Positions 1-57,176 of a stretch of DNA of 57,176 nucleotides are shown here, piece after piece (positions within the stretch are counted from its first letter, which is position 1; each line of letters starts with the position of its first letter). Origin of the DNA: a virus. Both the position numbers and the translations under genes were made by a program. The stretch lies in the IMG/VR virus record IMGVR_UViG_3300017963_000309, positions 1 through 57,176 of that record; one strand, 5' to 3'. The notes beneath the pieces were generated by a model, which saw nothing but the letters and a program-made list of their open reading frames with translations, ran no database searches and was not told the origin of the DNA.

Positions 1-11
1 GATATTTTATT

Positions 12-82
12 GCTCCGTTTGTCCATGGGTAAGATACTCGGCTGTCTACCGAGTGAACTGGGTTCAAGTCCCAGACGGAGCG
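12..82 (+). tRNA. tRNA-Asp (GTC)
   Basis: Complete cloverleaf. The acceptor GCTCCGT pairs with ACGGAGC, the anticodon stem CTCGG/CCGAG closes the loop CTGTCTA (anticodon GTC), and the T arm is CTGGG-TTCAAGT-CCCAG. The discriminator is G73, as expected for tRNA-Asp. CCA is not encoded. It follows directly on an AT-rich tail (ATATTTTATT) that resembles the separators of the adjacent G/T-rich array. Confidence 0.93.
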
Positions 83-478
83 TAGTCTTGTCAGGCTAGG
101 TGATGTGCTGTCTTGTCCGGTAAAGTCTGGTAAGGTAAGGATTTCATATTTTATGATGTGTGGTTCGGTGCTGCGCGGTAAGGCGCTGTTAGGTTCTGTT
201 CTGTAGGGTAAGGTAAGGAAATTATATTCATGTGGTCGGGTCTTGTGCTGTGGGGCGTGGTAGAGCGCTGTCTGGTGATGAAAGGTCAGGTCAGGTTGCG
301 CGGGGTGGGGCAAGGTATGTTAAGGTAAGGTTATATTATATTCATGTGGTCAGGTGCAGTACAGTGCTGTGATGTGCGGTTCTGTTAACTAAGGTAAGGA
401 TTCATATTCACATGGTTATGTCTGGCGCTGTGTTGTTTTGTTGGGTGATGTATGGTAAGGTAAGGATTTCATATTCAT
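83..478 (+). repeat. G/T-rich modular array with TAAGGTAAGG separators
   Basis: No gene is seen here. The strand is strongly G/T-rich and built of words such as GGT, GCT, GTG and CTG. Blocks of about 45-90 nt are separated by a conserved unit TAAGGTAAGGA plus an AT-rich piece close to TTTCATATTCAT (near 131, 209, 320, 391, 455). The last separator abuts tRNA-Ile. Block contents differ from one another, so this is neither a simple tandem repeat nor a CRISPR. Similar blocks lie at 554-712, 52690-52835 and 56820-57083. Confidence 0.75.
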
Positions 479-571
479 AGGCTCGTAGCTCAGTCAGGTT
501 AGAGTACTGCTCTGATACGGCAGAAGTCACGGGTTCAAATCCCGTCGAGCCTATTAGTTGTTGTGTGGTAA
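454..571 (+). repeat. 118-bp perfect repeat, copy 1 (tRNA-Ile block)
   Basis: Identical to 57059-57176, the last 118 bases of the window. It contains a separator and the whole tRNA-Ile. The sequence before the block differs between the copies. This is either a true duplication or the repeat at which a circular assembly was cut. Confidence 0.95.
479..553 (+). tRNA. tRNA-Ile (GAT)
   Basis: The acceptor AGGCTCG pairs with CGAGCCT with discriminator A. The D arm is GCTC/GAGT, the anticodon stem CTGCT/GGCAG (one T-G pair) holds loop CTGATAC (anticodon GAT), and the T arm is ACGGG-TTCAAAT-CCCGT. It begins right after ATATTCAT of a separator, which is too close for that element to be its TATA box, so it is probably processed from a longer transcript. 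Confidence 0.93.
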
Positions 572-712
572 CGTTCAGTTAGGTGCTGTGCGGTAAACTA
601 AGGTAAGGATTTATATTTTATTAGGTGATGTCCGGTGCAGTTGGGTGGTGTTCGGTGGTGTGGGGCTTGGCTTGGCGTTGTAAGGTAAGGAAGTAATCAC
701 TAAGGAGAAGTC
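554..712 (+). repeat. G/T-rich modular array, continuation
   Basis: Two further G/T-rich blocks with TAAGGTAAGG separators (near 600 and 681). No coding sequence seen. The last separator is followed by TAAGGAGAAG and the promoter of the next operon. Confidence 0.65.
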
Positions 713-717
713 ACATA

Positions 718-728
718 AGTATATAAAG
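718..728 (+). promoter_or_regulatory. TATA box of the SPFH operon
   Basis: AGTATATAAAG lies 49 nt before the ATG at 777, which would give a start site near 750 and a short A-rich leader. Confidence 0.55.
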
Positions 729-776
729 AAAAACTTCTTCAAAAATTAAATTAAATAAAAAAAGAAAAAATTCAGC

Positions 777-1043
777 ATGGAACTTAAAAAAATCAATGGC
801 GTTTTTGAACGGTCGGAAGTCGAGAATGAAACTGGACTCCCAGAAAGAATGACTATCACTGTTGACGATGAAGCGGACATTAACGAAGTGTATCAAATGT
901 TGAAGGATGATGAAAATTTTATCCTAGTTGATACAGAGAACGAAACAGCAAAGTTAGTTATCGCAAATCCGTTAACGTCAAAACTTGAAAACGGCGAACT
1001 TGAAATCGTGTCATCTTCAATTTTAGATGAGGATGATGAATAA
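777..1043 (+). CDS. Small acidic protein, first gene of SPFH operon
   Basis: 88 residues, rich in Asp and Glu, predicted soluble, with no recognised family. It starts at the first ATG after the TATA box. A 31-nt gap with GAAAGGAGG leads to the SPFH gene, so the two are probably co-transcribed. A partner or regulator of the SPFH protein is possible but only by position. Confidence 0.75.
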   Translation: MELKKINGVFERSEVENETGLPERMTITVDDEADINEVYQMLKDDENFILVDTENETAKLVIANPLTSKLENGELEIVSSSILDEDDE

Positions 1044-1074
1044 TACTTTCAATTATTGAAAGGAGGATTTAACA

Positions 1075-2406
1075 ATGGATTTAGGAATTTCAATTTTAAT
1101 TGTTTTGTTAGTAATCTTAATCTTAGCAGTATTCTTAGCGTTCGCTTGGTATCGTATCGTACCACCGAGTGAAGCGCATTTAGTCGTAACACCACGAAGC
1201 CGGTTTGTAGTTTCTCCGGACGAAAATGTGGCAACTAATAAAAGAAAAACCTACTTTGCAATTCCCAACTTTATCCCATTCTTCGGTCGTGTAGTGCGAC
1301 AACTTGATGTTACTATTAAGGAACTTGTGATTGAACAAGAAACTTACGAAAAAAATCAAGCGCGGTACATGGTGAAGTCTTCAACGAAATATAGAATTTC
1401 TGATGTAAGGCAAGCTGCTGAAACTTTCATTAATAATGAAGAGTTGAAGAAGCAACTTGTTGAAGTTATTCGTGCTTCGGTTCGTGCCATCACTGTCAAG
1501 TATGACGTGGTTGACGCGAGAGCTTCAAAGAAGAAGATGGAAGAAGAAATTCGCGCAGAAATGACGGATGATTTAAATAAGTGGGGTTTAAACTTGGTTA
1601 ATTTTCAACTGGTAGATTTTCAGGATACTGAAGATAGTGCCATCATCTCCGACATCTCAAAAAGGAGAGAGAAAGAGATTGAAGCTGTTACCAGAGAACG
1701 TAACGCGGAGAAAGAAAAGTCTGCGCGTGTTAAGGAAGCTGAGTCGGATGAAAAAGCAAGACAAAGAGAAATTGAGCGAGACCAAAAGGTTGGAGAACAA
1801 GAGCAACTTAAATTACAAAAAATTTCCGAGCAACAAAAGCTTGCAAAGGAAAAGGAGTATTCCGTTATCGAAGTTGAAACCGTGAGGCAAGCAGAAATTA
1901 ATAAGAAGCAAGCCCAAATTGACGCTGAGAAGCAAAAGGATGTGGCACGAGTTATTCGTGAAGAACAACATCTCATCGGTGAAGGTGAAAAGTTAAGACT
2001 TCAAGAAGTCGCGAAAGGTAATGCTGCAGGAGTTCGTGAAAAAGGATTCGCTGAAGCCGACGCTCTTGACAAGAAACAAATTGCTCTTAACAAGTTTGGT
2101 GATGCTGCTATCCGCGCATTAACAGCCGAACAGATTGTTGCGATGCAACAAGAAGTTGGCGTTGCAGCTGCTAAAGCATTAGAACGTGCAAACGTTCGAG
2201 TATTCGCTGGCGGGGAAGGTGACGGTAAGCAGGGTTTCGACCTTGGTAAAATGATTTCAGCTGTCACCGTTTCAAACGATGAAACTGCTAACGCTGTAAT
2301 GAACCGTATCGCTCGACCTCACGATTTAGGATTATCCGCTCTAGCTTTGAAAGAAGCGACAAAGAGAAACGATAAACCTAAAGAGAACAAGAAGCAGAAG
2401 AAATAA
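1075..2406 (+). CDS. Flotillin/SPFH-domain membrane scaffold protein
   Basis: 443 residues. A membrane helix spans about 4-26, followed by an SPFH/band-7 domain (about 27-195). A long charged coiled coil (about 195-330) is rich in E/K/Q, and the tail is Ala/Gly-rich, as in flotillins. The C-terminus is basic. Flotillin-like proteins form ring or cage oligomers on membranes and organise microdomains. The ribosome site AAAGGAGG is 8 nt before the ATG. The neighbours are small membrane proteins, so the operon may remodel host membrane, perhaps at particle assembly (inference). Uncommon in viruses. Confidence 0.88.
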   Translation: MDLGISILIVLLVILILAVFLAFAWYRIVPPSEAHLVVTPRSRFVVSPDENVATNKRKTYFAIPNFIPFFGRVVRQLDVTIKELVIEQETYEKNQARYMVKSSTKYRISDVRQAAETFINNEELKKQLVEVIRASVRAITVKYDVVDARASKKKMEEEIRAEMTDDLNKWGLNLVNFQLVDFQDTEDSAIISDISKRREKEIEAVTRERNAEKEKSARVKEAESDEKARQREIERDQKVGEQEQLKLQKISEQQKLAKEKEYSVIEVETVRQAEINKKQAQIDAEKQKDVARVIREEQHLIGEGEKLRLQEVAKGNAAGVREKGFAEADALDKKQIALNKFGDAAIRALTAEQIVAMQQEVGVAAAKALERANVRVFAGGEGDGKQGFDLGKMISAVTVSNDETANAVMNRIARPHDLGLSALALKEATKRNDKPKENKKQKK

Positions 2407-2506
2407 TTTCAGGATTATGTGAATTTTTATTTTTCCTTTCACTTTTTATATTCAAACAAAAGAGATAAAATGGAAAACAAAAGAAGATGACAAAAGGAGA
2501 TAGAGA

Positions 2507-2917
2507 ATGAACAACACGGTTAACATGACAACCGCAGCTCTTAGTTCTGATATGTCATGGTTTAGTTTAATAATTCTAGTTAGCTTTGTTGCTGTTGTGC
2601 TCTCCCTCCTTGTAATGGCGATGTCGTCAGTTACAAGGTATAAGAAACTTAAAGGAGCTTTAGAATGGTTAACAACAACATTCAATTATTTCCTAATGGG
2701 TCTTGCAACACTTGCAACTCTAGCCGTTCCGGGCTTAGTAATCTTCTTTTTTGGGAAACAAGCCGCAGAGGGTAACACTGCTCCGGTATGGATGACAGCT
2801 TGCATTATCCTTGGTTACTTTGCAATCTCATTACTTGGTTGGTTATCCAAAAAGTTTGTGGTTGACAGAGTTAAACTATTCGAGGAAGAAATAAAAAAAG
2901 AGGGGGAAGATGACTAA
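2507..2917 (+). CDS. Membrane protein with about three helices
   Basis: 136 residues. Hydrophobic segments lie near 18-45, 63-86 and 96-117, with a Lys/Glu-rich cytoplasmic tail. The ribosome site AAAGGAGATAGAGA precedes the ATG. No family recognised. Its end overlaps the next gene by 8 nt, suggesting coupled translation. Confidence 0.75.
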   Translation: MNNTVNMTTAALSSDMSWFSLIILVSFVAVVLSLLVMAMSSVTRYKKLKGALEWLTTTFNYFLMGLATLATLAVPGLVIFFFGKQAAEGNTAPVWMTACIILGYFAISLLGWLSKKFVVDRVKLFEEEIKKEGEDD

Positions 2918-3416
2918 AGGTTCAACCTTTTTCGGTAAAGATGATGGTAGCGAAGTTTTTCGTCCCGAGTACGAAAAGAAAGAAGTTATCAAGGATGATG
3001 AGGTAACTGAAGATACTTGCAAACCCGAAGAAGATGTAGAAATGTGTGAACGGTGTGATGAACAAGAATACACTGATGAATATAATGATATGCACGTCTG
3101 CGGAGATTGTTTTGCGGAGCTAGATGAAGGTGATGATGATGATAGTGGTGATTATGGTGATGAATTTAGACCTATAGATATAACGACTCTATTAACGGGG
3201 TTAATAGTCTTAGGCATTGTTTTATCTGTCGGAATAACAGTGCTGTCTCAAGTTGGAAAAGCGTTTAATGATTCTGCTGTTAGCAATACAACCGCTGAGA
3301 TGGTTAGTGCTACAGAAGTTTTTATACCATTTGGAGGAATTATGGCAGTGATGCTAATAATTTTGACAGGTGTTCTAGTCATTGTTATGGCACGTTCGCT
3401 TACCAATACCTCCTAA
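2910..3416 (+). CDS. Zinc knuckle fused to capsid-like two-helix segment
   Basis: 168 residues. An acidic N-terminus is followed by a knuckle C46-x2-C49-x14-C64-x2-C67 and an acidic linker. Two membrane helices follow (about 92-116 and 132-160). The first helix region, starting DITTLL at 90, matches DLTDLA of the products of 22197-22508 and 22527-22802 at about half of 26 aligned positions, including LGIV, S-G and TVL. It may be a minor particle membrane protein or an assembly factor with a cytoplasmic metal-binding head (inference). Confidence 0.75.
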   Translation: MTKGSTFFGKDDGSEVFRPEYEKKEVIKDDEVTEDTCKPEEDVEMCERCDEQEYTDEYNDMHVCGDCFAELDEGDDDDSGDYGDEFRPIDITTLLTGLIVLGIVLSVGITVLSQVGKAFNDSAVSNTTAEMVSATEVFIPFGGIMAVMLIILTGVLVIVMARSLTNTS

Positions 3417-3558
3417 TTCTTCTGCAGCATTTGTACCTTTTATACTGATTGTTATCTATTTGTGCAGTATTTAATTACCGTTTTATGTCTACAAACCCGG
3501 GGTAAGTCGGTAATAAATCTCCCCATATAACTACTATCGTTCTATATCAATCGGTATT
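3417..3558. promoter_or_regulatory. Convergent gap with TCGGTA motifs
   Basis: The gap lies between convergent genes and next to the recombinase. It holds ATTACCG (3474), AAGTCGGTAATAAAT (3505) and ATCGGTATTTTA (3549). The same core recurs at 9260-9500, 15615-15654 and 20490-20515. Possible attachment, recombinase-binding or operator sites. No gene seen. Confidence 0.4.
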
Positions 3559-4206
3559 TTATTTTCTATACAAGTCGCCGAGAACGTCGCGCATCTTATT
3601 CTTATCTTCCCAAGTGAAGATGTCGGGTGAAGCGTAAGCTGAAAGAAATGTATTATAATCATGACCTAACCTAGTACAAATTTCTCCACCATCAATTCCT
3701 AGAGCCTTTAACCAATTCCCGTGCGTCTTCCTGAAAGTGTGGGAAGCGATGTTCCAATAATCTTTGATTCCGGCTTTCTGTCCAGCCTTCTTGTAAGCAA
3801 TGTTCAATGCCGGATTAGAAATGACGCCGATGTAATCATTATCTTTCAAATTATTATCACGGATATATTTTCGTAAGTATTTAGCGAATTGTGAGCTAAC
3901 AGAGATTATCCTAACCTTCCCCTTCTTCTCACCCTTCTTTGCTTTAGTTTTGGTGACCCTCAAGATGATTCTATGATTCTGAAGGTCACAATCTTCAACC
4001 TTAACATTTTGCACTTCCATAATCCTAGCGCCAGTATTAATCAGCACAATAACCGAATGTTTCTGCTTCGGTTTTAGAGCATCCTCAAACTTCATGTACT
4101 CATGCGGGAAGAAGAACCTATCCTTGTTATCTCTAAGCGTATATTGTTTGCCATTTTTGAGCCTTAAAGATTCCAAATTATCCCTTAAATCATCACTTTT
4201 TGCCAT
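3559..4206 (-). CDS. Tyrosine recombinase (integrase), short form
   Basis: 215 residues. The catalytic set is visible: R61 in NTGARIMEV, a Lys in the beta-hairpin near 86-88, H156-x2-R159 in SHTFRK, H182 in RLGHD, and nucleophile candidate Y191 in LSAYASPD. The N-terminal core-binding domain is much shorter than in usual 300-residue enzymes. Acts in site-specific integration or dimer resolution. Upstream, CTTTATAC about 25 nt before the ATG suggests a leaderless transcript. The TCGGTA-rich gap just downstream could hold the attachment site. Confidence 0.88.
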   Translation of the reverse strand: MAKSDDLRDNLESLRLKNGKQYTLRDNKDRFFFPHEYMKFEDALKPKQKHSVIVLINTGARIMEVQNVKVEDCDLQNHRIILRVTKTKAKKGEKKGKVRIISVSSQFAKYLRKYIRDNNLKDNDYIGVISNPALNIAYKKAGQKAGIKDYWNIASHTFRKTHGNWLKALGIDGGEICTRLGHDYNTFLSAYASPDIFTWEDKNKMRDVLGDLYRK

Positions 4207-4241
4207 GTTCTAAAATGTTAATGTATAAAGATTTTAAAAAT

Positions 4242-4457
4242 TTAATTGTTCATATACGTTTCAAACTGGTCAGATATAGCGAATGGTACTGTTGTATCCG
4301 TAGCCCAGTCGTAATAAATTACCGGTTTATCTTCAGTGTGCCGCATCAACCAGTATCCATTTTCAACTCCAACGTACTGATAGCCAGCTTCATCTAACTC
4401 CCTAAAAACTGGTCTATCAGCGACGTCTTTTAAGTGTTCTGATAAATCTTTAGTCAT
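4242..4457 (-). CDS. Hypothetical protein, 71 aa
   Basis: 71 residues, mixed charged and aromatic, no membrane helix, no family recognised. GAAAGGAG lies about 10 nt before the ATG. Its first 8 bases overlap the end of the upstream small membrane gene. Confidence 0.6.
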   Translation of the reverse strand: MTKDLSEHLKDVADRPVFRELDEAGYQYVGVENGYWLMRHTEDKPVIYYDWATDTTVPFAISDQFETYMNN

Positions 4458-4569
4458 TTTTGACTTGCTCCTTTCTTATACTTAACCACCTGTCCATAAA
4501 ATCCCATACGAGGAAAATACCTAGAAAAATGATTAGAACTATGGTTCCCCAAAAATCTACCAGTTCCAT
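4450..4569 (-). CDS. Single-helix membrane protein, 39 aa
   Basis: Begins MELVDFWGTIVLIIF, with one hydrophobic helix then a basic/acidic tail. It overlaps both neighbours (stop 8 nt inside the next gene, start inside the previous one), the layout of a translationally coupled chain. Function unknown. Confidence 0.6.
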   Translation of the reverse strand: MELVDFWGTIVLIIFLGIFLVWDFMDRWLSIRKEQVKND

Positions 4570-4733
4570 TGTTCATAGAAGTTTAATAACATCTCCTCCC
4601 TTATTAAATCTTCGTTTTTTAGTTCTTCATTTTGCCACATATGCCGGTGACAACAGGTGCACACGACTGTCGACTTCTTCGGCGCTTGCACTCTCTTCCC
4701 ACATTTAATACAAATAAAATTAGTTAGTTTCAT
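4557..4733 (-). CDS. Zinc-ribbon protein, 58 aa
   Basis: C8-x2-C11 and a second cluster C25-x-C27-C28 with a following CHRH indicate a small zinc ribbon. The helical C-terminus is acidic. It overlaps the gene before it by 14 nt and the one after it by 13 nt. Confidence 0.65.
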   Translation of the reverse strand: MKLTNFICIKCGKRVQAPKKSTVVCTCCHRHMWQNEELKNEDLIREEMLLNFYEQWNW

Positions 4734-4974
4734 CTTTATAGCTCAAATTTTCCATGTATTGTTTTAATTCCCTCACTGTCAAATTTAATGGCGGTAAAGT
4801 GTTGATGTATTCAATGTCATTGATACACTCATCAACGTAAAGGTCATAGAACTTGTTTGCACTGAGGTCATCAAACTCGCAAGCATCACAGTTAGTTGTA
4901 CCGAAGTACCAGTATTGGAAGAGGGCTAAGATGATTAGCGCCACTACAATCCATTTAAGCCAAAGAGTCCTCAT
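4720..4974 (-). CDS. Membrane-anchored protein with CxxC
   Basis: 84 residues. An N-terminal helix (about 5-22) is followed by an outer segment with C29-x2-C32, a possible disulfide or metal site, and an amphipathic C-terminus. No family recognised. Confidence 0.65.
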   Translation of the reverse strand: MRTLWLKWIVVALIILALFQYWYFGTTNCDACEFDDLSANKFYDLYVDECINDIEYINTLPPLNLTVRELKQYMENLSYKDETN

Positions 4975-5059
4975 ACGCTTTATTTCTCCTTTTTAGTTCA
5001 AGTAAAACTCCAATAACCACTATTGCCAAGATTATCGCTCCTGTCAAAAAACTGCTCAT
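4955..5059 (-). CDS. Tiny membrane protein, 34 aa
   Basis: Starts MSSFLTGAIILAIVV; one helix then KRRNK. It overlaps the next gene by 20 nt. Supported mainly by its place in the overlapping chain and its clean helix plus positive-inside tail. Confidence 0.5.
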   Translation of the reverse strand: MSSFLTGAIILAIVVIGVLLELKRRNKAYEDSLA

Positions 5060-5060
5060 T

Positions 5061-5183
5061 CTAGGGTTCACCCCCTATAAAAAACCTTCGTCTTTTTGTC
5101 ATCATAATCCCTGCTCCAACCATTATTCCAAAAGCAAATCCCGCTACAATTCCTAGCGCTGTTGCAATCCCACAATAATTCAT
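5061..5183 (-). CDS. Tiny membrane protein, 40 aa
   Basis: One Gly/Ala-rich helix followed by TKRRRFF, positive inside. The start overlaps the end of the upstream gene by 4 nt. Confidence 0.5.
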   Translation of the reverse strand: MNYCGIATALGIVAGFAFGIMVGAGIMMTKRRRFFIGGEP

Positions 5184-5380
5184 TCTATCCCCGTCCTCGT
5201 TTTAGTTTCATATTTTCTTAGGTAAGGTATAAAGTCTACGTCATGATGAACACACTCTTGCATTATTTTACTACGATGATTCTTTTCAATGAGCGCTAAA
5301 CTTTGCTTATTCATGTAATCAGCGCAAACGTTGTAAGCGTTAACGCACTGTTCCACTAATTCATCAATCATGTTGTTCAT
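5180..5380 (-). CDS. Hypothetical protein, 66 aa
   Basis: Soluble, helical, with three Cys and two His pairs (NHRSK, VHHDVD). No family recognised. Overlaps the next gene by 4 nt. Confidence 0.55.
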   Translation of the reverse strand: MNNMIDELVEQCVNAYNVCADYMNKQSLALIEKNHRSKIMQECVHHDVDFIPYLRKYETKTRTGIE

Positions 5381-5381
5381 T

Positions 5382-5513
5382 TTATGGGTCTGCCCTCGTC
5401 CAGCCTGAATTTAGTAAATATAAAATAATGATTGAGAGTAATAAATTGATGATTACTGAAAGGGTGAATATTAAATCCCACCTAACGCCGCAGATTAAAC
5501 CTTCACAATTCAT
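5382..5513 (-). CDS. Single-helix membrane protein, 43 aa
   Basis: A short N-terminus with two Cys (NCEGLICG) is followed by one long hydrophobic helix. The start shares ATGA with the stop of the gene before it. Confidence 0.5.
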   Translation of the reverse strand: MNCEGLICGVRWDLIFTLSVIINLLLSIIILYLLNSGWTRADP

Positions 5514-5857
5514 AATACATTTCCCTCCCTATCAGTTATGATTCCATACCTTTTTTTAAGCCACTTAGCATATTTAATATCTGGCTCGCCACCTAAATCA
5601 TTTCCATTCCAAGTTCCATTTAAAGCATCTTCATAAAGCCCTTCTTGGTCCCAGTCAGCTTCACTAGCGTCCATTAAACATTGATTTAGATAACCAATTT
5701 CTTCTTTAAGTTTTTTTATCTTTTTCTTCTGACTAGATATCAATTTTAAAACCTTACAATAGCAAGGTAACCAATCTTCTCCAATATATTTTTTTTCTAT
5801 CCTAATATCTTCTTTTGATGTTTCAGCACCACAATATTCGCAAAGAATTTTATTCAT
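5510..5857 (-). CDS. Zinc-knuckle plus coiled-coil protein
   Basis: 115 residues. N-terminal C6-x2-C9 and C32-x-C34 give a likely zinc site; a Lys/Glu coiled coil follows (about 38-60), then an acidic region and a basic end. It overlaps the upstream and downstream genes by 4 nt each. Confidence 0.65.
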   Translation of the reverse strand: MNKILCEYCGAETSKEDIRIEKKYIGEDWLPCYCKVLKLISSQKKKIKKLKEEIGYLNQCLMDASEADWDQEGLYEDALNGTWNGNDLGGEPDIKYAKWLKKRYGIITDREGNVL

Positions 5858-6081
5858 TCTTCCTCCTCATACTTTAATTCTTTCAACGCTACACAAAAAT
5901 CGCAAGTTCCGTTCGTCATCTCGCAAGAGCATAAAGCGTTCATGAACCGAAGGTAAACATCATCTAACGCTTGACTATGCGCGAATTTAAATATTTTCAC
6001 TGCTTCATCTGGATATTCTTCTGGCGCACAATCCTTTAAACGATACAATTCTGTTAAAATCTCTTTATCGCTGAGCTTCAT
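5854..6081 (-). CDS. Hypothetical protein with Cys cluster
   Basis: 75 residues from the ATG at 6081, chosen because GGGAGGG sits about 10 nt before it; an ATG at 6099 is in frame. The C-terminal part holds ALCSCEMTNGTCDFC, four Cys that could bind a metal. Confidence 0.6.
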   Translation of the reverse strand: MKLSDKEILTELYRLKDCAPEEYPDEAVKIFKFAHSQALDDVYLRFMNALCSCEMTNGTCDFCVALKELKYEEEE

Positions 6082-6301
6082 CTTTAACGACCCTCCCATA
6101 TCCTAATCCTTTGAAGAGTATTGCTCCAAAACCTAAACTTAATAAGAAAAATAAAGTTGTTGTTATCCAGTTCGGAATATTTTTTACGGCGTATAGTAAC
6201 CCAATATGCCCCATTACAAGACCTATAGCCCCCCCTGCAAGAAAACCCATACTGGTATTAATTATCCCGTGCAACCAATTCCCAAAAATATTCCAACTCA
6301 T
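6065..6301 (-). CDS. Membrane protein, two helices
   Basis: 78 residues. Gly-rich hydrophobic stretches near 17-40 and 46-66 and a basic tail. It overlaps the next gene. No family recognised. Confidence 0.6.
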   Translation of the reverse strand: MSWNIFGNWLHGIINTSMGFLAGGAIGLVMGHIGLLYAVKNIPNWITTTLFFLLSLGFGAILFKGLGYGRVVKDEAQR

Positions 6302-6555
6302 GCTCTATAGAACCCCTGCACTCTATCCCATTTAATTATACAATATCCTTCATCGTAAGCTTCCCAAAGTTCGTTAAGTGTAACCTTGACTTCGGGGAAG
6401 TCCACATTGGCACCGGCTACCCGATGATTAGTGAACGTGACCGTACATTCCCCGCAGTCAAGGTTCATGCCATTAATAAGAAGCACCAAGTTAATCGCAA
6501 CGAGTATTAAAATGAGGACAACCGCGGCTACATTAGATTGGTTAATATGAACCAT
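6298..6555 (-). CDS. Membrane-anchored protein with CxxC
   Basis: 85 residues from the ATG at 6555. An upstream in-frame start at 6609 would overlap the previous gene far more. One N-terminal helix is followed by LDCGEC and a beta-rich outer part. Same layout as 4720-4974. Confidence 0.55.
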   Translation of the reverse strand: MVHINQSNVAAVVLILILVAINLVLLINGMNLDCGECTVTFTNHRVAGANVDFPEVKVTLNELWEAYDEGYCIIKWDRVQGFYRA

Positions 6556-6875
6556 ATTATTATCCCAAAGAAAGCCCAGACTAAAGCCACTGGAAGGTTG
6601 AATAACCAATCTTTCTCATACTTTTTAATTGGAGAGAATTCTACCCACGCTGTAGGGTTAGAGAATAAGAATTTATAATATTCGCTTTTCAAGCCTTTTA
6701 ACTCTTTCACGTCCAAATCCATGACCACATCCTTCATCGTGAGACCGTCCGTGTGCGCTCTCTCGTGGCTTATGAGAGCACTTTTCAGCTTAGGATACCT
6801 ATTTAGACGTTTATTCAAATAAACAGTATTATCTACTCTACTTGCGATGCCCCAATTAATCAGTTTCGTTTCCAT
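6528..6875 (-). CDS. Membrane-bound HExxH-motif protein
   Basis: 115 residues. LISHERAHTDG gives H37-E38-x2-H41, the zinc site of many metallopeptidases, followed by a conserved-looking DVVMDLD. One C-terminal helix (about 93-113). Far shorter than M48 or M56 peptidases, and the third ligand is not obvious. May be a small membrane peptidase or a non-peptidase metal protein. Confidence 0.6.
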   Translation of the reverse strand: METKLINWGIASRVDNTVYLNKRLNRYPKLKSALISHERAHTDGLTMKDVVMDLDVKELKGLKSEYYKFLFSNPTAWVEFSPIKKYEKDWLFNLPVALVWAFFGIIIWFILTNLM

Positions 6876-7095
6876 AACTTTCCAACATCCTCATTTGTTC
6901 AGCTTTTAGATATGCGTAATCTACTAAATATTCTTCATCCAAATTGATTGTAACATTAACATCGGAATAATCTACGAATTCAATTATAGCTTGCTTAACT
7001 TCGTTCGCCATAACAGCAGCACCAGTAGCAAAACCTAGACTGTAAGCGATAACCACCGCCAAAGCGATTGATAAGTAAAGTATTGTTCTATTCAT
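6856..7095 (-). CDS. Single-helix membrane protein
   Basis: 79 residues from the ATG at 7095, chosen because GGAGGAG lies 8 nt before it. Helix about 3-28, then an acidic outer domain. Overlaps both neighbours. Confidence 0.6.
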   Translation of the reverse strand: MNRTILYLSIALAVVIAYSLGFATGAAVMANEVKQAIIEFVDYSDVNVTINLDEEYLVDYAYLKAEQMRMLESYGNETD

Positions 7096-7210
7096 CCCAT
7101 TCTCCTCCAAAGTCTAAAGTGCAATCCTTGCAAAGTTGGTAAGAAAAATGTGTATCTTTAAGGATGCGAGCATCTTTCACTTCCTTCCCACAATTCTCAC
7201 AACTTACCAT
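7088..7210 (-). CDS. Zinc-ribbon protein, 40 aa
   Basis: Starts MVSCENCGKEV; a second knuckle CKDC lies near residue 27. A minimal zinc ribbon. The stop overlaps the next start by 8 nt. Confidence 0.6.
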   Translation of the reverse strand: MVSCENCGKEVKDARILKDTHFSYQLCKDCTLDFGGEWDE

Positions 7211-7410
7211 TATCTTAAACCGTCTACAGTCTTTTGACTTATTGCGTTATTACACTTCGGACATTTTAGTACGCTTGTTACTGTATGTCTTCCGGGAGTA
7301 CCTAAATCACTTCCAAGACTTTGCTTATTGTTCATATTCACTGTCTTTCTTTGATGGTTAAGGATAATTCCGCACCATCCGCACAAATATTTTCCAGTAG
7401 CTATTTTCAT
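7210..7410 (-). CDS. Zinc-ribbon protein, 66 aa
   Basis: CGWCG near residue 10 and CPKC near residue 50 are spaced as a zinc ribbon; the linker is basic and polar. Nucleic-acid or protein binding is possible. Confidence 0.65.
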   Translation of the reverse strand: MKIATGKYLCGWCGIILNHQRKTVNMNNKQSLGSDLGTPGRHTVTSVLKCPKCNNAISQKTVDGLR

Positions 7411-7751
7411 TTCGTCATCTCCAACATATCTTTTACATCATCAACTTTATTATAGTCAGTATTAGAATTTTGTTTCGCTTGCTCTTGCATCATTTTGTGA
7501 GCCATCCTCGCCATTTTCATTGAACCATACTGAAACCAAAGGATAGCACCTATAACTAATGCCCAGCCTAGAGCTTTAAAATCCCAATAACGAAAGAAAG
7601 CGTCTAAGTTCATGTAAAGGATTAACAAGAAACCAAGGAAGATTATCCACATCAAGTAATAGTCAAAACTTGCTTTCCTTACAGGGTCACCGCCAGTAAC
7701 TTTATCCCCAAGAGAGAAGAATGCGTCAATCGGACTTTTCCTTTTAACCAT
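7407..7751 (-). CDS. Membrane protein, two helices
   Basis: 114 residues. Helices about 33-49 and 60-75, then a basic helical tail (KMARMAHKMMQEQAKQ). Overlaps the next gene by 4 nt. Confidence 0.65.
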   Translation of the reverse strand: MVKRKSPIDAFFSLGDKVTGGDPVRKASFDYYLMWIIFLGFLLILYMNLDAFFRYWDFKALGWALVIGAILWFQYGSMKMARMAHKMMQEQAKQNSNTDYNKVDDVKDMLEMTK

Positions 7752-7908
7752 TTTCTTTTGCTTCCAGTGTATAAAGACAGCCTTGTTTTCTGCTAGTCTT
7801 TACATTGAAACCCTCCCTTTTTAATGCTGAATAGTATCTTTCGATAAATTTGTCACGGTGTAAACCTGTCCGACCCTCGACTTCTATTCTAATTTTTATT
7901 TTATCCAT
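7744..7908 (-). CDS. Small basic protein, 54 aa
   Basis: Starts MDKIKIRIEVEGRTG. The alternating pattern suggests a beta-alpha-beta fold. The stop lies 8 nt inside the next gene and the start inside the previous one. No family recognised. Confidence 0.55.
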   Translation of the reverse strand: MDKIKIRIEVEGRTGLHRDKFIERYYSALKREGFNVKTSRKQGCLYTLEAKENG

Positions 7909-8239
7909 CAGTATCTCCTATTACCAGCGATACTCGGTAACCAGCCCTTTTTAACATCTTCATTTCTTCTTCTGCTATCCTTTCAACGGTAACTTCCCCT
8001 TCTTCCCCAATGAGAGACTGACCAGCTTTCGCGTATTGTTCGTCAAAACCAGTTTTGGTTATTACAATCCACCCCTCTTTAAGTTCAACCGTTATAGGTT
8101 TATCTTTAAATTGTTCTTTTAGTGCTGCCACAATCTTAGGATTGAATGGGATATATTTGATGAACCTTCGCCCATCGTCGAAGAAACGTTCTATTAATCT
8201 GTTATCGGACTTTATCGCTTCAAGTTCGTAATATTTCAT
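7901..8239 (-). CDS. Hypothetical protein, 112 aa
   Basis: Soluble, mixed alpha/beta, acidic. No family recognised. Overlaps both neighbours. Confidence 0.65.
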   Translation of the reverse strand: MKYYELEAIKSDNRLIERFFDDGRRFIKYIPFNPKIVAALKEQFKDKPITVELKEGWIVITKTGFDEQYAKAGQSLIGEEGEVTVERIAEEEMKMLKRAGYRVSLVIGDTDG

Positions 8240-8438
8240 TTTTCTTTCTTAAATCTCGAAGTTTAATTAGTTGCATAAATTGCATTGAAGGTTTAGAATT
8301 TCGCGGGGTTAAGTGTAAGTTCTTGTAACAAGTTTCCTTTTGACACGCTTGACATACTCTATTCATTTTGCCAGTAGGTCTAAACTTTTCGTGACATCTC
8401 TTGCACTCTCTTAGAAACATCTGCGACTTTCTTGGCAT
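8220..8438 (-). CDS. Zinc-knuckle basic protein
   Basis: 72 residues from the ATG at 8438, 8 nt after GGAGGTG. CKRC and CQAC knuckles lie in the first half, with a strongly basic helical end. A likely nucleic-acid-binding protein. Confidence 0.6.
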   Translation of the reverse strand: MPRKSQMFLRECKRCHEKFRPTGKMNRVCQACQKETCYKNLHLTPRNSKPSMQFMQLIKLRDLRKKNEILRT

Positions 8439-8526
8439 CCGATACACCTCCACATTTGATACACTTAAAATCGTTAGTCTTTTCTCTGTGATAAATTTGT
8501 GTTGAATTACACTGAATACATCTCAT
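8380..8526 (-). CDS. Zinc-ribbon protein, 48 aa
   Basis: Starts MRCIQCNS with a second knuckle CIKCGG. The last 59 bases overlap the next gene in another frame; the ribosome site of that gene lies inside this one. Confidence 0.55.
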   Translation of the reverse strand: MRCIQCNSTQIYHREKTNDFKCIKCGGVSDAKKVADVSKRVQEMSRKV

Positions 8527-8565
8527 CTTTTTTTCACCAATATAGAAACGAATGCCTCGAACTAT

Positions 8566-8889
8566 TTAAACTTTTTCTTTTTTTCTATTTTTGGCATCCC
8601 ATGCCTTCTTATATTTTCGAACTTTGTCCCGATTCTTTTCTCTCCAGTTTCTCATATATTCTCTTGACTTTTCTCTATTAGCCTTACGCCATTCATTTTG
8701 TTTAGCGTTATATTCTTCCCTGTTTTTTGCCCTACTTTTTAAGACGTGCCCTTTCACCCGTTCTCGAAATTCAGGGTCAGAATGGTATCTCGTTTTAAAA
8801 TAATTGTTACGATATTCACGAGCCTTTTGAATTTTTTCTTCCGGAGTCAATGCCTTGACTTTAGAAATTGCTGAATTATCTTTTGTCAT
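8566..8889 (-). CDS. Basic Arg/Lys-repeat protein
   Basis: 107 residues, very basic, with tandem motifs of the form REYxxxWRxKNR. Such repeats usually precede HNH nuclease domains in phages and bind DNA; here no HNH follows. The TATA box CTTTATAAAC about 27 nt before the ATG indicates a leaderless transcript. Confidence 0.65.
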   Translation of the reverse strand: MTKDNSAISKVKALTPEEKIQKAREYRNNYFKTRYHSDPEFRERVKGHVLKSRAKNREEYNAKQNEWRKANREKSREYMRNWREKNRDKVRKYKKAWDAKNRKKEKV

Positions 8890-8961
8890 AGAATTGGTTT
8901 GTAATGAAAGTTTATAAAGATTTATTTAATCTTATTCAACCTTTGCAGGCGTTCAAGGCAT

Positions 8962-9171
8962 CTAAATCTTTTTACCTTTTTTATCAGACCTGTTGGCACG
9001 GGATTCCCAGTAAATATTTCCGCTTTTCGCTTCTCTCTTTCCCGGCAACTTTGCTTTAATCAAGGCATCTATTGCTTTGTTAGAAGTACCCACTTGATAC
9101 TTAAATTCTCTAAGCACTTTACCTTTCTTTTCTTTTTTCTTCGCCGCTTTAGGTCTTGTGTAAACACTAGC
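8962..9171 (-). CDS. Small basic protein, 69 aa
   Basis: Start set at the ATG at 9171 because ATATTTAAAG lies about 25 nt before it; a longer frame to 9213 would swallow the promoter. The Lys-rich N-terminus (PKAAKKKEKKGK) and short alpha/beta core resemble a small winged-helix or S25e-like nucleic-acid binder (weak). Confidence 0.6.
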   Translation of the reverse strand, partial: ASVYTRPKAAKKKEKKGKVLREFKYQVGTSNKAIDALIKAKLPGKREAKSGNIYWESRANRSDKKGKKI

Positions 9172-9213
9172 CATTAAGAAATATAGGAAGCCGAACTTTA
9201 AATATGTTTTCAT

Positions 9214-9547
9214 TCCATGTAACGATAGTAGTCATTAGAGGTGATTAAAATGTTAGGAATTAATTACCGATTTAGCCTCTCGCAGCCGTGAAGGTCGGTA
9301 TTTTTTTACTATTGGTTCTGATGCGTAGTGGGTAATTTAAGTATTTTTTTCTCCTGAAGAAACTCAGCAGGTTAATGTAATCGGTAAAAGATGTATCATT
9401 TCACCCCCGCAAAAAAAGTATTAAATTACTGACCTACCACCAGAGGTAAGAATTTCTCGGTAATTAATTATCTTTTTTAGGACTAGCTCGGTAAGTCGGT
9501 AAGAATATTCTATCTGTCAAGGCATTTCGGACTTGGCATAAAAAAAA
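9214..9547. promoter_or_regulatory. Non-coding region with TCGGTA motifs
   Basis: No gene seen. TCGGTA or its complement occurs near 9264, 9292, 9379, 9457, 9488 and 9497, several times inside ATTACCGA or TCGGTAAT. The region separates two minus-strand operons. Possible operator cluster, recombination sites or origin. Confidence 0.45.
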
Positions 9548-9601
9548 GCGAGAAAGGTAAATGGGGGATATGCGAATAAACCCTAGTAAACCCTTTCTCG
9601 C
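9548..9601 (-). terminator. Hairpin plus T run, end of helicase operon
   Basis: GCGAGAAAGG (9548-9557) pairs perfectly with CCTTTCTCGC (9592-9601). Read on the minus strand it is followed by a run of eight T. It lies just after the stop of the last gene of the 9.6-18.5 kb operon. The loop is long (34 nt), so it may also have another role. Confidence 0.5.
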
Positions 9602-9630
9602 TAATCTCGACTTTGGTATTAAAGTGAGTA

Positions 9631-9927
9631 TTAAATGTTACTAATCATGTTATTTGTTTCGTACTTATCTTTATTCTTCTTTAAATCATCTTCGGTATGA
9701 ATTAACTCTTTCAAATAGTTGTTAAGTTCTGCTTTTATCCCACTAAAAAAATCGTCAGCACAATCTAAACAAACTTTGTAACCACCCTTACCTAGACAAA
9801 CGCTACCTTTATTAATTGACTTGCGACACCTTATACACATTGTACCCTCAATAATTCGGCACGTTTTAATCATGTCATAATCAACCTTTTGTATGTTTGC
9901 TAGTCCTCTCCAATCAATCATTCCCAT
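9631..9927 (-). CDS. Zinc-knuckle protein, 98 aa
   Basis: Start set at the ATG at 9927, 1 nt after the upstream stop. CIRCRK and CLDC with an intervening Cys give a zinc-ribbon-like module; the C-terminus is a charged helix. Last gene of the operon. Confidence 0.6.
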   Translation of the reverse strand: MGMIDWRGLANIQKVDYDMIKTCRIIEGTMCIRCRKSINKGSVCLGKGGYKVCLDCADDFFSGIKAELNNYLKELIHTEDDLKKNKDKYETNNMISNI

Positions 9928-9928
9928 T

Positions 9929-10288
9929 TTATAACTCGTCAAGCACTGCTTCTTCTTTAGTTAAAATTTTGTAGTGACCTACCTCGTCAATACCGTCAAA
10001 ATAATTTTTAATCACTGCGTTCTCACTAACCCTTAACTTAATAGGGTGACCCTCAACCTTATCAATTAAAATATTAATATTGCCAATTTTAAAGTTCAGC
10101 ACATCATAAGTATATTGTTTACTATTAAATTCAATCAAGAAATCGTTCCACGTTTCACCAGCTTTACTCATAGTTTTTAATGGTGAGAATAAAATCTCGT
10201 CGCTAACTAAGTGATGTTTATGTTTACTTGACTTCTTATCTTTCTTTAGATTGCTTCTATTCAAGCCTTTTTTCTTAACTTTTACCAT
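9929..10288 (-). CDS. Hypothetical basic protein, 119 aa
   Basis: The N-terminus is strongly basic (VKVKKKGLNRSNLKKDKKS), then an alpha/beta domain. Overlaps the helicase gene by 14 nt. No family recognised. Confidence 0.65.
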   Translation of the reverse strand: MVKVKKKGLNRSNLKKDKKSSKHKHHLVSDEILFSPLKTMSKAGETWNDFLIEFNSKQYTYDVLNFKIGNINILIDKVEGHPIKLRVSENAVIKNYFDGIDEVGHYKILTKEEAVLDEL

Positions 10289-13223
10289 TTTTCTTCAATT
10301 TCGTCAATTTAAATCCTAAGTTATACATATTTTTCTTGTACTTATTAGTAATCTTCGGGATTAATCTTACGTCATACCTTTGATTATTCTTGTCTAAGAT
10401 GTAACTGATAACATTCGTGAAATAATAATTATCATCATCTTTTGCCATATCAAAAATGTTATATGTTGTGACTAAGTTCAATTTTGGATTATTTTGGTTC
10501 AGAACTAAATCCAAATCCTTTTGATAATATGAAAACGCCCCACAATAATCTAACCAAATGAAGTCAAACTTCTCACTAGGATTTTTCTTTAAATAAGTAT
10601 AAACTGAACAATTATGTAGTTCAATCTCTAAATCGCTGTCAAGTTTGATTAATGCTTCTTTCAACTTCTTGTACTCTTGATTGTTCGGGATTACTATTTT
10701 GTTTGGTCTAACTTTCCTTTTCTCTAATCGCTTAATACATTCAAGTGACGGACTTTCAAGGAGTAAAACGTTTTGATTATTCTTGATAAGGGATAAGATG
10801 TTATTTCTTATTTCGTTCTTATCTTCTTTAACTTTGAACCCTTTATCTTTTAATTTAAGTGTACCTTTATTTGTCCTTTTCTCTCCCCTTTTTACTGCGA
10901 CATCTTCGGACTTAACCTTATCATTGAATTTAAAATTACTCCTATAACCTTTAGGTCTAAATTTGACATTATTTCTAATTAAATATAATCTGATAGTATT
11001 AGGTGATACATTAAATTTATCAGCTATCTGCTTTTGTGTTGCCCCCATGTTGTACCACTTAATAACATCTTTATGTTTATCTCCGATTGTTGTTTCATTT
11101 CTATGTATAGCGTAACATTTAGTCGAACAAAAATCTTGAATACCATTTTCAGTACGAGATTTAAAATATTTCATCTTCTTTCCACAATTCTTACACTTAG
11201 ATTTTACTGTTCTTGAACCTTTAAACTCGTAATCACAATCTTCTCCGAAGATGTCTTTAATTGCATTTTTCCACTTATTATCATAATGTTTTATCAAAAC
11301 GGGATAACTATTACCAAACTCTGTCGTTTTCGGTATTCTGCCTAACTCTTTCGCTTTCGCTTTTAGTTCTTTTATGAGTTTCTCTTTTGGGATATTCAAT
11401 TCTCTTGCTTTTTCACCTAAACTTTTCAAGAACTTATTCCATGTTCCAAAATATGCTTCGTAAATACTCATACCATATTTAGAACCTTTCTTTAATTTCA
11501 TGTCAGAACTTAATGGCTTTCTTCCTAAAACCTTTTTCATTTGATAATAATTATCAATTAATTCTTGCTTACTTACTCGCTTCCTATTCATGTTATTGGC
11601 ACTAATCGGTTCTCCAATATGTTTTAAGAAGTCAGACCATTTCCCAAAATGTTTTTCATACTTCTTCAAATTGAACTTAGCCCCGTACTTTTTATTAGAA
11701 CTGAAATGTTTTTGTAATGGTCGTTTCCCGAGTTTCTTTTTCATCTTGTAATATTCGGTAATTAATTCCTCTTCCGTTACATCACGTCGTCTGCAATAAG
11801 GAGTTTCCCCCATACTTTCTAAGAATTGTTCCCATGAGTTCCAATATAATCGGTGAAAAAATGCACAATTATTACTTTCTCTTGCCTTTGGTACTCTACC
11901 CAACTTCTCTTTTAATTCTTTATACTCTTGGATTAATTGCTGTTTCGTTGGTCTTTTCTTCATTTGTTTAATGACGTCAAACTTGGTTCGTGTTAATCTA
12001 ATCTTGAAACGTGGGTTAAGTTCTATTAACTGATTTAGTTCTGATTGATTAAGATTACGGTATTTTATATCTGTTACTATATCATGTCCTATAACATCAC
12101 CTAATACTTCAAAATTGATATTACATCTTCTAGCGTTACCAGTGAAATCTAAGACTAATAAATCTTCTTTATTTTTTGACTTCCTTAACCCTCTACCAAC
12201 TTGTTGAGTGAAAATTATATGACTGCTTGTAGGTCTTAACATTATGATACTGTCACATGACGGAACATCAATCCCCTCATTAAACAAATCACGAACGAAG
12301 ATGATTTCGTATTCATTCTCTTTGAAGCCCTTAATGATTTTCTTTCTTTTCCCTCTTGAAATCTTATCAACGCTTAACAGATTTCTTCCAGTTAATGCGA
12401 CAGATTTAATGCCTTGACTATTGAAGTAATTAGCAAGTCTATGTGCGTGTTCAACCGTTGCGGAGAAACAAATAGTTTTTTTCTTCTTAAACTTCTTTTT
12501 GATTATATCCTCATACTCTTGTAGTATCGCTTCATCATACTTCTTGATACAAATCTTTTTATTCAAATCTTTCTCTGAATAACTTGAACCATTATATTTA
12601 ATCTTAGAAAAATCAATATCGTTATCGACACACCAGTAACTTAAATTTGTAAGTAAATTACTTTCTATCGCTTCATGCGTTTTCACTTCATACAACTTCT
12701 TACCAATAATTTTAAAGATACTTTTATTATCCATTCGGTAGGGAGTACCAGTCATTCCCAACATAAACTTTGGTTCAAAGTATTTTAATACTTCTCGGTA
12801 TGTACTAGCTTGGTAATGATGTGCTTCATCTACAATAATATAATCAAACTCTTTCTTGTCAAAATTTTCTAAACTCCTTGAAAGTGATTGAATAGTGCCA
12901 AAAGTACACTGTTCAATTTGTTTCTTATTTCCGTTATAATACCCGTAACAGATATTAAAATCTTTTAAACAACTTTGAAATTCTTTTTCATTCGCTTGTA
13001 AAAGGATATCATTATTGTGACAAATGTAGAGAAATGAAGCTTTAGGATTTCTTTTAAGTAAACTTTTAACCCATAACGCACTCATGAAAGTTTTCCCCGT
13101 ACCAGTAGGTAGAACTATAACGCCCCCCTTTTCTTTTGTCTTTGCTAAAATTTTCAAAGCTTCTTGTTGGTACTTGTTAGGTAAGAATACTTTCTGCGGT
13201 TCTTGTAGTATTTGTTTACTCAT
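10275..13223 (-). CDS. SF2 helicase fused to HNH repeats, HTH and methyltransferase-like domain
   Basis: 982 residues. The SF2 motor has PTGTGKT (39-45), DEAH (132-135), TGTP (158-161) and QQVGRGLR (340-347), as in restriction-subunit and Rad25-like helicases. Then come four repeats (about 433-690) of the homing-endonuclease-associated kind (LIxEYxxxKxxLGxxP ... FGxWxxFLxxxGE). A zinc finger with CKNC and CSTKC (about 705-735) and a helix-turn-helix (QKQIADKFNVSPNTI) follow. The C-terminal Rossmann-like domain has VLLLESPS and FDFIWLDYCG, like a methyltransferase motif IV but without a clear glycine loop. It may load on or remodel DNA in replication or anti-host action. Ends ATGA-coupled to a 38-aa gene. 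Confidence 0.85.
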   Translation of the reverse strand: MSKQILQEPQKVFLPNKYQQEALKILAKTKEKGGVIVLPTGTGKTFMSALWVKSLLKRNPKASFLYICHNNDILLQANEKEFQSCLKDFNICYGYYNGNKKQIEQCTFGTIQSLSRSLENFDKKEFDYIIVDEAHHYQASTYREVLKYFEPKFMLGMTGTPYRMDNKSIFKIIGKKLYEVKTHEAIESNLLTNLSYWCVDNDIDFSKIKYNGSSYSEKDLNKKICIKKYDEAILQEYEDIIKKKFKKKKTICFSATVEHAHRLANYFNSQGIKSVALTGRNLLSVDKISRGKRKKIIKGFKENEYEIIFVRDLFNEGIDVPSCDSIIMLRPTSSHIIFTQQVGRGLRKSKNKEDLLVLDFTGNARRCNINFEVLGDVIGHDIVTDIKYRNLNQSELNQLIELNPRFKIRLTRTKFDVIKQMKKRPTKQQLIQEYKELKEKLGRVPKARESNNCAFFHRLYWNSWEQFLESMGETPYCRRRDVTEEELITEYYKMKKKLGKRPLQKHFSSNKKYGAKFNLKKYEKHFGKWSDFLKHIGEPISANNMNRKRVSKQELIDNYYQMKKVLGRKPLSSDMKLKKGSKYGMSIYEAYFGTWNKFLKSLGEKARELNIPKEKLIKELKAKAKELGRIPKTTEFGNSYPVLIKHYDNKWKNAIKDIFGEDCDYEFKGSRTVKSKCKNCGKKMKYFKSRTENGIQDFCSTKCYAIHRNETTIGDKHKDVIKWYNMGATQKQIADKFNVSPNTIRLYLIRNNVKFRPKGYRSNFKFNDKVKSEDVAVKRGEKRTNKGTLKLKDKGFKVKEDKNEIRNNILSLIKNNQNVLLLESPSLECIKRLEKRKVRPNKIVIPNNQEYKKLKEALIKLDSDLEIELHNCSVYTYLKKNPSEKFDFIWLDYCGAFSYYQKDLDLVLNQNNPKLNLVTTYNIFDMAKDDDNYYFTNVISYILDKNNQRYDVRLIPKITNKYKKNMYNLGFKLTKLKKNGKS

Positions 13224-13336
13224 TTTATCTTCTCCTTAATTTCTATTAACAATCCCCTTATATCAAACAACAATTCGGGTATAGTTTCAAAACTATTATT
13301 CACTTCTTGCATTTCTTCTTTAGTTAATCTCGGCAT
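13220..13336 (-). CDS. Small helical protein, 38 aa
   Basis: Starts MPRLTKEEMQEVNNS. Its stop shares ATGA with the helicase start and its own start lies inside the upstream gene. A coupled leader or small partner of the helicase. Confidence 0.55.
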   Translation of the reverse strand: MPRLTKEEMQEVNNSFETIPELLFDIRGLLIEIKEKIK

Positions 13337-13752
13337 TTTTCTTTCTCCATTTTTTCTTTAATTATCCTGTTATATGTTTGTTCATGTTTGACCTTAAATT
13401 CTTCTTCCGTCAAATTCTTGTAAATTCTTTCATCACATTTCTTACAATTATACTGTTCCCAGTATTTCCACTTATCCTTTGGTAAGGGCATTTTTGTGTC
13501 ATTCTTCCAATCCCAATCTCTTGTAGTAATTGTATAGTATTTTGGTTCATCTTCCAAATCATGTTTATCATCTCCGCAATCAATTCTTTTCGTTGTATAT
13601 TTTCTAATCGTTTCTGTTGTAAGCGTAAACTTCTCTCCACAAGTTTCACACTCGTATTCTTCTCCGTCACTGTCATCAAACTCCCAACTATCAGAATACT
13701 CATAGTTACAATGTGGACAAATTATCTCATCTTCATTAAAGTGTTCTACCAT
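13324..13752 (-). CDS. Zinc-ribbon protein, 142 aa
   Basis: CPHC and CETC near 12-40 form a zinc ribbon in an acidic N-terminus; a second pair CKKC lies near 103. The C-terminus is a charged helix. Probably adapts proteins or nucleic acid. Confidence 0.65.
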   Translation of the reverse strand: MVEHFNEDEIICPHCNYEYSDSWEFDDSDGEEYECETCGEKFTLTTETIRKYTTKRIDCGDDKHDLEDEPKYYTITTRDWDWKNDTKMPLPKDKWKYWEQYNCKKCDERIYKNLTEEEFKVKHEQTYNRIIKEKMEKEKCRD

Positions 13753-13756
13753 TTTC

Positions 13757-14035
13757 TTAACTCACGTAAGGCGTAACCTTTTCCTTTTTAGTTTCCTTTT
13801 TCTCGTCATCATTTTCAAGTTGTTTAAGTAATTCTTTCAACATTTGTTTAACATCTTCTTTAGTTGGTTCTTTACTATTATCCCAACGGAGTAAACCCTC
13901 ATCACATTTGCAATTATAACATACATCACAATTCTCGTTAATCTCGTGAGGTTCTGCCCCACAACATTCACACGCACGACAACCGCCTTGAATATTGTAA
14001 GCACATTTTAATTGGTCACACTTAGTAGTTTTCAT
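13757..14035 (-). CDS. Cys-rich metal-binding protein
   Basis: 92 residues from the ATG at 14035, which overlaps the upstream stop as ATGA. About ten Cys (CDQLKC, CRACECC, CDVCYNCKC) suggest two zinc sites or a small Fe-S/zinc module. The tail is Lys/Glu-rich. Confidence 0.6.
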   Translation of the reverse strand: MKTTKCDQLKCAYNIQGGCRACECCGAEPHEINENCDVCYNCKCDEGLLRWDNSKEPTKEDVKQMLKELLKQLENDDEKKETKKEKVTPYVS

Positions 14036-15228
14036 TTTAACTTGATAACTTCCCCCCAGTTTAATGCACTCTCTTGACACCCGTTAGCACATAGTACCCA
14101 TAAAGTTCTAATTTCTTCTTCTGCTGGGTAGTCGGTATATCCGTCAGTAAAATTTATTACCAGTCTTGTGTTAGGAATATTTTCTTTCAAGTAATCATAA
14201 ATTGGCTTATGTGAAGTACCACCCCCGCCAGTAATTTTAATCTTGGATATCTCGTCATCATGCCCGTTACCCACATCATAAACTTCTTTGATATCACTAT
14301 CACAAATGATTATTTTCATTCTAAGGTTATTAAACGATTTTGCTATCCCTCTTATCTCTGTCATGAACTCGGTTAATTCTTGTTTAGAGATTGAAGCACT
14401 TGTATCTAAGCTTACCACAATCTCTATACTCTCCCGAAGTATGCTCGGCATATAAACGCCACAACTTACAGAACGTTTAGAGGGTCTGCTGTAAGTGTAA
14501 TCAAAGGGGAGTTCTCTCGTGATATACTTGTAAAGTAATTGCTTCCAATCGACTTTTTCATTAAGTAACTCGTCAATCATTAAAGTCATGCCTTGAGGTA
14601 ACTTACCCCTCTCTCTAGCAAAAGCACTAGCTTCTGCTACTGCCCGTTTCCATTTATCTTTGTTACCTTGAACGATTTCCCTTTTCTCTTTCCCGTCACC
14701 TTGAATATGTTTATCGAAACCGACGTATTGAATTTTGCCCTTTTTATCTAACTGCTTAAACAATTCTCGGTAAACTTGCTCGGCACTTTTCTTATCCAAA
14801 TCGTAAACCTTGACTTCCATGAAACTGCACATATGATTATATGGGATAAGGTTCACGCTGTTAGGTTCATTAAATCTTGGTAAACTTAACCCGTTCGTTA
14901 CGAGTATATCGTTTATTACCATATCACACGCCACGTTATACAACTCGGCACATTCAATCTTTTTGCCCCTACTCAAATGTTCTAAGACTATATGCATTAC
15001 TTCGTGAGCAAGAACTCCATGAAGTTCTTCATCTACAATCTTTAAAACGAACTTAGGATTATAATAACAATTCCCCTTACTATCAACAGCCATACTCGGC
15101 ATTTCCTTATCATCTACAACTTCTTTATACTTCATGTTCATTATGAGGTACGCAAAAAAGGGGTTAGTCTTTTGTAGTTTAACTTTCGCTTTCAAGATTT
15201 TTGTTTCTGCTTCTTTATTTTCTACCAT
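14032..15228 (-). CDS. DUF2201-like metallopeptidase/VWA protein
   Basis: 398 residues. The N-terminal half has LAHEVMHIVLEH, a zinc peptidase site (H75, E76, H79). The C-terminal half is a VWA-like domain with DTSAS (near 275) as the metal-ion adhesion site and a GGGGTS segment. This pairing matches the DUF2201 family, usually next to a MoxR-type ATPase, as here (15687-16757). Such pairs are thought to act as metal-dependent chaperone or protease modules; the target is unknown. Confidence 0.82.
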   Translation of the reverse strand: MVENKEAETKILKAKVKLQKTNPFFAYLIMNMKYKEVVDDKEMPSMAVDSKGNCYYNPKFVLKIVDEELHGVLAHEVMHIVLEHLSRGKKIECAELYNVACDMVINDILVTNGLSLPRFNEPNSVNLIPYNHMCSFMEVKVYDLDKKSAEQVYRELFKQLDKKGKIQYVGFDKHIQGDGKEKREIVQGNKDKWKRAVAEASAFARERGKLPQGMTLMIDELLNEKVDWKQLLYKYITRELPFDYTYSRPSKRSVSCGVYMPSILRESIEIVVSLDTSASISKQELTEFMTEIRGIAKSFNNLRMKIIICDSDIKEVYDVGNGHDDEISKIKITGGGGTSHKPIYDYLKENIPNTRLVINFTDGYTDYPAEEEIRTLWVLCANGCQESALNWGEVIKLK

Positions 15229-15230
15229 GA

Positions 15231-15590
15231 TTATAATTTTCGTAATATTTTGTTCATTTCATTTAATTTTAATTCTTCTTGAACTTTCATTTTCTGCTTC
15301 TTTGTTAAGTGCCTTGACTTATGTATCTTCATCTCAATCATGAGATTGAATAAGTCCGTTCTTGTAACGTACCATGACCATTCTTTCCATGGGGCTTCAA
15401 TATTGAACCTTTTCATGTTATGATACTTACTCTTAATCGCTTCCCAAATTTCCCCACGAGTTAAAAACTTTCTCTTTGTATCATCTTTTTTCACTATTTC
15501 ATAAGTATTTTTCTCTCCCTTAACTTCCCTATAAGTGAAATACTTATGAAAATCTTCAATGTCTTTTCTTCGCTGTATTCTGTTTACCAT
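15231..15590 (-). CDS. Hypothetical basic protein, 119 aa
   Basis: Basic and aromatic, no known family. It sits between the MoxR ATPase and the metallopeptidase/VWA gene, 2 nt before the latter, so it is likely part of that module. Confidence 0.65.
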   Translation of the reverse strand: MVNRIQRRKDIEDFHKYFTYREVKGEKNTYEIVKKDDTKRKFLTRGEIWEAIKSKYHNMKRFNIEAPWKEWSWYVTRTDLFNLMIEMKIHKSRHLTKKQKMKVQEELKLNEMNKILRKL

Positions 15591-15606
15591 TTGAACGCCC
15601 TCAATC

Positions 15607-15662
15607 AGTAAAGCAATACCGACTTCTGCACATATAATGCAATAAATCGGTATTACTTTACT
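15607..15662 (-). promoter_or_regulatory. Operator-like inverted repeat around a TATA box
   Basis: AGTAAAGCAATACCGA (15607-15622) and its near-perfect complement at 15647-15662 (one mismatch) flank GCATTATATGTGCAG read on the minus strand, a plausible TATA box for the gene starting at 15590. The arms contain the TCGGTA core found elsewhere in the window, so one regulator may bind all these sites. Confidence 0.5.
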
Positions 15663-15686
15663 CCTTTAACCATCTAAAAAAGTATT

Positions 15687-16757
15687 TTAGGACAAAATGT
15701 CCGCATAACTTTTCAATAAATCAACACCTTTTTTGGAGTTGGTGATTGATTTTCGGAAATGTGCTTCGTCAGTATTCTTCAAAAACCTTAATAGAAGTAT
15801 AGAAAATTCCGCTTCTAAGTGGTCACATAACGGTAAGATTTTCTCGAACAGTTTCTTGTCTGCTCGATATCGTTCCGCAACCGTACCGATTAAAACATAT
15901 TTTAAATCAATTTCTTCAATCTTCTTTACTTGTTTTGGTTCTTTAAAGATATTATCCAAATCAATTTTAGTCTGCAATCTTAGGAAAGCGACGAACTCTT
16001 TAGCTGTACCCTCTCCCACGCTTGAACCAATAAGTTGCTCTACTTGCTTCTTATCTTTCCGACCTTTAATTAATCGGCTACAAAAAGCCCAACTTCTCGG
16101 AGTAGGAAACGCTTTATCTTTATTCTTATCCCCAATCTTGTAAAGTGTGTCGGATTTAAAATTTAAGAAAGCTATAATGTTCCCGTCGATATTATGCTTC
16201 ATAGCCCACTCACTCCAATTTTCTACTGTTGGAATATCTAACTCGGCATGAATAAACCGATTACATAAAGCACTACTCATATCGAACACATTACATTTAT
16301 CTTCCATACGATTACCAGCACTAATGATTACCCAACCGTTAGGTAGAACGTAATCACCAACACGCCTATCCAAAATTAATTGGTAAGCTACCGCTTGAAT
16401 AGAGGGCGGACTTAAATTCAGTTCATCAAAGAATATAATGCCTTGACTATCTTCATCTCTTGGTAACCAGTTCGGGAATAACCATTTAGTAGTGCCCTCT
16501 TTCACGTCTTGAATAGGCAACCCTCTAAGGTCACTCGGTTCTAATTGTGAAATACGCACATCAAGAAAACCAAACTTCTCTTTATCGTTAGCATTTTCGG
16601 TAAATTCTAACTCTTTACTTTTAGCAATCTCTTGTGCCACTTGCTTAATCGTTTGACTTTTCCCAATACCAACACCGCCCCAAACAAATAATGGAGTTTT
16701 AGTTTCGTAAGCAATCTGTAAATGCTCTTTCAATTCCGCATGATTTATATTAACCAT
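15687..16757 (-). CDS. MoxR-type AAA+ ATPase
   Basis: 356 residues. Walker A GGVGIGKS (27-34), Walker B IIFFDELN (near 110), sensor SAGN, and an arginine in CNRFIHAEL. MoxR ATPases work with VWA-domain partners to remodel proteins; the partner is the gene at 14032-15228. The C-terminus is a helical lid. Confidence 0.85.
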   Translation of the reverse strand: MVNINHAELKEHLQIAYETKTPLFVWGGVGIGKSQTIKQVAQEIAKSKELEFTENANDKEKFGFLDVRISQLEPSDLRGLPIQDVKEGTTKWLFPNWLPRDEDSQGIIFFDELNLSPPSIQAVAYQLILDRRVGDYVLPNGWVIISAGNRMEDKCNVFDMSSALCNRFIHAELDIPTVENWSEWAMKHNIDGNIIAFLNFKSDTLYKIGDKNKDKAFPTPRSWAFCSRLIKGRKDKKQVEQLIGSSVGEGTAKEFVAFLRLQTKIDLDNIFKEPKQVKKIEEIDLKYVLIGTVAERYRADKKLFEKILPLCDHLEAEFSILLLRFLKNTDEAHFRKSITNSKKGVDLLKSYADILS

Positions 16758-16793
16758 TTTTTATTTTTGAACCCCCTTACAGTAATCTTCATT

Positions 16794-17651
16794 TTAAATA
16801 TTCTCCAACGCTTCGTAAGTAATAGCTATCTCACTAACTACTTCATCTAATTTATTTTCCTTATCCTCATTACTAGACTTATCCGCAATATGCTTTTTAA
16901 TCGCATGAATTATATTATCTGTTTTTTCGTCTAGTAATTCATCATAAACAATTAATTTACTTAGATTAAACCTCATAATGTCGTGGGGTAAAATCTTTTC
17001 ACGATTTAGGAAAGTTCCAAAATCTGAACCGTCGTATTCCATTAATTTTTCTATCCTCGCTTCGTCGATATCTATTTCGTTAATTTCCCCGTCAGTATCA
17101 AACTTAACACTTGTTTCATTATCAATAGAAACCTCATTATATCCATTATCTAAATTGAAGCTAAGGTTTTGAAAAGCGGTCGCTAGTTTCAAGAAATCTT
17201 TCCTATTTCTGCTTAAAATATTATCCGCAATATCAAGGCATAAGTCTTGGTCTTTTAATATCTGCATTAATACTATGAAATTATCACTGTTCATACTATA
17301 ACCGCCTGTAAGTTGCCACTCATCAACTAAAGGGTTTAATTGACAACCATAACTTACAATGCCTAGACCGTTACAATTAATTCCAATTTCAACATCATTT
17401 CTTGAATAATAACCTGTCCTGTTTGTTAAATGGAATTTATCCCTTATCTTCTTTTTCTTGGTAACACTCGTCAAGGCGTGGATTAACTTCGGCAACTTTT
17501 TAAGAAAACTTTTTTGGTTCGTGTTGGCTATTTTATCCTTTAATTCTTTCAAGGCATTATTTACGTTACTTCTGTTCTTTAAAAGTGGTTTAAAATGTTC
17601 TTGTAGTTTCTCTTGCAATTTTTCGTTTCGTTTCAAGGCGTTCTTTTTCAT
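16794..17651 (-). CDS. Hypothetical protein, 285 aa
   Basis: The N-terminus is a basic helix, the centre alpha/beta, the C-terminus acidic and helical. No family recognised. Just upstream of the MoxR gene and probably in the same transcript. Confidence 0.65.
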   Translation of the reverse strand: MKKNALKRNEKLQEKLQEHFKPLLKNRSNVNNALKELKDKIANTNQKSFLKKLPKLIHALTSVTKKKKIRDKFHLTNRTGYYSRNDVEIGINCNGLGIVSYGCQLNPLVDEWQLTGGYSMNSDNFIVLMQILKDQDLCLDIADNILSRNRKDFLKLATAFQNLSFNLDNGYNEVSIDNETSVKFDTDGEINEIDIDEARIEKLMEYDGSDFGTFLNREKILPHDIMRFNLSKLIVYDELLDEKTDNIIHAIKKHIADKSSNEDKENKLDEVVSEIAITYEALENI

Positions 17652-17653
17652 AT

Positions 17654-17998
17654 TTATATCTTCCTAGCCAAATAATCTGCATGAGAATTAATATCCTCAT
17701 AGATTAGCTGTTTTAGTTCTTCCGTATTATGTAAAATTATGTTAGGTTTATTTTGTACCATATCTTTAAAACAACTAAAACCGAGTGCTCTCGCTAGTTC
17801 CCCTTTATGTTTTGCTGTTGTCATGCTGTACCCGTCACCATTAAATAAATATGTTCCGTCTTTCAATTTCACGCATAAAGGGAAATGGTAACCGTAAGAA
17901 TATAAAACTAATTTCCCGTTTTTGCTTTCACTAAAAAGGTTTTTTACTTGGGCTTCTTGCCCATATACAAACTCTTGTGCTACTTCGCTATTTTTCAT
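17654..17998 (-). CDS. DUF8033-like protein
   Basis: 114 residues from the ATG at 17998. The core YSYGYHFPLCVKL, LFNGDGYSMTTAKHKGE resembles a family of uncharacterised phage proteins (DUF8033-like) with an S-TT-KH motif. Function unknown. Confidence 0.6.
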   Translation of the reverse strand: MKNSEVAQEFVYGQEAQVKNLFSESKNGKLVLYSYGYHFPLCVKLKDGTYLFNGDGYSMTTAKHKGELARALGFSCFKDMVQNKPNIILHNTEELKQLIYEDINSHADYLARKI

Positions 17999-17999
17999 C

Positions 18000-18551
18000 T
18001 TAAAAAATCTCCCCGTTTTCAGTGAATTTATATTCATTAATTTGAATATTATCTTTTATGTTTTCGTCACTGTCTTGATATTCAATTTCTTCATAACCAA
18101 TTTTTTCCAACTTTTTACAAATATCATGATAGAACTCATTAAACTCATTTTCAGTTTTTTCATATTCTTTAATTTTTATTAATTGAAGTTCTTCTGTCAA
18201 ATCTCCGTCATTTTCTTCATCTTCTAGTTCTTCCATTTCAATATCAATAGTATTAGAGTGACAATAATAATTGCTTAAATTCCCCTCTTTACAATAAAAC
18301 CTAACGCCTTGAAATTCAAAAGCCCCAACAAAACTTAACCCGTCACCCTTAGAATATCCTAAAGAATACCTTAAACGTGGTTCATCAAGGCACTTAATCT
18401 TATACTCTTCCAATATCTCTCTTAAGTGTTCTTGTAGATTTTCTTCTAAAAAATGATAATCATTAGTTTCTCGAAAATGATTTAAAACTTTTTCTTGAAT
18501 ATCTTCTTTTAGTTCTTCAAAATCATATACAATTATTGTTTTTTGTTCCAT
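18000..18551 (-). CDS. Phage-type YDFEEL/SLGYSKGDG family protein
   Basis: 183 residues. YDFEELKEDIQEKVLNHFRE at the start and LRYSLGYSKGDGLSFVGAF mark a family common in phages, of unknown role. The C-terminal half is acidic and coiled. Confidence 0.65.
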   Translation of the reverse strand: MEQKTIIVYDFEELKEDIQEKVLNHFRETNDYHFLEENLQEHLREILEEYKIKCLDEPRLRYSLGYSKGDGLSFVGAFEFQGVRFYCKEGNLSNYYCHSNTIDIEMEELEDEENDGDLTEELQLIKIKEYEKTENEFNEFYHDICKKLEKIGYEEIEYQDSDENIKDNIQINEYKFTENGEIF

Positions 18552-18552
18552 A

Positions 18553-18792
18553 TTATAATTTATTAATAGTGTTCATATTTTCCACTACTTCTTTTAGTTC
18601 TTGATTATTTGAAATAAGGCTTTTAATAACTGTTTCAAATTCATAAGACTCCCATGTTCTATTATAATAACAAGCTTTTGTTTTGTCAATTTCTACGCCG
18701 TTCTTATAAAGAACTGCTAAATGTCTAAAACCGTACCGTGTGTTTTCACTCCAACACTTTATACTAAAATCTCCATATTCTACTGTTTTCAT
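18553..18792 (-). CDS. Small phage-type protein, 79 aa
   Basis: Start set at the ATG at 18792, 5 nt after the ATACGGAG ribosome site of the repeated leader. NRTWESYEFETVI is a motif seen in short phage proteins. Function unknown. Confidence 0.6.
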   Translation of the reverse strand: MKTVEYGDFSIKCWSENTRYGFRHLAVLYKNGVEIDKTKACYYNRTWESYEFETVIKSLISNNQELKEVVENMNTINKL

Positions 18793-18793
18793 T

Positions 18794-18843
18794 TTTTTAT
18801 CTCCGTATCTCCCTCTAATATAGTGAGAAGAAAAACCCACTTA
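18794..18843 (-). promoter_or_regulatory. Promoter/leader module, copy 1 of 50-bp repeat
   Basis: On the minus strand: CTCACTATATTAGAGGG then GGAGATACGGAGATAAAA and the ATG of the next gene. It holds a TATA-like element and ribosome site. Identical to 18875-18924. Confidence 0.6.
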
Positions 18844-18874
18844 ATCAAGTGCCTTTATAGTGCCTTGATTTATG

Positions 18875-18924
18875 TTTTTATCTCCGTATCTCCCTCTAAT
18901 ATAGTGAGAAGAAAAACCCACTTA
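18875..18924 (-). repeat. Orphan copy 2 of the 50-bp leader module
   Basis: A perfect copy of 18794-18843 at 81-bp spacing, but no reading frame follows it. Looser relatives lie at 19100-19150 and 20255-20300. Suggests duplication, with loss of a gene between the copies. Confidence 0.65.
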
Positions 18925-18976
18925 GACCTATGAAGGCATTATACCCTCAAGGCGTGAATGAAGGCACTACTTGCCT

Positions 18977-19096
18977 TTACTGGTCTGTTTCTTCTATTAA
19001 CCACTTAAATGAACCGTTCTGAATAATTGGTTTAAATTTATGCGGTGAAATTTCTATATAAGATAAATTGTCTTTTTTGCTTTTTTGCTTATTCAT
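18977..19096 (-). CDS. Small basic protein, 39 aa
   Basis: Starts MNKQKSKKDNLSYIE. TATA-like CTATATTAAAG and TAGGAGATA precede the ATG in the same layout as the 50-bp module. No family recognised. Confidence 0.5.
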   Translation of the reverse strand: MNKQKSKKDNLSYIEISPHKFKPIIQNGSFKWLIEETDQ

Positions 19097-19248
19097 TTTT
19101 CTTTATATCTCCTAAACACTCTTTAATATAGTGTGAAGAAAAAACCATTTAAAAGAATATAGAAGAAATGATAATTAATAAAATAAAATATATATTAATT
19201 AATTTAATTAAAAAAAATAAAAAAAGGGGTATAAAACCCCATTAAAAT
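19097..19248. promoter_or_regulatory. AT-rich gap with promoter of small gene
   Basis: Extremely AT-rich with TTAATTAATTTAATTAAAA. It holds the promoter of the 39-aa gene and the 3' end of the next operon. No other gene seen. Confidence 0.35.
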
Positions 19249-19800
19249 TTAAAGCACTTCATAAGCCACAATAGGCTTAATAAAATTCCTTTTTACCACG
19301 CTAAAAGGGGAATTTGTATAAACTCCTTGTTTGGCTTTTGGCTTATGGCTTTTTATCTCTGAAAATTGAAAACTAAAATTAACCTTTTGGTTTATGTTAG
19401 ATTTTCCAATTAAAACCTTTTTTGGTATTTTCTTTTTATTATCATATTCCCAATTATAATAAAAAACTTTATACCCGTTTTTACTCATAAGCATATTATA
19501 AGAACCATAATCTAAACTATTAAGCGGTTTATTTTCCAAGCTTGTATAAGTTTTATTTTCAGAAGTCTTTTTTATTTTGTTTTCAGTCATCAAAATCCTT
19601 AAAACTTCTTTTGTTATTCTTTGTTTATTACTCTTTTTTATTTCGCTTGGAAAAAAAGAATAAAATAAACTTAATTTAAAACTCTTGTAATTATGGCTTT
19701 TAAGGTAGTTGTGGAACGTTTTAGAGATTAAACTTAATTTCTGTTCTCTTTGTTCTTTCCTAAGACCTTTTAAGCTTGTGATTATTTCGCATATTTCCAT
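19249..19800 (-). CDS. Hypothetical basic protein, 183 aa
   Basis: Basic and Lys/Ser/Asn-rich. The N-terminal half is helical (possible winged helix near 55-80), the C-terminus beta-rich. No family recognised. Confidence 0.6.
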   Translation of the reverse strand: MEICEIITSLKGLRKEQREQKLSLISKTFHNYLKSHNYKSFKLSLFYSFFPSEIKKSNKQRITKEVLRILMTENKIKKTSENKTYTSLENKPLNSLDYGSYNMLMSKNGYKVFYYNWEYDNKKKIPKKVLIGKSNINQKVNFSFQFSEIKSHKPKAKQGVYTNSPFSVVKRNFIKPIVAYEVL

Positions 19801-19939
19801 TTATTAAAACCCCCCTTATAATACTTTTTTGTTTATGGTTATTTTTCACCATGTCTTTTTTTAGGAAAAATAGTTTATAAAACTATTTTTTTAAGTCACT
19901 ACATATTAATAGTAAAAAAATTAATAAAAAATATTCTAT

Positions 19940-20245
19940 TTAACCCAATAATTCTATTTTACTTTTTGAAGTTAAAACAAGATATTGTTTAAGGTTTTTC
20001 TCTAAATCTGTTTTAACCTTAAAAGCTAGTTCATCATTAAAGGGGTTAAACTCATTGACTACAATTTCTATAATAAAACTTTTTTCGTGCCCCATTTCCC
20101 AAAAACCCGAAACATTTTTTATTAAAGAAAATCCTTTAATTTTATTTTCGTTTAATGTTCTTATGGCTTTTTGATATTCACACTTTTTGGTTTTATTGTT
20201 ATGACCAATAAAAAAACGGTATAATACATTTTCGCTTTTTTCCAT
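19940..20245 (-). CDS. Phage-type YRFFIGHNNKT family protein
   Basis: 101 residues. YRFFIGHNNKTKKCE and GFWEMGHEKSFIIEI resemble short phage proteins of unknown role with a ferredoxin-like pattern. A related leader (TTATAGGGAGAAAA region) lies upstream. Confidence 0.6.
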   Translation of the reverse strand: MEKSENVLYRFFIGHNNKTKKCEYQKAIRTLNENKIKGFSLIKNVSGFWEMGHEKSFIIEIVVNEFNPFNDELAFKVKTDLEKNLKQYLVLTSKSKIELLG

Positions 20246-20567
20246 TTTTATTAAACTCCATGTTTAGTTAATTATAGGGAGAAAAAAAACCCACTTAATT
20301 TTTAATAGTGGTGACTAAAAGTAACCATTAATAACCATTGATGACCAACCCCGAAAATCGAAAATCGTCAAAATTAAATAAATTAAATACTGGGGCATTA
20401 TTTTATTTATTTTTATTAAAATCGGCATTTTCGGGGATGCCTTGATGATGCCTAGGGATGCCTAGGTCATGCCTTGTTTTTAGAAAAAATACCGACTTGA
20501 AAAAAAGTGTCGGTGAAAATCAGTAAAAAAATCCTATTCTTTATATTATGATGCCTTGATTAAAGGA
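20246..20567. promoter_or_regulatory. AT-rich gap with TCGGTA and GATGCCT repeats
   Basis: No gene seen. It holds a leader resembling the 50-bp module, then GATGCCTTGAT, GATGCCTAGG, GATGCCTAGG and CATGCCTTG in close series (20437-20475), and TACCGACTT / GTGTCGGTG facing each other near 20490-20512. Confidence 0.4.
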
Positions 20568-20708
20568 TTACTTCTTGCCAACAATTAGAGCCATTTTGAT
20601 TCCAGTCTTAGGACAAGTTCCCATCATAAAAGTTCGTCCAGATTTTGTAACCTTCTTTGGGTTTTTCATTTCATGCTTCTTCTTGCATTTCATACAGTAC
20701 GCTAACAT
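20568..20708 (-). CDS. DUF5679-like zinc protein
   Basis: 46 residues starting MLAYCMKCKKKHEMKNPKKV, the signature of DUF5679. The first knuckle (YCMKC) is intact; the second, usually CPxCG, is CPKTG and has lost one Cys. Role unknown, though widespread in viruses and small archaea. Confidence 0.7.
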   Translation of the reverse strand: MLAYCMKCKKKHEMKNPKKVTKSGRTFMMGTCPKTGIKMALIVGKK

Positions 20709-20713
20709 TTTAC

Positions 20714-20878
20714 TTACCTCCTTTTCTCCAATTTAGCTTCCATTTTTAGAAGAGCAGGATAATAGGTGCAACCAAATTCTCTGATGTGGTCACCGACTAT
20801 TTTGCGCGCTATCTTACGAGATTTGGTATGTTCCATCTCTAAGTCTATCCACTGCTTCTTGACTTTACACTTCATCAT
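20714..20878 (-). CDS. DUF5661-like small helical protein
   Basis: 54 residues. WIDLEMEHTKSRKIARKIVGDHIREFGCTYYPALLKME matches the pattern of DUF5661 (LE-EHT, A--I--DH, YY--L--ME). The start is the first of two adjacent ATGs, after GGAG. Function unknown. Confidence 0.65.
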   Translation of the reverse strand: MMKCKVKKQWIDLEMEHTKSRKIARKIVGDHIREFGCTYYPALLKMEAKLEKRR

Positions 20879-20885
20879 AATACTC

Positions 20886-21017
20886 CTAAAGCTTATGCTT
20901 CTTTAAAACTTCTTTGGATTTGCTGCCTGCAAGTTTTTCAGCCATCTCTTCTTGAACTTTCTTTGGCTTCGTCTTAACTGGCAGTTCAGGTGCTTTGTAT
21001 GTTTTACCTAATTTCAT
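20886..21017 (-). CDS. Small basic protein, 43 aa
   Basis: Starts MKLGKTYKAPELPVKTKPKK, with GGAGGAG just before the ATG. Lys-rich, probably nucleic-acid or capsid associated. Confidence 0.6.
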   Translation of the reverse strand: MKLGKTYKAPELPVKTKPKKVQEEMAEKLAGSKSKEVLKKHKL

Positions 21018-21018
21018 T

Positions 21019-21168
21019 TCATCTCCTCCTTTTTCCTTTAATTGGTGTTTTCTTAAATGGTACAGTAGGATTCTTCTGTTTTACATCTAAGACTTCGAAA
21101 CCTGCTGAAGTGAAATGGTACTTAACCCATGCCCCTATCCGGGAATTAAAACTTTGGTAGATAGGCAT
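21019..21168 (-). CDS. Small protein MPIYQSFNSRIGAW type, 49 aa
   Basis: The start at 21168 follows GGAGG by 9 nt; a longer frame to 21261 overlaps the upstream gene and is not supported. Ends in PIKGKRRR. The pattern IGAWVKYHFT-GFEVLDVKQ-NP-VPFK looks like a conserved viral small protein often beside DUF5679/DUF5661 genes (inference). Confidence 0.65.
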   Translation of the reverse strand: MPIYQSFNSRIGAWVKYHFTSAGFEVLDVKQKNPTVPFKKTPIKGKRRR

Positions 21169-21169
21169 T

Positions 21170-21307
21170 TTAATCATCCTCCATTTCGAGTTCAAACTCG
21201 TAATCTTTACCTTTCTTAAAATATTCGCCTTTAGTAACTTGCCTTCTGTTAAGCTTACCAAAGATGATGTCGTTATAATCTTGAAGAATAGGCTTTCTTT
21301 TTCTCAT
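21170..21307 (-). CDS. Small protein, 45 aa
   Basis: Starts MRKRKPILQDYND; basic start, acidic end. Its tail contains the ribosome site of the next gene. No family recognised. Confidence 0.55.
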   Translation of the reverse strand: MRKRKPILQDYNDIIFGKLNRRQVTKGEYFKKGKDYEFELEMEDD

Positions 21308-21407
21308 GCTTACACCTCCTCTTTTTCTTCGGTTTCATCTCTGTTGTCTTCTTGATAACGTGAGCACCAACAGCCACATTCACCAAAGTTCCAAATACAT
21401 TTCCCAT
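21273..21407 (-). CDS. Small Gly/Lys-rich protein, 44 aa
   Basis: Starts MGNVFGTLVNVAVGAHVIKK: a short hydrophobic amphipathic helix, then a Lys/Arg tail with one Cys. It lies 2 nt after the upstream stop and overlaps the next gene by 35 nt. The ribosome site is weak. Confidence 0.45.
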   Translation of the reverse strand: MGNVFGTLVNVAVGAHVIKKTTEMKPKKKRRCKHEKKKAYSSRL

Positions 21408-21409
21408 AT

Positions 21410-22081
21410 TTATCTTCGTACACCAAACATTCGTCCAGTAGCTCCTCCATCGCCAGATTTAATTATACCATTACCTGAACTTAATTTCCTATTAATTTTT
21501 ACAGGATTGCCGCCGAAGCCCCAGAATTGTTGTTTATTCCCGAATAGTTGGAGAAGCCTTTGCTGTTGCGGTGTAGGAGGGATATAAGGTTCCCTTTGAA
21601 TTTCAGGGACGCCTTCATCTTCATAAAAGTCTAATTTACCAATTCTCATACTTTTGTCAACAGGTCTGCCTCTCGGTCTTCCAGTCTGTGGGATTGGTTT
21701 ATATTTTCTTGGTCTACCCCTCTTTCCTTTAGTCTTTGAAGATTTCTTAACTAAACCGGCTAACGGGTCTACACGCCCTTTTTTTACTGTGCCAAATTTT
21801 CTTAAAGTCTTGGCACCTTTTTCACCTAAATAGAATTCTTCATCAATACGCTTTTGTGCAATTTTATCTTCTTTTTCTTTTCTACGTTTTTTTAGAATTT
21901 GTGCTTTAATATTTTCATCACTCATACTTTTATCGAATTGTTTCTTAAAAGTTTCAACATCTTCAGCTTTATCACCTTCAGCTAATTCCCGACTGATATC
22001 TCTGTCTAATGCTAATTGTTCAGCTTTAACTATTTGTGCTTGAAATTCTTCTAATTCTTTTTCTTCTTCTTTGGTTGGCAT
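21410..22081 (-). CDS. AT-hook-like basic protein
   Basis: 223 residues. An N-terminal acidic coiled coil (1-70), then KGKRGRPRK and TGRPRGRPVD, two AT-hook-like motifs, and a Gly/Gln-rich tail. Probably binds DNA in the AT-rich genome or in the particle. It directly follows the capsid-like genes and their terminator. Confidence 0.65.
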   Translation of the reverse strand: MPTKEEEKELEEFQAQIVKAEQLALDRDISRELAEGDKAEDVETFKKQFDKSMSDENIKAQILKKRRKEKEDKIAQKRIDEEFYLGEKGAKTLRKFGTVKKGRVDPLAGLVKKSSKTKGKRGRPRKYKPIPQTGRPRGRPVDKSMRIGKLDFYEDEGVPEIQREPYIPPTPQQQRLLQLFGNKQQFWGFGGNPVKINRKLSSGNGIIKSGDGGATGRMFGVRR

Positions 22082-22141
22082 TTATCATATAAATTTCCTT
22101 TCACTTTTTACTGAATTAAATTTAAAATAAAAAAGAACAAG

Positions 22142-22168
22142 CCCCCAAGGCTTCAGCGACCTTGGGGG
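22142..22168 (-). terminator. Strong hairpin terminator after capsid-like genes
   Basis: CCCCCAAGG (22142-22150) pairs with CCTTGGGGG (22160-22168), loop of 9. On the minus strand it is followed by CTTGTTCTTTTTTATTTT. It lies just after the stop of 22197-22508, as expected for highly expressed virion genes. Confidence 0.7.
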
Positions 22169-22196
22169 GTGGTTAATTATTATATTAGTTGAATAC

Positions 22197-22508
22197 TTAA
22201 TAGCTTGCGCCGCCAGTTCTTCCGCCAAAAGCGAGGAAGATTAAAGACAGTACAACAGCCGCAACACCAACAATTACGATGATGTTGAACCAGTTACCGT
22301 ACTCAGCTAGACCTGTTGCAGCGTCATCAGCGATGTTGTAGGCAGTCCCACAACCCGATGTGTTAACAGCATTACAATCAACAGTGCCTGTTAAATGCGT
22401 ATCACGCATATTAACCAGAACAGTTGCACCGATTGATACAACAATACCTAAGATTACAACACCTATTGCTAGGTCAGTTAGGTCAACAGCAGACTTTTGT
22501 AACTTCAT
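22197..22508 (-). CDS. Putative major capsid protein, two-helix type, copy 1
   Basis: 103 residues. Starts MKLQKSAVDLTDLAIG, helix 1 about 11-33, a polar loop with two Cys, helix 2 about 72-95, then GGRTGGASY. Size, two hydrophobic helices, tandem duplication and the following terminator fit capsid proteins of spindle-shaped archaeal viruses (inference; no sequence match known to me). The copy at 22527-22802 shares most residues. Confidence 0.65.
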   Translation of the reverse strand: MKLQKSAVDLTDLAIGVVILGIVVSIGATVLVNMRDTHLTGTVDCNAVNTSGCGTAYNIADDAATGLAEYGNWFNIIVIVGVAAVVLSLIFLAFGGRTGGASY

Positions 22509-22526
22509 GGTTCATCTCGGCTATAC

Positions 22527-22802
22527 TTAGTAGCTCATTCCACCAGTTCTTCCGCCAAATGCTAAGAAGATAAGTGAAAGAACAACTGCAGCTACACCAA
22601 CGATTACGATGATATTAAACCAGTTACCGTATTCAGCAAGTCCTGTTGCAGCGTCATCAGCTAAATTATAAGCGATGTCACCCTGAGTATTAGTATCCCT
22701 TACGTTCACTAATACTGTAGCGCCAACAGAAACAACGATACCTAGAACAACAATACCAATCGCCAAGTCAGTTAAATCAACAGCAGATTTTTGTAGTTTC
22801 AT
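22527..22802 (-). CDS. Putative major capsid protein, two-helix type, copy 2
   Basis: 91 residues from the ATG at 22802, which aligns with the start of its paralogue; an in-frame ATG at 22817 adds five residues. The central loop is shorter and lacks the Cys pair. Helices and the GGRTGGMSY tail are conserved. A third relative is the C-terminus of the product of 2910-3416. Confidence 0.65.
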   Translation of the reverse strand: MKLQKSAVDLTDLAIGIVVLGIVVSVGATVLVNVRDTNTQGDIAYNLADDAATGLAEYGNWFNIIVIVGVAAVVLSLIFLAFGGRTGGMSY

Positions 22803-22874
22803 TGTATAGTTTTCCATAATTTACTTAATTCTAGGAGTTAAAGATACTTTAAGAAACCACGATGACAGCTGTCA

Positions 22875-23102
22875 TCACGTTAGAACAAGCTTACCACAAT
22901 CTCTTGAAGTCTTATGTATTCTAAAATTGAACTCTTTCTTCTTTGATAACTTACCAGCGACAAGTTCAGAGATAGTAGGATAATCAATAGTTAAGGTTCT
23001 AAGACCATACTGTTTCTTAATCTTCTCTGCTAGGGGTTCACCTATTTTCCCAAATTGGCTGATGAGACTTTCATGCACTCTTATCTGTCTTGAGCTTACC
23101 AT
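22875..23102 (-). CDS. Hypothetical protein, 75 aa
   Basis: Basic, soluble. Begins SSRQIRVHESLISQFG, a pattern like small DNA-binding or RHH-adjacent proteins, but not assignable. Sits among virion genes. Confidence 0.6.
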   Translation of the reverse strand: MVSSRQIRVHESLISQFGKIGEPLAEKIKKQYGLRTLTIDYPTISELVAGKLSKKKEFNFRIHKTSRDCGKLVLT

Positions 23103-23103
23103 A

Positions 23104-23427
23104 TTAATTCCTCTGTTGACTTACTATAATTGCTGAAACGATGGTTAGTGTTAGGAAAACCATTGGATAAGTTATTGCTAAGAATCCGTTCCACCAAAGA
23201 TAAGTCGTGAGTATGAATGAAATGAAAGCTGCTGAAGTTAATGCTGACCCTACCCCGAATGGCAAGGCTAGAGCAAAGAGAGCTAGGAAGACGAACACTG
23301 GCAAAACTTTAGCCATGACGCCTTGACTTATGTATGCTGGATAGCCCAAGAAAAAGTCGGAAGCCGAGCTAACATTGGTTCCGTTATAACTCGTTGGATA
23401 CTCATGATAATTATTTCCTACTGCCAT
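23104..23427 (-). CDS. Virion-module membrane protein, three helices
   Basis: 107 residues. A polar N-terminus with Asn/Tyr is followed by three helices (about 38-56, 60-78, 82-102). It overlaps no gene but lies 1-2 nt from both neighbours. Possible minor particle protein. Confidence 0.65.
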   Translation of the reverse strand: MAVGNNYHEYPTSYNGTNVSSASDFFLGYPAYISQGVMAKVLPVFVFLALFALALPFGVGSALTSAAFISFILTTYLWWNGFLAITYPMVFLTLTIVSAIIVSQQRN

Positions 23428-23428
23428 G

Positions 23429-23896
23429 TTATATGTTTGAATTACCTCCCGTCATTGCTGCTACGATTGCTAAGATAATAAGGATTACTATAAGCATAGT
23501 CATCAAGTCTATTAACCATGCTGGAACAACGTCCGTCCCTAAGATGAGGGTTGTTGCACTCGTCATCCCAACATCAATTAAGCTAACTGGTAATTTTAGT
23601 ATTGCTCCAAGACCAACGAAGGAGTTCCAGAACGTTTGGAGTAGTCCTGTTTGAACCGTAATGTTACCTACGCTATATTGTATCTCCTTAATGTTAGCTT
23701 GTAAGGCGTCCTGACTTGTCGCCAAATCTTCGAAAGTTTGATTTTGCACTTCCGGAATTGTAGCACTATACTGCTCAGCTCCTTCAGTCATAAAGTAGAA
23801 AGCTCCACCAACTATTGTGAAGCCAAGGATTAACACTATAAAGATTGTCGTAAAACTTAATGCCGACTTCTGCCAATTTATCCTCGTATTAACCAT
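23429..23896 (-). CDS. Virion-module membrane protein with QKSA start
   Basis: 155 residues. NWQKSALSFTTIFIVLIL at the start recalls LQKSAVDLTDLAIGVVIL of the capsid-like proteins. Helices about 15-35 and 128-148; between them an amphipathic, coiled region. Overlaps the end of the giant gene by 19 nt. Confidence 0.65.
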   Translation of the reverse strand: MVNTRINWQKSALSFTTIFIVLILGFTIVGGAFYFMTEGAEQYSATIPEVQNQTFEDLATSQDALQANIKEIQYSVGNITVQTGLLQTFWNSFVGLGAILKLPVSLIDVGMTSATTLILGTDVVPAWLIDLMTMLIVILIILAIVAAMTGGNSNI

Positions 23897-26800
23897 GCTA
23901 TGATGCCTCCTGTGATAACTATCCCCATAAGGGTCAAGTAATTTATTACTACAAAACCAAGTAAGCTTGATATAAATAATGCTAGTAGAGCCGCCACAAT
24001 TCCCGCTACTGGATTAACGAACATTACGCCTACGACTAATATTCCCAGCATGAAAGCATAAAACGTGCTGTCTTCGGCTCCTAGAGCGTCTCCGATAGTC
24101 TGTGAGAATGACCCGCCGACTATCTCAAGTATCCAATCAATCCCTGAAGCTGGTGAACCTGTCGCATAAAATGTTGCGATATAAGTTCCATTACCATAAC
24201 TTGCAATATTGCATAATAGAGTAGCCGATGCTGCCGTTGAACAAGTGTCGCAAATTAATGTGTCTCCTGCCGCATTTTTCTTGGTTACTCTCAAACAACC
24301 TTCAGTGAACTTACCGTCAGGTCTTGAATATGTTAGGTAGAAGTCTTGCGTTGAATTTGTATAGTACAGGTTATAATCAATATCTTGGAACTTCTCGAAT
24401 TCGAATACTGTATCTTCTCCTAATGTAAAATCTCTTGGACTTTCAAAAATGTTCTCAGGTAACGTTGTTTCTACCGTTTCCCCGTCTTTAACTAAAACGA
24501 ACTTGTATAAGCTGTCAAGCCAGTTAAGGTATACAACATCTGAACCGATACTTGATGTACTAGCTTGCGTTACCGTGATGAAACTGTTTGTTCCAATATC
24601 ATAATATTGCACATTGATTAAAACATTTGGAACATAGAAACCAGCTTGGTCGAAAACTCGAAGAACCGTCGCGTCAGCCAAACTAGAATTTAGCAAATAA
24701 ATTGTTTGATTCGTGAAACTGTCTTGCGATAAATTCGCCGCTACCAAAAAGTTTGAACTTGGAACATAATCTGTTGCTTCCACTTCAACCTGATTATTCA
24801 CTACAATCGTTTCATTAAAATTAAGGCAAAAAGTGTACCTACTATCATTTTCCACAGTATCTTGATATGAAATATTTTGTACTACACTTCCGGTACCGTT
24901 GTATAAGTAGTAAAACCAACTTGAAGCTAGAGTTGTGTTAAGTAAGCCAAACGGGCTTCTCGCGTCACGAGTTGTATACCTTATAACTTCTTGCGGGTCG
25001 CCAGCATCACACCTTGTAAGTTCTAGGTTGTAAACTGTTTGATTATTTACAGGACTTGTAGCTACTCCTGAACCATTAACAGTCGTGATATTAAGGTTAA
25101 AATAGAATGACTTATTCTCGTCAGCAGCAACTAATGGTACATTAATCGTTCTAGTAAGATTAGTTTGATTCCCTGTAACTGTGGGGATTGCCGAATATGA
25201 TGTACCGTCATAAACCAAATTCCCTGTAACTGATAATACCCCTGTCGATAAATTGATTACTGCCACAAATTCTGTTTGGTCAGTTTCGATGACTTCACTC
25301 TCATAGATAATACTTTGTGTTGCCGCCAGTACGACCCATGATACTGTTTCACTCCCAAGGTTACCGAAACTATCATTGGCGTATAAAGTTAAAGAATTAA
25401 TCCCCGTGATGTAATTAAAATTTGTATTAGTTAAACAACTAATAGTATTATTACTTCCATCATATTCGTACCAACAATCGTCAAGGATAGTAGTATTAGT
25501 GATAGAAAAGTTAAGGTCTACTGTATCATTGTCTGTCAATGTATCATACAATGTTACAGGACTTGTTATCGTAATATTTGGCGCTATTGTTGAAGTTACA
25601 ATCGTGGTAGAATTGCTTGAAGTATAATTGAACCAATCAGTCGCTGTCAATGTAAAAGTTATACTTGAAGGGATACTTTCATTTGGATAATTGAAAGTGG
25701 TTGTATTGGCATTACAATCTACAGTAAGATTATCGAACGCCCATAAAAGAGCTGAAGTATTTTCAATCTTCATTACAACATTTTGTCCGCCCTCACTCGG
25801 ATACCTTCTGAAACATACATATTTTCCAACATTCGTCGCATTTACATAAACTACTGGAGATGTGAACTCATCATTCATACAATTAATGTCATCACTTGGC
25901 GCTGTCCAGTTAGAGTAAGAAAAACCCGCTTGTTTTTGGAACGAAACACCATTATTATAGAACCAATCAGCAGTTGTACCTTGCAAACCTGCATCAGTAA
26001 AATTATACCATGTAAACCCTCCGCCAGTCCATGCGAAATAAGTAGTCAAATTACTATCATTATCAATGAACTGATAATTGTCAGCTTCAATCACACATGA
26101 TGTTGCATTAAGTTCCGTGACCGTCCAGTTAAAATCAAAACTTTCATTAGGTTGCGTTATAATTGTACCGTTAGTTGGCGCTGTAATATTAACAACTGGC
26201 GCGTTACTATCAACATTTAATGTGTAAGTGGTACTTGTTTTTGTTGTATTATCAACCGAGACACCGTTACAATTCCAAGTATAAACTCCGTCAGGTATTG
26301 AAGCGTTTGTGTATGTGGCTGTCAAGTTTTCTGACTGGCTTGAATTTGTCACCTGAGCTACAACATTACCATCAAACGTCATATTAAGGGCAGTCATCCC
26401 AGTATTATACGTTCCCGTACAATTAAAAAATACGTTACCGTCTGTATCGTAGGCATTATTTAAAGGTTCAATCAATGTTATCACTGGAGATAAAGTTCCA
26501 GATTCCTCAGCACCTAGGATGTAAGTATTAGTTTGGTCACTCATTGAATAATATTCTGCCACTGTATCAGGAGTTACTCCACTTGTCGGGCTAAATACTA
26601 CAAATTCATCAATACCACCATCAAAGAAATTTTGAACAGTTATATCATTTGCGTACGCACCAAGCCTTATATCTTGCCCAGCAAATAGTGAGATGAAAGA
26701 ATCAACATTTGCGTGAGTAACGCTTACATAGGAACCATCATAATAGATGTACATCCCAGTAGTATTTGCAATGTTAAATAAATGATGCCAACCTGTGTCA

Positions 26801-28437
26801 ATATCTCCCACATCAGCAACTAAAGCTCCACCGGGTGAACCTCCAACTCCAAGTTTTGTCCACTGAATATCTTCACTTCCTCCACTAATTCTTGCTTGAA
26901 TACCGCCTCCACCACCAGCCCTTCCAGCACCAAAGAAAATTTCATTAGCTGAAACTGTACCATCAGCGTGTTTGAACCATAATGAGAAGCTAACATTAGG
27001 ATTAAAGTCTGTCAAGATTGAATCATCAAAATCGCCGGGCAACGTTTCATACTGTTTTGTTGAAGCATCGTAAGTATGATAATTACCAATGTGCCCTGAT
27101 ACAAGTGTACCATTACCTGTTGCATCGAATACTCCTGTTGCATCAACAGGTGTTGTTTCGTCTAAGAAGTAATATGCGTGCGGAGTCTTAAACGTAGCAT
27201 TAATATCGGAAGTTGAAGTTGAAACTGCCGGGTTCCCGTAGTACATATAAAAAGTGTTATTAGTGCCAGTAACATTATTAGTTTCGATTGTTACAGTGAA
27301 CCAATCAGAATCAACATAATCCCTTATCGTATAATTCAATTCTACTGTTTCAGTGCTGTCAAGGAAACGAACGTCCGAGAAATTACCATTCATTTTCCCT
27401 GTTTCAAAAGATAAATTAAGTGTTGGGTATTCACCAGTCAAATTACTTAATAACCTTTTATAATCCCAATCAGAATTCCACCACGCCCAATACTGTCTTA
27501 TAATGTCAGTCTCAAAACCTTGTAAGGATACTGCCCAGTCAACGCTTGAATATGGCGACTTTTTCGCCAAAATTTTCCAATAATAACTTCCAGCTTCCAA
27601 CGTTTCAAAATTGTATTCCTCGTAAACAATCTCGTCATAATATTCTGTGACTGACCCATTAACGAAAGGGTTACAAATGTCAAAAGTTCCAGTAGCGTTT
27701 ACTATCTCGCTACAATTAGGGTTATAAGTATCATGAGTATTATTGAAAGTTTCCATCTGCCCGACATAAATTTTAACATCGCTCAAATTAACCAAAGAAC
27801 CGACAGTGTTAACAAAATCGTAACCGTTAAACAATTCGTCGTTTTGGTACAAGACTGAGGTACCTCGAGCTTCACAATCTGTTAAACAATAGTCAGTATT
27901 ATAAGTTAGTGCGACATCTTGAACAACAACCTCGCTATCATTCTTAATCTCCAAATTATCGTCAACATAACTTACACTTGAAGAATGTTCACCGAACTTG
28001 ATAGTATCCTCATTAACGATGTCAACATCAACACACATCTTCTTCACCTTACCGCCCTCGGTTTCAACCTCCATATCTGAAGGTTCAACTTCACCAGTCT
28101 TAACTCCATTATTACGAAGCGTGGCTTTACTTTCTTGGATTATATCGTCATTAATCCTTAAATTCAATTCTTTCGGAACAAGACAAACTTTCGCTTTCCC
28201 ATTATCAAGATTTTCAATAATTGTATCAAAGTATTCTTCTTGTATTCCATTCTCATACTCATGAACCCATTTAGGACTATGAGTTAAAGTGTAACCGTTC
28301 AAGTCATCTTCACAACTCCAGAACGGTATCCAATCGCACCACTGAAAAGCGCTAACAGATGGTAGAAGAACCAGCATCATTGCTAGCACTACAAAGAAAC
28401 GAAGCCTATGCTTTTTATCCATAAAGTTTAATGTCAT
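23878..28437 (-). CDS. Giant secreted DUF2341/LamG adhesin-like protein
   Basis: 1519 residues. Signal peptide (about 6-30, ending VSAFQ), Cys-rich start, DUF2341 module (about 316-405: WWNSDWDYKR ... FYMYYGNPAVS), a concanavalin/LamG-like domain (about 420-640), several Ig-like beta domains, and C-terminal membrane helices (about 1455-1519). Many N-x-S/T sites. Similar LamG proteins occur in Pyrococcus virus PAV1. Probably a surface spike for host attachment. The start shares ATGA with the upstream stop; a second ATG at 28422 is also possible. Confidence 0.82.
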   Translation of the reverse strand: MTLNFMDKKHRLRFFVVLAMMLVLLPSVSAFQWCDWIPFWSCEDDLNGYTLTHSPKWVHEYENGIQEEYFDTIIENLDNGKAKVCLVPKELNLRINDDIIQESKATLRNNGVKTGEVEPSDMEVETEGGKVKKMCVDVDIVNEDTIKFGEHSSSVSYVDDNLEIKNDSEVVVQDVALTYNTDYCLTDCEARGTSVLYQNDELFNGYDFVNTVGSLVNLSDVKIYVGQMETFNNTHDTYNPNCSEIVNATGTFDICNPFVNGSVTEYYDEIVYEEYNFETLEAGSYYWKILAKKSPYSSVDWAVSLQGFETDIIRQYWAWWNSDWDYKRLLSNLTGEYPTLNLSFETGKMNGNFSDVRFLDSTETVELNYTIRDYVDSDWFTVTIETNNVTGTNNTFYMYYGNPAVSTSTSDINATFKTPHAYYFLDETTPVDATGVFDATGNGTLVSGHIGNYHTYDASTKQYETLPGDFDDSILTDFNPNVSFSLWFKHADGTVSANEIFFGAGRAGGGGGIQARISGGSEDIQWTKLGVGGSPGGALVADVGDIDTGWHHLFNIANTTGMYIYYDGSYVSVTHANVDSFISLFAGQDIRLGAYANDITVQNFFDGGIDEFVVFSPTSGVTPDTVAEYYSMSDQTNTYILGAEESGTLSPVITLIEPLNNAYDTDGNVFFNCTGTYNTGMTALNMTFDGNVVAQVTNSSQSENLTATYTNASIPDGVYTWNCNGVSVDNTTKTSTTYTLNVDSNAPVVNITAPTNGTIITQPNESFDFNWTVTELNATSCVIEADNYQFIDNDSNLTTYFAWTGGGFTWYNFTDAGLQGTTADWFYNNGVSFQKQAGFSYSNWTAPSDDINCMNDEFTSPVVYVNATNVGKYVCFRRYPSEGGQNVVMKIENTSALLWAFDNLTVDCNANTTTFNYPNESIPSSITFTLTATDWFNYTSSNSTTIVTSTIAPNITITSPVTLYDTLTDNDTVDLNFSITNTTILDDCWYEYDGSNNTISCLTNTNFNYITGINSLTLYANDSFGNLGSETVSWVVLAATQSIIYESEVIETDQTEFVAVINLSTGVLSVTGNLVYDGTSYSAIPTVTGNQTNLTRTINVPLVAADENKSFYFNLNITTVNGSGVATSPVNNQTVYNLELTRCDAGDPQEVIRYTTRDARSPFGLLNTTLASSWFYYLYNGTGSVVQNISYQDTVENDSRYTFCLNFNETIVVNNQVEVEATDYVPSSNFLVAANLSQDSFTNQTIYLLNSSLADATVLRVFDQAGFYVPNVLINVQYYDIGTNSFITVTQASTSSIGSDVVYLNWLDSLYKFVLVKDGETVETTLPENIFESPRDFTLGEDTVFEFEKFQDIDYNLYYTNSTQDFYLTYSRPDGKFTEGCLRVTKKNAAGDTLICDTCSTAASATLLCNIASYGNGTYIATFYATGSPASGIDWILEIVGGSFSQTIGDALGAEDSTFYAFMLGILVVGVMFVNPVAGIVAALLALFISSLLGFVVINYLTLMGIVITGGIIAWLIRG

Positions 28438-28913
28438 AATTGCGCTCCCGAGCCACTTCCAGATTTAAATGATACAACTACCACTAATAAGATAATGCCA
28501 ATTATTACTATTATTGGAAGATATTCCATGAACAAAGAAGCTATCGTGACTTTATCCCCACTATCACCCAACTCACTTCCAATCAAATTACCGTAAACGT
28601 TTGAATATATGACTGCTAAAGTTATTAGAACGCCAAGGATTATGACGCCAACGAATATCATGATTGGACTTCGTAATACTGCGCCAGTAGAAAGCATGAT
28701 GAAGCCGAAAATTCCAATGATTAGGAAGGGGATTAAACTGTCAAAGAAAGCTAGACCGCTACCTGTTTGTGAGAGGGCGTCATTAATTTTATCAGCGTCA
28801 CCCGACGGCACTGAACTGTTTAATCCTTCAGCTAATGGGTTTTGAATTTTATCGAACGCATAATTTGCCACTAGAAGAAATATGGAAATAGTTGCAAGGA
28901 TTACAATTATCAT
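28434..28913 (-). CDS. Membrane protein with class III pilin-like N-terminus
   Basis: 159 residues from the first ATG, four helices (about 3-20, 60-80, 82-106, 131-150). The frame stays open upstream and encodes NKRGQAEGFLTWF before that ATG, which looks like the KRGQAE site cut by archaeal prepilin peptidase. No ATG, GTG or TTG is available there, only ATA near 28961. So the true start is probably upstream and non-standard, or an ATG has been lost. A candidate particle pilin or scaffold. Confidence 0.65.
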   Translation of the reverse strand: MIIVILATISIFLLVANYAFDKIQNPLAEGLNSSVPSGDADKINDALSQTGSGLAFFDSLIPFLIIGIFGFIMLSTGAVLRSPIMIFVGVIILGVLITLAVIYSNVYGNLIGSELGDSGDKVTIASLFMEYLPIIVIIGIILLVVVVSFKSGSGSGAQL

Positions 28914-28954
28914 GAACCAAGTTAAGAATCCTTCCGCTTGCCCTCTTTTATTTG

Positions 28955-29635
28955 TTAGTATGGGTCTGATTTTTCCCTCTTAGCTTTCTTTGCCTCTTTT
29001 ACTTTATTGAACGCTTCAATCGTGTAGAAGATGAAGATGTATGCAATATAGAATATGAAAACTACCACACCCAAAATTAACGCTGTCTGCCCCATTAGTT
29101 GTAAAGAGCTTGACGTTGAAAACATTATCAAAGTCGAATTAATTAGAATCACTGTAGCTAATACCGCTGATAAGTAGAAGAATGATTTCACTTTCCACTT
29201 CTCTTTAGAAAATGTAAAACCTATAGCGAACAAGATGAAAACGAGAACAGCCATCGGCATTAAAGCTAAAGGTTGCGATGAAGAAAATGATTGACCGTTA
29301 GAAGTGACATGAAAATCATAATTTGAACATTGGATAACGCCCGCCAAATCGCCGCAAGTTGTTACGATGTATTGTCCGAGTTGAGAAGTGTCAGAGAATT
29401 GATAATAAAAAGTTTGACCTTGTTTAGTCATGTTTGAATTAATGAACGTTTCAGAACTATCAGGAAACTTCACTTTCTGCAGGTTGACATAACTACAGGT
29501 TGCACAGACTTGACTTAGATTGATTGCATTATCTTGTGCGAAAGTGCCCAACGTTTGAACTTGCGCTACCGCGAGTGGTAACACGAAGAAGAACATTGCG
29601 AGCGTAAAATATTTTATCACAGCTTTTTCCATCAT
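28955..29635 (-). CDS. Secreted/membrane protein with Cys-rich ectodomain
   Basis: 226 residues. Signal peptide (about 5-25, ending AVAQV), an ectodomain with four Cys (CATC, TTCGD, IQCS), then three helices (about 125-145, 153-173, 182-208) and a Lys-rich tail. Possible membrane anchor for a spike. Confidence 0.65.
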   Translation of the reverse strand: MMEKAVIKYFTLAMFFFVLPLAVAQVQTLGTFAQDNAINLSQVCATCSYVNLQKVKFPDSSETFINSNMTKQGQTFYYQFSDTSQLGQYIVTTCGDLAGVIQCSNYDFHVTSNGQSFSSSQPLALMPMAVLVFILFAIGFTFSKEKWKVKSFFYLSAVLATVILINSTLIMFSTSSSLQLMGQTALILGVVVFIFYIAYIFIFYTIEAFNKVKEAKKAKREKSDPY

Positions 29636-29670
29636 TTATCTTAATAATTCATCTTATTTATATTTTGTGT

Positions 29671-31914
29671 TTATGGGACAATGATTCCATGCGTATACCT
29701 TCCAGAGTAGTTCCATGTCCCTGCAGCTACAGCAGTAGTATTTGTTGGTTCATAGTATGTCAAATTTCTATCACCATACTCCCAAACTCCCGCTTCAGTC
29801 AAGTTATAATTTGTGGTGTCGACAATGAAATCAAACGCTGTTAGAGTTCTATCAGTCTCATTCCAAATACCAAGACTAATCAAGCTGTAATTAGTTACAT
29901 CCTCATAATAAGTAAGATTCCTGTCAGTGTATCCCCAAACATCGTCAGCAGTTAGATTAACAAGCCCTGTGTCAATCTCAAAGTCGAAACCTGTCAACTC
30001 ACGATTAGTATAATTCCACACTCCAACACTTATCAAGCTGTAATTAGTTTTGTCAGTTGAAGGAGGATAATATGTAAGGTTCCGTTGAACATAGGTCCAA
30101 ACATCCTCAGCTGATAGATTGATTAAGCCCGTGTCAATAGTAAATGTGAAATCTGTTAATTGCCTATCAGTATTATTCCAAACGTAATCACTCATTACAG
30201 CGTAATCAACAGTGACGGGTTCAGTATATGTAAGGTTTCTTGAACTATACTCCCAGACGTCTTGAGCTGTCAAATTAATATCGGTAGTATTAACAATAAA
30301 ATTGAACGCTGTTAATTGCCTATCCGAATAACTCCAAACTCCTTCATTGATTAAAGTATAATTTGTTACATCCTCAGTGTAAGTCAAATTCCTATTATCA
30401 TTAGTCCAAACATCATAACTTATCGCGTCCAAGATAGTGGAAGAAATAGTTCCAGTATAATTCCAGATAGCGTTAACGAATTGTGTTATAATATTAGTTG
30501 AAACGTTACCAGAATAGTTCCAAACCTGAGATGTTGTTTCGTGAGCAGTTTGGTTCAACACATTATAATTTATTGTACCATTAAAATCTTCCCATGTCGC
30601 GTTAACATAACTTTGCCTGTAATGGTCGAACCAATCATTGATATGAATTTCTCCTGAACCTTTCAATTCTTGAATTATACCTGAAGCAGTCTTCAAATTA
30701 ATGTTAAGCCAGTTATCGTACTGGTTGAAACCTGTACCTGATGACGCAGTAACTCTTATTCTTATGATACCTGAAGCGTTAATGAACCCTTCGTCAGGGA
30801 TATGGTTTGAAACGAAATCGTTCAATCCTGTTGGAGAACCACCTGTCGCGTGACCAGAGAATGTTAAATTATTTGGTAAATGATACCATGTTCCCGACGT
30901 GAAATTGTACGCTTCAAATTCAAGCAGGGCATTGATTGAAGCTTCACCCATGTAAAAGAGTAAAAGGTTGGTGACGTTACTCGTGTTCAATGCGTGAACA
31001 GAAGTGTCAAAATCGTATATTGCTTGACATTTTTTCGTCGCACCACCAGTTGATGTACACGAAGTGTAAATGTAATCAACATAAGCGTTAAGTCCGATAG
31101 GGCTTGAGGCATAAGTTCCTATAACTTCCGTCCTCGCTGGGAAGTTTGAGTCCATACCGTCAGTGTAATAAACGAAAGTACTACTCAGTTCCGCTGAACA
31201 TCCAGCCGTCATCATGTAAACACCCGTCTCGTTTGGCAAGGTTGTAATGTCGTAATAATAAAGCCCATTACTTCCTTCTAAATGTAACATTGGAGCATTA
31301 ATGATGTAATGGTCGGCAGTAGAATTAACTCTTTCTGGATAATAAACGTCAATAGAACAAGCACCTTGATTCTCTGGTAAACCCTGATTATCTCTTAACT
31401 GTAAGAAAATTCTAGCTTTTTCCCCGGGACGATATTCGGTACCGAAGAATTCGAACTCGCCGTTTGGGTCATTCATGTAAGTTAAATCAATCCAGCCAGT
31501 GATAGTCCCCAAATCATCATCAGGTCGTAGAGTTATTTCGTATACACCTTCTCTCGTTATAACATTGGTGCAATCGAAAAAGATTGTACCTTCCCCCGCG
31601 TTAGCATACGATGTGTGAACTAGGAAGGAAGGATTATTACACTCTTGACCGTTAACCCATAAGTAATACCTGATGGTTGGATTATGCCACACTTGAAAAG
31701 TTATCATAGCGTTTTGTACTTCACTTATCCCGTCAGGAGTATCAACAGTTAAATTATAAGAATAATCTGTATCACCTTCCATCAATTCTCGGTACAGAGG
31801 GTCTAAGTAAATCTTATTAAATTGTTGAGTTGGCTGTTCCGCCGGAACTAAGCTTAAACCAAACAAAAAGATTGCACCTATAGCAAGACAGATTGCGAAT
31901 AGTTTCAATTTCAT
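29671..31914 (-). CDS. Secreted fibre-like protein with VW-R-LT repeats
   Basis: 747 residues. Signal peptide (about 3-26), beta-sandwich domains with six or more Cys to about 430, then ten copies of a motif V/IW-Y--R-LT to the end, alternating between two unit types so that they form about five pairs of some 45 residues. Heavily sequoned (N-x-S/T). Repeats of this sort form extended shafts. Probably a particle fibre or host-binding protein. It ends 1 nt after the upstream gene's stop. Confidence 0.75.
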   Translation of the reverse strand: MKLKLFAICLAIGAIFLFGLSLVPAEQPTQQFNKIYLDPLYRELMEGDTDYSYNLTVDTPDGISEVQNAMITFQVWHNPTIRYYLWVNGQECNNPSFLVHTSYANAGEGTIFFDCTNVITREGVYEITLRPDDDLGTITGWIDLTYMNDPNGEFEFFGTEYRPGEKARIFLQLRDNQGLPENQGACSIDVYYPERVNSTADHYIINAPMLHLEGSNGLYYYDITTLPNETGVYMMTAGCSAELSSTFVYYTDGMDSNFPARTEVIGTYASSPIGLNAYVDYIYTSCTSTGGATKKCQAIYDFDTSVHALNTSNVTNLLLFYMGEASINALLEFEAYNFTSGTWYHLPNNLTFSGHATGGSPTGLNDFVSNHIPDEGFINASGIIRIRVTASSGTGFNQYDNWLNINLKTASGIIQELKGSGEIHINDWFDHYRQSYVNATWEDFNGTINYNVLNQTAHETTSQVWNYSGNVSTNIITQFVNAIWNYTGTISSTILDAISYDVWTNDNRNLTYTEDVTNYTLINEGVWSYSDRQLTAFNFIVNTTDINLTAQDVWEYSSRNLTYTEPVTVDYAVMSDYVWNNTDRQLTDFTFTIDTGLINLSAEDVWTYVQRNLTYYPPSTDKTNYSLISVGVWNYTNRELTGFDFEIDTGLVNLTADDVWGYTDRNLTYYEDVTNYSLISLGIWNETDRTLTAFDFIVDTTNYNLTEAGVWEYGDRNLTYYEPTNTTAVAAGTWNYSGRYTHGIIVP

Positions 31915-31915
31915 G

Positions 31916-32956
31916 TTATCCTTGGACGTTAGTGAAATATTTAATTGTTACTGTGAACGAGTTTGATGGTGCAACGTTACTGAAGTTTAATGTTACTTGA
32001 TTATTAATCGGATATGACTTAAAAATGTTCCAGACTCCTGAATGCGGTGAAAGGTCGGCATCAATAGTTTCCCCCGTTCCCAACTCATACATAGCGAACC
32101 GGTAATTACCTCCACCTGAAGGTGTAATGATTATCTGCGCAATCTCAAAGTTGAATGTTTCAGGTACAACGAAGTTACTTGAACCGGAAAAAGCGCCAGT
32201 AGTATAAGTCACCGTATCATTATTGACTGTATAGTTGACCTGCGACCAATCAGTAATTGTTGTACCGTTTAATGTGATTGAAGAGAAGTTTAAAGCTGAA
32301 GCGTTAATATTGTTAACATAATTCTGCACTGATTGATTAAAGTATGATTCATTGAATGTAAGGTAAGTTCCATTGAAGATTAACCACGGAGCTTCAGCCG
32401 TCCAATCATAAATGCCATAGAAGTTGCCGCCGAAGAAGTTTAATCCCGTATAATTTTCTCCTGTATAATTCCCCCCAATGTAATATGAAGCGTTCACGGC
32501 TTGCGCTATCACTGTCCCGTTCTCAAACGAGATGTTAGTTAAACGTGAACCGTCGCCAACAAAATAAGTGGCTCGCACCTCTGTCGCGGAAATGTTTAAC
32601 ACTTCAGCATTATCTTGTATGCCTGAAGAAATTGAAACGTTACCAATGTAAAGAGTAGAATTTGAAACGTATAAATCTTTCGTAACGTTAACATATTCAA
32701 AAGTACCGTTAGTGGCTTGAATGTTTTGAGTAAAGGTTACTAGAGAAGCAGAATTTGAACCGTCGGGTAACATCCATCTATCAATATCGAATGGGTAACC
32801 GTTCCAAAAGATAGAATTGTTCACAGTGTCCAACGTAATATTGCCGGACACGCCGAGAATGGGTAAATTCGGATTACTATAACCAAATTCTTGCACCTCC
32901 GCCAAGATGGGTGAGATAAATAATAACATCATCACCAAAAATGCTACAACTTTCAT
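31916..32956 (-). CDS. Secreted tail-fibre-like protein
   Basis: 346 residues. Signal peptide (about 1-19). YFVGDGSRLTNIS matches the GDGS-LT-I unit of phage and archaeal fibre proteins; asparagine-rich beta repeats surround it. The C-terminus (about 240-346) is a compact beta domain. Probably assembles with the adjacent 747-residue protein. Confidence 0.72.
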   Translation of the reverse strand: MKVVAFLVMMLLFISPILAEVQEFGYSNPNLPILGVSGNITLDTVNNSIFWNGYPFDIDRWMLPDGSNSASLVTFTQNIQATNGTFEYVNVTKDLYVSNSTLYIGNVSISSGIQDNAEVLNISATEVRATYFVGDGSRLTNISFENGTVIAQAVNASYYIGGNYTGENYTGLNFFGGNFYGIYDWTAEAPWLIFNGTYLTFNESYFNQSVQNYVNNINASALNFSSITLNGTTITDWSQVNYTVNNDTVTYTTGAFSGSSNFVVPETFNFEIAQIIITPSGGGNYRFAMYELGTGETIDADLSPHSGVWNIFKSYPINNQVTLNFSNVAPSNSFTVTIKYFTNVQG

Positions 32957-33168
32957 TATTTATTCGAAGGACTTGAAATTAATAAAGGTTTAGTTTTCTT
33001 TTCCTTCCTTTCAGGCATAACAAAATAATATAATATTGCGAGGAAGACGAAGAGTTCGCCGATGATTATCTTTATTGGATTTTTACTTTCCCTCGTCTTC
33101 TCTGCCCTAAGCATTTGCATCTCTACCAATTCTTCATTTGTTGTAGGTTTAACGTACACTTCTTTCAT
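32956..33168 (-). CDS. Single-helix membrane protein, 70 aa
   Basis: A soluble N-terminus, one helix (about 33-50), and a Lys-rich end. It shares the base at 32956 with the next gene and overlaps the upstream gene by 4 nt. Confidence 0.6.
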   Translation of the reverse strand: MKEVYVKPTTNEELVEMQMLRAEKTRESKNPIKIIIGELFVFLAILYYFVMPERKEKKTKPLLISSPSNK

Positions 33169-33377
33169 ATCTGCTCCACTGTATGTTTAACTACTAATTT
33201 CTCGAAGAATTCTTCCTGCGCGTGCAACATATCCATCACAGTCTTCTTCGCTAACCGTGTCTTGTAAATGATGTAAGCAATAAATATTTCTTCATCAATC
33301 CCCGTTTCACGGAAAGCGTCGAAAGCGTTACTAAGAGTTTCAAGCTGCTTATTTAATTTGTTAATCGGACTGCTCAT
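33165..33377 (-). CDS. Helical protein, 70 aa
   Basis: Starts MSSPINKLNKQ at the ATG at 33377, 5 nt after GGAGGTGAGG; the frame extends to a TTG. Soluble, helical, no family recognised. Confidence 0.6.
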   Translation of the reverse strand: MSSPINKLNKQLETLSNAFDAFRETGIDEEIFIAYIIYKTRLAKKTVMDMLHAQEEFFEKLVVKHTVEQI

Positions 33378-33519
33378 CCTCACCTCCAAGTTTTAATTTC
33401 TGTACATCATTATAGAAGAGGTGAAGGTAAGGGCTATACACTTTCATTACTTCCTGAAGAGCATAGTCATGACCGATGATATAACCATTCTCAAATGCTT
33501 TTTTTTCTTCTTCACTCAT
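33361..33519 (-). CDS. Small protein, 52 aa
   Basis: Starts MSEEEKKAFENGYIIGHDYAL, typical of small phage proteins that begin with an amphipathic E-K-AFENGY helix. Overlaps the next gene by 17 nt. Confidence 0.6.
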   Translation of the reverse strand: MSEEEKKAFENGYIIGHDYALQEVMKVYSPYLHLFYNDVQKLKLGGEDEQSD

Positions 33520-33655
33520 CTTTGCCCTCGCTTTTTAGTCTTTTCTTTATTTTCCATATTTTTCTGTCTAATACAGTCCAAAGAAAGCCATAAAACACCA
33601 TCATTGTTAAGCTACCTAAAATGAACCCAATATAAAAATATGCTACTTCATTCAT
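33512..33655 (-). CDS. Single-helix membrane protein, 47 aa
   Basis: One helix (about 5-28), then a Lys/Arg-rich tail, positive inside. Overlaps both neighbours. Confidence 0.55.
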   Translation of the reverse strand: MNEVAYFYIGFILGSLTMMVFYGFLWTVLDRKIWKIKKRLKSEGKDE

Positions 33656-33876
33656 TCTTTCACCTCGCTGTTGTCTTTTTTTATGAGTGTTCTTTTATAC
33701 TTTTCGCTTTCATAAATAAATGCACATTTCTTTGAACAAGTGATAGTATTTTTATGTCTTATGTCATAATATGCACTTTTAGAAGGTTTTTTATCTAATG
33801 CTCTCATATATTGTTTTTTACAAATAACACAAATTACTATTTCATGTTCACCATTAAATCCACCACTAATTCCCAT
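33652..33876 (-). CDS. Zinc-knuckle protein, 74 aa
   Basis: CVICKKQY near 16 and CSKKC near 47 form a zinc site like those at the edge of HNH folds; basic tail. First of a small run leading to the RNA-repair genes. Confidence 0.6.
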   Translation of the reverse strand: MGISGGFNGEHEIVICVICKKQYMRALDKKPSKSAYYDIRHKNTITCSKKCAFIYESEKYKRTLIKKDNSEVKE

Positions 33877-34049
33877 TATGCCGACACCTCTTGTTTGTCT
33901 TTCTTTACGATATTAATCATGGCAATATTAGGCGATAGTTCAAAATGGCAATAAGCACATCTATATCCAGATGTATCGGGGATACATCCCCCACTACATC
34001 TTGCTCTTGGTTTTATTGTTGAACTTTTCATTTTGGCTTCTTCTATCAT
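33876..34049 (-). CDS. Zinc-knuckle protein, 57 aa
   Basis: RCSGGC and RCAYCHF give a compact zinc site in the middle, basic ends. The stop overlaps the next start as TAATG. Confidence 0.55.
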   Translation of the reverse strand: MIEEAKMKSSTIKPRARCSGGCIPDTSGYRCAYCHFELSPNIAMINIVKKDKQEVSA

Positions 34050-34870
34050 TCTTCGCTATCTCCCTTGTCTTTCTTCACGACGTTATGAATAATCGGCGTA
34101 ATTACATCATTGAAATATTCAGGTGTGTGAAAATGTCTTTTGTTGGGTGCTTCATCTATCTTTAATTGCTTCTCTATGAAATCGTCTAATACTTGCAAGT
34201 TCTCAATAATGTGATTTTCGTTTTGATTTCTTTTATTTTGAATAATCTTAACTAGGATTTCCTTAATCTCTGATGAGACATTCTTATCATAGGAAAGTGC
34301 TGAAAGTGTTGTTTCAAAATCAATCATGGGTAAACTTCCCCTTTCTTTGACCCAAATAGAATTAATAATTCCCCTACAAGTGTAAAGATATTTCTTTGGA
34401 GTTGATGGATAATTCTGAGGCTTAATGTATTTTAGATAGTTCTGTTTTCCCATTGATTTATAATGATAGTATAAACTAATTGGATTAAATAAGTTGTTTG
34501 AAAATCTCACAAATTCTTTAGGTCTTTCACCAAAGTAAAGTATATTAGAATTAAGCCATTCAATTACTGTTGGATTTGAAGATGATAACATCTTACTAAA
34601 CTTTAGAATATCAAACCCTTGCATATCAATTAAACTACCCTCTGGACTTATCCTTTCAAATTTCTCATTAAAAGCAACAGTAATAACATCACTCTTTGGA
34701 TTGATTAAGGTATATTCTTGTGGTTTACGATAGAAAACAAATCTTACGTCATAATCAGAATCCTTACTCGCCATCCCCCATGCTCTTGAACCTGACTCTA
34801 CTGCAAATAATATTTGTACATCATACTCTTTTGCTACTTGCATTAATAATTCGTTTATCTTCTCTTTCAT
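34046..34870 (-). CDS. RlaP-type nucleotidyltransferase (RNA repair)
   Basis: 274 residues. GSRAWG (27-32) and DSDYDV (37-42) are the polymerase-beta-fold catalytic motifs of the YcgL/RlaP family (PF10127), known as partners of RNA ligases. It probably adds or edits nucleotides on broken RNA ends before ligation. The ligase is at 35766-36377, with tRNA genes nearby. Its start lies within a 36-bp sequence repeated at the start of 35229-35390. Confidence 0.8.
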   Translation of the reverse strand: MKEKINELLMQVAKEYDVQILFAVESGSRAWGMASKDSDYDVRFVFYRKPQEYTLINPKSDVITVAFNEKFERISPEGSLIDMQGFDILKFSKMLSSSNPTVIEWLNSNILYFGERPKEFVRFSNNLFNPISLYYHYKSMGKQNYLKYIKPQNYPSTPKKYLYTCRGIINSIWVKERGSLPMIDFETTLSALSYDKNVSSEIKEILVKIIQNKRNQNENHIIENLQVLDDFIEKQLKIDEAPNKRHFHTPEYFNDVITPIIHNVVKKDKGDSEE

Positions 34871-34889
34871 TTGCTATCACCTTCTTCCT
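34854..34889 (-). repeat. 36-bp junction repeat, copy 1
   Basis: Identical to 35374-35409. It covers the ribosome site (GAAGGTGAT) and the first codons (MKEKI) of the gene it precedes. Part of a set of repeated gene junctions in this operon. Confidence 0.8.
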
Positions 34890-34919
34890 TTTCTATGTTT
34901 TGTTTTTCCATTTCGTATT

Positions 34920-35222
34920 TTAATCCGTTTCGGAATCCTCTGGCTCTGATTTAATTTTTGGCAAATCGCTATGGATATTTTCATTCATTTCACAAGCATA
35001 TTTATGACTTACATTTTTATAACTACTCTCTATATCTTCAAAATCATATTCATTCTCCATAGCAATTTTATCCCCTTTCCAATCATTACTCAATAACCAA
35101 AGGAGTAATCTACCTACATTGAGATTATAAATTGTTTCATAAAATTTGTAGCCACCGTCAAGTTGATGTCCAAATAAATATTCCTTCTTTGTATGGTTTA
35201 CTATTGAGTATGCGGTTCCCAT
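34920..35222 (-). CDS. Hypothetical phage-type protein, 100 aa
   Basis: Starts MGTAYSIVNHTKKEYLFGH. Acidic C-terminus ending EDSETD, like the ends of two neighbours (DSESN). Seen by pattern in viral genomes; role unknown. Confidence 0.6.
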   Translation of the reverse strand: MGTAYSIVNHTKKEYLFGHQLDGGYKFYETIYNLNVGRLLLWLLSNDWKGDKIAMENEYDFEDIESSYKNVSHKYACEMNENIHSDLPKIKSEPEDSETD

Positions 35223-35228
35223 CGTGTA

Positions 35229-35390
35229 TTAATTGGACTCGGAGTCCTGTTTTAGTTCTTTAATAATATCTATTAAACTATCCCACTCAAAAAAAACATT
35301 GTTCTTTCGTCCATTCAAAATTAAGTTTTGAATATCTTCTAGGGCTTGGTTGTATCCTTCTTCAAAATTAAACTTTATCTTCTCTTTCAT
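35229..35390 (-). CDS. Small protein, 53 aa
   Basis: Starts MKEKIKFNFEEGYNQAL inside junction repeat copy 2 and ends DSESN inside the 19-bp palindromic repeat, so both ends are made of repeated DNA. Function unknown. Confidence 0.55.
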   Translation of the reverse strand: MKEKIKFNFEEGYNQALEDIQNLILNGRKNNVFFEWDSLIDIIKELKQDSESN

Positions 35391-35409
35391 TTGCTATCAC
35401 CTTCTTCCT
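35374..35409 (-). repeat. 36-bp junction repeat, copy 2
   Basis: Identical to 34854-34889; see that entry. Confidence 0.8.
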
Positions 35410-35416
35410 ACTTGTC

Positions 35417-35752
35417 TCATTTATTTTCCTCCATTAGTTTCTCTAGTTCTGGCGAGATTTCAAGTTCAGTGCTATCTCTCCTTTCCACATCTAATTTACC
35501 CATAAACTTTTTAGCTTTTGTCTCCACTTCCTTGATAAATTTAAACATAGCTGTTTGATTTGTCGGGTTAATGTCATGGTGACATTCTTGACAAATAGGG
35601 ATTTTTATATTGAACCTTGGACTATACATTTGTGGAATTGAGTGATGATAAGTTTTCCTTTTCTTTATTTGGTCTTTATCAAAATTCCCTCCACATCTCC
35701 AACAAAAATCATATTTGTTTAGTGTAATAGTATTATTCTTTGCCTTTGCCAT
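35417..35752 (-). CDS. HNH-type zinc protein
   Basis: 111 residues from the ATG at 35752 (another ATG at 35758). CWRCGG, YHHSIPQMY and CQECHHD follow the C-x2-C ... HH ... C-x2-CH order of HNH/treble-clef nucleases. The C-terminus is an acidic helix. A nuclease or RNA-binding partner of the ligase. Confidence 0.65.
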   Translation of the reverse strand: MAKAKNNTITLNKYDFCWRCGGNFDKDQIKKRKTYHHSIPQMYSPRFNIKIPICQECHHDINPTNQTAMFKFIKEVETKAKKFMGKLDVERRDSTELEISPELEKLMEENK

Positions 35753-35765
35753 CGTCATTTAATCC

Positions 35766-36377
35766 TTAACTGAAGTCTTTATGTTTTATTTTAGTTATTA
35801 TTCTTCTACCATTTCTTGCAGACATTTCTACCTTCGGTCTTAATACTATCCCCTCTGCAATAAAGTCTCCAAATTCAGAATTAAATCCATTACGTGTCAT
35901 TTCAATAGCATCGTTTAGTGTTCCCTCACCAATTATCTTCACAGTTTTTAATCCTAGTTTTTCGGCTATTTCTTCAACGGCTTCTCTTTTAAGCCACCAT
36001 TTTCCAACCTTGACATCAAAAAGTATAAAACTCACTCCATCAGAAATATAGTTTCCACCACTCTTTTGTATTCCTGCACCATAACCTTCGCCGTATAAGC
36101 AAACTTCATCATCAAAAATTTCCTCAAACTTTTCTTTATCAAACATTTCTTGTAATTTCTCCATTAAGAAAACTGGCATTTGTGCATTGTCTGTCTTTCC
36201 TCCGAATCTTAACTTTTCCCCATCCCACATTATTCTGATATTAGTTCCATCTATCTTTTCAGTAAACACCCAAGAGTTATCTTTTAGATATTCAAACTCT
36301 GGCAGAGAATACTCTTCTGTAAACTTCCCTTTATTATCTCTTTTGAAGATTGATTGTATTTTATGGTATTCTCTCAT
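35766..36377 (-). CDS. RNA ligase, Rnl2-like
   Basis: 203 residues. Motif I EKIDGTN with adenylated K41, RFGGK (motif Ia-like), GEGYGAG (motif III region), EGIVLRP (motif IV) and ITKIKHKDF (motif V). Short, catalytic domain only. Seals RNA nicks or breaks, with the RlaP-type enzyme as likely end-processing partner. Together a tRNA-repair route against host anticodon nucleases is the best guess. Confidence 0.83.
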   Translation of the reverse strand: MREYHKIQSIFKRDNKGKFTEEYSLPEFEYLKDNSWVFTEKIDGTNIRIMWDGEKLRFGGKTDNAQMPVFLMEKLQEMFDKEKFEEIFDDEVCLYGEGYGAGIQKSGGNYISDGVSFILFDVKVGKWWLKREAVEEIAEKLGLKTVKIIGEGTLNDAIEMTRNGFNSEFGDFIAEGIVLRPKVEMSARNGRRIITKIKHKDFS

Positions 36378-36388
36378 CGTATCGTATT

Positions 36389-37012
36389 TTAATTGGACTC
36401 GGAGTCCTCATCTCCTAATAATTTTGTCATTTCTTTTAAAAATCTTTTCTCGGTAGGTAACTTGTTTAAGCTGTATTTTTTTAATAATCGGACAGGGAAA
36501 TATCCACCTTCATTTTTCAACTGTGTATAAAATCTCTCCCTTTTATTCATAGGAGATGTATTAAATCCTTGAAAAATCTCAAAAGTATTTTTATCTAAAT
36601 CAATAACATAACAAAATTCACACATCAAAGAGTCTTTTGCAAAATCAATTTCGTTTCTTAAAATAATGTCTTTATCATCTGAGCTACAAATGTTAGATAA
36701 AATCTCAGCTCCTATATCCCTACTAACAAAAAGATTAAACCATCTTTTCTGTTCAGCAGTTCTATTGTCAGGTTCACTTGACCATTCAGCACAATTTTTA
36801 TAGTAGGAATCAAGAAATTTCTTATCCCTACCTACTCTATCCCAAAACCTTACATTCTTAAGTCTTTTTCTAAGATTTTGAATATTCTCTTTTACCCTTA
36901 AAAATCTTAAAGCTGTTAAACCCTGCCCTTCAGGGTAGCCATCCCATTGCCCATATTGAGCAATTTGATATTTATTATCTTTCACTACGCAAGTTAAGTT
37001 TCTTGTTCCCAT
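36389..37012 (-). CDS. MGTRNLTCVV-family phage protein
   Basis: 207 residues. MGTRNLTCVVKDNKYQIAQY and GQWDGYPEGQG are the marks of a widespread phage family of unknown role. Ends GDEDSESN, encoded by the palindromic junction repeat. Confidence 0.7.
   Translation of the reverse strand: MGTRNLTCVVKDNKYQIAQYGQWDGYPEGQGLTALRFLRVKENIQNLRKRLKNVRFWDRVGRDKKFLDSYYKNCAEWSSEPDNRTAEQKRWFNLFVSRDIGAEILSNICSSDDKDIILRNEIDFAKDSLMCEFCYVIDLDKNTFEIFQGFNTSPMNKRERFYTQLKNEGGYFPVRLLKKYSLNKLPTEKRFLKEMTKLLGDEDSESN
36390..36408. repeat. 19-bp palindromic junction repeat (also 35230-35248)
   Basis: TAATTGGACTCGGAGTCCT, identical at 35230-35248. The core GGACTC-GGAGTCC is a near palindrome and encodes the shared DSESN tail and stop of two genes. 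Confidence 0.75.
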
Positions 37013-37018
37013 CGTATT

Positions 37019-37171
37019 TTAGCACTTCTGTGACTCCTTCCATTTATCTATAAAGAGTTTGAGTGTTTTCCCATTATCTTGAATTGATTCTTCAATCTTG
37101 GCATCCCACATCTCAATAATCTTCCTACCATCAACCATTACTACAATCCTATTTTCTTTTCTTAATTCCAT
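37019..37171 (-). CDS. Small protein, 50 aa
   Basis: Starts MELRKENRIVVMVDGRKIIE; alpha/beta, ends KESQKC. Its 3' end and the 3' end of 37181-37339 share TTTTAGCACTT--GTGACTCCTTC. Confidence 0.55.
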   Translation of the reverse strand: MELRKENRIVVMVDGRKIIEMWDAKIEESIQDNGKTLKLFIDKWKESQKC

Positions 37172-37180
37172 TTTTAGCAC

Positions 37181-37339
37181 TTAGGTGACTCCTTCAAATT
37201 TATCTTTTTGTTCCTTCAGTAAACCTTCCTCGATATCTTTCATTAGTTGGTACTTAATTAGGAAATCGTTTAGTGCCCCTTGCTTGATATCATTCTTCAA
37301 TCTTTCAAACTTTTCTTCATAACTTAACTTTCTTGGCAT
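37181..37339 (-). CDS. Small helical protein, 52 aa
   Basis: Starts MPRKLSYEEKFERLKN, GGAGAAAG before the ATG. Charged helix, no family recognised. Confidence 0.55.
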   Translation of the reverse strand: MPRKLSYEEKFERLKNDIKQGALNDFLIKYQLMKDIEEGLLKEQKDKFEGVT

Positions 37340-37487
37340 CTTTCTCCTCCTTCAACTCTTTATCTAAACATTTCTTATCATTGCAGATGAACTTGCCGCC
37401 ACTAATGGCGCCCCAGTTCTCGGTTAGGATAATTCTTTTCTCGCAGTGCTTGCACAGAACGTCACGGTATAATTCTCTTCGTATCAT
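37317..37487 (-). CDS. Zinc-knuckle protein, 56 aa
   Basis: CKHC (12-15) and CNDKKC (35-40) with a Lys/Glu tail. Overlaps the next gene by 23 nt. First gene of the RNA-repair operon; TTTTTTATACAT near 37530 on the minus strand is its probable TATA box. Confidence 0.6.
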   Translation of the reverse strand: MIRRELYRDVLCKHCEKRIILTENWGAISGGKFICNDKKCLDKELKEEKDAKKVKL

Positions 37488-37499
37488 TTTAAGGAGGTC

Positions 37500-37608
37500 G
37501 TCACGGGGTAAGGTATGTTATGTATAAAAAAGAGGTGATATAGCTTAATCCCAAAAGAAAAAGGTTTTACCGCCAAGATGCTACTTTCAAAAGTTTTTAC
37601 CCCGTGAC
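37500..37608 (-). promoter_or_regulatory. 12-bp inverted repeat around promoter of RNA-repair operon
   Basis: GTCACGGGGTAA (37500-37511) pairs perfectly with TTACCCCGTGAC (37597-37608). The span holds the probable TATA box of the operon starting at 37487. It may be an operator or fold as a leader RNA. No convincing gene inside. Confidence 0.5.
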
Positions 37609-37672
37609 TGTCCATAGTTTTTGGACGCACCTTTTCTTTAAATATGTGAGCGAGCACTGGAGAGTGAGAACA

Positions 37673-37746
37673 TAGTCCCGCGAGGATTCGAACCCCGGTA
37701 TCTGATTCCAAAGACCAGCGCATTTGTCCAGCTATGCTACGGGACT
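37673..37746 (-). tRNA. tRNA-Gln (TTG)
   Basis: Acceptor AGTCCCG/CGGGACT, anticodon stem CTGGT/ATCAG with loop CTTTGGA (TTG), T loop TTCGAAT, discriminator A. No CCA encoded. Confidence 0.9.
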
Positions 37747-37749
37747 AAA

Positions 37750-37824
37750 TGGGGCTGCGCGGATTCGAACCACGATAACGTACTTCCAAAGCACGGATAC
37801 TAAACCAAATTATATTACAACCCC
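37750..37824 (-). tRNA. tRNA-Pro (TGG)
   Basis: Acceptor GGGGTTG/CAGCCCC, anticodon loop TTTGGAA (TGG) on stem CGTGC/GTACG, T loop TTCGAAT, discriminator A. Three bases from tRNA-Gln. Confidence 0.9.
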
Positions 37825-37911
37825 AGTTAAGAAAAAATGTCTATTCACTGTTGGGGCTGCCAAATTGTCATAAGAAAAATAAAGAAAAAGGTTATTTAAA
37901 GTTTATCATGT

Positions 37912-38070
37912 TTACTTGATAATCTTTCTTTTTTGACATTGCATACACCATTCAACAGTTCGCTTGAGATACTTCTTTCCAGTCTTTCGGTCACCACGAC
38001 CGTACCTCTTGAAAACACGATGAACAGTTTCTTCTCCGCAATGTTTGCAAAGTTGTTCGTTGTACTTCAT
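37912..38070 (-). CDS. Basic zinc-ribbon protein, 52 aa
   Basis: CKHCG near residue 8 and CMQC near 42, Arg/Lys-rich between (KRYGRGDRKTGKKY). Probably binds nucleic acid. GGAGG is 7 nt before the ATG, within a hairpin (next entry). Lies between tRNA genes. Confidence 0.65.
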   Translation of the reverse strand: MKYNEQLCKHCGEETVHRVFKRYGRGDRKTGKKYLKRTVEWCMQCQKRKIIK

Positions 38071-38076
38071 TTAAGC

Positions 38077-38099
38077 CTCCACGTTTAAATCACGTGGAG
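38077..38099 (-). promoter_or_regulatory. Hairpin covering the ribosome site
   Basis: On the minus strand CTCCACGT and ACGTGGAG form an 8-bp stem with a 7-nt loop; the 3' arm contains the GGAGG used by the gene starting at 38070. Could limit translation until melted or bound. Confidence 0.5.
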
Positions 38100-38150
38100 C
38101 TTCTTTGCTTACTCATTATGAAATGAGAGTTTGATACTATTTAAATTTTA

Positions 38151-38221
38151 TGCGAGCAAAGGGAATTGAACCCCCGCTAAATGGTTGGAAACCACTTGTC
38201 ATACCACTAGACCATACTCGC
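38151..38221 (-). tRNA. tRNA-Gly (TCC)
   Basis: Acceptor GCGAGTA/TGCTCGC, loop TTTCCAA (TCC), T loop TTCAATT, discriminator A. Last of six tRNAs packed with 2-4 nt between them. Confidence 0.9.
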
Positions 38222-38223
38222 AA

Positions 38224-38310
38224 TCGAGGGAGTAGGATTTGAACCTACGAGGACATAAAAGCCCATGGAGCTTAAATCCATTCCGTTTGACCAGACTCCG
38301 GCATCCCCCG
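38224..38310 (-). tRNA. tRNA-Leu (TAA)
   Basis: Class II with a long variable arm. Acceptor CGGGGGA/TCCCTCG, anticodon stem ATGGA/TCCAT with loop TTTAAGC (TAA), T arm GTAGG-TTCAAAT-CCTAC. Confidence 0.9.
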
Positions 38311-38313
38311 GAA

Positions 38314-38399
38314 TGAAGGGTACAGGATTCGAACCTGTGTAGGTCAAGAGACCACGAGTCCTAAGCCCGCCCCGTTTAACCTGACTCCGGCAACCCTTC
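38314..38399 (-). tRNA. tRNA-Leu (TAG)
   Basis: Class II. Acceptor GAAGGGT/ACCCTTC, loop CTTAGGA (TAG), T arm ACAGG-TTCGAAT-CCTGT, discriminator A. Confidence 0.9.
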
Positions 38400-38403
38400 A
38401 ATA

Positions 38404-38475
38404 TGGACTCTGAGGGTACTGACCCCCCTCCTCCTCGTTGCAAACGAGGTATGCTACCAGTAACACCAAGAGCCC
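38404..38475 (-). tRNA. tRNA-Ala (TGC), odd T arm
   Basis: Acceptor GGGCTCT/AGAGTCC, perfect anticodon stem CCTCG/CGAGG with loop TTTGCAA (TGC). The T loop reads GTCAGTA instead of the usual TTCRA pattern, on stem GGGGG/CCCTC. It may be divergent or poorly functional. Confidence 0.82.
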
Positions 38476-38477
38476 AA

Positions 38478-38549
38478 TAGACCCGCAGGGATTCGCACCC
38501 CAGTCGCCGCCGTGTAAAGGCGGAGTGATAACTCCTACACTACAGGTCT
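38478..38549 (-). tRNA. tRNA-Val (TAC)
   Basis: Acceptor AGACCTG/CGGGTCT, perfect stem CCGCC/GGCGG with loop TTTACAC (TAC), T loop TGCGAAT, discriminator A. Confidence 0.88.
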
Positions 38550-38551
38550 GA

Positions 38552-38624
38552 ACCGACCGGGCGGACTTGCACCACCTCCACGGGGATATGACCCCACGCA
38601 CACTACTTGTTATGTTACAGTCGG
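38552..38624 (-). tRNA. tRNA with CAT anticodon (Met type), odd loops
   Basis: Acceptor CCGACTG/CGGTCGG is perfect and the T stem GGTGG/CCGCC is sound, but the T loop is TGCAAGT. The anticodon arm is unusual: CGTGGGG/CCCCGTG can pair over seven positions and leave only TCATAT as loop. The GGG/CCC pairs recall initiator tRNAs, but the first pair is C-G, not the archaeal initiator A-U. Elongator, initiator or Ile-CAU type cannot be told. Confidence 0.75.
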
Positions 38625-38634
38625 AATATGAAAT

Positions 38635-38693
38635 GGCAAGCCCCGTCAATCCTACTAACCGCATCAAAGCACAGGGTTCGTCAGGGGCTTGCC
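38635..38693. ncRNA. Structured RNA candidate, domain 1
   Basis: GGCAAGCCCC (38635-38644) pairs perfectly with GGGGCTTGCC (38684-38693). Inside, AACC/GGTT can form a second helix. No coding frame is credible. The orientation is unknown because both strands fold; it continues the tRNA array on the minus strand. Confidence 0.45.
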
Positions 38694-38770
38694 AAGCCCC
38701 GGTTCGTGCCTTACCCTCTTATGTTATGGCAGGCTCAATAGTTAGAGCCGAGGGTCTTTATCAGGGCTTG
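38693..38770. ncRNA. Structured RNA candidate, domain 2 (nested helices)
   Basis: Three nested perfect helices: CAAGCCC/GGGCTTG (38693-38699, 38764-38770), CCCTC/GAGGG (38714-38718, 38750-38754) and GGCTC/GAGCC (38732-38736, 38745-38749). The AAGCCCC at 38694 can also pair with GGGGCTT at 38684, so domains 1 and 2 compete. Confidence 0.45.
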
Positions 38771-38865
38771 TATGATTTGTCGGTTTTATAGTCTTTTTCA
38801 ACGAGCGAATTCTTCACATGAGCGACAAGTGTTCTTCCCGTCCTCAAGACTTTTTGTGCCGCGCG

Positions 38866-38953
38866 TTATCTAACAGATAACTATAAGTGGTAACGGGCGG
38901 CAGTAAAGCTTCAGACGCAAATCCTAATGGCGCTAAATGCGGTGCCCGTTACC
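38866..38953. other. Two hairpins: TTATCT-AAC-AGATAA and GGTAACGGGC stem
   Basis: TTATCT/AGATAA (38866-38880, 3-nt loop) and GGTAACGGGC (38889-38898) with GCCCGTTACC (38944-38953), loop of 45 nt. GC-rich in an AT-rich genome. Together with 38635-38770 this 300-base stretch carries no gene and is probably RNA or an origin-like structure. Confidence 0.4.
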
Positions 38954-39028
38954 GAGGTACATCACACATAATGATGCAAAATAAAAGAAAAATGAAATTT
39001 AAATATTTATCCCACTACTGGGAAGAAG

Positions 39029-39367
39029 TTACATCTGTTGAGATGATGCTTCAATAGGTTGACCTGCTTCAGGTTTCTTTTCCACGACCTTGTATCGTGT
39101 CTTCAAACCTTCGCCTTCCTTTAGAACTTTGACATACTTGATTGTAGGATTATTCTCAATCATAGTTTTCAAGTCGTCAAGCACAGTATTTGGAACTCTA
39201 TACTTTTCATCACCAACAGTAATGAAATGGTAAGAGAACTCTTTGCCATCACTATCTTCCTTTGTTTCAAGGTCAATAGGTAAATTGATGTCAACAATGT
39301 CCAAATCTGCGATATTCTTGGTTTGCTTTGGTTCGTAAACCTGTGCAGCTTCCTTTAACGTTGCCAT
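39029..39367 (-). CDS. Replication-associated protein, possible ssDNA binder
   Basis: 112 residues from the ATG at 39367, not the longer frame that crosses the repeats. MATLKEAAQVYEPKQTKNIAD start, then a beta-rich core (KYRVPNTVLDDLK). Immediately downstream of the primase-helicase across the iteron-like repeats. Size and place fit a single-strand binding or accessory protein, but the family is not recognised. Confidence 0.6.
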   Translation of the reverse strand: MATLKEAAQVYEPKQTKNIADLDIVDINLPIDLETKEDSDGKEFSYHFITVGDEKYRVPNTVLDDLKTMIENNPTIKYVKVLKEGEGLKTRYKVVEKKPEAGQPIEASSQQM

Positions 39368-39410
39368 TCTGGGTTGTTTCCTCCATAATTTAGTTGAATT
39401 TGATAGTTTA

Positions 39411-39505
39411 CTAGACAGACTAGACAGACTAGACAAAGATTTGAATTAGGTGTCCTATAGGGAATTAATTGAGAAACCCGTCTAGTTTGTCTAGTTTGTC
39501 TAGTT
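39411..39505. repeat. Iteron-like TCTAGTYTG repeats, possible origin
   Basis: Three 9-bp units of CTAGACAGA type (39411-39438) face three units of GTCTAGTTT type (39480-39505), giving a long inverted repeat around about 40 bp of AT-rich DNA. It lies between the primase-helicase gene and its neighbour. Could be the replication origin or an autoregulatory operator. Confidence 0.6.
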
Positions 39506-39509
39506 ACGC

Positions 39510-41609
39510 TTAAATTTTCCATTTTACCCCCATCCAACACCTCATTTGACCGCCTTTTCCGTCCCATAACCAATTAAAATACTTCTTTTCTTGCTCAAAC
39601 CCCATTGAAGTTAGCTTTTTCTTAATATTATGGTCGGATAATTCACGATGTTTATTTTCCACACACCACTGTTTAAACTTTTTATTGAAATCACTGACAC
39701 CAATGTACCCATTTCCATCATGTTCACAATTCTCATCAAAGAATTTTTGAAAGAAATCGCTCTTATCTTCATACCTTTTCATTCTTTCCTCTACTGACCC
39801 TTCATTAGTAAACTCACGATTTTTGATAAGTTCTTTTAAAAGACCCAGACATTTTTTTGCCAAGTTGTTATATTCTTCTTCAGGAATATCTACAAGAATA
39901 TCTTTCTTTTCGGTGAACTGGTTTGGGAAATCTATAATGAGCCATCTCCTATAGAAACCGATTGTTTTGTCATTAGTGGTGGGAAGGTTATTAGTGGCAA
40001 TAATTATCTTTGCGTAATTCTTATCTTCGAAAGGATTTTTATTTTTATACTCAAAATTCATCAAGTCTCCACCGGTTAATTTCTTTAGGGTAGATGTCTT
40101 TGACATCTCATTGAAATTTGTCTCACCCATCATGCAAACTAATTTTCGATGTAATCTTGTGACTTCAAATCTTGATTGTAATAAAACATCTAGTTCGGTT
40201 GCACAACAGTTATCCGTCCCAATGAATTTCCTTAGAAGGTCGAGATACTTACTCTTACCATTCATCCCACCACCGATGAAGCAAAATAAACGATTAATGG
40301 GATAATCTGGAACCATACAATAGGCAATGATTTCATATAAGGTTTGAACATGGTCTTTTCCGACCCACTCTTCAAAAATCCTATCCATGGTTGGCGTATC
40401 AGACGTTTTCCCCATCTTGTAGGGGATAGGATTTGTAGCTTTATATTTTGGAGTTGCCATAAACTTTTCTCCAGTTTCAAAATCGTAAATCTCATCATCG
40501 AATTGTATCCATGTAGGTTTAATTTCTGGAGGGATAATCTTCCTTGTGTATTGTTTTAGGGAATTAAGTATTTTCGTTCTGTGAGAAGGAGTAATAATAT
40601 CCTGTCCTGTTGCAGTTTCAACAACATTAAGAACGTCAACTTCATCTACAATCTTCCAATAATGTTTTTCCTTATTCCATAACCACCACATCCCGCTTTC
40701 ATCATAATACATTGGTTGCATCCCAGTATAAGTTTCAGTTTGACCTTGGATTGAGAATATCTTTTCAGTTTCCTTCTTAACATAATCTCTTCGAGATTGT
40801 TTAAGTTCATCTTCGAGACTGGCTTCTTCTGCAAGTAACTCAAGTGCATCTTTGAATGAACATTTCTTATATTCTTTCACTAAACTAAAGATATTCCATG
40901 AACCATCGCAGTGGAAACAGTGAGCCGTCTCATCATTAAAGCCAAGACATTTACCACCGGCTGAAGCGTGAAATAAACATTGTGTAGGATTCTTTGTTGT
41001 ATCAATTCCCAGTGAGGAAAGGACGTCACCCATCGTTAACTTTGATTGTATTTGATTCAAGAAGTCGTCTTCAATTTCCATCTTCGGCATCTCGATTTTC
41101 GCTTCCTTCTTCCGAGGATTCTTGTCAAAGAACATTAAGATTGCTTTTAATTCTGCGTAGTCAATACTAGCTATTGAAATATCTTCAACTACTTCATATT
41201 TGGTTCCGTTTGGGTGAATTGAGCCGGCGCCGACCACCTGCTTCCCTTCCCCCTGAACATCAGCTAACGTATTCATATTTTCGTCGAAGACCTTGAAGCT
41301 GTCTGCCAAGTTGGTAAAAAAATACTTATGCAATAATCCAGAACCGGTACGAACGGTAAAAGTTTTGGGTAAGACTTGTATCGCATCCTCTTGAACATCA
41401 GCATCATCAAAGTCAACAATTACTAATTGTTCAACACCTCCACCCATGACGCCATAGTTACCACCCTCATTTAGATGTGAAATTAGTTCATCATCATCGT
41501 AGGATATCTTTTTCTTTTGCCATTCCTTCTGGAACGGTCTCTTTCCGGATTTTTCTAATAAAACAAAATTAATACCTTCTTTTTGTAATTGCTTAGGAAT
41601 TGTCACCAT
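39510..41609 (-). CDS. Primase-polymerase / zinc / D5-P4 SF3 helicase fusion
   Basis: 699 residues. The N-terminal prim-pol domain has VDFDD (65-69), TGSGLLHKY (88-96) and VVGAGSIHPNG. A CHC2-like zinc module follows (C211, H214, C221, C231, C234). The D5-type N region leads into the SF3 helicase with Walker A GGGMNGKS (446-453). The C-terminal winged helix ends WKI. Primes and unwinds at the viral origin, likely the adjacent iterons. The zinc module inserted between primase and helicase is less usual. Confidence 0.88.
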   Translation of the reverse strand: MVTIPKQLQKEGINFVLLEKSGKRPFQKEWQKKKISYDDDELISHLNEGGNYGVMGGGVEQLVIVDFDDADVQEDAIQVLPKTFTVRTGSGLLHKYFFTNLADSFKVFDENMNTLADVQGEGKQVVGAGSIHPNGTKYEVVEDISIASIDYAELKAILMFFDKNPRKKEAKIEMPKMEIEDDFLNQIQSKLTMGDVLSSLGIDTTKNPTQCLFHASAGGKCLGFNDETAHCFHCDGSWNIFSLVKEYKKCSFKDALELLAEEASLEDELKQSRRDYVKKETEKIFSIQGQTETYTGMQPMYYDESGMWWLWNKEKHYWKIVDEVDVLNVVETATGQDIITPSHRTKILNSLKQYTRKIIPPEIKPTWIQFDDEIYDFETGEKFMATPKYKATNPIPYKMGKTSDTPTMDRIFEEWVGKDHVQTLYEIIAYCMVPDYPINRLFCFIGGGMNGKSKYLDLLRKFIGTDNCCATELDVLLQSRFEVTRLHRKLVCMMGETNFNEMSKTSTLKKLTGGDLMNFEYKNKNPFEDKNYAKIIIATNNLPTTNDKTIGFYRRWLIIDFPNQFTEKKDILVDIPEEEYNNLAKKCLGLLKELIKNREFTNEGSVEERMKRYEDKSDFFQKFFDENCEHDGNGYIGVSDFNKKFKQWCVENKHRELSDHNIKKKLTSMGFEQEKKYFNWLWDGKGGQMRCWMGVKWKI

Positions 41610-41847
41610 CAGTCACCTCGAAATAGCTTTTTGCAAAAGCTTTCGACCACTTTTTTAATTGGTCATTTAAAGCTAAATCATAATTCATGTGACATTCTTC
41701 GCAAAGATTGTGCCTCCCCCATTTGTCTGCTAAGTTCTTACGGTCTTTGCGGGCAACGGCTTCAAAACAGAATAGGTAGCATGGAACATCATGGCTTAAC
41801 TGTATTTCAGGTTCAATGAAATCCCCGCCACAATGTTGACATTTCAT
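41593..41847 (-). CDS. HNH-like zinc protein
   Basis: 84 residues from the ATG at 41847 (GAGGTCAGGGA before it). CQHCGGDFI ... LSHDVP ... RHNLCEECH follows the HNH/treble-clef order. Overlaps the primase gene by 17 nt, so it is expressed with it. Nuclease or structural zinc protein. Confidence 0.65.
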   Translation of the reverse strand: MKCQHCGGDFIEPEIQLSHDVPCYLFCFEAVARKDRKNLADKWGRHNLCEECHMNYDLALNDQLKKWSKAFAKSYFEVTDGDNS

Positions 41848-42011
41848 TCCCTGACCTCCTCGATTTGTGTTCGACCGGCAGGAAAGCATTTGAAATCTCC
41901 CGTTTTCTCGTCGATAAATTCGATTGAGTCTCCGACTCTTTGGTACTTGCTGATTGTAAAGATTAGCACGTGACCATCTAAAGTTAGGGTTTTCAGTTTA
42001 TATTTCATCAT
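41844..42011 (-). CDS. Small beta-rich protein, 55 aa
   Basis: Starts MMKYKLKTLTLDGHVL, GAGGTGAAACG before the ATG. Overlaps the next start by 4 nt. No family recognised. Confidence 0.6.
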   Translation of the reverse strand: MMKYKLKTLTLDGHVLIFTISKYQRVGDSIEFIDEKTGDFKCFPAGRTQIEEVRE

Positions 42012-42100
42012 CTCGTTTCACCTCATTTACTGAAGTCCTAATAGAAAACAAAACCCCTTTAAATAAATTTCTTACCCTTTAAAAATTACAACAGAATATA

Positions 42101-42247
42101 CTACTTTTTAAAATAACTCTTAAAGAACGAGTCAGCGTCAGAGAAATCTAAGCGACCGAAATGTTTTTGCATGAGGAGTTCCCTTTCCTCATTAGTCAGG
42201 CTCAGGAAGAACTTCATCTCCCTCTTCTTCAACCTCTTTTGTTTCAT
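42101..42247 (-). CDS. Basic small protein overlapping the upstream gene
   Basis: 48 residues starting MKQKRLKKREMKFFLSL. AGAGGTGAACG precedes its ATG inside the upstream gene; 56 bases are read in two frames. Helical and basic. Confidence 0.5.
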   Translation of the reverse strand: MKQKRLKKREMKFFLSLTNEERELLMQKHFGRLDFSDADSFFKSYFKK

Positions 42248-42356
42248 CGTTCACCTCTGTTTTAACTATATGGTCAAGCGTGTTACCCAAAGAAATCTCG
42301 TGAGCAATCTCTGCCGCTGTGAAGAATTCTCCTTTCAAGGGTTGTACTTGTTCCAT
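42192..42356 (-). CDS. Acidic small protein, 54 aa
   Basis: Starts MEQVQPLKGEFFTAAEIAHEI. CTTAAATAAAAG about 30 nt before the ATG looks like a TATA box for a near-leaderless transcript. Acidic tail read in two frames with the next gene. Confidence 0.55.
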   Translation of the reverse strand: MEQVQPLKGEFFTAAEIAHEISLGNTLDHIVKTEVNDETKEVEEEGDEVLPEPD

Positions 42357-42408
42357 TGTATTTATGAGGTGTAACTTTTATTTAAGTGTTGCGTAGTTTA
42401 TTCTGAAT

Positions 42409-42729
42409 TTATTTTGACCAATCAATATTTTTGTTTTGAATCGTTACTTTTTCCCATTGTCTTCCAAAATAATCTAAATTGCCAGTTCCTTCATCTTTAA
42501 GCCTATCCATATATCTCTTTTTCTCCTTTTCAAATTCTGTCCCAGTCATATCATATTCTTCTTGCCTCTTCCGATTAAAAGGTCTACAGTCGAATAAGTC
42601 TGGAACTTTATCACCGTCTCTGTCAGGTAGAAGTTTACGCATGAAAGATTTTTTATTTGGTGTCATCCGACCCCAACGTTTCTGTTGCGGGACTGATGCA
42701 CCTTTTGTGTTTTTCTTAAATCCAAACAT
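42409..42729 (-). CDS. TSP3-motif basic protein, copy A
   Basis: 106 residues. MFGFKKN start, QQKRWGRM, then DRDGDKVPDLFDCRPFNRKRQ, a thrombospondin type-3-like calcium motif. Shares this block with 42783-43100 and 45705-46475. Small, basic, from a strong leaderless promoter, so possibly an abundant particle protein. Confidence 0.65.
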   Translation of the reverse strand: MFGFKKNTKGASVPQQKRWGRMTPNKKSFMRKLLPDRDGDKVPDLFDCRPFNRKRQEEYDMTGTEFEKEKKRYMDRLKDEGTGNLDYFGRQWEKVTIQNKNIDWSK

Positions 42730-42768
42730 ACGAGAAATAGGAATTCAAACTTTAAATAACTTTACTTT
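42730..42768 (-). promoter_or_regulatory. Leaderless promoter, copy A of duplicated block
   Basis: Minus-strand TTATTTAAAG sits about 25 nt before the ATG at 42729. The 51 bp from 42718 to 42768 are identical to 43089-43139. Confidence 0.7.
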
Positions 42769-42782
42769 TAAGAATATATTTT

Positions 42783-43100
42783 CTACCATCTATAGGGCAA
42801 GTTATTTGTCATGGCATCTTCCCATATCACATATTCATCTGCGTAACAATCATCGCAAACTCCTAAATCCACTATCTCTTTTTCTTTCTTGCAACGCTTA
42901 CAGATTTTATTTCTTTTTCTACTATCCTGTCTCTTGCGATTAAATGGTTGACAATCGAAATGGTCAGGGACTTTATCTCTATCCCTGTCCGGTAGAAGGA
43001 GTCGATTAAAACTCTTTTGTTGTGGTGCCATCATTGCCCACCTTTTCTGTTGGTACGGTGATGCGCCACTTATCTTCCTATTTTTCCCAAATCCAAACAT
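42783..43100 (-). CDS. TSP3-motif protein with zinc knuckle, copy B
   Basis: 105 residues. MFGFGKN start, QQKRWAMM, DRDRDKVPDHFDCQPFNRKRQ, then a zinc ribbon CKRC ... CDDC absent in copy A. Same promoter as copy A. Recent duplication with exchange of the C-terminal half. Confidence 0.65.
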   Translation of the reverse strand: MFGFGKNRKISGASPYQQKRWAMMAPQQKSFNRLLLPDRDRDKVPDHFDCQPFNRKRQDSRKRNKICKRCKKEKEIVDLGVCDDCYADEYVIWEDAMTNNLPYRW

Positions 43101-43139
43101 ACGAGAAATAGGAATTCAAACTTTAAATAACTTTACTTT
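43101..43139 (-). promoter_or_regulatory. Leaderless promoter, copy B of duplicated block
   Basis: Identical to 42730-42768; drives the gene starting at 43100. Confidence 0.7.
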
Positions 43140-43153
43140 ATCCGTAGAAAACA

Positions 43154-43295
43154 TTTTAAAGATTGTTGTTGTAGAATATTGAAGGAAAGAAGTTCGAAAG
43201 AACTAGCAAAGGGAAAGAAGTTCGAAGGTTTCAAAATATTAAATTCAGCTAATGTTTTGAATTCTTCAAAGTTAATAAACCTTTCTCTTATTTAG
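43154..43295 (+). ncRNA. Small RNA candidate 1 of 3
   Basis: TATA-like TTTTAAAG (43154) is followed by GTAGAATATT (43171). Then comes a 15-nt direct repeat GGAAAGAAGTTCGAA (43184, 43212) in which the hairpin AGTTC-GAAA-GAACT has a GNRA tetraloop. It ends in a T-rich stretch near 43285. No coding frame. Shares its plan with 45164-45275 and 45351-45445. Confidence 0.5.
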
Positions 43296-43319
43296 TGGTA
43301 ACTTTCAAATAATAAAAAA

Positions 43320-43571
43320 ATGAAAATCGGAAAAATAAGTCATTTGTTTAACTTTAAGCAGAACTTTTATTGTGCTCATTGTGTGAAGAAGATGAAGAGG
43401 AGTGAGGCTTATCTTCAGTTAAAAATGGAATGGGGAAGATTCCAAGAGAGTTACCCTAAGTTGTGTAAAGAATGTTTTATGAAGATTACCGAAAATGCAG
43501 AGTGGTTCTTCGAGAATGAAGAAGAAGAATATAATAATTGGGTAACTCAGAAAAAGCTTGATAAACTTTAA
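43320..43571 (+). CDS. Zinc-knuckle protein, 83 aa
   Basis: CAHC (18-21) and CKEC (near 50) with an acidic helical end. A lone + strand gene between minus-strand genes; ACTTTCAAATAAT before it could be its promoter, or it may be read from small RNA 1. Confidence 0.6.
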   Translation: MKIGKISHLFNFKQNFYCAHCVKKMKRSEAYLQLKMEWGRFQESYPKLCKECFMKITENAEWFFENEEEEYNNWVTQKKLDKL

Positions 43572-43574
43572 ATT

Positions 43575-44384
43575 TTAAGGCATCATAGGGACAATATTTG
43601 TTGAACCGTTACCTAACGGCGCTTGCATCGGAGGTTCGGTTTCTGCTGCTTGTTGACCGGCAATTTTACAAGTCTCCATCGAGACATCGTAAGTCAAGTA
43701 AAGGAAGACAATTCCCAGAACACCGACGACGGCGATGACTGCAATCGGAAGTAAATATTTCATAAACTTGTCATACTTCGCTATCCTTCTTAATCTTGAA
43801 TTTTCGATTTCGTTCAACGTCGTGTTAACGTCGTCCCAGTCGATGACGTCGAATTCCATGACGCCGAGATGGTCGCGGATGTTGAACGGTACTAAATTTT
43901 CATGGTAAACTGTTTGCCCTTTTTCATCTAACATTTCTTTTACCGCGATGAAGTTTCCATTCTCATCTTCAGCCATTAGACCTTTCTCGGTTGACGTGAC
44001 TTTTATTGGCTTGTACTGCTTACTTCCATATTTTAATAGGTGAACTTTACCGACGGTTGGACGCAATTTATTGATTAACCATTCCAATAAGTTTGTTGGT
44101 TTGTAAGCATAATGTAGCACGCAGTCGAAAGGTACAACGTCTATTGTATCCCTCATTTTTTGTAAGATATAATTCGTGTGCCCCGTTTCTTTCTCAAAAA
44201 TTCTACCCAACCTATCGTTTGTTACAATAATATTATCGCCACGTCGTTCAAGGATTTCGGCATCGAGTGGAAACTTGCCCCACTTAAACTTTGCTATCAC
44301 TAGAGCGCCAACAGGGATTACCCACCATGAGAAGTATGCAACGAAAATCCATAACGCGTTCATTGTTTGTTCTAAAATTGCCAT
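43575..44384 (-). CDS. Membrane protein with cytoplasmic domain, 269 aa
   Basis: An N-terminal helix (about 9-33), a long soluble alpha/beta domain, a second helix (about 209-231), and a Pro/Ala tail ending NIVPMMP. No family recognised; probably a particle or assembly membrane protein. Confidence 0.7.
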   Translation of the reverse strand: MAILEQTMNALWIFVAYFSWWVIPVGALVIAKFKWGKFPLDAEILERRGDNIIVTNDRLGRIFEKETGHTNYILQKMRDTIDVVPFDCVLHYAYKPTNLLEWLINKLRPTVGKVHLLKYGSKQYKPIKVTSTEKGLMAEDENGNFIAVKEMLDEKGQTVYHENLVPFNIRDHLGVMEFDVIDWDDVNTTLNEIENSRLRRIAKYDKFMKYLLPIAVIAVVGVLGIVFLYLTYDVSMETCKIAGQQAAETEPPMQAPLGNGSTNIVPMMP

Positions 44385-44385
44385 C

Positions 44386-44505
44386 TTAATTCATGCTAAG
44401 GACAACGATGACAAGTATCATCGCTAAAATTGCTTTAATTATTTCGAAGCCGAGGATTCCTGCAATCATCCCTTGCAAGAACCGTTTATTTTCAGCTATC
44501 ATCAT
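44386..44505 (-). CDS. Tiny membrane protein, 39 aa
   Basis: Starts MMIAENKRFLQGMIAGI; one helix to the end. Lies 1 nt from both neighbours. Confidence 0.6.
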   Translation of the reverse strand: MMIAENKRFLQGMIAGILGFEIIKAILAMILVIVVLSMN

Positions 44506-44506
44506 T

Positions 44507-45115
44507 TTATTCGTAAGGTGTTCTAGGCTTCCTCTCACCTATCTGCGCTGACTCAATTCGTTTCACTGTTTGTGATATTGCCTTTAAGACTCTACCATCT
44601 TTCTGCATTGTTCGCGCGTCTTGAACTTGTTGTTTAATTTTTTTGAAGACCATGGAACGTAGGGCTTTTTCTATCCCCCATTCCTTCCTCTTCATTGTAA
44701 GTAAGTATGATAGAACTTTTTCGAACTCATGCAAATCCAAATTCATCTCTCTGTCATCAGTGGTACCCATCGGCGTGATTTGGTTCACACCACACATTTT
44801 TATTGCTGACAAGATTTCTTCAATCGCTTCATCGTGGGGGACGTAGATTTCCACGACTTGCCCGTACGGGTCTTTAACTTTTTCCTTGATAGGTTTTTCA
44901 GTCTTAGTATTGGTTCGGATGAATAAAGGTTTAGAAACTTGGAACCAAATATTTTCACCTTCCGGTGTTTGAATTAGCTCCTCGCCACGGAACTCGTGGC
45001 GGAGGACTTGGAGGATTTTATGGGCGCCAGTCAAAACTTCAACCAAAGAAGCAATTTGTTGTTTTGTCTGCGCCTCATCAGGATAATATGATTGAGACTC
45101 GTCACCAAAGTCCAT
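44507..45115 (-). CDS. Hypothetical protein, 202 aa
   Basis: Soluble, helical ends and a beta-rich centre. ATTTATAAG about 28 nt before the ATG suggests a leaderless start. First gene of a three-gene unit with two membrane proteins. No family recognised. Confidence 0.68.
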   Translation of the reverse strand: MDFGDESQSYYPDEAQTKQQIASLVEVLTGAHKILQVLRHEFRGEELIQTPEGENIWFQVSKPLFIRTNTKTEKPIKEKVKDPYGQVVEIYVPHDEAIEEILSAIKMCGVNQITPMGTTDDREMNLDLHEFEKVLSYLLTMKRKEWGIEKALRSMVFKKIKQQVQDARTMQKDGRVLKAISQTVKRIESAQIGERKPRTPYE

Positions 45116-45163
45116 GGGAAAACTAAGCAGTTTTTACTTATAAATAGTCGGGAAAAATATAAA

Positions 45164-45275
45164 ACTTTAAGTAGAAGCGATGCGTGGAATATTCATAAAA
45201 ATCATGTAAGGGATGAATAATTCGAAAGAATTAGAAATCATGTAAGGGTTCCCACCGAACTCTTATCTTTTCTAA
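45164..45275 (+). ncRNA. Small RNA candidate 2 of 3
   Basis: ACTTTAAG (45164) then GTGGAATATT (45184). A 13-nt direct repeat AATCATGTAAGGG (45200, 45236) flanks the hairpin AATTC-GAAA-GAATT (45219-45232). A T-rich end follows near 45270. No coding frame. Confidence 0.5.
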
Positions 45276-45350
45276 TGAAATGAATTATAAAAATCTATGG
45301 GTAGTTGAAACTCTATTTCCTAGTAGTATATTTTGAGGGGAAAATATAAA

Positions 45351-45445
45351 ACTTTAAGTAGTTCATCCTCGTAGAATATTAAAAGGAATGAATAATTAAA
45401 ACCAGAAAAAGGAATGAATAAGACGGGCAGTCTTATTCTTTCTAA
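45351..45445 (+). ncRNA. Small RNA candidate 3 of 3
   Basis: AAAATATAAAACTTTAAGTA (the 20 bases up to 45360), as before candidate 2, then GTAGAATATT (45371). The direct repeat AAAAGGAATGAATAA (45381, 45407) is followed by hairpin AATAAGAC-GGGCA-GTCTTATT (45417-45437) and a T-rich end. No coding frame. Confidence 0.5.
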
Positions 45446-45517
45446 GTATCCGTTTTATTTAAATCTTTGCTAGTTAGAACTATATCATTTTAATATATAT
45501 TTTGTGGGAAAAAGAAG

Positions 45518-45733
45518 TCAACGTAAAGAAACCTTCCCTCGACATCGCCATTTCTTTCTTGACAATCTTAAAGGTGAACAGGGATTCTTCGCTGCTTCAG
45601 GGAATTCAAGAAGTTGAGCATAAGAACGGGCACAGTAAGAGTCACCTTTTTTAGTCCCGGGTTTTATCGTTGCACCTTTTTGTCCATGTTCAACAACTTT
45701 CCCGTCACACTTTGTCTTCCACTTCTTTTCCAT
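45518..45733 (-). CDS. Viral small Cys protein (PGTKKGDSYCARS type)
   Basis: 71 residues. CDGKVVEHGQKGATIKPG, TKKGDSYCARSYAQ and LSRKKWRCRGK form a pattern I associate with small archaeal-virus and phage proteins of unknown role. Overlaps the upstream gene by 29 nt. Confidence 0.65.
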   Translation of the reverse strand: MEKKWKTKCDGKVVEHGQKGATIKPGTKKGDSYCARSYAQLLEFPEAAKNPCSPLRLSRKKWRCRGKVSLR

Positions 45734-46475
45734 CTTCTAAATCTAATGCTTGTAGAACGTCAGGTTTTTCTTCCTTATTTTCTTGTAAGGCTTGCGCTCG
45801 ACGGTTAGGAGCCTTAGCTTCGTATTCTTCTTGACTTTCCCCTTTGTGCTTCCAATGAGGTAAAGGATACTGTTTTCTATGCCGTGGTAATTTTGAAGTT
45901 TCAGGTTCCTTTTCGTGATAATAGCTATCAACTGTAACTGGGATTTCTTCTATTCCTAGTTCCTCAGCCGCAATGGCTGTATGTCTTCCTTCGTGACCTG
46001 CTGGTTTACCTTCACGATATTCTAAGAAACCTATAGGTACACTTTCTTTTTTGGATTTAATCTTCTCTTTTATTGGTTTAATACTACTTCTATTTTTTTT
46101 AAAGTATGATTTATAATCTTCATAACTTTCTTTGTAATCAGGGTCTCTTTCTTGCGCTTCTCGATAGGTTTCTTTTAAGAATTTCTCAGGTTTCATTTTA
46201 ACAGTTTTTATTCGTTTAGCGCTGGTACTAGAAAAACCGTATTCGTGAGCCCAACCTTTTTTCTTCCGATTGAAAGGTTGACAATCGAAAATGTCGGGAA
46301 CTTTATCCCGGTCGCTGTCAGCGAAGATGGCACGATTAAACATCTTTTGTCTCTTCGGCATACCCGCCCAACGCTTTTGCGTGAAGAGTGAAGCGCCTTT
46401 TTTTACCGCCTTTTTTTTAGGAAGTTTAGAACTAAGGAAATTTATTCGCGGTTTTTTGTTTGTGATTCCTAACAT
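45705..46475 (-). CDS. TSP3 motif plus ParB-like domain protein
   Basis: 256 residues. A basic N-terminus, FTQKRW, DSDRDKVPDIFDC (53-65) as in the two copies at 42.4-43.1 kb, a Lys-rich linker, then GHEGRHTAIAAEELGIEEIPV (160-180), the core of the ParB/sulfiredoxin fold that binds nucleotide. Acidic end. Joins the TSP3-like block to an enzyme-like domain. Confidence 0.72.
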   Translation of the reverse strand: MLGITNKKPRINFLSSKLPKKKAVKKGASLFTQKRWAGMPKRQKMFNRAIFADSDRDKVPDIFDCQPFNRKKKGWAHEYGFSSTSAKRIKTVKMKPEKFLKETYREAQERDPDYKESYEDYKSYFKKNRSSIKPIKEKIKSKKESVPIGFLEYREGKPAGHEGRHTAIAAEELGIEEIPVTVDSYYHEKEPETSKLPRHRKQYPLPHWKHKGESQEEYEAKAPNRRAQALQENKEEKPDVLQALDLEDGKEVEDKV

Positions 46476-46480
46476 GAGTA

Positions 46481-49400
46481 TTAAAATCCGAACGGTGTTC
46501 TTTTCGTCCTTTTCGCCGGTCTTCTTTCTAAAGGCTTATCTTTACGGAAAGCTTTCTTTTCAACGAAAGTATTCTTAGGTAATGGCGACCGTTGCCCCGT
46601 CCTCGAAACGCTGAAAGTTCTAAACTTATTCTTGTTCCGTTTAAAGTAGCCAGTCTTCTTATCATCCAATGGACTTTTTTTCTTCTTCTTCTGAACAATA
46701 GGTTTCCCTTCAACAACTCTACCGACAGCTGACCTAAACTTGTCAACCTTCTCCGCCATAGTATCAAGAGCCGCAGCCATAGTTTTCGGCTTTTTATGTA
46801 TCCGCTTAAAATCTTCTTGACCTTCAGGGATGTACTCGGCGTAGTGAGGTTTGTAAACTTTCCTTTTACCTTTTGGAATATCAAGAGGAGGTAAAGGGAA
46901 ACCCGTGATTGGTGGAGTTGTTGGTGGTCTTGGTCTTGGAGGCCTAATAGGTGGAGTAATAGGAGTAGGCGTTGGAGTTGTAATTACTGTTCTTGTTACC
47001 GAAGGAGTTGGTGTAGGTGGAGTTGGAGTAGGATAGGCTACTGCTGTCGCTGTTAATTCTTGGACACCAATACTTGTATCAATCTTTGGTGTCGCCGTTA
47101 AAGAAGGTAGAGTTTTTATATCTGTTTTGCTTTTAGTTCCAAGTAAGTTAAGCACGCCGACTTGTGGCGCAATACTATATACTGGAGTGATTGCCGCTTC
47201 AGCTTGAAGAACTGTAGGCGTTACCGCTTGACCTATTAGTAAGGCTGAAGGGTCTTTAACTAATTGTGAAGAAATTGCTTGAGTTTCAGTTGTAGGAGGT
47301 ATCATGTTTACTTGTTTCATATAATCAGCCCAGCCACCATACCTCGGGGCAGCGCCCACTTTATCTATCCCAAAAACTTGTAATGCAGGGTCTTTAATAC
47401 TTTTTAACCAATCATCAATACTATCTGCTTCTTGAAAAGTCTGGAACGGTTCAGCGAAGAAACGATTGAATGGTGTATCTGCTTCACTACCTTTAATAAT
47501 TGAGACGGGTTGTTTGCTAGGGTCTAACTGTTTAAATTCAATTCTCGATGTTGGTTTAAAGAAAATTCTTTTATCAGGTTTCCAACCGGTAGCTTTTACA
47601 CCTTCAGGGGTTTTAATAACTAATTTCCCTCGAGGAATATCTGTAACTTGCGCTCTACTTGCTGGAGAAACGTAAGCAATTAAGTCGTCTCCTTGCTCGA
47701 AACCGATACCTGTATATAATCTTCTTAATTCTTCACCTTTTAAGTTTACTTTAACGCTAGCACCCGAAGTTTTAAGGTTTTTAATATTTTCTAACAATCT
47801 GCCTTTCACATACACTTTATCAGATAATGGCTTCGCTCGACCACCAAAATCGAAAGTAGATTTTCGTACCAATTCACCTTTTACTCTATCATAAACATAA
47901 TTGGCTCCCGCCCCTTTTCGAATGACCCATTTCCCGTTAACTTTTTCTACATCGTAACCCGTTAAAGTTTTACTCGTGTAACCTCCAGCTTGTTTTGTTT
48001 CAGTTACCAAAATTCTATATTTATCCTTATTGAATTTTAAGATTCTACCTTCGCCTTGTCCTTCAGCTTTTTGTAATTGTTTAAACCTTTCTTCGTCAAG
48101 AGGTTTACGTCCAGCACTCCTAGCAGCTAAAGCTGAACCCGCAGTTACAGCTGTGAAACCTGCAGCACCTCCAATACCTGCAGCGATTGAGTAACCAATA
48201 TCTGCGGATTTTTTATATTCCTGCATCCCAGTTCCGACGCCAATAACTCCGGCAGTAGTTCCAACAACAGGTGTAGTAGATAATATACCGCCAACACTTT
48301 TTCCAGCGAGGACAGTTCTAGGTTTTCCTAAAGCTCCAATTACACTCTTACCGACGGTAGTTTTCGCTGCAACAGCCCCGCCAACCTGTGCTACTAATGC
48401 CGTTTTTTCAACATCATAAGCAGTAGTGAAACCTTTCAAAGCGTCAGATGCTAAAATTGTTGTAGGTATATCCTTCTCAGCACGATATTTTTTTTCACTT
48501 TCTTTTGCGAATTTCCAACCGGTGCCCTTGATACCCTTATTAATTGATTCACCAAATTCCGCGGTAGTTTCAATCTTGTATCTATAATCCTCATACATTG
48601 AATAATATTGTTTAACCGCTTTATCGTACTGTTTTTTTATTCTTTCATATTCTTTTACATCCGCCTCTGTAATATTTTCTTTTGAAGCTAAAGCGTTAAG
48701 TTCCTTTGACCATTTATTAATGCCCAATTCTAATTTCTTGAACATCGGTTTCTCGACGATGGCTTCGGCTTCAGCCTTACGTTTTTCAAATTCAGCAATA
48801 TCTTTTTCTAATTGTTCTTGTTGCTTTTCTAGGAATGGTCGAATTTCTCCACCTCTAAAACCGCCCTTCCATACATTACTTTCTTCTAACAGTTCTTTAT
48901 ATTGGTCAATACTTTCCTTATCAGGTAAGTAAATCGGTTCATCTAAATATTTTGGAATAACAATTTCTTCAACTTTCTGATAGAGTTCTGTAACTTCCCC
49001 TACACCTTTAATTATTTCTTTTTCTTGTTCTGGAGTGTAAGTAATTTTTGGGAATTGTAATCTTTCTCTTACTTCTGCTGAGAGGTCGGGGGTAGGTTGC
49101 GAAGGTTCAGGCATCTTTGGTGGACTCGGAATGCCCATTTGTATAACTTCCCTTTTCTTTGGTTCATCCAATCTTACGATTTGTTCGGGACGAATGACTT
49201 GAGGTTTCTGTCCAGCAGCTTTAGCGGCAGCTGCTTGTCTTTGAGCTTTCAGTTCTGCTTCCGCTTTCCTACGGTTTGCTTCAAGTTTTGCTTTTAAGGC
49301 GTCAAGTTGTTGCTGTTGCTGTTGTGTTAGTTGTCCCTTAGAAGAGGATTGCTGCACTCTTTGCGCCGCAGAACTTGCAGTCCTATAATCGCCCGATTGT

Positions 49401-49564
49401 ATCGCTTTGTTATACTCTGAAACTGCCTTATTATATGCTTGCTCTTTTTGAGATAATGGTTTAGAAACTGTACGCCCGCCCCTTGATACTTTCCTCTCCT
49501 TTTTAGAAATCATTTTCATAGGAGTCCTTATCACCGTTCTTTTTGTTGCCATTTTTTGCACCAT
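46481..49564 (-). CDS. Large structural-type protein, 1027 aa
   Basis: A basic start, Gln/Ala coiled coil (about 40-130), charged helical region to about 380, a Gly/Ala/Thr-rich hydrophobic segment (about 395-485) that could insert in membrane, a mixed domain, a Pro/Thr-rich hinge (about 850-920, PTPTPPTPTP) and a very basic C-terminus. Such architecture suits an internal particle or DNA-associated membrane-active protein (inference). A second ATG at 49552 is possible. Confidence 0.7.
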   Translation of the reverse strand: MVQKMATKRTVIRTPMKMISKKERKVSRGGRTVSKPLSQKEQAYNKAVSEYNKAIQSGDYRTASSAAQRVQQSSSKGQLTQQQQQQLDALKAKLEANRRKAEAELKAQRQAAAAKAAGQKPQVIRPEQIVRLDEPKKREVIQMGIPSPPKMPEPSQPTPDLSAEVRERLQFPKITYTPEQEKEIIKGVGEVTELYQKVEEIVIPKYLDEPIYLPDKESIDQYKELLEESNVWKGGFRGGEIRPFLEKQQEQLEKDIAEFEKRKAEAEAIVEKPMFKKLELGINKWSKELNALASKENITEADVKEYERIKKQYDKAVKQYYSMYEDYRYKIETTAEFGESINKGIKGTGWKFAKESEKKYRAEKDIPTTILASDALKGFTTAYDVEKTALVAQVGGAVAAKTTVGKSVIGALGKPRTVLAGKSVGGILSTTPVVGTTAGVIGVGTGMQEYKKSADIGYSIAAGIGGAAGFTAVTAGSALAARSAGRKPLDEERFKQLQKAEGQGEGRILKFNKDKYRILVTETKQAGGYTSKTLTGYDVEKVNGKWVIRKGAGANYVYDRVKGELVRKSTFDFGGRAKPLSDKVYVKGRLLENIKNLKTSGASVKVNLKGEELRRLYTGIGFEQGDDLIAYVSPASRAQVTDIPRGKLVIKTPEGVKATGWKPDKRIFFKPTSRIEFKQLDPSKQPVSIIKGSEADTPFNRFFAEPFQTFQEADSIDDWLKSIKDPALQVFGIDKVGAAPRYGGWADYMKQVNMIPPTTETQAISSQLVKDPSALLIGQAVTPTVLQAEAAITPVYSIAPQVGVLNLLGTKSKTDIKTLPSLTATPKIDTSIGVQELTATAVAYPTPTPPTPTPSVTRTVITTPTPTPITPPIRPPRPRPPTTPPITGFPLPPLDIPKGKRKVYKPHYAEYIPEGQEDFKRIHKKPKTMAAALDTMAEKVDKFRSAVGRVVEGKPIVQKKKKKSPLDDKKTGYFKRNKNKFRTFSVSRTGQRSPLPKNTFVEKKAFRKDKPLERRPAKRTKRTPFGF

Positions 49565-49592
49565 TTATAAGTTGTCCAGCTTTATATAATTT
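49561..49592. promoter_or_regulatory. Overlapping divergent leaderless promoters
   Basis: Only 28 bp separate the two ATGs. CATTTATAAG serves the + gene about 25 nt downstream, and TTATATAAAG on the minus strand serves the 1027-residue gene. The two TATA boxes overlap each other's start regions, so they probably compete. Confidence 0.65.
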
Positions 49593-49961
49593 ATGTCAGG
49601 TGATGATGCAACAACAGATACTATTGAGTTCAATAGTATGGTTAATATTTTAAAACGTTTAGACAAAATCACAAATTTTATTAATTATAATAGGGCGAAG
49701 GGGAATTATAAAGTAATGCATGGCTACCTCGTTGATTACTTTAAAGAGATTGTGGCAGATTTAACAAAGGAAGAGATGGATAGGGCATGGCGTGAATTGA
49801 ATGAAGTTAGGAAATTTTTAAACTTTAACACTGACTTGCCCCCTAACCCAAAAGTGCCAAAGATGTTGGATGAAATTGATATAAATTTACGATTGCTGGC
49901 TAAAGCTCACGGATACCTTACGAAAAATACACAGTCAGTAAAATCTAAGCTCATAGGTTAG
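49593..49961 (+). CDS. Helical protein before packaging-type ATPase
   Basis: 122 residues, all helical, with an acidic N-terminus. First gene of the + strand operon, 4 nt before the ATPase gene. Possibly a small terminase-like or ATPase partner by position only. Confidence 0.65.
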   Translation: MSGDDATTDTIEFNSMVNILKRLDKITNFINYNRAKGNYKVMHGYLVDYFKEIVADLTKEEMDRAWRELNEVRKFLNFNTDLPPNPKVPKMLDEIDINLRLLAKAHGYLTKNTQSVKSKLIG

Positions 49962-49965
49962 GGAA

Positions 49966-51024
49966 ATGAAAGTAATGATTGATGAGCCCATGTTTAAGAA
50001 GGGTTCTTATCCCGCACAACAAAGTGACGGTCTTTACATGGATGGTGCTTTAGTCGAATTAGTAGAAATTTACGCAAGAAATATTGTCAAGGATAATCAA
50101 TTTGCAATAAATATGGGTTCTTCAACTTTTGGTGTTCGGACGGGAAAATCTACATTAGCCCAACAAATTTGTTATTATTACACCTACCGGGTAAATAAGT
50201 TGCATGGGCTAGATATTATATTTGACCACCGAAATATTGTTTTTAATTCAGAAGATTTGATTAAAAGGGCAGCAGCAGTTCCACGTTATTCTGCATTAAT
50301 ATTAGATGAAGGTGATGATTTAACAGAACACGCTTTCTCAAAGACTATGAAAGACTTGCAGAAATTCTTTAGAAAATCGGGGCAGTTAAATTTGTTCATC
50401 ATACTAATACTTCCTTCATTTTTTGATTGTCCAAAGTTTTTGGCTATGAATAGGACAAACGCATTTATCGACGTAAAATTTGAAGGAGAGTTTGATAGGG
50501 GTTATTTTGAGTATTATAATTTCACTGATAAGAAAAAATTGTATGTAAAAGGTAAAAAATTTCATGATTACGATGTCCAAAGAGCAACAATCCCAAATGG
50601 TCGTTTTGTTAACAAATATTGTGTTGACGAGGAAATATATCGCAAAATGAAATTAGATGACTTTATTAAAAAAGATGACGAAATCGAGGAAAAAATACCT
50701 ATGAAAGTCTATCGTAAGATTGAGAGTGAGATATTCACAAAAGTTTTTAAAGCAATAAAGATGGATATGAGAGGTAAGATTTCAGTTAAGAAAATGGCAA
50801 AATATTTTGGACGTTCAGAGAGAACTTGTCATCGCTTCTTGACAGAGAATGAAGACGAGATTGTTAGGTTAATTAAGCGAGGAAATTTTGAGCGTGACGA
50901 CGGCATATTGGCAGAGTCTAATGATACTATTGACCTTACCAAGGAAGAGGGCGAGGTGCGGGACACCACGGAGGGAGAGGGATATATAGAAGACGGCGAT
51001 GAACAAATGAACGATGAAAAATAA
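49966..51024 (+). CDS. P-loop ATPase of packaging/Zot type with HTH
   Basis: 352 residues. Walker A GVRTGKST (56-63), Walker B ALILDEGDD (110-118), then LILPSFFDCPKFLAMNRTNAFIDV as in Zot/HerA-like viral ATPases. A helix-turn-helix (KISVKKMAKYFGRSERTCHRF) lies near 268-292, then an acidic tail. Probably drives DNA translocation or particle assembly. Overlaps the nuclease gene by 11 nt. Confidence 0.75.
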   Translation: MKVMIDEPMFKKGSYPAQQSDGLYMDGALVELVEIYARNIVKDNQFAINMGSSTFGVRTGKSTLAQQICYYYTYRVNKLHGLDIIFDHRNIVFNSEDLIKRAAAVPRYSALILDEGDDLTEHAFSKTMKDLQKFFRKSGQLNLFIILILPSFFDCPKFLAMNRTNAFIDVKFEGEFDRGYFEYYNFTDKKKLYVKGKKFHDYDVQRATIPNGRFVNKYCVDEEIYRKMKLDDFIKKDDEIEEKIPMKVYRKIESEIFTKVFKAIKMDMRGKISVKKMAKYFGRSERTCHRFLTENEDEIVRLIKRGNFERDDGILAESNDTIDLTKEEGEVRDTTEGEGYIEDGDEQMNDEK

Positions 51025-52246
51025 ACAAGTGTTTACAACCGAGGGAAAGATTAGCACAACCTTTAATGACTTCTTTAGGGCATTAAAAGAACAGTCAAAA
51101 CAAAAAAGGTTAATTAGTGGCACATTGGAAGAAGAAGTTTTATTTGATATTGATAAAAAAGATATAATCATCTTTGAAGTTGATGTTGATAAACTTGATT
51201 TTGAAGTCCCGAATGGGAAAAAAAGAAATCTAATAATCCCCTCAGAAAAAATCTTTGTTGAAATCCCTGAACTTTATTTTGATAATAAAAAGGAGAAAGT
51301 TCTTTTATTGGGTGGCTTTTTAATTTATCATTCAAAATTATTTAGTGAGAAGTTTAATGAAAAAATCGTCGTAATTCAAATGCAATTAGAATATACAAAT
51401 ACTGAAACTGGTGAATGTTATACAACTCCTTTGAGTTTACCTTACAAAAAAGGTATTCCCACAATAGAAGAAGAAATTACTGAAGAAATGAATTGGCACC
51501 ATGGTGATGAAAAAAAAGAAGGTTTCCAATTAAGTAATAACATCAAAACATCTATTGTAAAATATGTTCAAAAGGTTTGCATTACAACGCTTTACAAAAT
51601 AGAACGTAAAGAATATACCAAATATAAAAAATGGACGCCACGAGGTTTCATCGAGAAACCAATTATTTATGCTCATGATGTCTCACGTCATAAACGACAT
51701 TTCTGGGAGGACAGTGGACGGTTCAAAATTCCCGGGTTGACTTTAAAAGAACGGGAAGAAAAAGGTTACGGCACTGATGAAGTGGTTTTTCGTGACGGTG
51801 AATTAAGACGTGATGTCCCGTTTCGGATTATAGGTGAATACTTAGTTGGTAAGATTAAGAAGAAGCGTGAAGATAACCGTAGAATAAAAGTAGCTAAGGG
51901 TCGCGTATTAAGATGTGAACAGAAAGTCTATGAAATCCTTCGTGAAATATTTCCGCATAAAATTATCACGCGACATGACCGTAGAACTTTGAAAGGTTTG
52001 GAACTCGATTTTAACTTACCTGAACTTCGTCTTGGTGTGGAATATGATGGTGAACAACACTATGATAAGGAATTGTGTGAAGCAGTTTTCAAATCAAACT
52101 TTGACGAACTCGTTCGACGGGATAGGAAGAAGGATAAACTTTGCCAAAGGAAGAAGATAAAATTACTAAGGATAAAATATGACGAACCTCTTACGAAGAC
52201 CCACTTTAAGAAAAAATTAAATGCTATGGAAGTTGCTACTTCCTAG
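51014..52246 (+). CDS. PD-(D/E)xK nuclease-domain protein
   Basis: 410 residues. The C-terminal part has LELDFNLPELRLGVEYDGEQHY and RRDRKKDKLCQRKKIKLLRI, the Vsr/DUF559-like nuclease fold (catalytic D, E, Q). The N-terminal 280 residues are unassigned, with KRHFWEDSGRFKIP. Coupled to the ATPase gene, so a role in DNA cutting at packaging or replication is likely. Confidence 0.75.
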   Translation: MKNKQVFTTEGKISTTFNDFFRALKEQSKQKRLISGTLEEEVLFDIDKKDIIIFEVDVDKLDFEVPNGKKRNLIIPSEKIFVEIPELYFDNKKEKVLLLGGFLIYHSKLFSEKFNEKIVVIQMQLEYTNTETGECYTTPLSLPYKKGIPTIEEEITEEMNWHHGDEKKEGFQLSNNIKTSIVKYVQKVCITTLYKIERKEYTKYKKWTPRGFIEKPIIYAHDVSRHKRHFWEDSGRFKIPGLTLKEREEKGYGTDEVVFRDGELRRDVPFRIIGEYLVGKIKKKREDNRRIKVAKGRVLRCEQKVYEILREIFPHKIITRHDRRTLKGLELDFNLPELRLGVEYDGEQHYDKELCEAVFKSNFDELVRRDRKKDKLCQRKKIKLLRIKYDEPLTKTHFKKKLNAMEVATS

Positions 52247-52287
52247 GTGTCGCACACTTTTATAAATAAAACAATCTATGAATTACA

Positions 52288-52539
52288 ATGAAAAAAAGTA
52301 AATTATTTGCAAGAGTTTTTTGGGCAACGATATTCCTCTGGATTTTTTTCCTAGGAACTTCAGCATACGTTGGCTACCACAACCATCCAAATTTCATTTG
52401 GTATAATGTGGGGATAATGTTCGCCACAATATTGTTCCTTGCTTTAATGCTAGGATTCAAAAGAAAGGAATTCAAAACCGAACTAGCTTTTGCTGCAAAG
52501 AAGTTTAGCGAAGAACTTAACACCACGTCACGCCGGTAA
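52288..52539 (+). CDS. Membrane protein, two helices, 83 aa
   Basis: Helices about 8-28 and 37-57, Lys-rich end. CTTTTATAAATAAAAC lies about 28 nt before the ATG: a leaderless promoter. Confidence 0.7.
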   Translation: MKKSKLFARVFWATIFLWIFFLGTSAYVGYHNHPNFIWYNVGIMFATILFLALMLGFKRKEFKTELAFAAKKFSEELNTTSRR

Positions 52540-52689
52540 TCATACTCAAGTCTATCGCGGGAGACTGACGTAAAAAGACTTGAGGGGTCAGTTCAGGGTT
52601 CACCTGTTTTTTGTCCAAATTAACTGTGACCCATTTTTACTACGTAAAAACCGCTCACCCTCATCGTCAATCCCCGCGCTTGATATTTA

Positions 52690-52835
52690 AGTATGGTGAA
52701 GTAGGGTTCAGTCAGGTAATGTGGGGTTCGGTTCGGTAAGGAGAGGAAATCATATTCAAATCCGGTTCGGTAGGGTGTTGCGGTGTAAAGTGAGGTACTG
52801 TACTGTCTGGTGAGGTAATGTAAGGTAAGGAACAA
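52690..52835 (+). repeat. G/T-rich module, internal copy
   Basis: Same composition and words as the terminal arrays (GGTTCGGT, GGTGTTGCGGTG), with AGGAAATCATATTCAA near 52742 and TAAGGTAAGG near 52821. The reverse strand can be read as a low-complexity frame but is not credible. The gap from 52540 to 52689 holds no gene. Confidence 0.65.
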
Positions 52836-52843
52836 AAAATAAA

Positions 52844-52990
52844 ATGAAAATAAAAGAAAACGAAACACGGGGAACAATGTCAACTTTAGGCGTAAAAATG
52901 ACCAAGTATACCATGGACAAGAAGCGGTATACCAGTAAACTGATGGACGCAGAAAACCCTAACTGGAGAGAAGAAGGAGAATATTATTAA
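52844..52990 (+). CDS. Small basic protein, 48 aa
   Basis: Starts MKIKENETRGTMSTLG. An in-frame ATG lies at 52877. Rich in Lys, Met, Tyr. One nt before the next gene. Confidence 0.5.
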   Translation: MKIKENETRGTMSTLGVKMTKYTMDKKRYTSKLMDAENPNWREEGEYY

Positions 52991-52991
52991 G

Positions 52992-53399
52992 ATGGCAAAT
53001 TGGAATTTAAGAGCAGGGAAGTCCACTTTGCAAGAAGCAATGGCAAATTTGATGAGACAAAAAAGTTATACTAGAAAAAAAGAAAGGAAGATGGATGACA
53101 TCTTCGGAACTAAATCCAAGGAGAAAACAAATATGGAAGTAAAAAGTAGATACGAAGTTATCGCGGAATTGGAACAGAAGAAAAATCATCTAATCCAAGA
53201 ACGTGAAGGTTTCAAAGATAAGGTAAAGGATATTAAGAAAGATATTCGTGAGTCTGAAAGAGAACTTGAAGACAAGAAGGAAGACCTTAAAGATTTTGAA
53301 GAAACTATTGATGAACGTAAAGAAACAATCAATGAGTTAATTAAATCTGTTGATGAAAGCTTGAAACGATTTCAAGATTTGAGACATTCGAAGAAATAA
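52992..53399 (+). CDS. Coiled-coil protein, 135 aa
   Basis: A basic N-terminus, then a long E/K coiled coil (about 50-130). No family recognised. May bridge DNA or scaffold assembly. Confidence 0.7.
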   Translation: MANWNLRAGKSTLQEAMANLMRQKSYTRKKERKMDDIFGTKSKEKTNMEVKSRYEVIAELEQKKNHLIQEREGFKDKVKDIKKDIRESERELEDKKEDLKDFEETIDERKETINELIKSVDESLKRFQDLRHSKK

Positions 53400-53522
53400 A
53401 TGATTTCAGAAAAAGTAAAAGCAAGATTTATGAAGAAAGGTGAAAATCATTTAACAAGAAGTAATAGTCTTAGAAAAAATAAAACTAAATTTAGTCCCCT
53501 CCCTAAGATACTGTTCAACTGA
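53400..53522 (+). CDS. Small basic protein, 40 aa
   Basis: Starts MISEKVKARFMKKGENH directly after the upstream stop. Lys/Arg/Ser-rich, unknown. Confidence 0.45.
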   Translation: MISEKVKARFMKKGENHLTRSNSLRKNKTKFSPLPKILFN

Positions 53523-53534
53523 AAATTGAACTCC

Positions 53535-53606
53535 AAGATGGTAGCTTAATGGTAAAGCACTCGACTTGTAATCGAGAGATTGCCGGCTCGAAACCGGCTC
53601 ACACTA
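53535..53606 (+). tRNA. tRNA-Thr (TGT) with defective acceptor stem
   Basis: D arm GCTT/AAGC, anticodon stem CTCGA/TCGAG with loop CTTGTAA (TGT) and T arm GCCGG-CTCGAAA-CCGGC are perfect. The acceptor AAGATGG against TCACACT pairs only at four positions, with three mismatches in the middle. A 10-nt helix AGTCCCCTCC (53493-53502) with GGAGGGGATT (53609-53618) encloses it. May be a tRNA remnant, an edited tRNA or a tRNA-like structure. Confidence 0.75.
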
Positions 53607-53628
53607 ACGGAGGGGATTCATATTCAAA

Positions 53629-53760
53629 ATGGAAACAATGAAAATTAAACTGGAAGGATTAGCAGAGTTAGGTTTGGGGATGGCTTGGGGCGGTTTCTGC
53701 CTAGTTTTACTGATGATAGGTCTCTGTATCGGACTCGCTATTGTTGTAGCATCTGGATAA
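53629..53760 (+). CDS. Single-helix membrane protein, 43 aa
   Basis: Starts METMKIKLEGLAELG, then one Gly-rich helix to the end. Preceded by GGATTCATATTCAAA, the same element seen in the G/T-rich separators. Confidence 0.6.
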   Translation: METMKIKLEGLAELGLGMAWGGFCLVLLMIGLCIGLAIVVASG

Positions 53761-53762
53761 TC

Positions 53763-54227
53763 ATGGCAAAAGATAAGGACGAGGTAATAAAACTTGAAGG
53801 AAAGAAATATAAGAAAACAAAATTCATAATTGAAGAGACTCACCCCGTCATCGGTCGCATTCTAATTATTGATGATAAGAAGTTTAAAATTATGGATGAG
53901 AGTGCTATCGGCGAACACCGTTCTGGAACCTTCATCGCTCCATTAACTGGAGATGATGAAGAAAGGATGCAAGAGTATGATGAAGATTTAGAAAACCTTA
54001 GCGAGAAACTTGCAGGGAGAGTTGACATCAAAAAACTCATCAAAGAAAATATTAAGAATAAAAAACATCAAGAAATCAAAACCGGTCTTTTCATTTTAAA
54101 CGAGATGGAGAAAGGTAACAAGTCAGCAGAAGAAGAACATATCAAAGGATGTTATCAATACGTGGCACATTATAAAAACCATTCCTTCGACTTTTTTTCT
54201 GGCGCACCACCGGAGGTTATTGAATAA
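53763..54227 (+). CDS. Hypothetical acidic protein, 154 aa
   Basis: Start set at the ATG at 53763, 2 nt after the upstream stop. Beta-rich N-terminus, acidic helical centre, ends APPEVIE. No family recognised. Confidence 0.65.
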   Translation: MAKDKDEVIKLEGKKYKKTKFIIEETHPVIGRILIIDDKKFKIMDESAIGEHRSGTFIAPLTGDDEERMQEYDEDLENLSEKLAGRVDIKKLIKENIKNKKHQEIKTGLFILNEMEKGNKSAEEEHIKGCYQYVAHYKNHSFDFFSGAPPEVIE

Positions 54228-54229
54228 TC

Positions 54230-54403
54230 ATGGCAAATGAAGATATAAAAGCGGAACTTGAAAAGTTGAAGCAGGAAGATGCGAACGCTCTTGAAAGGCA
54301 AAACCTTAACAGGGAAATGCAAAAGTATAAAGCGCGTAAGTGGGAAAGGCAACACCCAAGATTGGCTCGACTTAGAAACATTTTTAATCGCGGTGGCTGG
54401 TAA
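54230..54403 (+). CDS. Helical basic protein, 57 aa
   Basis: Starts MANEDIKAELEKLKQED; coiled N-terminus and Arg-rich end. Same ATAATCATGGCA start context as the gene before it. Confidence 0.6.
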   Translation: MANEDIKAELEKLKQEDANALERQNLNREMQKYKARKWERQHPRLARLRNIFNRGGW

Positions 54404-54459
54404 ATCACTACGGTGCAGTGGTGGGAAGAATTTATATAGTCTAGTATTTTATAGAATTT

Positions 54460-54600
54460 ATGAAAACGCAAAGTCACCATCTTTTGACTGTTTTGTTAAA
54501 AGATTTATGGAAACAAATTGATAGGGTCGGAGAAGATTTCGAATTAGCAAAAGCCATATCAACAGTTGTGAATTACTTAGAGGAAGATGATGGAGAATAG
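54460..54600 (+). CDS. Small helical protein, 46 aa
   Basis: Starts MKTQSHHLLTVLLKDLW. TTTATATAG about 27 nt before the ATG: leaderless. Overlaps the RHH gene by 14 nt, which suggests a paired small regulator. Confidence 0.6.
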   Translation: MKTQSHHLLTVLLKDLWKQIDRVGEDFELAKAISTVVNYLEEDDGE

Positions 54601-54736
54601 AAATGAAACGCACGCTTCAATGGAAGTAACGAAAGACGTTAGAGCTAGACTTAATAGGATTAAAGGAGCGAAAGACTTCAGAACATACAACCAAACCATC
54701 TTATATTTACTTAAAAAATACGAAAATTCAGATTAA
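54587..54736 (+). CDS. Ribbon-helix-helix regulator, 49 aa
   Basis: SMEVTKDVRARLNRIKG and YNQTILYLL fit the ribbon and two helices of CopG/Arc-type DNA-binding proteins. Probably a repressor; the palindrome just downstream (GACGTT-TT-AACGTC near 54772) is a possible operator. Confidence 0.65.
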   Translation: MMENRNETHASMEVTKDVRARLNRIKGAKDFRTYNQTILYLLKKYENSD

Positions 54737-54813
54737 TCTTTTACATAAAAGATTTTAGATTCAACGAAAAGGGACGTTTTAACGTCGATAAATAAAATGT
54801 TTAAGGACAAAAA

Positions 54814-55182
54814 ATGGTAACTAAAGAAGAACGTAAGCGAATGGTTTGGAGACAATTCGGGAAGCAGAAGTATGAAGAGATTAGTAAATTTCTTTTCTGG
54901 TTCATTGCTATTGGTTTATTTGTTTCTTTACTTTCAGGCGCATTATATTCTTGGAGCTCACTTGCTTGCGAGAATGGATGGCTAACAGCAACAGAGTTTA
55001 ATGGAACTTGCGATTATGAAGAAATAACGATGGTTGCAGTTGCTTCACTTTTCATATTAATAATGATTATTGCAGCAATGATTGGCTTAATTTTAACAGT
55101 TCGGAATTGGTTAAAAAAGAACTGGAAACAAGCAGAAGAAAAAGTTACCGCGGAATTAAAGAAGCAGAGGAATAAGAAATGA
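54814..55182 (+). CDS. Membrane protein, two helices, 122 aa
   Basis: A basic start, helix about 24-46, an outer loop with two Cys (ACENG, GTCDYE), helix about 71-94, and a Lys-rich tail. Overlaps the next gene by 4 nt. Confidence 0.68.
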   Translation: MVTKEERKRMVWRQFGKQKYEEISKFLFWFIAIGLFVSLLSGALYSWSSLACENGWLTATEFNGTCDYEEITMVAVASLFILIMIIAAMIGLILTVRNWLKKNWKQAEEKVTAELKKQRNKK

Positions 55183-55379
55183 CTAGCTATATTTATTATG
55201 ATTGCGGTTGTGCATATTCTTTTTCCCTAGATGGATGGGGAAAGGGTCAAGAATTGGAATGTGAAAATCTTTGTGATGAACACGCAAAAGACATTGATGA
55301 TGAAGACAAGGAGCCAGAAGAAGGAAACTCACTAACAGTTGTAAGGAGGGCAAGAAAGAATGAAAAAGATAAAAGTTGA
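55179..55379 (+). CDS. Acidic Cys protein, 66 aa
   Basis: CGCAYSFS, CENLCDEH: four Cys and a His near the start could hold zinc. Acidic then basic end. Overlaps the next gene by 20 nt. Confidence 0.6.
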   Translation: MTSYIYYDCGCAYSFSLDGWGKGQELECENLCDEHAKDIDDEDKEPEEGNSLTVVRRARKNEKDKS

Positions 55380-55905
55380 AATTAAAAGTATTTCGCCTTT
55401 ACTTATGAACTCGCCAAAAGCTATGATTGATGAGGCATTAGGTCAGGAGATGAAACTTAAGACCAAAAAATATGACCCAAAAGAAGAAGCTGAAAAAGTT
55501 GCATATAGGAACGAGAAGGGAAAACTCTTCGTACCGTCAACAGCCATCCGTGCTGCTATGATTAACGCATCCAGTTTCAAGAAGATTGGGAAGTATGCAG
55601 CCAAATCGATTGTTAGTGCATCCGTTTATATTCCTGAACCAGAAATTGTTTTGGATAAACAAGCTTATGAAGTCGACAGTAGAACCGTCGTAATTCAGAG
55701 GAACAGAGTTGTAAAGTTCCGACCTATTATTAAAGATTGGAAACTAAACTTTGAAATTGTTTATAATGAAAATTTGATTGATGAAAAATTCATCAGACAG
55801 ATTTTGACCGAAGCTGGGCAAAGGATTGGACTACTAGATTTCCGTCCACAAAAGACTGGAAGTTTTGGTATGTTTGAAGTAACTAAATGGACAGTTCAAA
55901 AATAA
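55360..55905 (+). CDS. Phage-type SPLLMN protein, possibly RAMP-like
   Basis: 181 residues. KVEIKSISPLLMNSPKAM start, FVPSTAIRAAMINASSF and GQRIGLLDFRPQKTGSFGMF. The opening beta strand with SPLLM and a late Gly-rich segment recall RAMP/ferredoxin-like RNA-binding folds and a phage family of unknown role. Not enough to call it Cas-related; no CRISPR array or cas gene is present. Confidence 0.65.
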   Translation: MKKIKVEIKSISPLLMNSPKAMIDEALGQEMKLKTKKYDPKEEAEKVAYRNEKGKLFVPSTAIRAAMINASSFKKIGKYAAKSIVSASVYIPEPEIVLDKQAYEVDSRTVVIQRNRVVKFRPIIKDWKLNFEIVYNENLIDEKFIRQILTEAGQRIGLLDFRPQKTGSFGMFEVTKWTVQK

Positions 55906-55913
55906 TTTGAAAA

Positions 55914-56648
55914 ATGGCAAGTAAAGTAAGGCAAATTCAGAAGAGAGTCGTAATCAAAGACATCTCTCTCGACAAAGAACTTTATCCTCGTGAAAACTAT
56001 TACTGGAAACAGGCTAAAGGTTACGCTACTGCAATGGAGCAAGGTGACCAGTTCCCTAAGATTATCTTAGGTTTGAACAACGGTACACTTTATCTTATTG
56101 ATGGTAGGCACAGGATTGAAGCTCATAAGATTTTGAAAATCAAAGAAATTGACGCTGTAGTATACCACGGGTTATCGAAAGCAGAAATCTTTAAGATGGC
56201 TGTTAAGACTAACACTACTCATGGTATGAGTTTATCTGCATACGACCGGAGACGGTGCGCTGTGAAGTTAATAGAACTTGGTGTCAAGAATGCTGAGGTT
56301 GCAAATCTTATCAATGTCGAAAGTGATGAACTTCAAGATTTCGTTGGACAAAGGATGGTTAACACTATCACCGGCGAAGCGGTTGAAGCTGAAGAAGATG
56401 AAGGTTTCTTCAAGAGTATGGGTAACCGTATTTTGAAGAACACTTTGAAACATTACGCTGGAACTTCCGGCGCTGAAGCTCAACGAGTTATTGATTTACA
56501 AAAGAAACTTCCAACTTCAATGAACCAAGATAAGGTATGGGCTACGGCTGTTTACCTCTTGGAGAATGATTTGGCAGATTTGGATAGTAAAGAAAATCTT
56601 GAAAAGATTGGACGATTGAAGACTCTTTTACGAAAAGTAAAACTTTAA
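55914..56648 (+). CDS. ParB-like domain protein, 244 aa
   Basis: LIDGRHRIEAHKILKIKEI (61-79) is the ParB/Srx core (GxxRxxA), followed by VKTNTTHGMSLSAYDRRRCA, as in ParB-like phage proteins with a helix-turn-helix (SAYDRR ... VANLINV). May bind viral DNA for segregation or regulation, possibly with CTPase activity as known in ParB. Confidence 0.8.
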   Translation: MASKVRQIQKRVVIKDISLDKELYPRENYYWKQAKGYATAMEQGDQFPKIILGLNNGTLYLIDGRHRIEAHKILKIKEIDAVVYHGLSKAEIFKMAVKTNTTHGMSLSAYDRRRCAVKLIELGVKNAEVANLINVESDELQDFVGQRMVNTITGEAVEAEEDEGFFKSMGNRILKNTLKHYAGTSGAEAQRVIDLQKKLPTSMNQDKVWATAVYLLENDLADLDSKENLEKIGRLKTLLRKVKL

Positions 56649-56819
56649 AACCAAAAGATTGTTTATTTTTATTATTAAATTTCAGGCGGGTGACCAACCC
56701 TTATCCGTCTTTATTATTTTCACATTTACGGGACGTAACCTAGGTAATTTAAACTTATACAACCTTACCTTGTCCCGTTGATTACGGGGACGACCTTTTC
56801 TTGAAACCTCCTTGCATAG

Positions 56820-57083
56820 TTTTCTTTGAGGTTGTTCCTGTATCATATTCAATAAAGTATTGCGCGGCAATGTACTGTGATGTTTGGTTGGGTACTGTTT
56901 TCTAAGGTAAGGAATTATATTCATTGGGTGCTGTGTGGTTTTGTCAAGTGATGTATTGTTTGTCGCGGTTCTGTAGAGTAAGGTAAGGAAATTATATTCA
57001 TACGGTTCGGTTAGTTCCGGCTTGGCAAAGTCCTGTGGGCTGTTGCGGGGTGGGGTTCGGTAAGGTAAGGATTTCATATTCAT
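56820..57083 (+). repeat. G/T-rich modular array, right end
   Basis: Three blocks split by TAAGGAATTATATTCAT (56904), TAAGGTAAGGAAATTATATTCAT (56980) and the separator at 57061 that abuts tRNA-Ile. The gap 56649-56819 holds no gene. Same design as 83-478. Confidence 0.7.
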
Positions 57084-57176
57084 AGGCTCGTAGCTCAGTC
57101 AGGTTAGAGTACTGCTCTGATACGGCAGAAGTCACGGGTTCAAATCCCGTCGAGCCTATTAGTTGTTGTGTGGTAA
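57059..57176 (+). repeat. 118-bp perfect repeat, copy 2 (window end)
   Basis: Identical to 454-571 and ends exactly at the window end. See copy 1. Confidence 0.95.
57084..57158 (+). tRNA. tRNA-Ile (GAT), second copy
   Basis: Identical to 479-553. Either a duplicate gene or the same gene met again on a circular molecule. Confidence 0.9.

Follow-up and report, generated by a model that had tools for sequence, protein, structure and literature searches.

Pectobacterium phage PhiTE carries, in its wild-type form, an intergenic pseudo-ToxI with 1.5 repeats of a 36-nt unit, and expanded copies defeat ToxIN (PMC3475682). Type III antitoxins (ToxI, CptI, TenpI) likewise consist of repeats followed by a terminator (PMC5086642). 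Three elements of a DPANN-archaeal provirus, described here, invite comparison with both. By analogy, the pseudo-ToxI of PhiTE would be their nearest functional counterpart, although membership of its class is unsupported. Like pseudo-ToxI, the elements are virus-encoded, intergenic, apparently non-coding and hold about 1.5 copies of a unit of about 36 nt. Unlike it, they match no curated antitoxin RNA family, repeat only 14-17 nt of each unit, and occupy three loci with three repeats, their own archaeal promoters and no known toxin partner. With type III antitoxins they share a promoter, short tandem repeats and a terminator hairpin, and an ORF follows element 1. Their repeats are however fewer and shorter, and there is neither an Rfam match nor, so far, a recognisable toxin. 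A type III antitoxin or pseudo-ToxI would be expected to repeat a whole unit of about 34-38 nt in tandem; in elements 1, 2 and 3 the units measure 28, 36 and 26 nt and occur in 1.4-1.6 copies, with only 14-17 nt identical. PADLOC gave no match on the immediate neighbours of the elements.

The virus-borne mini-CRISPR arrays of Portogloboviridae (PMC6858448) are also similar in layout, with a promoter- or leader-like block followed by repeat, spacer and repeat in an archaeal virus; the repeats here are 14-15 nt and differ between loci. A CRISPR mini-array was rejected since it needs identical repeats of about 24-37 nt and spacers of at least about 30 nt, and the gaps here are 11-22 nt. Archaeal regulatory small RNAs (PMC3432209) resemble the elements in being intergenic and short, with their own promoter, a hairpin and a T-rich end. 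A box C/D or H/ACA guide RNA was rejected, as the RUGAUGA/CUGA or ANA/ACA boxes are incomplete by inspection and no snoRNA matched the elements on the + strand. We know of no archaeal regulatory small RNA in which the 5′-end sequence is repeated downstream.

Probable provirus setting and host group

The window, meaning the whole 57,176-bp stretch analysed (IMG/VR virus record IMGVR_UViG_3300017963_000309), contains a 118-bp exact direct repeat with tRNA-Ile at 454-571 and 57059-57176 and an integrase gene at 3559-4206. The two copies are probably attL and attR, and on account of the direct repeats and the integrase gene we read the window as a provirus with a left host flank (1-453). Short G-rich repeats such as GGTAAGGTAAGG flank the left tRNA-Ile on both sides (100-700), and motifs of similar appearance (GGCAAGGCAAGGC, GGTCAGGGTCAGGG) occur in L096 and L100, two contigs of related viruses. 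When the tRNA-Ile was searched as a relaxed pattern, the matches were two bacterial and seven archaeal records, and four of the latter bear Pacearchaeota in their titles. The viral primase is 62% identical to that of a relative (G187) in the same phylum as the matching Pacearchaeota, relatives of the viral ATPase are found in that phylum at 36-40% identity, and a primase alignment search recovered 21 related IMG/VR contigs. Judged by these comparisons, the virus belongs to tiny DPANN archaea and has relatives in Pacearchaeota-like genomes and in IMG/VR.

Several other regions of the window merit record. ARAGORN and Rfam identify seven viral tRNAs at 37672-38622 (−): Gln, Pro, Gly, two Leu, Val and one more at 38404-38475; an eighth, with a CAT anticodon by eye, is likely at about 38550-38622. 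The cluster adjoins a GC-rich segment at 38625-38985 (−) that folds strongly (z −3.4, 0/100 shuffles) and has no Rfam match, possibly a large structured RNA. Between the primase gene and its downstream neighbour, 39396-39517 may form a long inverted repeat of 9-nt tandem units (ACTAGACAG x2.9 and GTCTAGTTT x2.9). Three paralogous proteins encoded at 42409-42729, 42783-43100 and 45705-46475 (−) share DxDxDKVPDxFDCxPFNRK; a search of IMG/VR with an alignment of all three confirmed no relatives.

Promoters and direct repeats

The features of the three elements, in which R1 and R2 denote the upstream and downstream copies of each direct repeat, are as follows.

43154-43161 (+): element 1, TATA-like box TTTTAAAG (TTTAA calibration)
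43171-43180 (+): element 1, promoter-proximal box GTAGAATATT, −13 to about −2 (motif scan; position from the calibration)
43184-43198 (+): element 1, R1, at the predicted start 43182-43184
43191-43204 (+): element 1, GAAA-tetraloop hairpin AGTTC-GAAA-GAACT, overlapping R1
43209-43289 (+): element 1, predicted terminal hairpin with pyrimidine-rich 3′ arm (whole RNA z −4.2)
43212-43226 (+): element 1, R2, within the 5′ arm of the terminal hairpin
43320-43571 (+): 83-aa zinc-ribbon-like ORF downstream of element 1
45150-45517 (+): tandem duplication of the entire small-RNA cassette, 45150-45336 and 45337-45517 (alignment against shuffles)
45165-45171 (+): element 2, TATA-like box CTTTAAG, inside the 25-nt promoter repeat 45150-45174
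45184-45193 (+): element 2, promoter-proximal box GTGGAATATT (motif scan)
45199-45212 (+): element 2, R1, extending to a 17-nt form (94%) from 45196; predicted start 45193-45195
45219-45232 (+): element 2, GAAA-tetraloop hairpin AATTC-GAAA-GAATT
45235-45248 (+): element 2, R2
45242-45266 (+): element 2, terminator-like hairpin GTAAGGGTTC..GAACTCTTAT followed by CTTTTCTAAT
45352-45358 (+): element 3, TATA-like box CTTTAAG, inside the promoter repeat 45337-45361
45371-45380 (+): element 3, promoter-proximal box GTAGAATATT (motif scan)
45381-45395 (+): element 3, R1, at the predicted start 45380-45382
45407-45421 (+): element 3, R2, in the 5′ arm of the terminal hairpin
45412-45442 (+): element 3, predicted terminal hairpin GAATGAATAAGAC-GGGCA-GTCTTATTCTTTC (z −3.5)

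The exact direct repeats are GGAAAGAAGTTCGAA at 43184 and 43212, AAATCATGTAAGGG at 45199 and 45235, and AAAAGGAATGAATAA at 45381 and 45407. No other exact direct repeat in the 57 kb reaches 12 nt at a spacing of 18-48; at 14 nt or more a third-order Markov model predicts 0.05, against three observed. The box GTRGAATATT occurs three times in the whole window (43171, 45184 and 45371), always on the + strand, with 0.52 sites expected. Each repeat pair begins 0-5 nt after one of these sites and all lie in intergenic gaps. The combined pattern GTRGAATATT + AAGGRAWGAA + TTMRAAM, itself drawn from these elements, matched three times and never in 100 shuffles. A preliminary description of this DNA had proposed three related elements built to one plan, with TATA-like boxes, direct repeats that differ between loci, two GAAA-tetraloop hairpins and T-rich ends. 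All of these are borne out: the boxes are present upstream of each element, the GTRGAATATT sites and the only qualifying repeats coincide in 3/3, both hairpins are found and all three ends are pyrimidine-rich. That the elements are one real family of small RNA genes, with a common promoter and plan and a repeat of their own in each, is well supported by the sequence.

The distance from TATA box to start was calibrated on 519 ORFs of at least 120 aa from the window, related viruses and Pacearchaeota-like/DPANN contigs. TTTAA is most frequent at −29 to −27 relative to the ATG (16, 9 and 15 occurrences, against 0-8 elsewhere between −45 and −13), with a peak at −29 when the ORFs of the window are taken alone. 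Such a peak just upstream of the ATG is the expectation for leaderless archaeal genes. The calibration predicts starts at 43182-43184, 45193-45195 and 45380-45382. R1 starts at 43184, at 45199 (45196 in the 17-nt form) and at 45381, so that no element has its R1 more than about 0-6 nt from the predicted start. A TATA-like box 25-30 nt upstream of the start is characteristic of an archaeal small RNA gene, and the calibrated distance of TTTAA is 27-29 nt. It follows that GTRGAATATT, at −13 to about −2, is most likely untranscribed promoter DNA and that the RNA is predicted to begin with R1. The box had originally been taken for a conserved RNA leader, a view that the calibration displaces. Across 1.9 Mb of related loci and loci of the phylum (both strands), GAATATT shows no enrichment at this distance from TTTAA; this, together with the absence of GTRGAATATT elsewhere in the window, marks the box as a signature of the three-element family. 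A sigma-70 promoter scan was set aside as irrelevant to archaea.

Predicted folds, paralogy and distribution

The predicted folds of the three RNAs have a common plan, in which an exposed R1 is followed by a linker and then by R2 inside a terminator-like 3′ hairpin with a pyrimidine-rich 3′ arm. The mean unpaired probability is 0.67, 0.76 and 0.91 for R1 and 0.22, 0.30 and 0.33 for R2 (elements 1, 2 and 3), and the z-scores of the whole RNAs are −4.2, −2.35 and −3.5. A simple scan also flags two of these hairpins as terminator-like, that of element 2 on the + strand and that of element 3 on the − strand only. The C-GAAA-G hairpins of elements 1 and 2 are the only 5-bp GAAA hairpins of this type in the window and differ by one compensatory G-C/A-T change. 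The order repeat, hairpin, repeat of the preliminary description holds for element 2 only; the hairpin of element 1 overlaps R1 and element 3 has none between its repeats. Elements 2 and 3 have no + strand ORF of at least 60 aa to explain them. Element 1 could also be the 5′ leader of the ORF at 43320-43571. The three elements are apparently non-coding RNA genes.

Elements 2 and 3 align with a score of 162.5 (94 ± 8 in shuffles) over a cassette of about 180 nt, and their promoter repeats are 96% identical over 25 nt. Element 1 scores 60 against element 3 (36 ± 6 in shuffles) and 53 against element 2 (37 ± 6). By these alignments the genes of elements 2 and 3 are tandem duplicates, to which element 1 is a more distant paralogue. 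In the alignment of elements 2 and 3 the R2 copies fall together, R1 of element 2 sits in an insertion relative to element 3, and the element 2 sequence opposite R1 of element 3 no longer has a second copy. Although the sequence is short and gapped and only this one alignment bears on it, the pattern suggests that element 2 re-created its R1 from its own diverged R2. Since the match of R1 to R2 would have been re-established in element 2, the identity of the two copies appears to be maintained.

The family is absent from the 21 related viral contigs and from the G187, G413, G390, G009, G296 and G324 loci. Searches of viral contigs with single proteins and with the promoter pattern gave no relatives, and a pattern scan of IMG/VR returned 14 matches, none with a downstream repeat and most of them coding-looking or chance. 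The preliminary description had proposed a covariance search for the plan in related genomes; a model of the three elements gave only chance-level matches over 371 genomes of the phylum and over 31 related loci. A blastn match in a contig of the closest relative turned out to be coding. One intergenic sequence in a cellular DPANN genome (L077:505-620, G195), reading TTTAAAT - ATAGAATATT - C AAGGAAAAGAGGCGAAAGAATCAG, is strikingly similar to elements 1 and 2; it was rejected as probably a chance resemblance, being unconserved in the 75 genomes of its family and having a score expected by chance. Primase identity to the nearest viruses recovered is only about 62-64%, and an RNA that changes rapidly could for this reason escape such searches. 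The three-element family appears, so far, to be an orphan restricted to one lineage.

Candidate functions and rival explanations

Our preferred reading, held tentatively and still short of an even chance, is that the DPANN-archaeal provirus carries three genes for small non-coding RNAs, and that these RNAs would act in trans by base-pairing through an exposed R1. Each gene would be expressed from its own archaeal promoter, consisting of a TTTAA box and the common GTRGAATATT box at about −12, to give an RNA of about 65-115 nt starting at R1. R1 would stay single-stranded at the 5′ end, while R2, the identical copy 26-36 nt later, would form the lower part of a 3′ hairpin closing on the pyrimidine-rich, terminator-like end. 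The exposed R1 might then pair with a complementary RNA of the host, a rival or the virus, R2 would be its protected second copy, and the three paralogues would have diverged toward different partners. Pairing in trans is favoured because an exposed 5′ repeat is combined with a second copy and a terminator-like hairpin, and different partners are favoured over one protein because the repeat differs in each copy. The family relationship, promoter layout, repeat identity and predicted fold are taken from the sequence, and from them we infer transcription, base-pairing and any target; pairing through R1 is the leading but unproved mechanism. Complements of the repeats, proposed earlier as a means of finding targets, gave no antisense match in the viral genome beyond chance except for a marginal one, between the repeat of element 2 and the 5′ region of 13324-13752 (0/100 shuffles, one of six tests). 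Of the earlier proposal of an RNA family with its own recognition sequences, the family, promoter, plan and individual repeats thus survive. The roles suggested with it, as regulators, decoys or anti-defence RNAs, are conjectural: no convincing viral target, no Rfam match and, in 371 genomes of the phylum and IMG/VR, no homologue emerged.

The resemblance to PhiTE makes a ToxI-like decoy or antitoxin mimic worth weighing, in which about 1.5 copies of a 26-36-nt unit and a terminator hairpin would occupy a sequence-specific RNase or RNA-binding defence protein of the host. The repeats-then-terminator order agrees with this, the units of 28, 36 and 26 nt are close to the 36 nt of the phage locus, and element 1 even precedes a small ORF. 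However, its zinc-ribbon-like product is no known toxin, the repetition covers only 14-17 nt per unit, and three different repeats would require three partners. No antitoxin RNA family of Rfam matched 43100-45520 up to E 10, and PF13958 (ToxN) was not matched in 193 genomes of the phylum, although the control search was also silent. We regard such a mimic as improbable. We would give little credence to a related speculation, in which a viral family of self-repeating decoys in DPANN archaea presents its 5′ sequences twice, in about 1.5 copies of a 26-36-nt unit, and so ties up three distinct RNAs or RNases of host defence; this would be counter-defence akin to pseudo-ToxI, but archaeal and with diversified repeats. 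A conformational switch, in which R1 and R2 compete for one 3′ arm and so toggle two hairpins, for instance in a leader of the ORF at 43320-43571, would exploit the exact identity of R1 and R2, the contribution of R2 to the final hairpin's 5′ arm in 3/3 folds and the location of element 1 just upstream of that ORF. It is nonetheless doubtful, as complementarity between the repeat and the 3′ arm beats shuffles only in element 3 (10/300; 184/300 and 90/300 for elements 1 and 2) and elements 2 and 3 have no downstream + strand ORF.

A start site with paired direct repeats is also typical of operators, and for two of the three elements a divergent gene begins about 80 nt away. The repeats, at +1 to about +50, could then be DNA sites for regulators that shut their own promoters or the divergent genes at 43100 and 45115. 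Yet one regulator cannot read all three, for the box is common but the repeats differ; spacings of 26, 28 and 36 do not keep to a single DNA face, element 3 has no divergent gene, and the compensatory change in the GAAA hairpins and the terminal hairpins point to RNA. Operators are thus an unlikely reading. The elements were also considered as iterons of a replication origin, and this was rejected because the GC-skew minimum lies near 50 kb, at a switch in gene orientation and away from them. Copies of promoters and gene starts followed by slippage duplications might instead have left non-functional remnants, an origin that would fit both the tandem duplication and the lack of homologues in relatives. 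Against this, the promoter block has stayed almost intact (96% over 25 nt), 3/3 elements have their exact repeats in the same place with a co-occurrence far above chance, and the folds are stronger than those of shuffles; we consider decay possible but not likely.

To our knowledge almost nothing is known about the non-coding RNAs of DPANN-archaeal viruses. A small RNA family whose 5′ end is duplicated downstream, with a repeat apparently re-created independently in paralogues, would offer a clear and testable instance of an archaeal virus diversifying at the RNA level, possibly for counter-defence.
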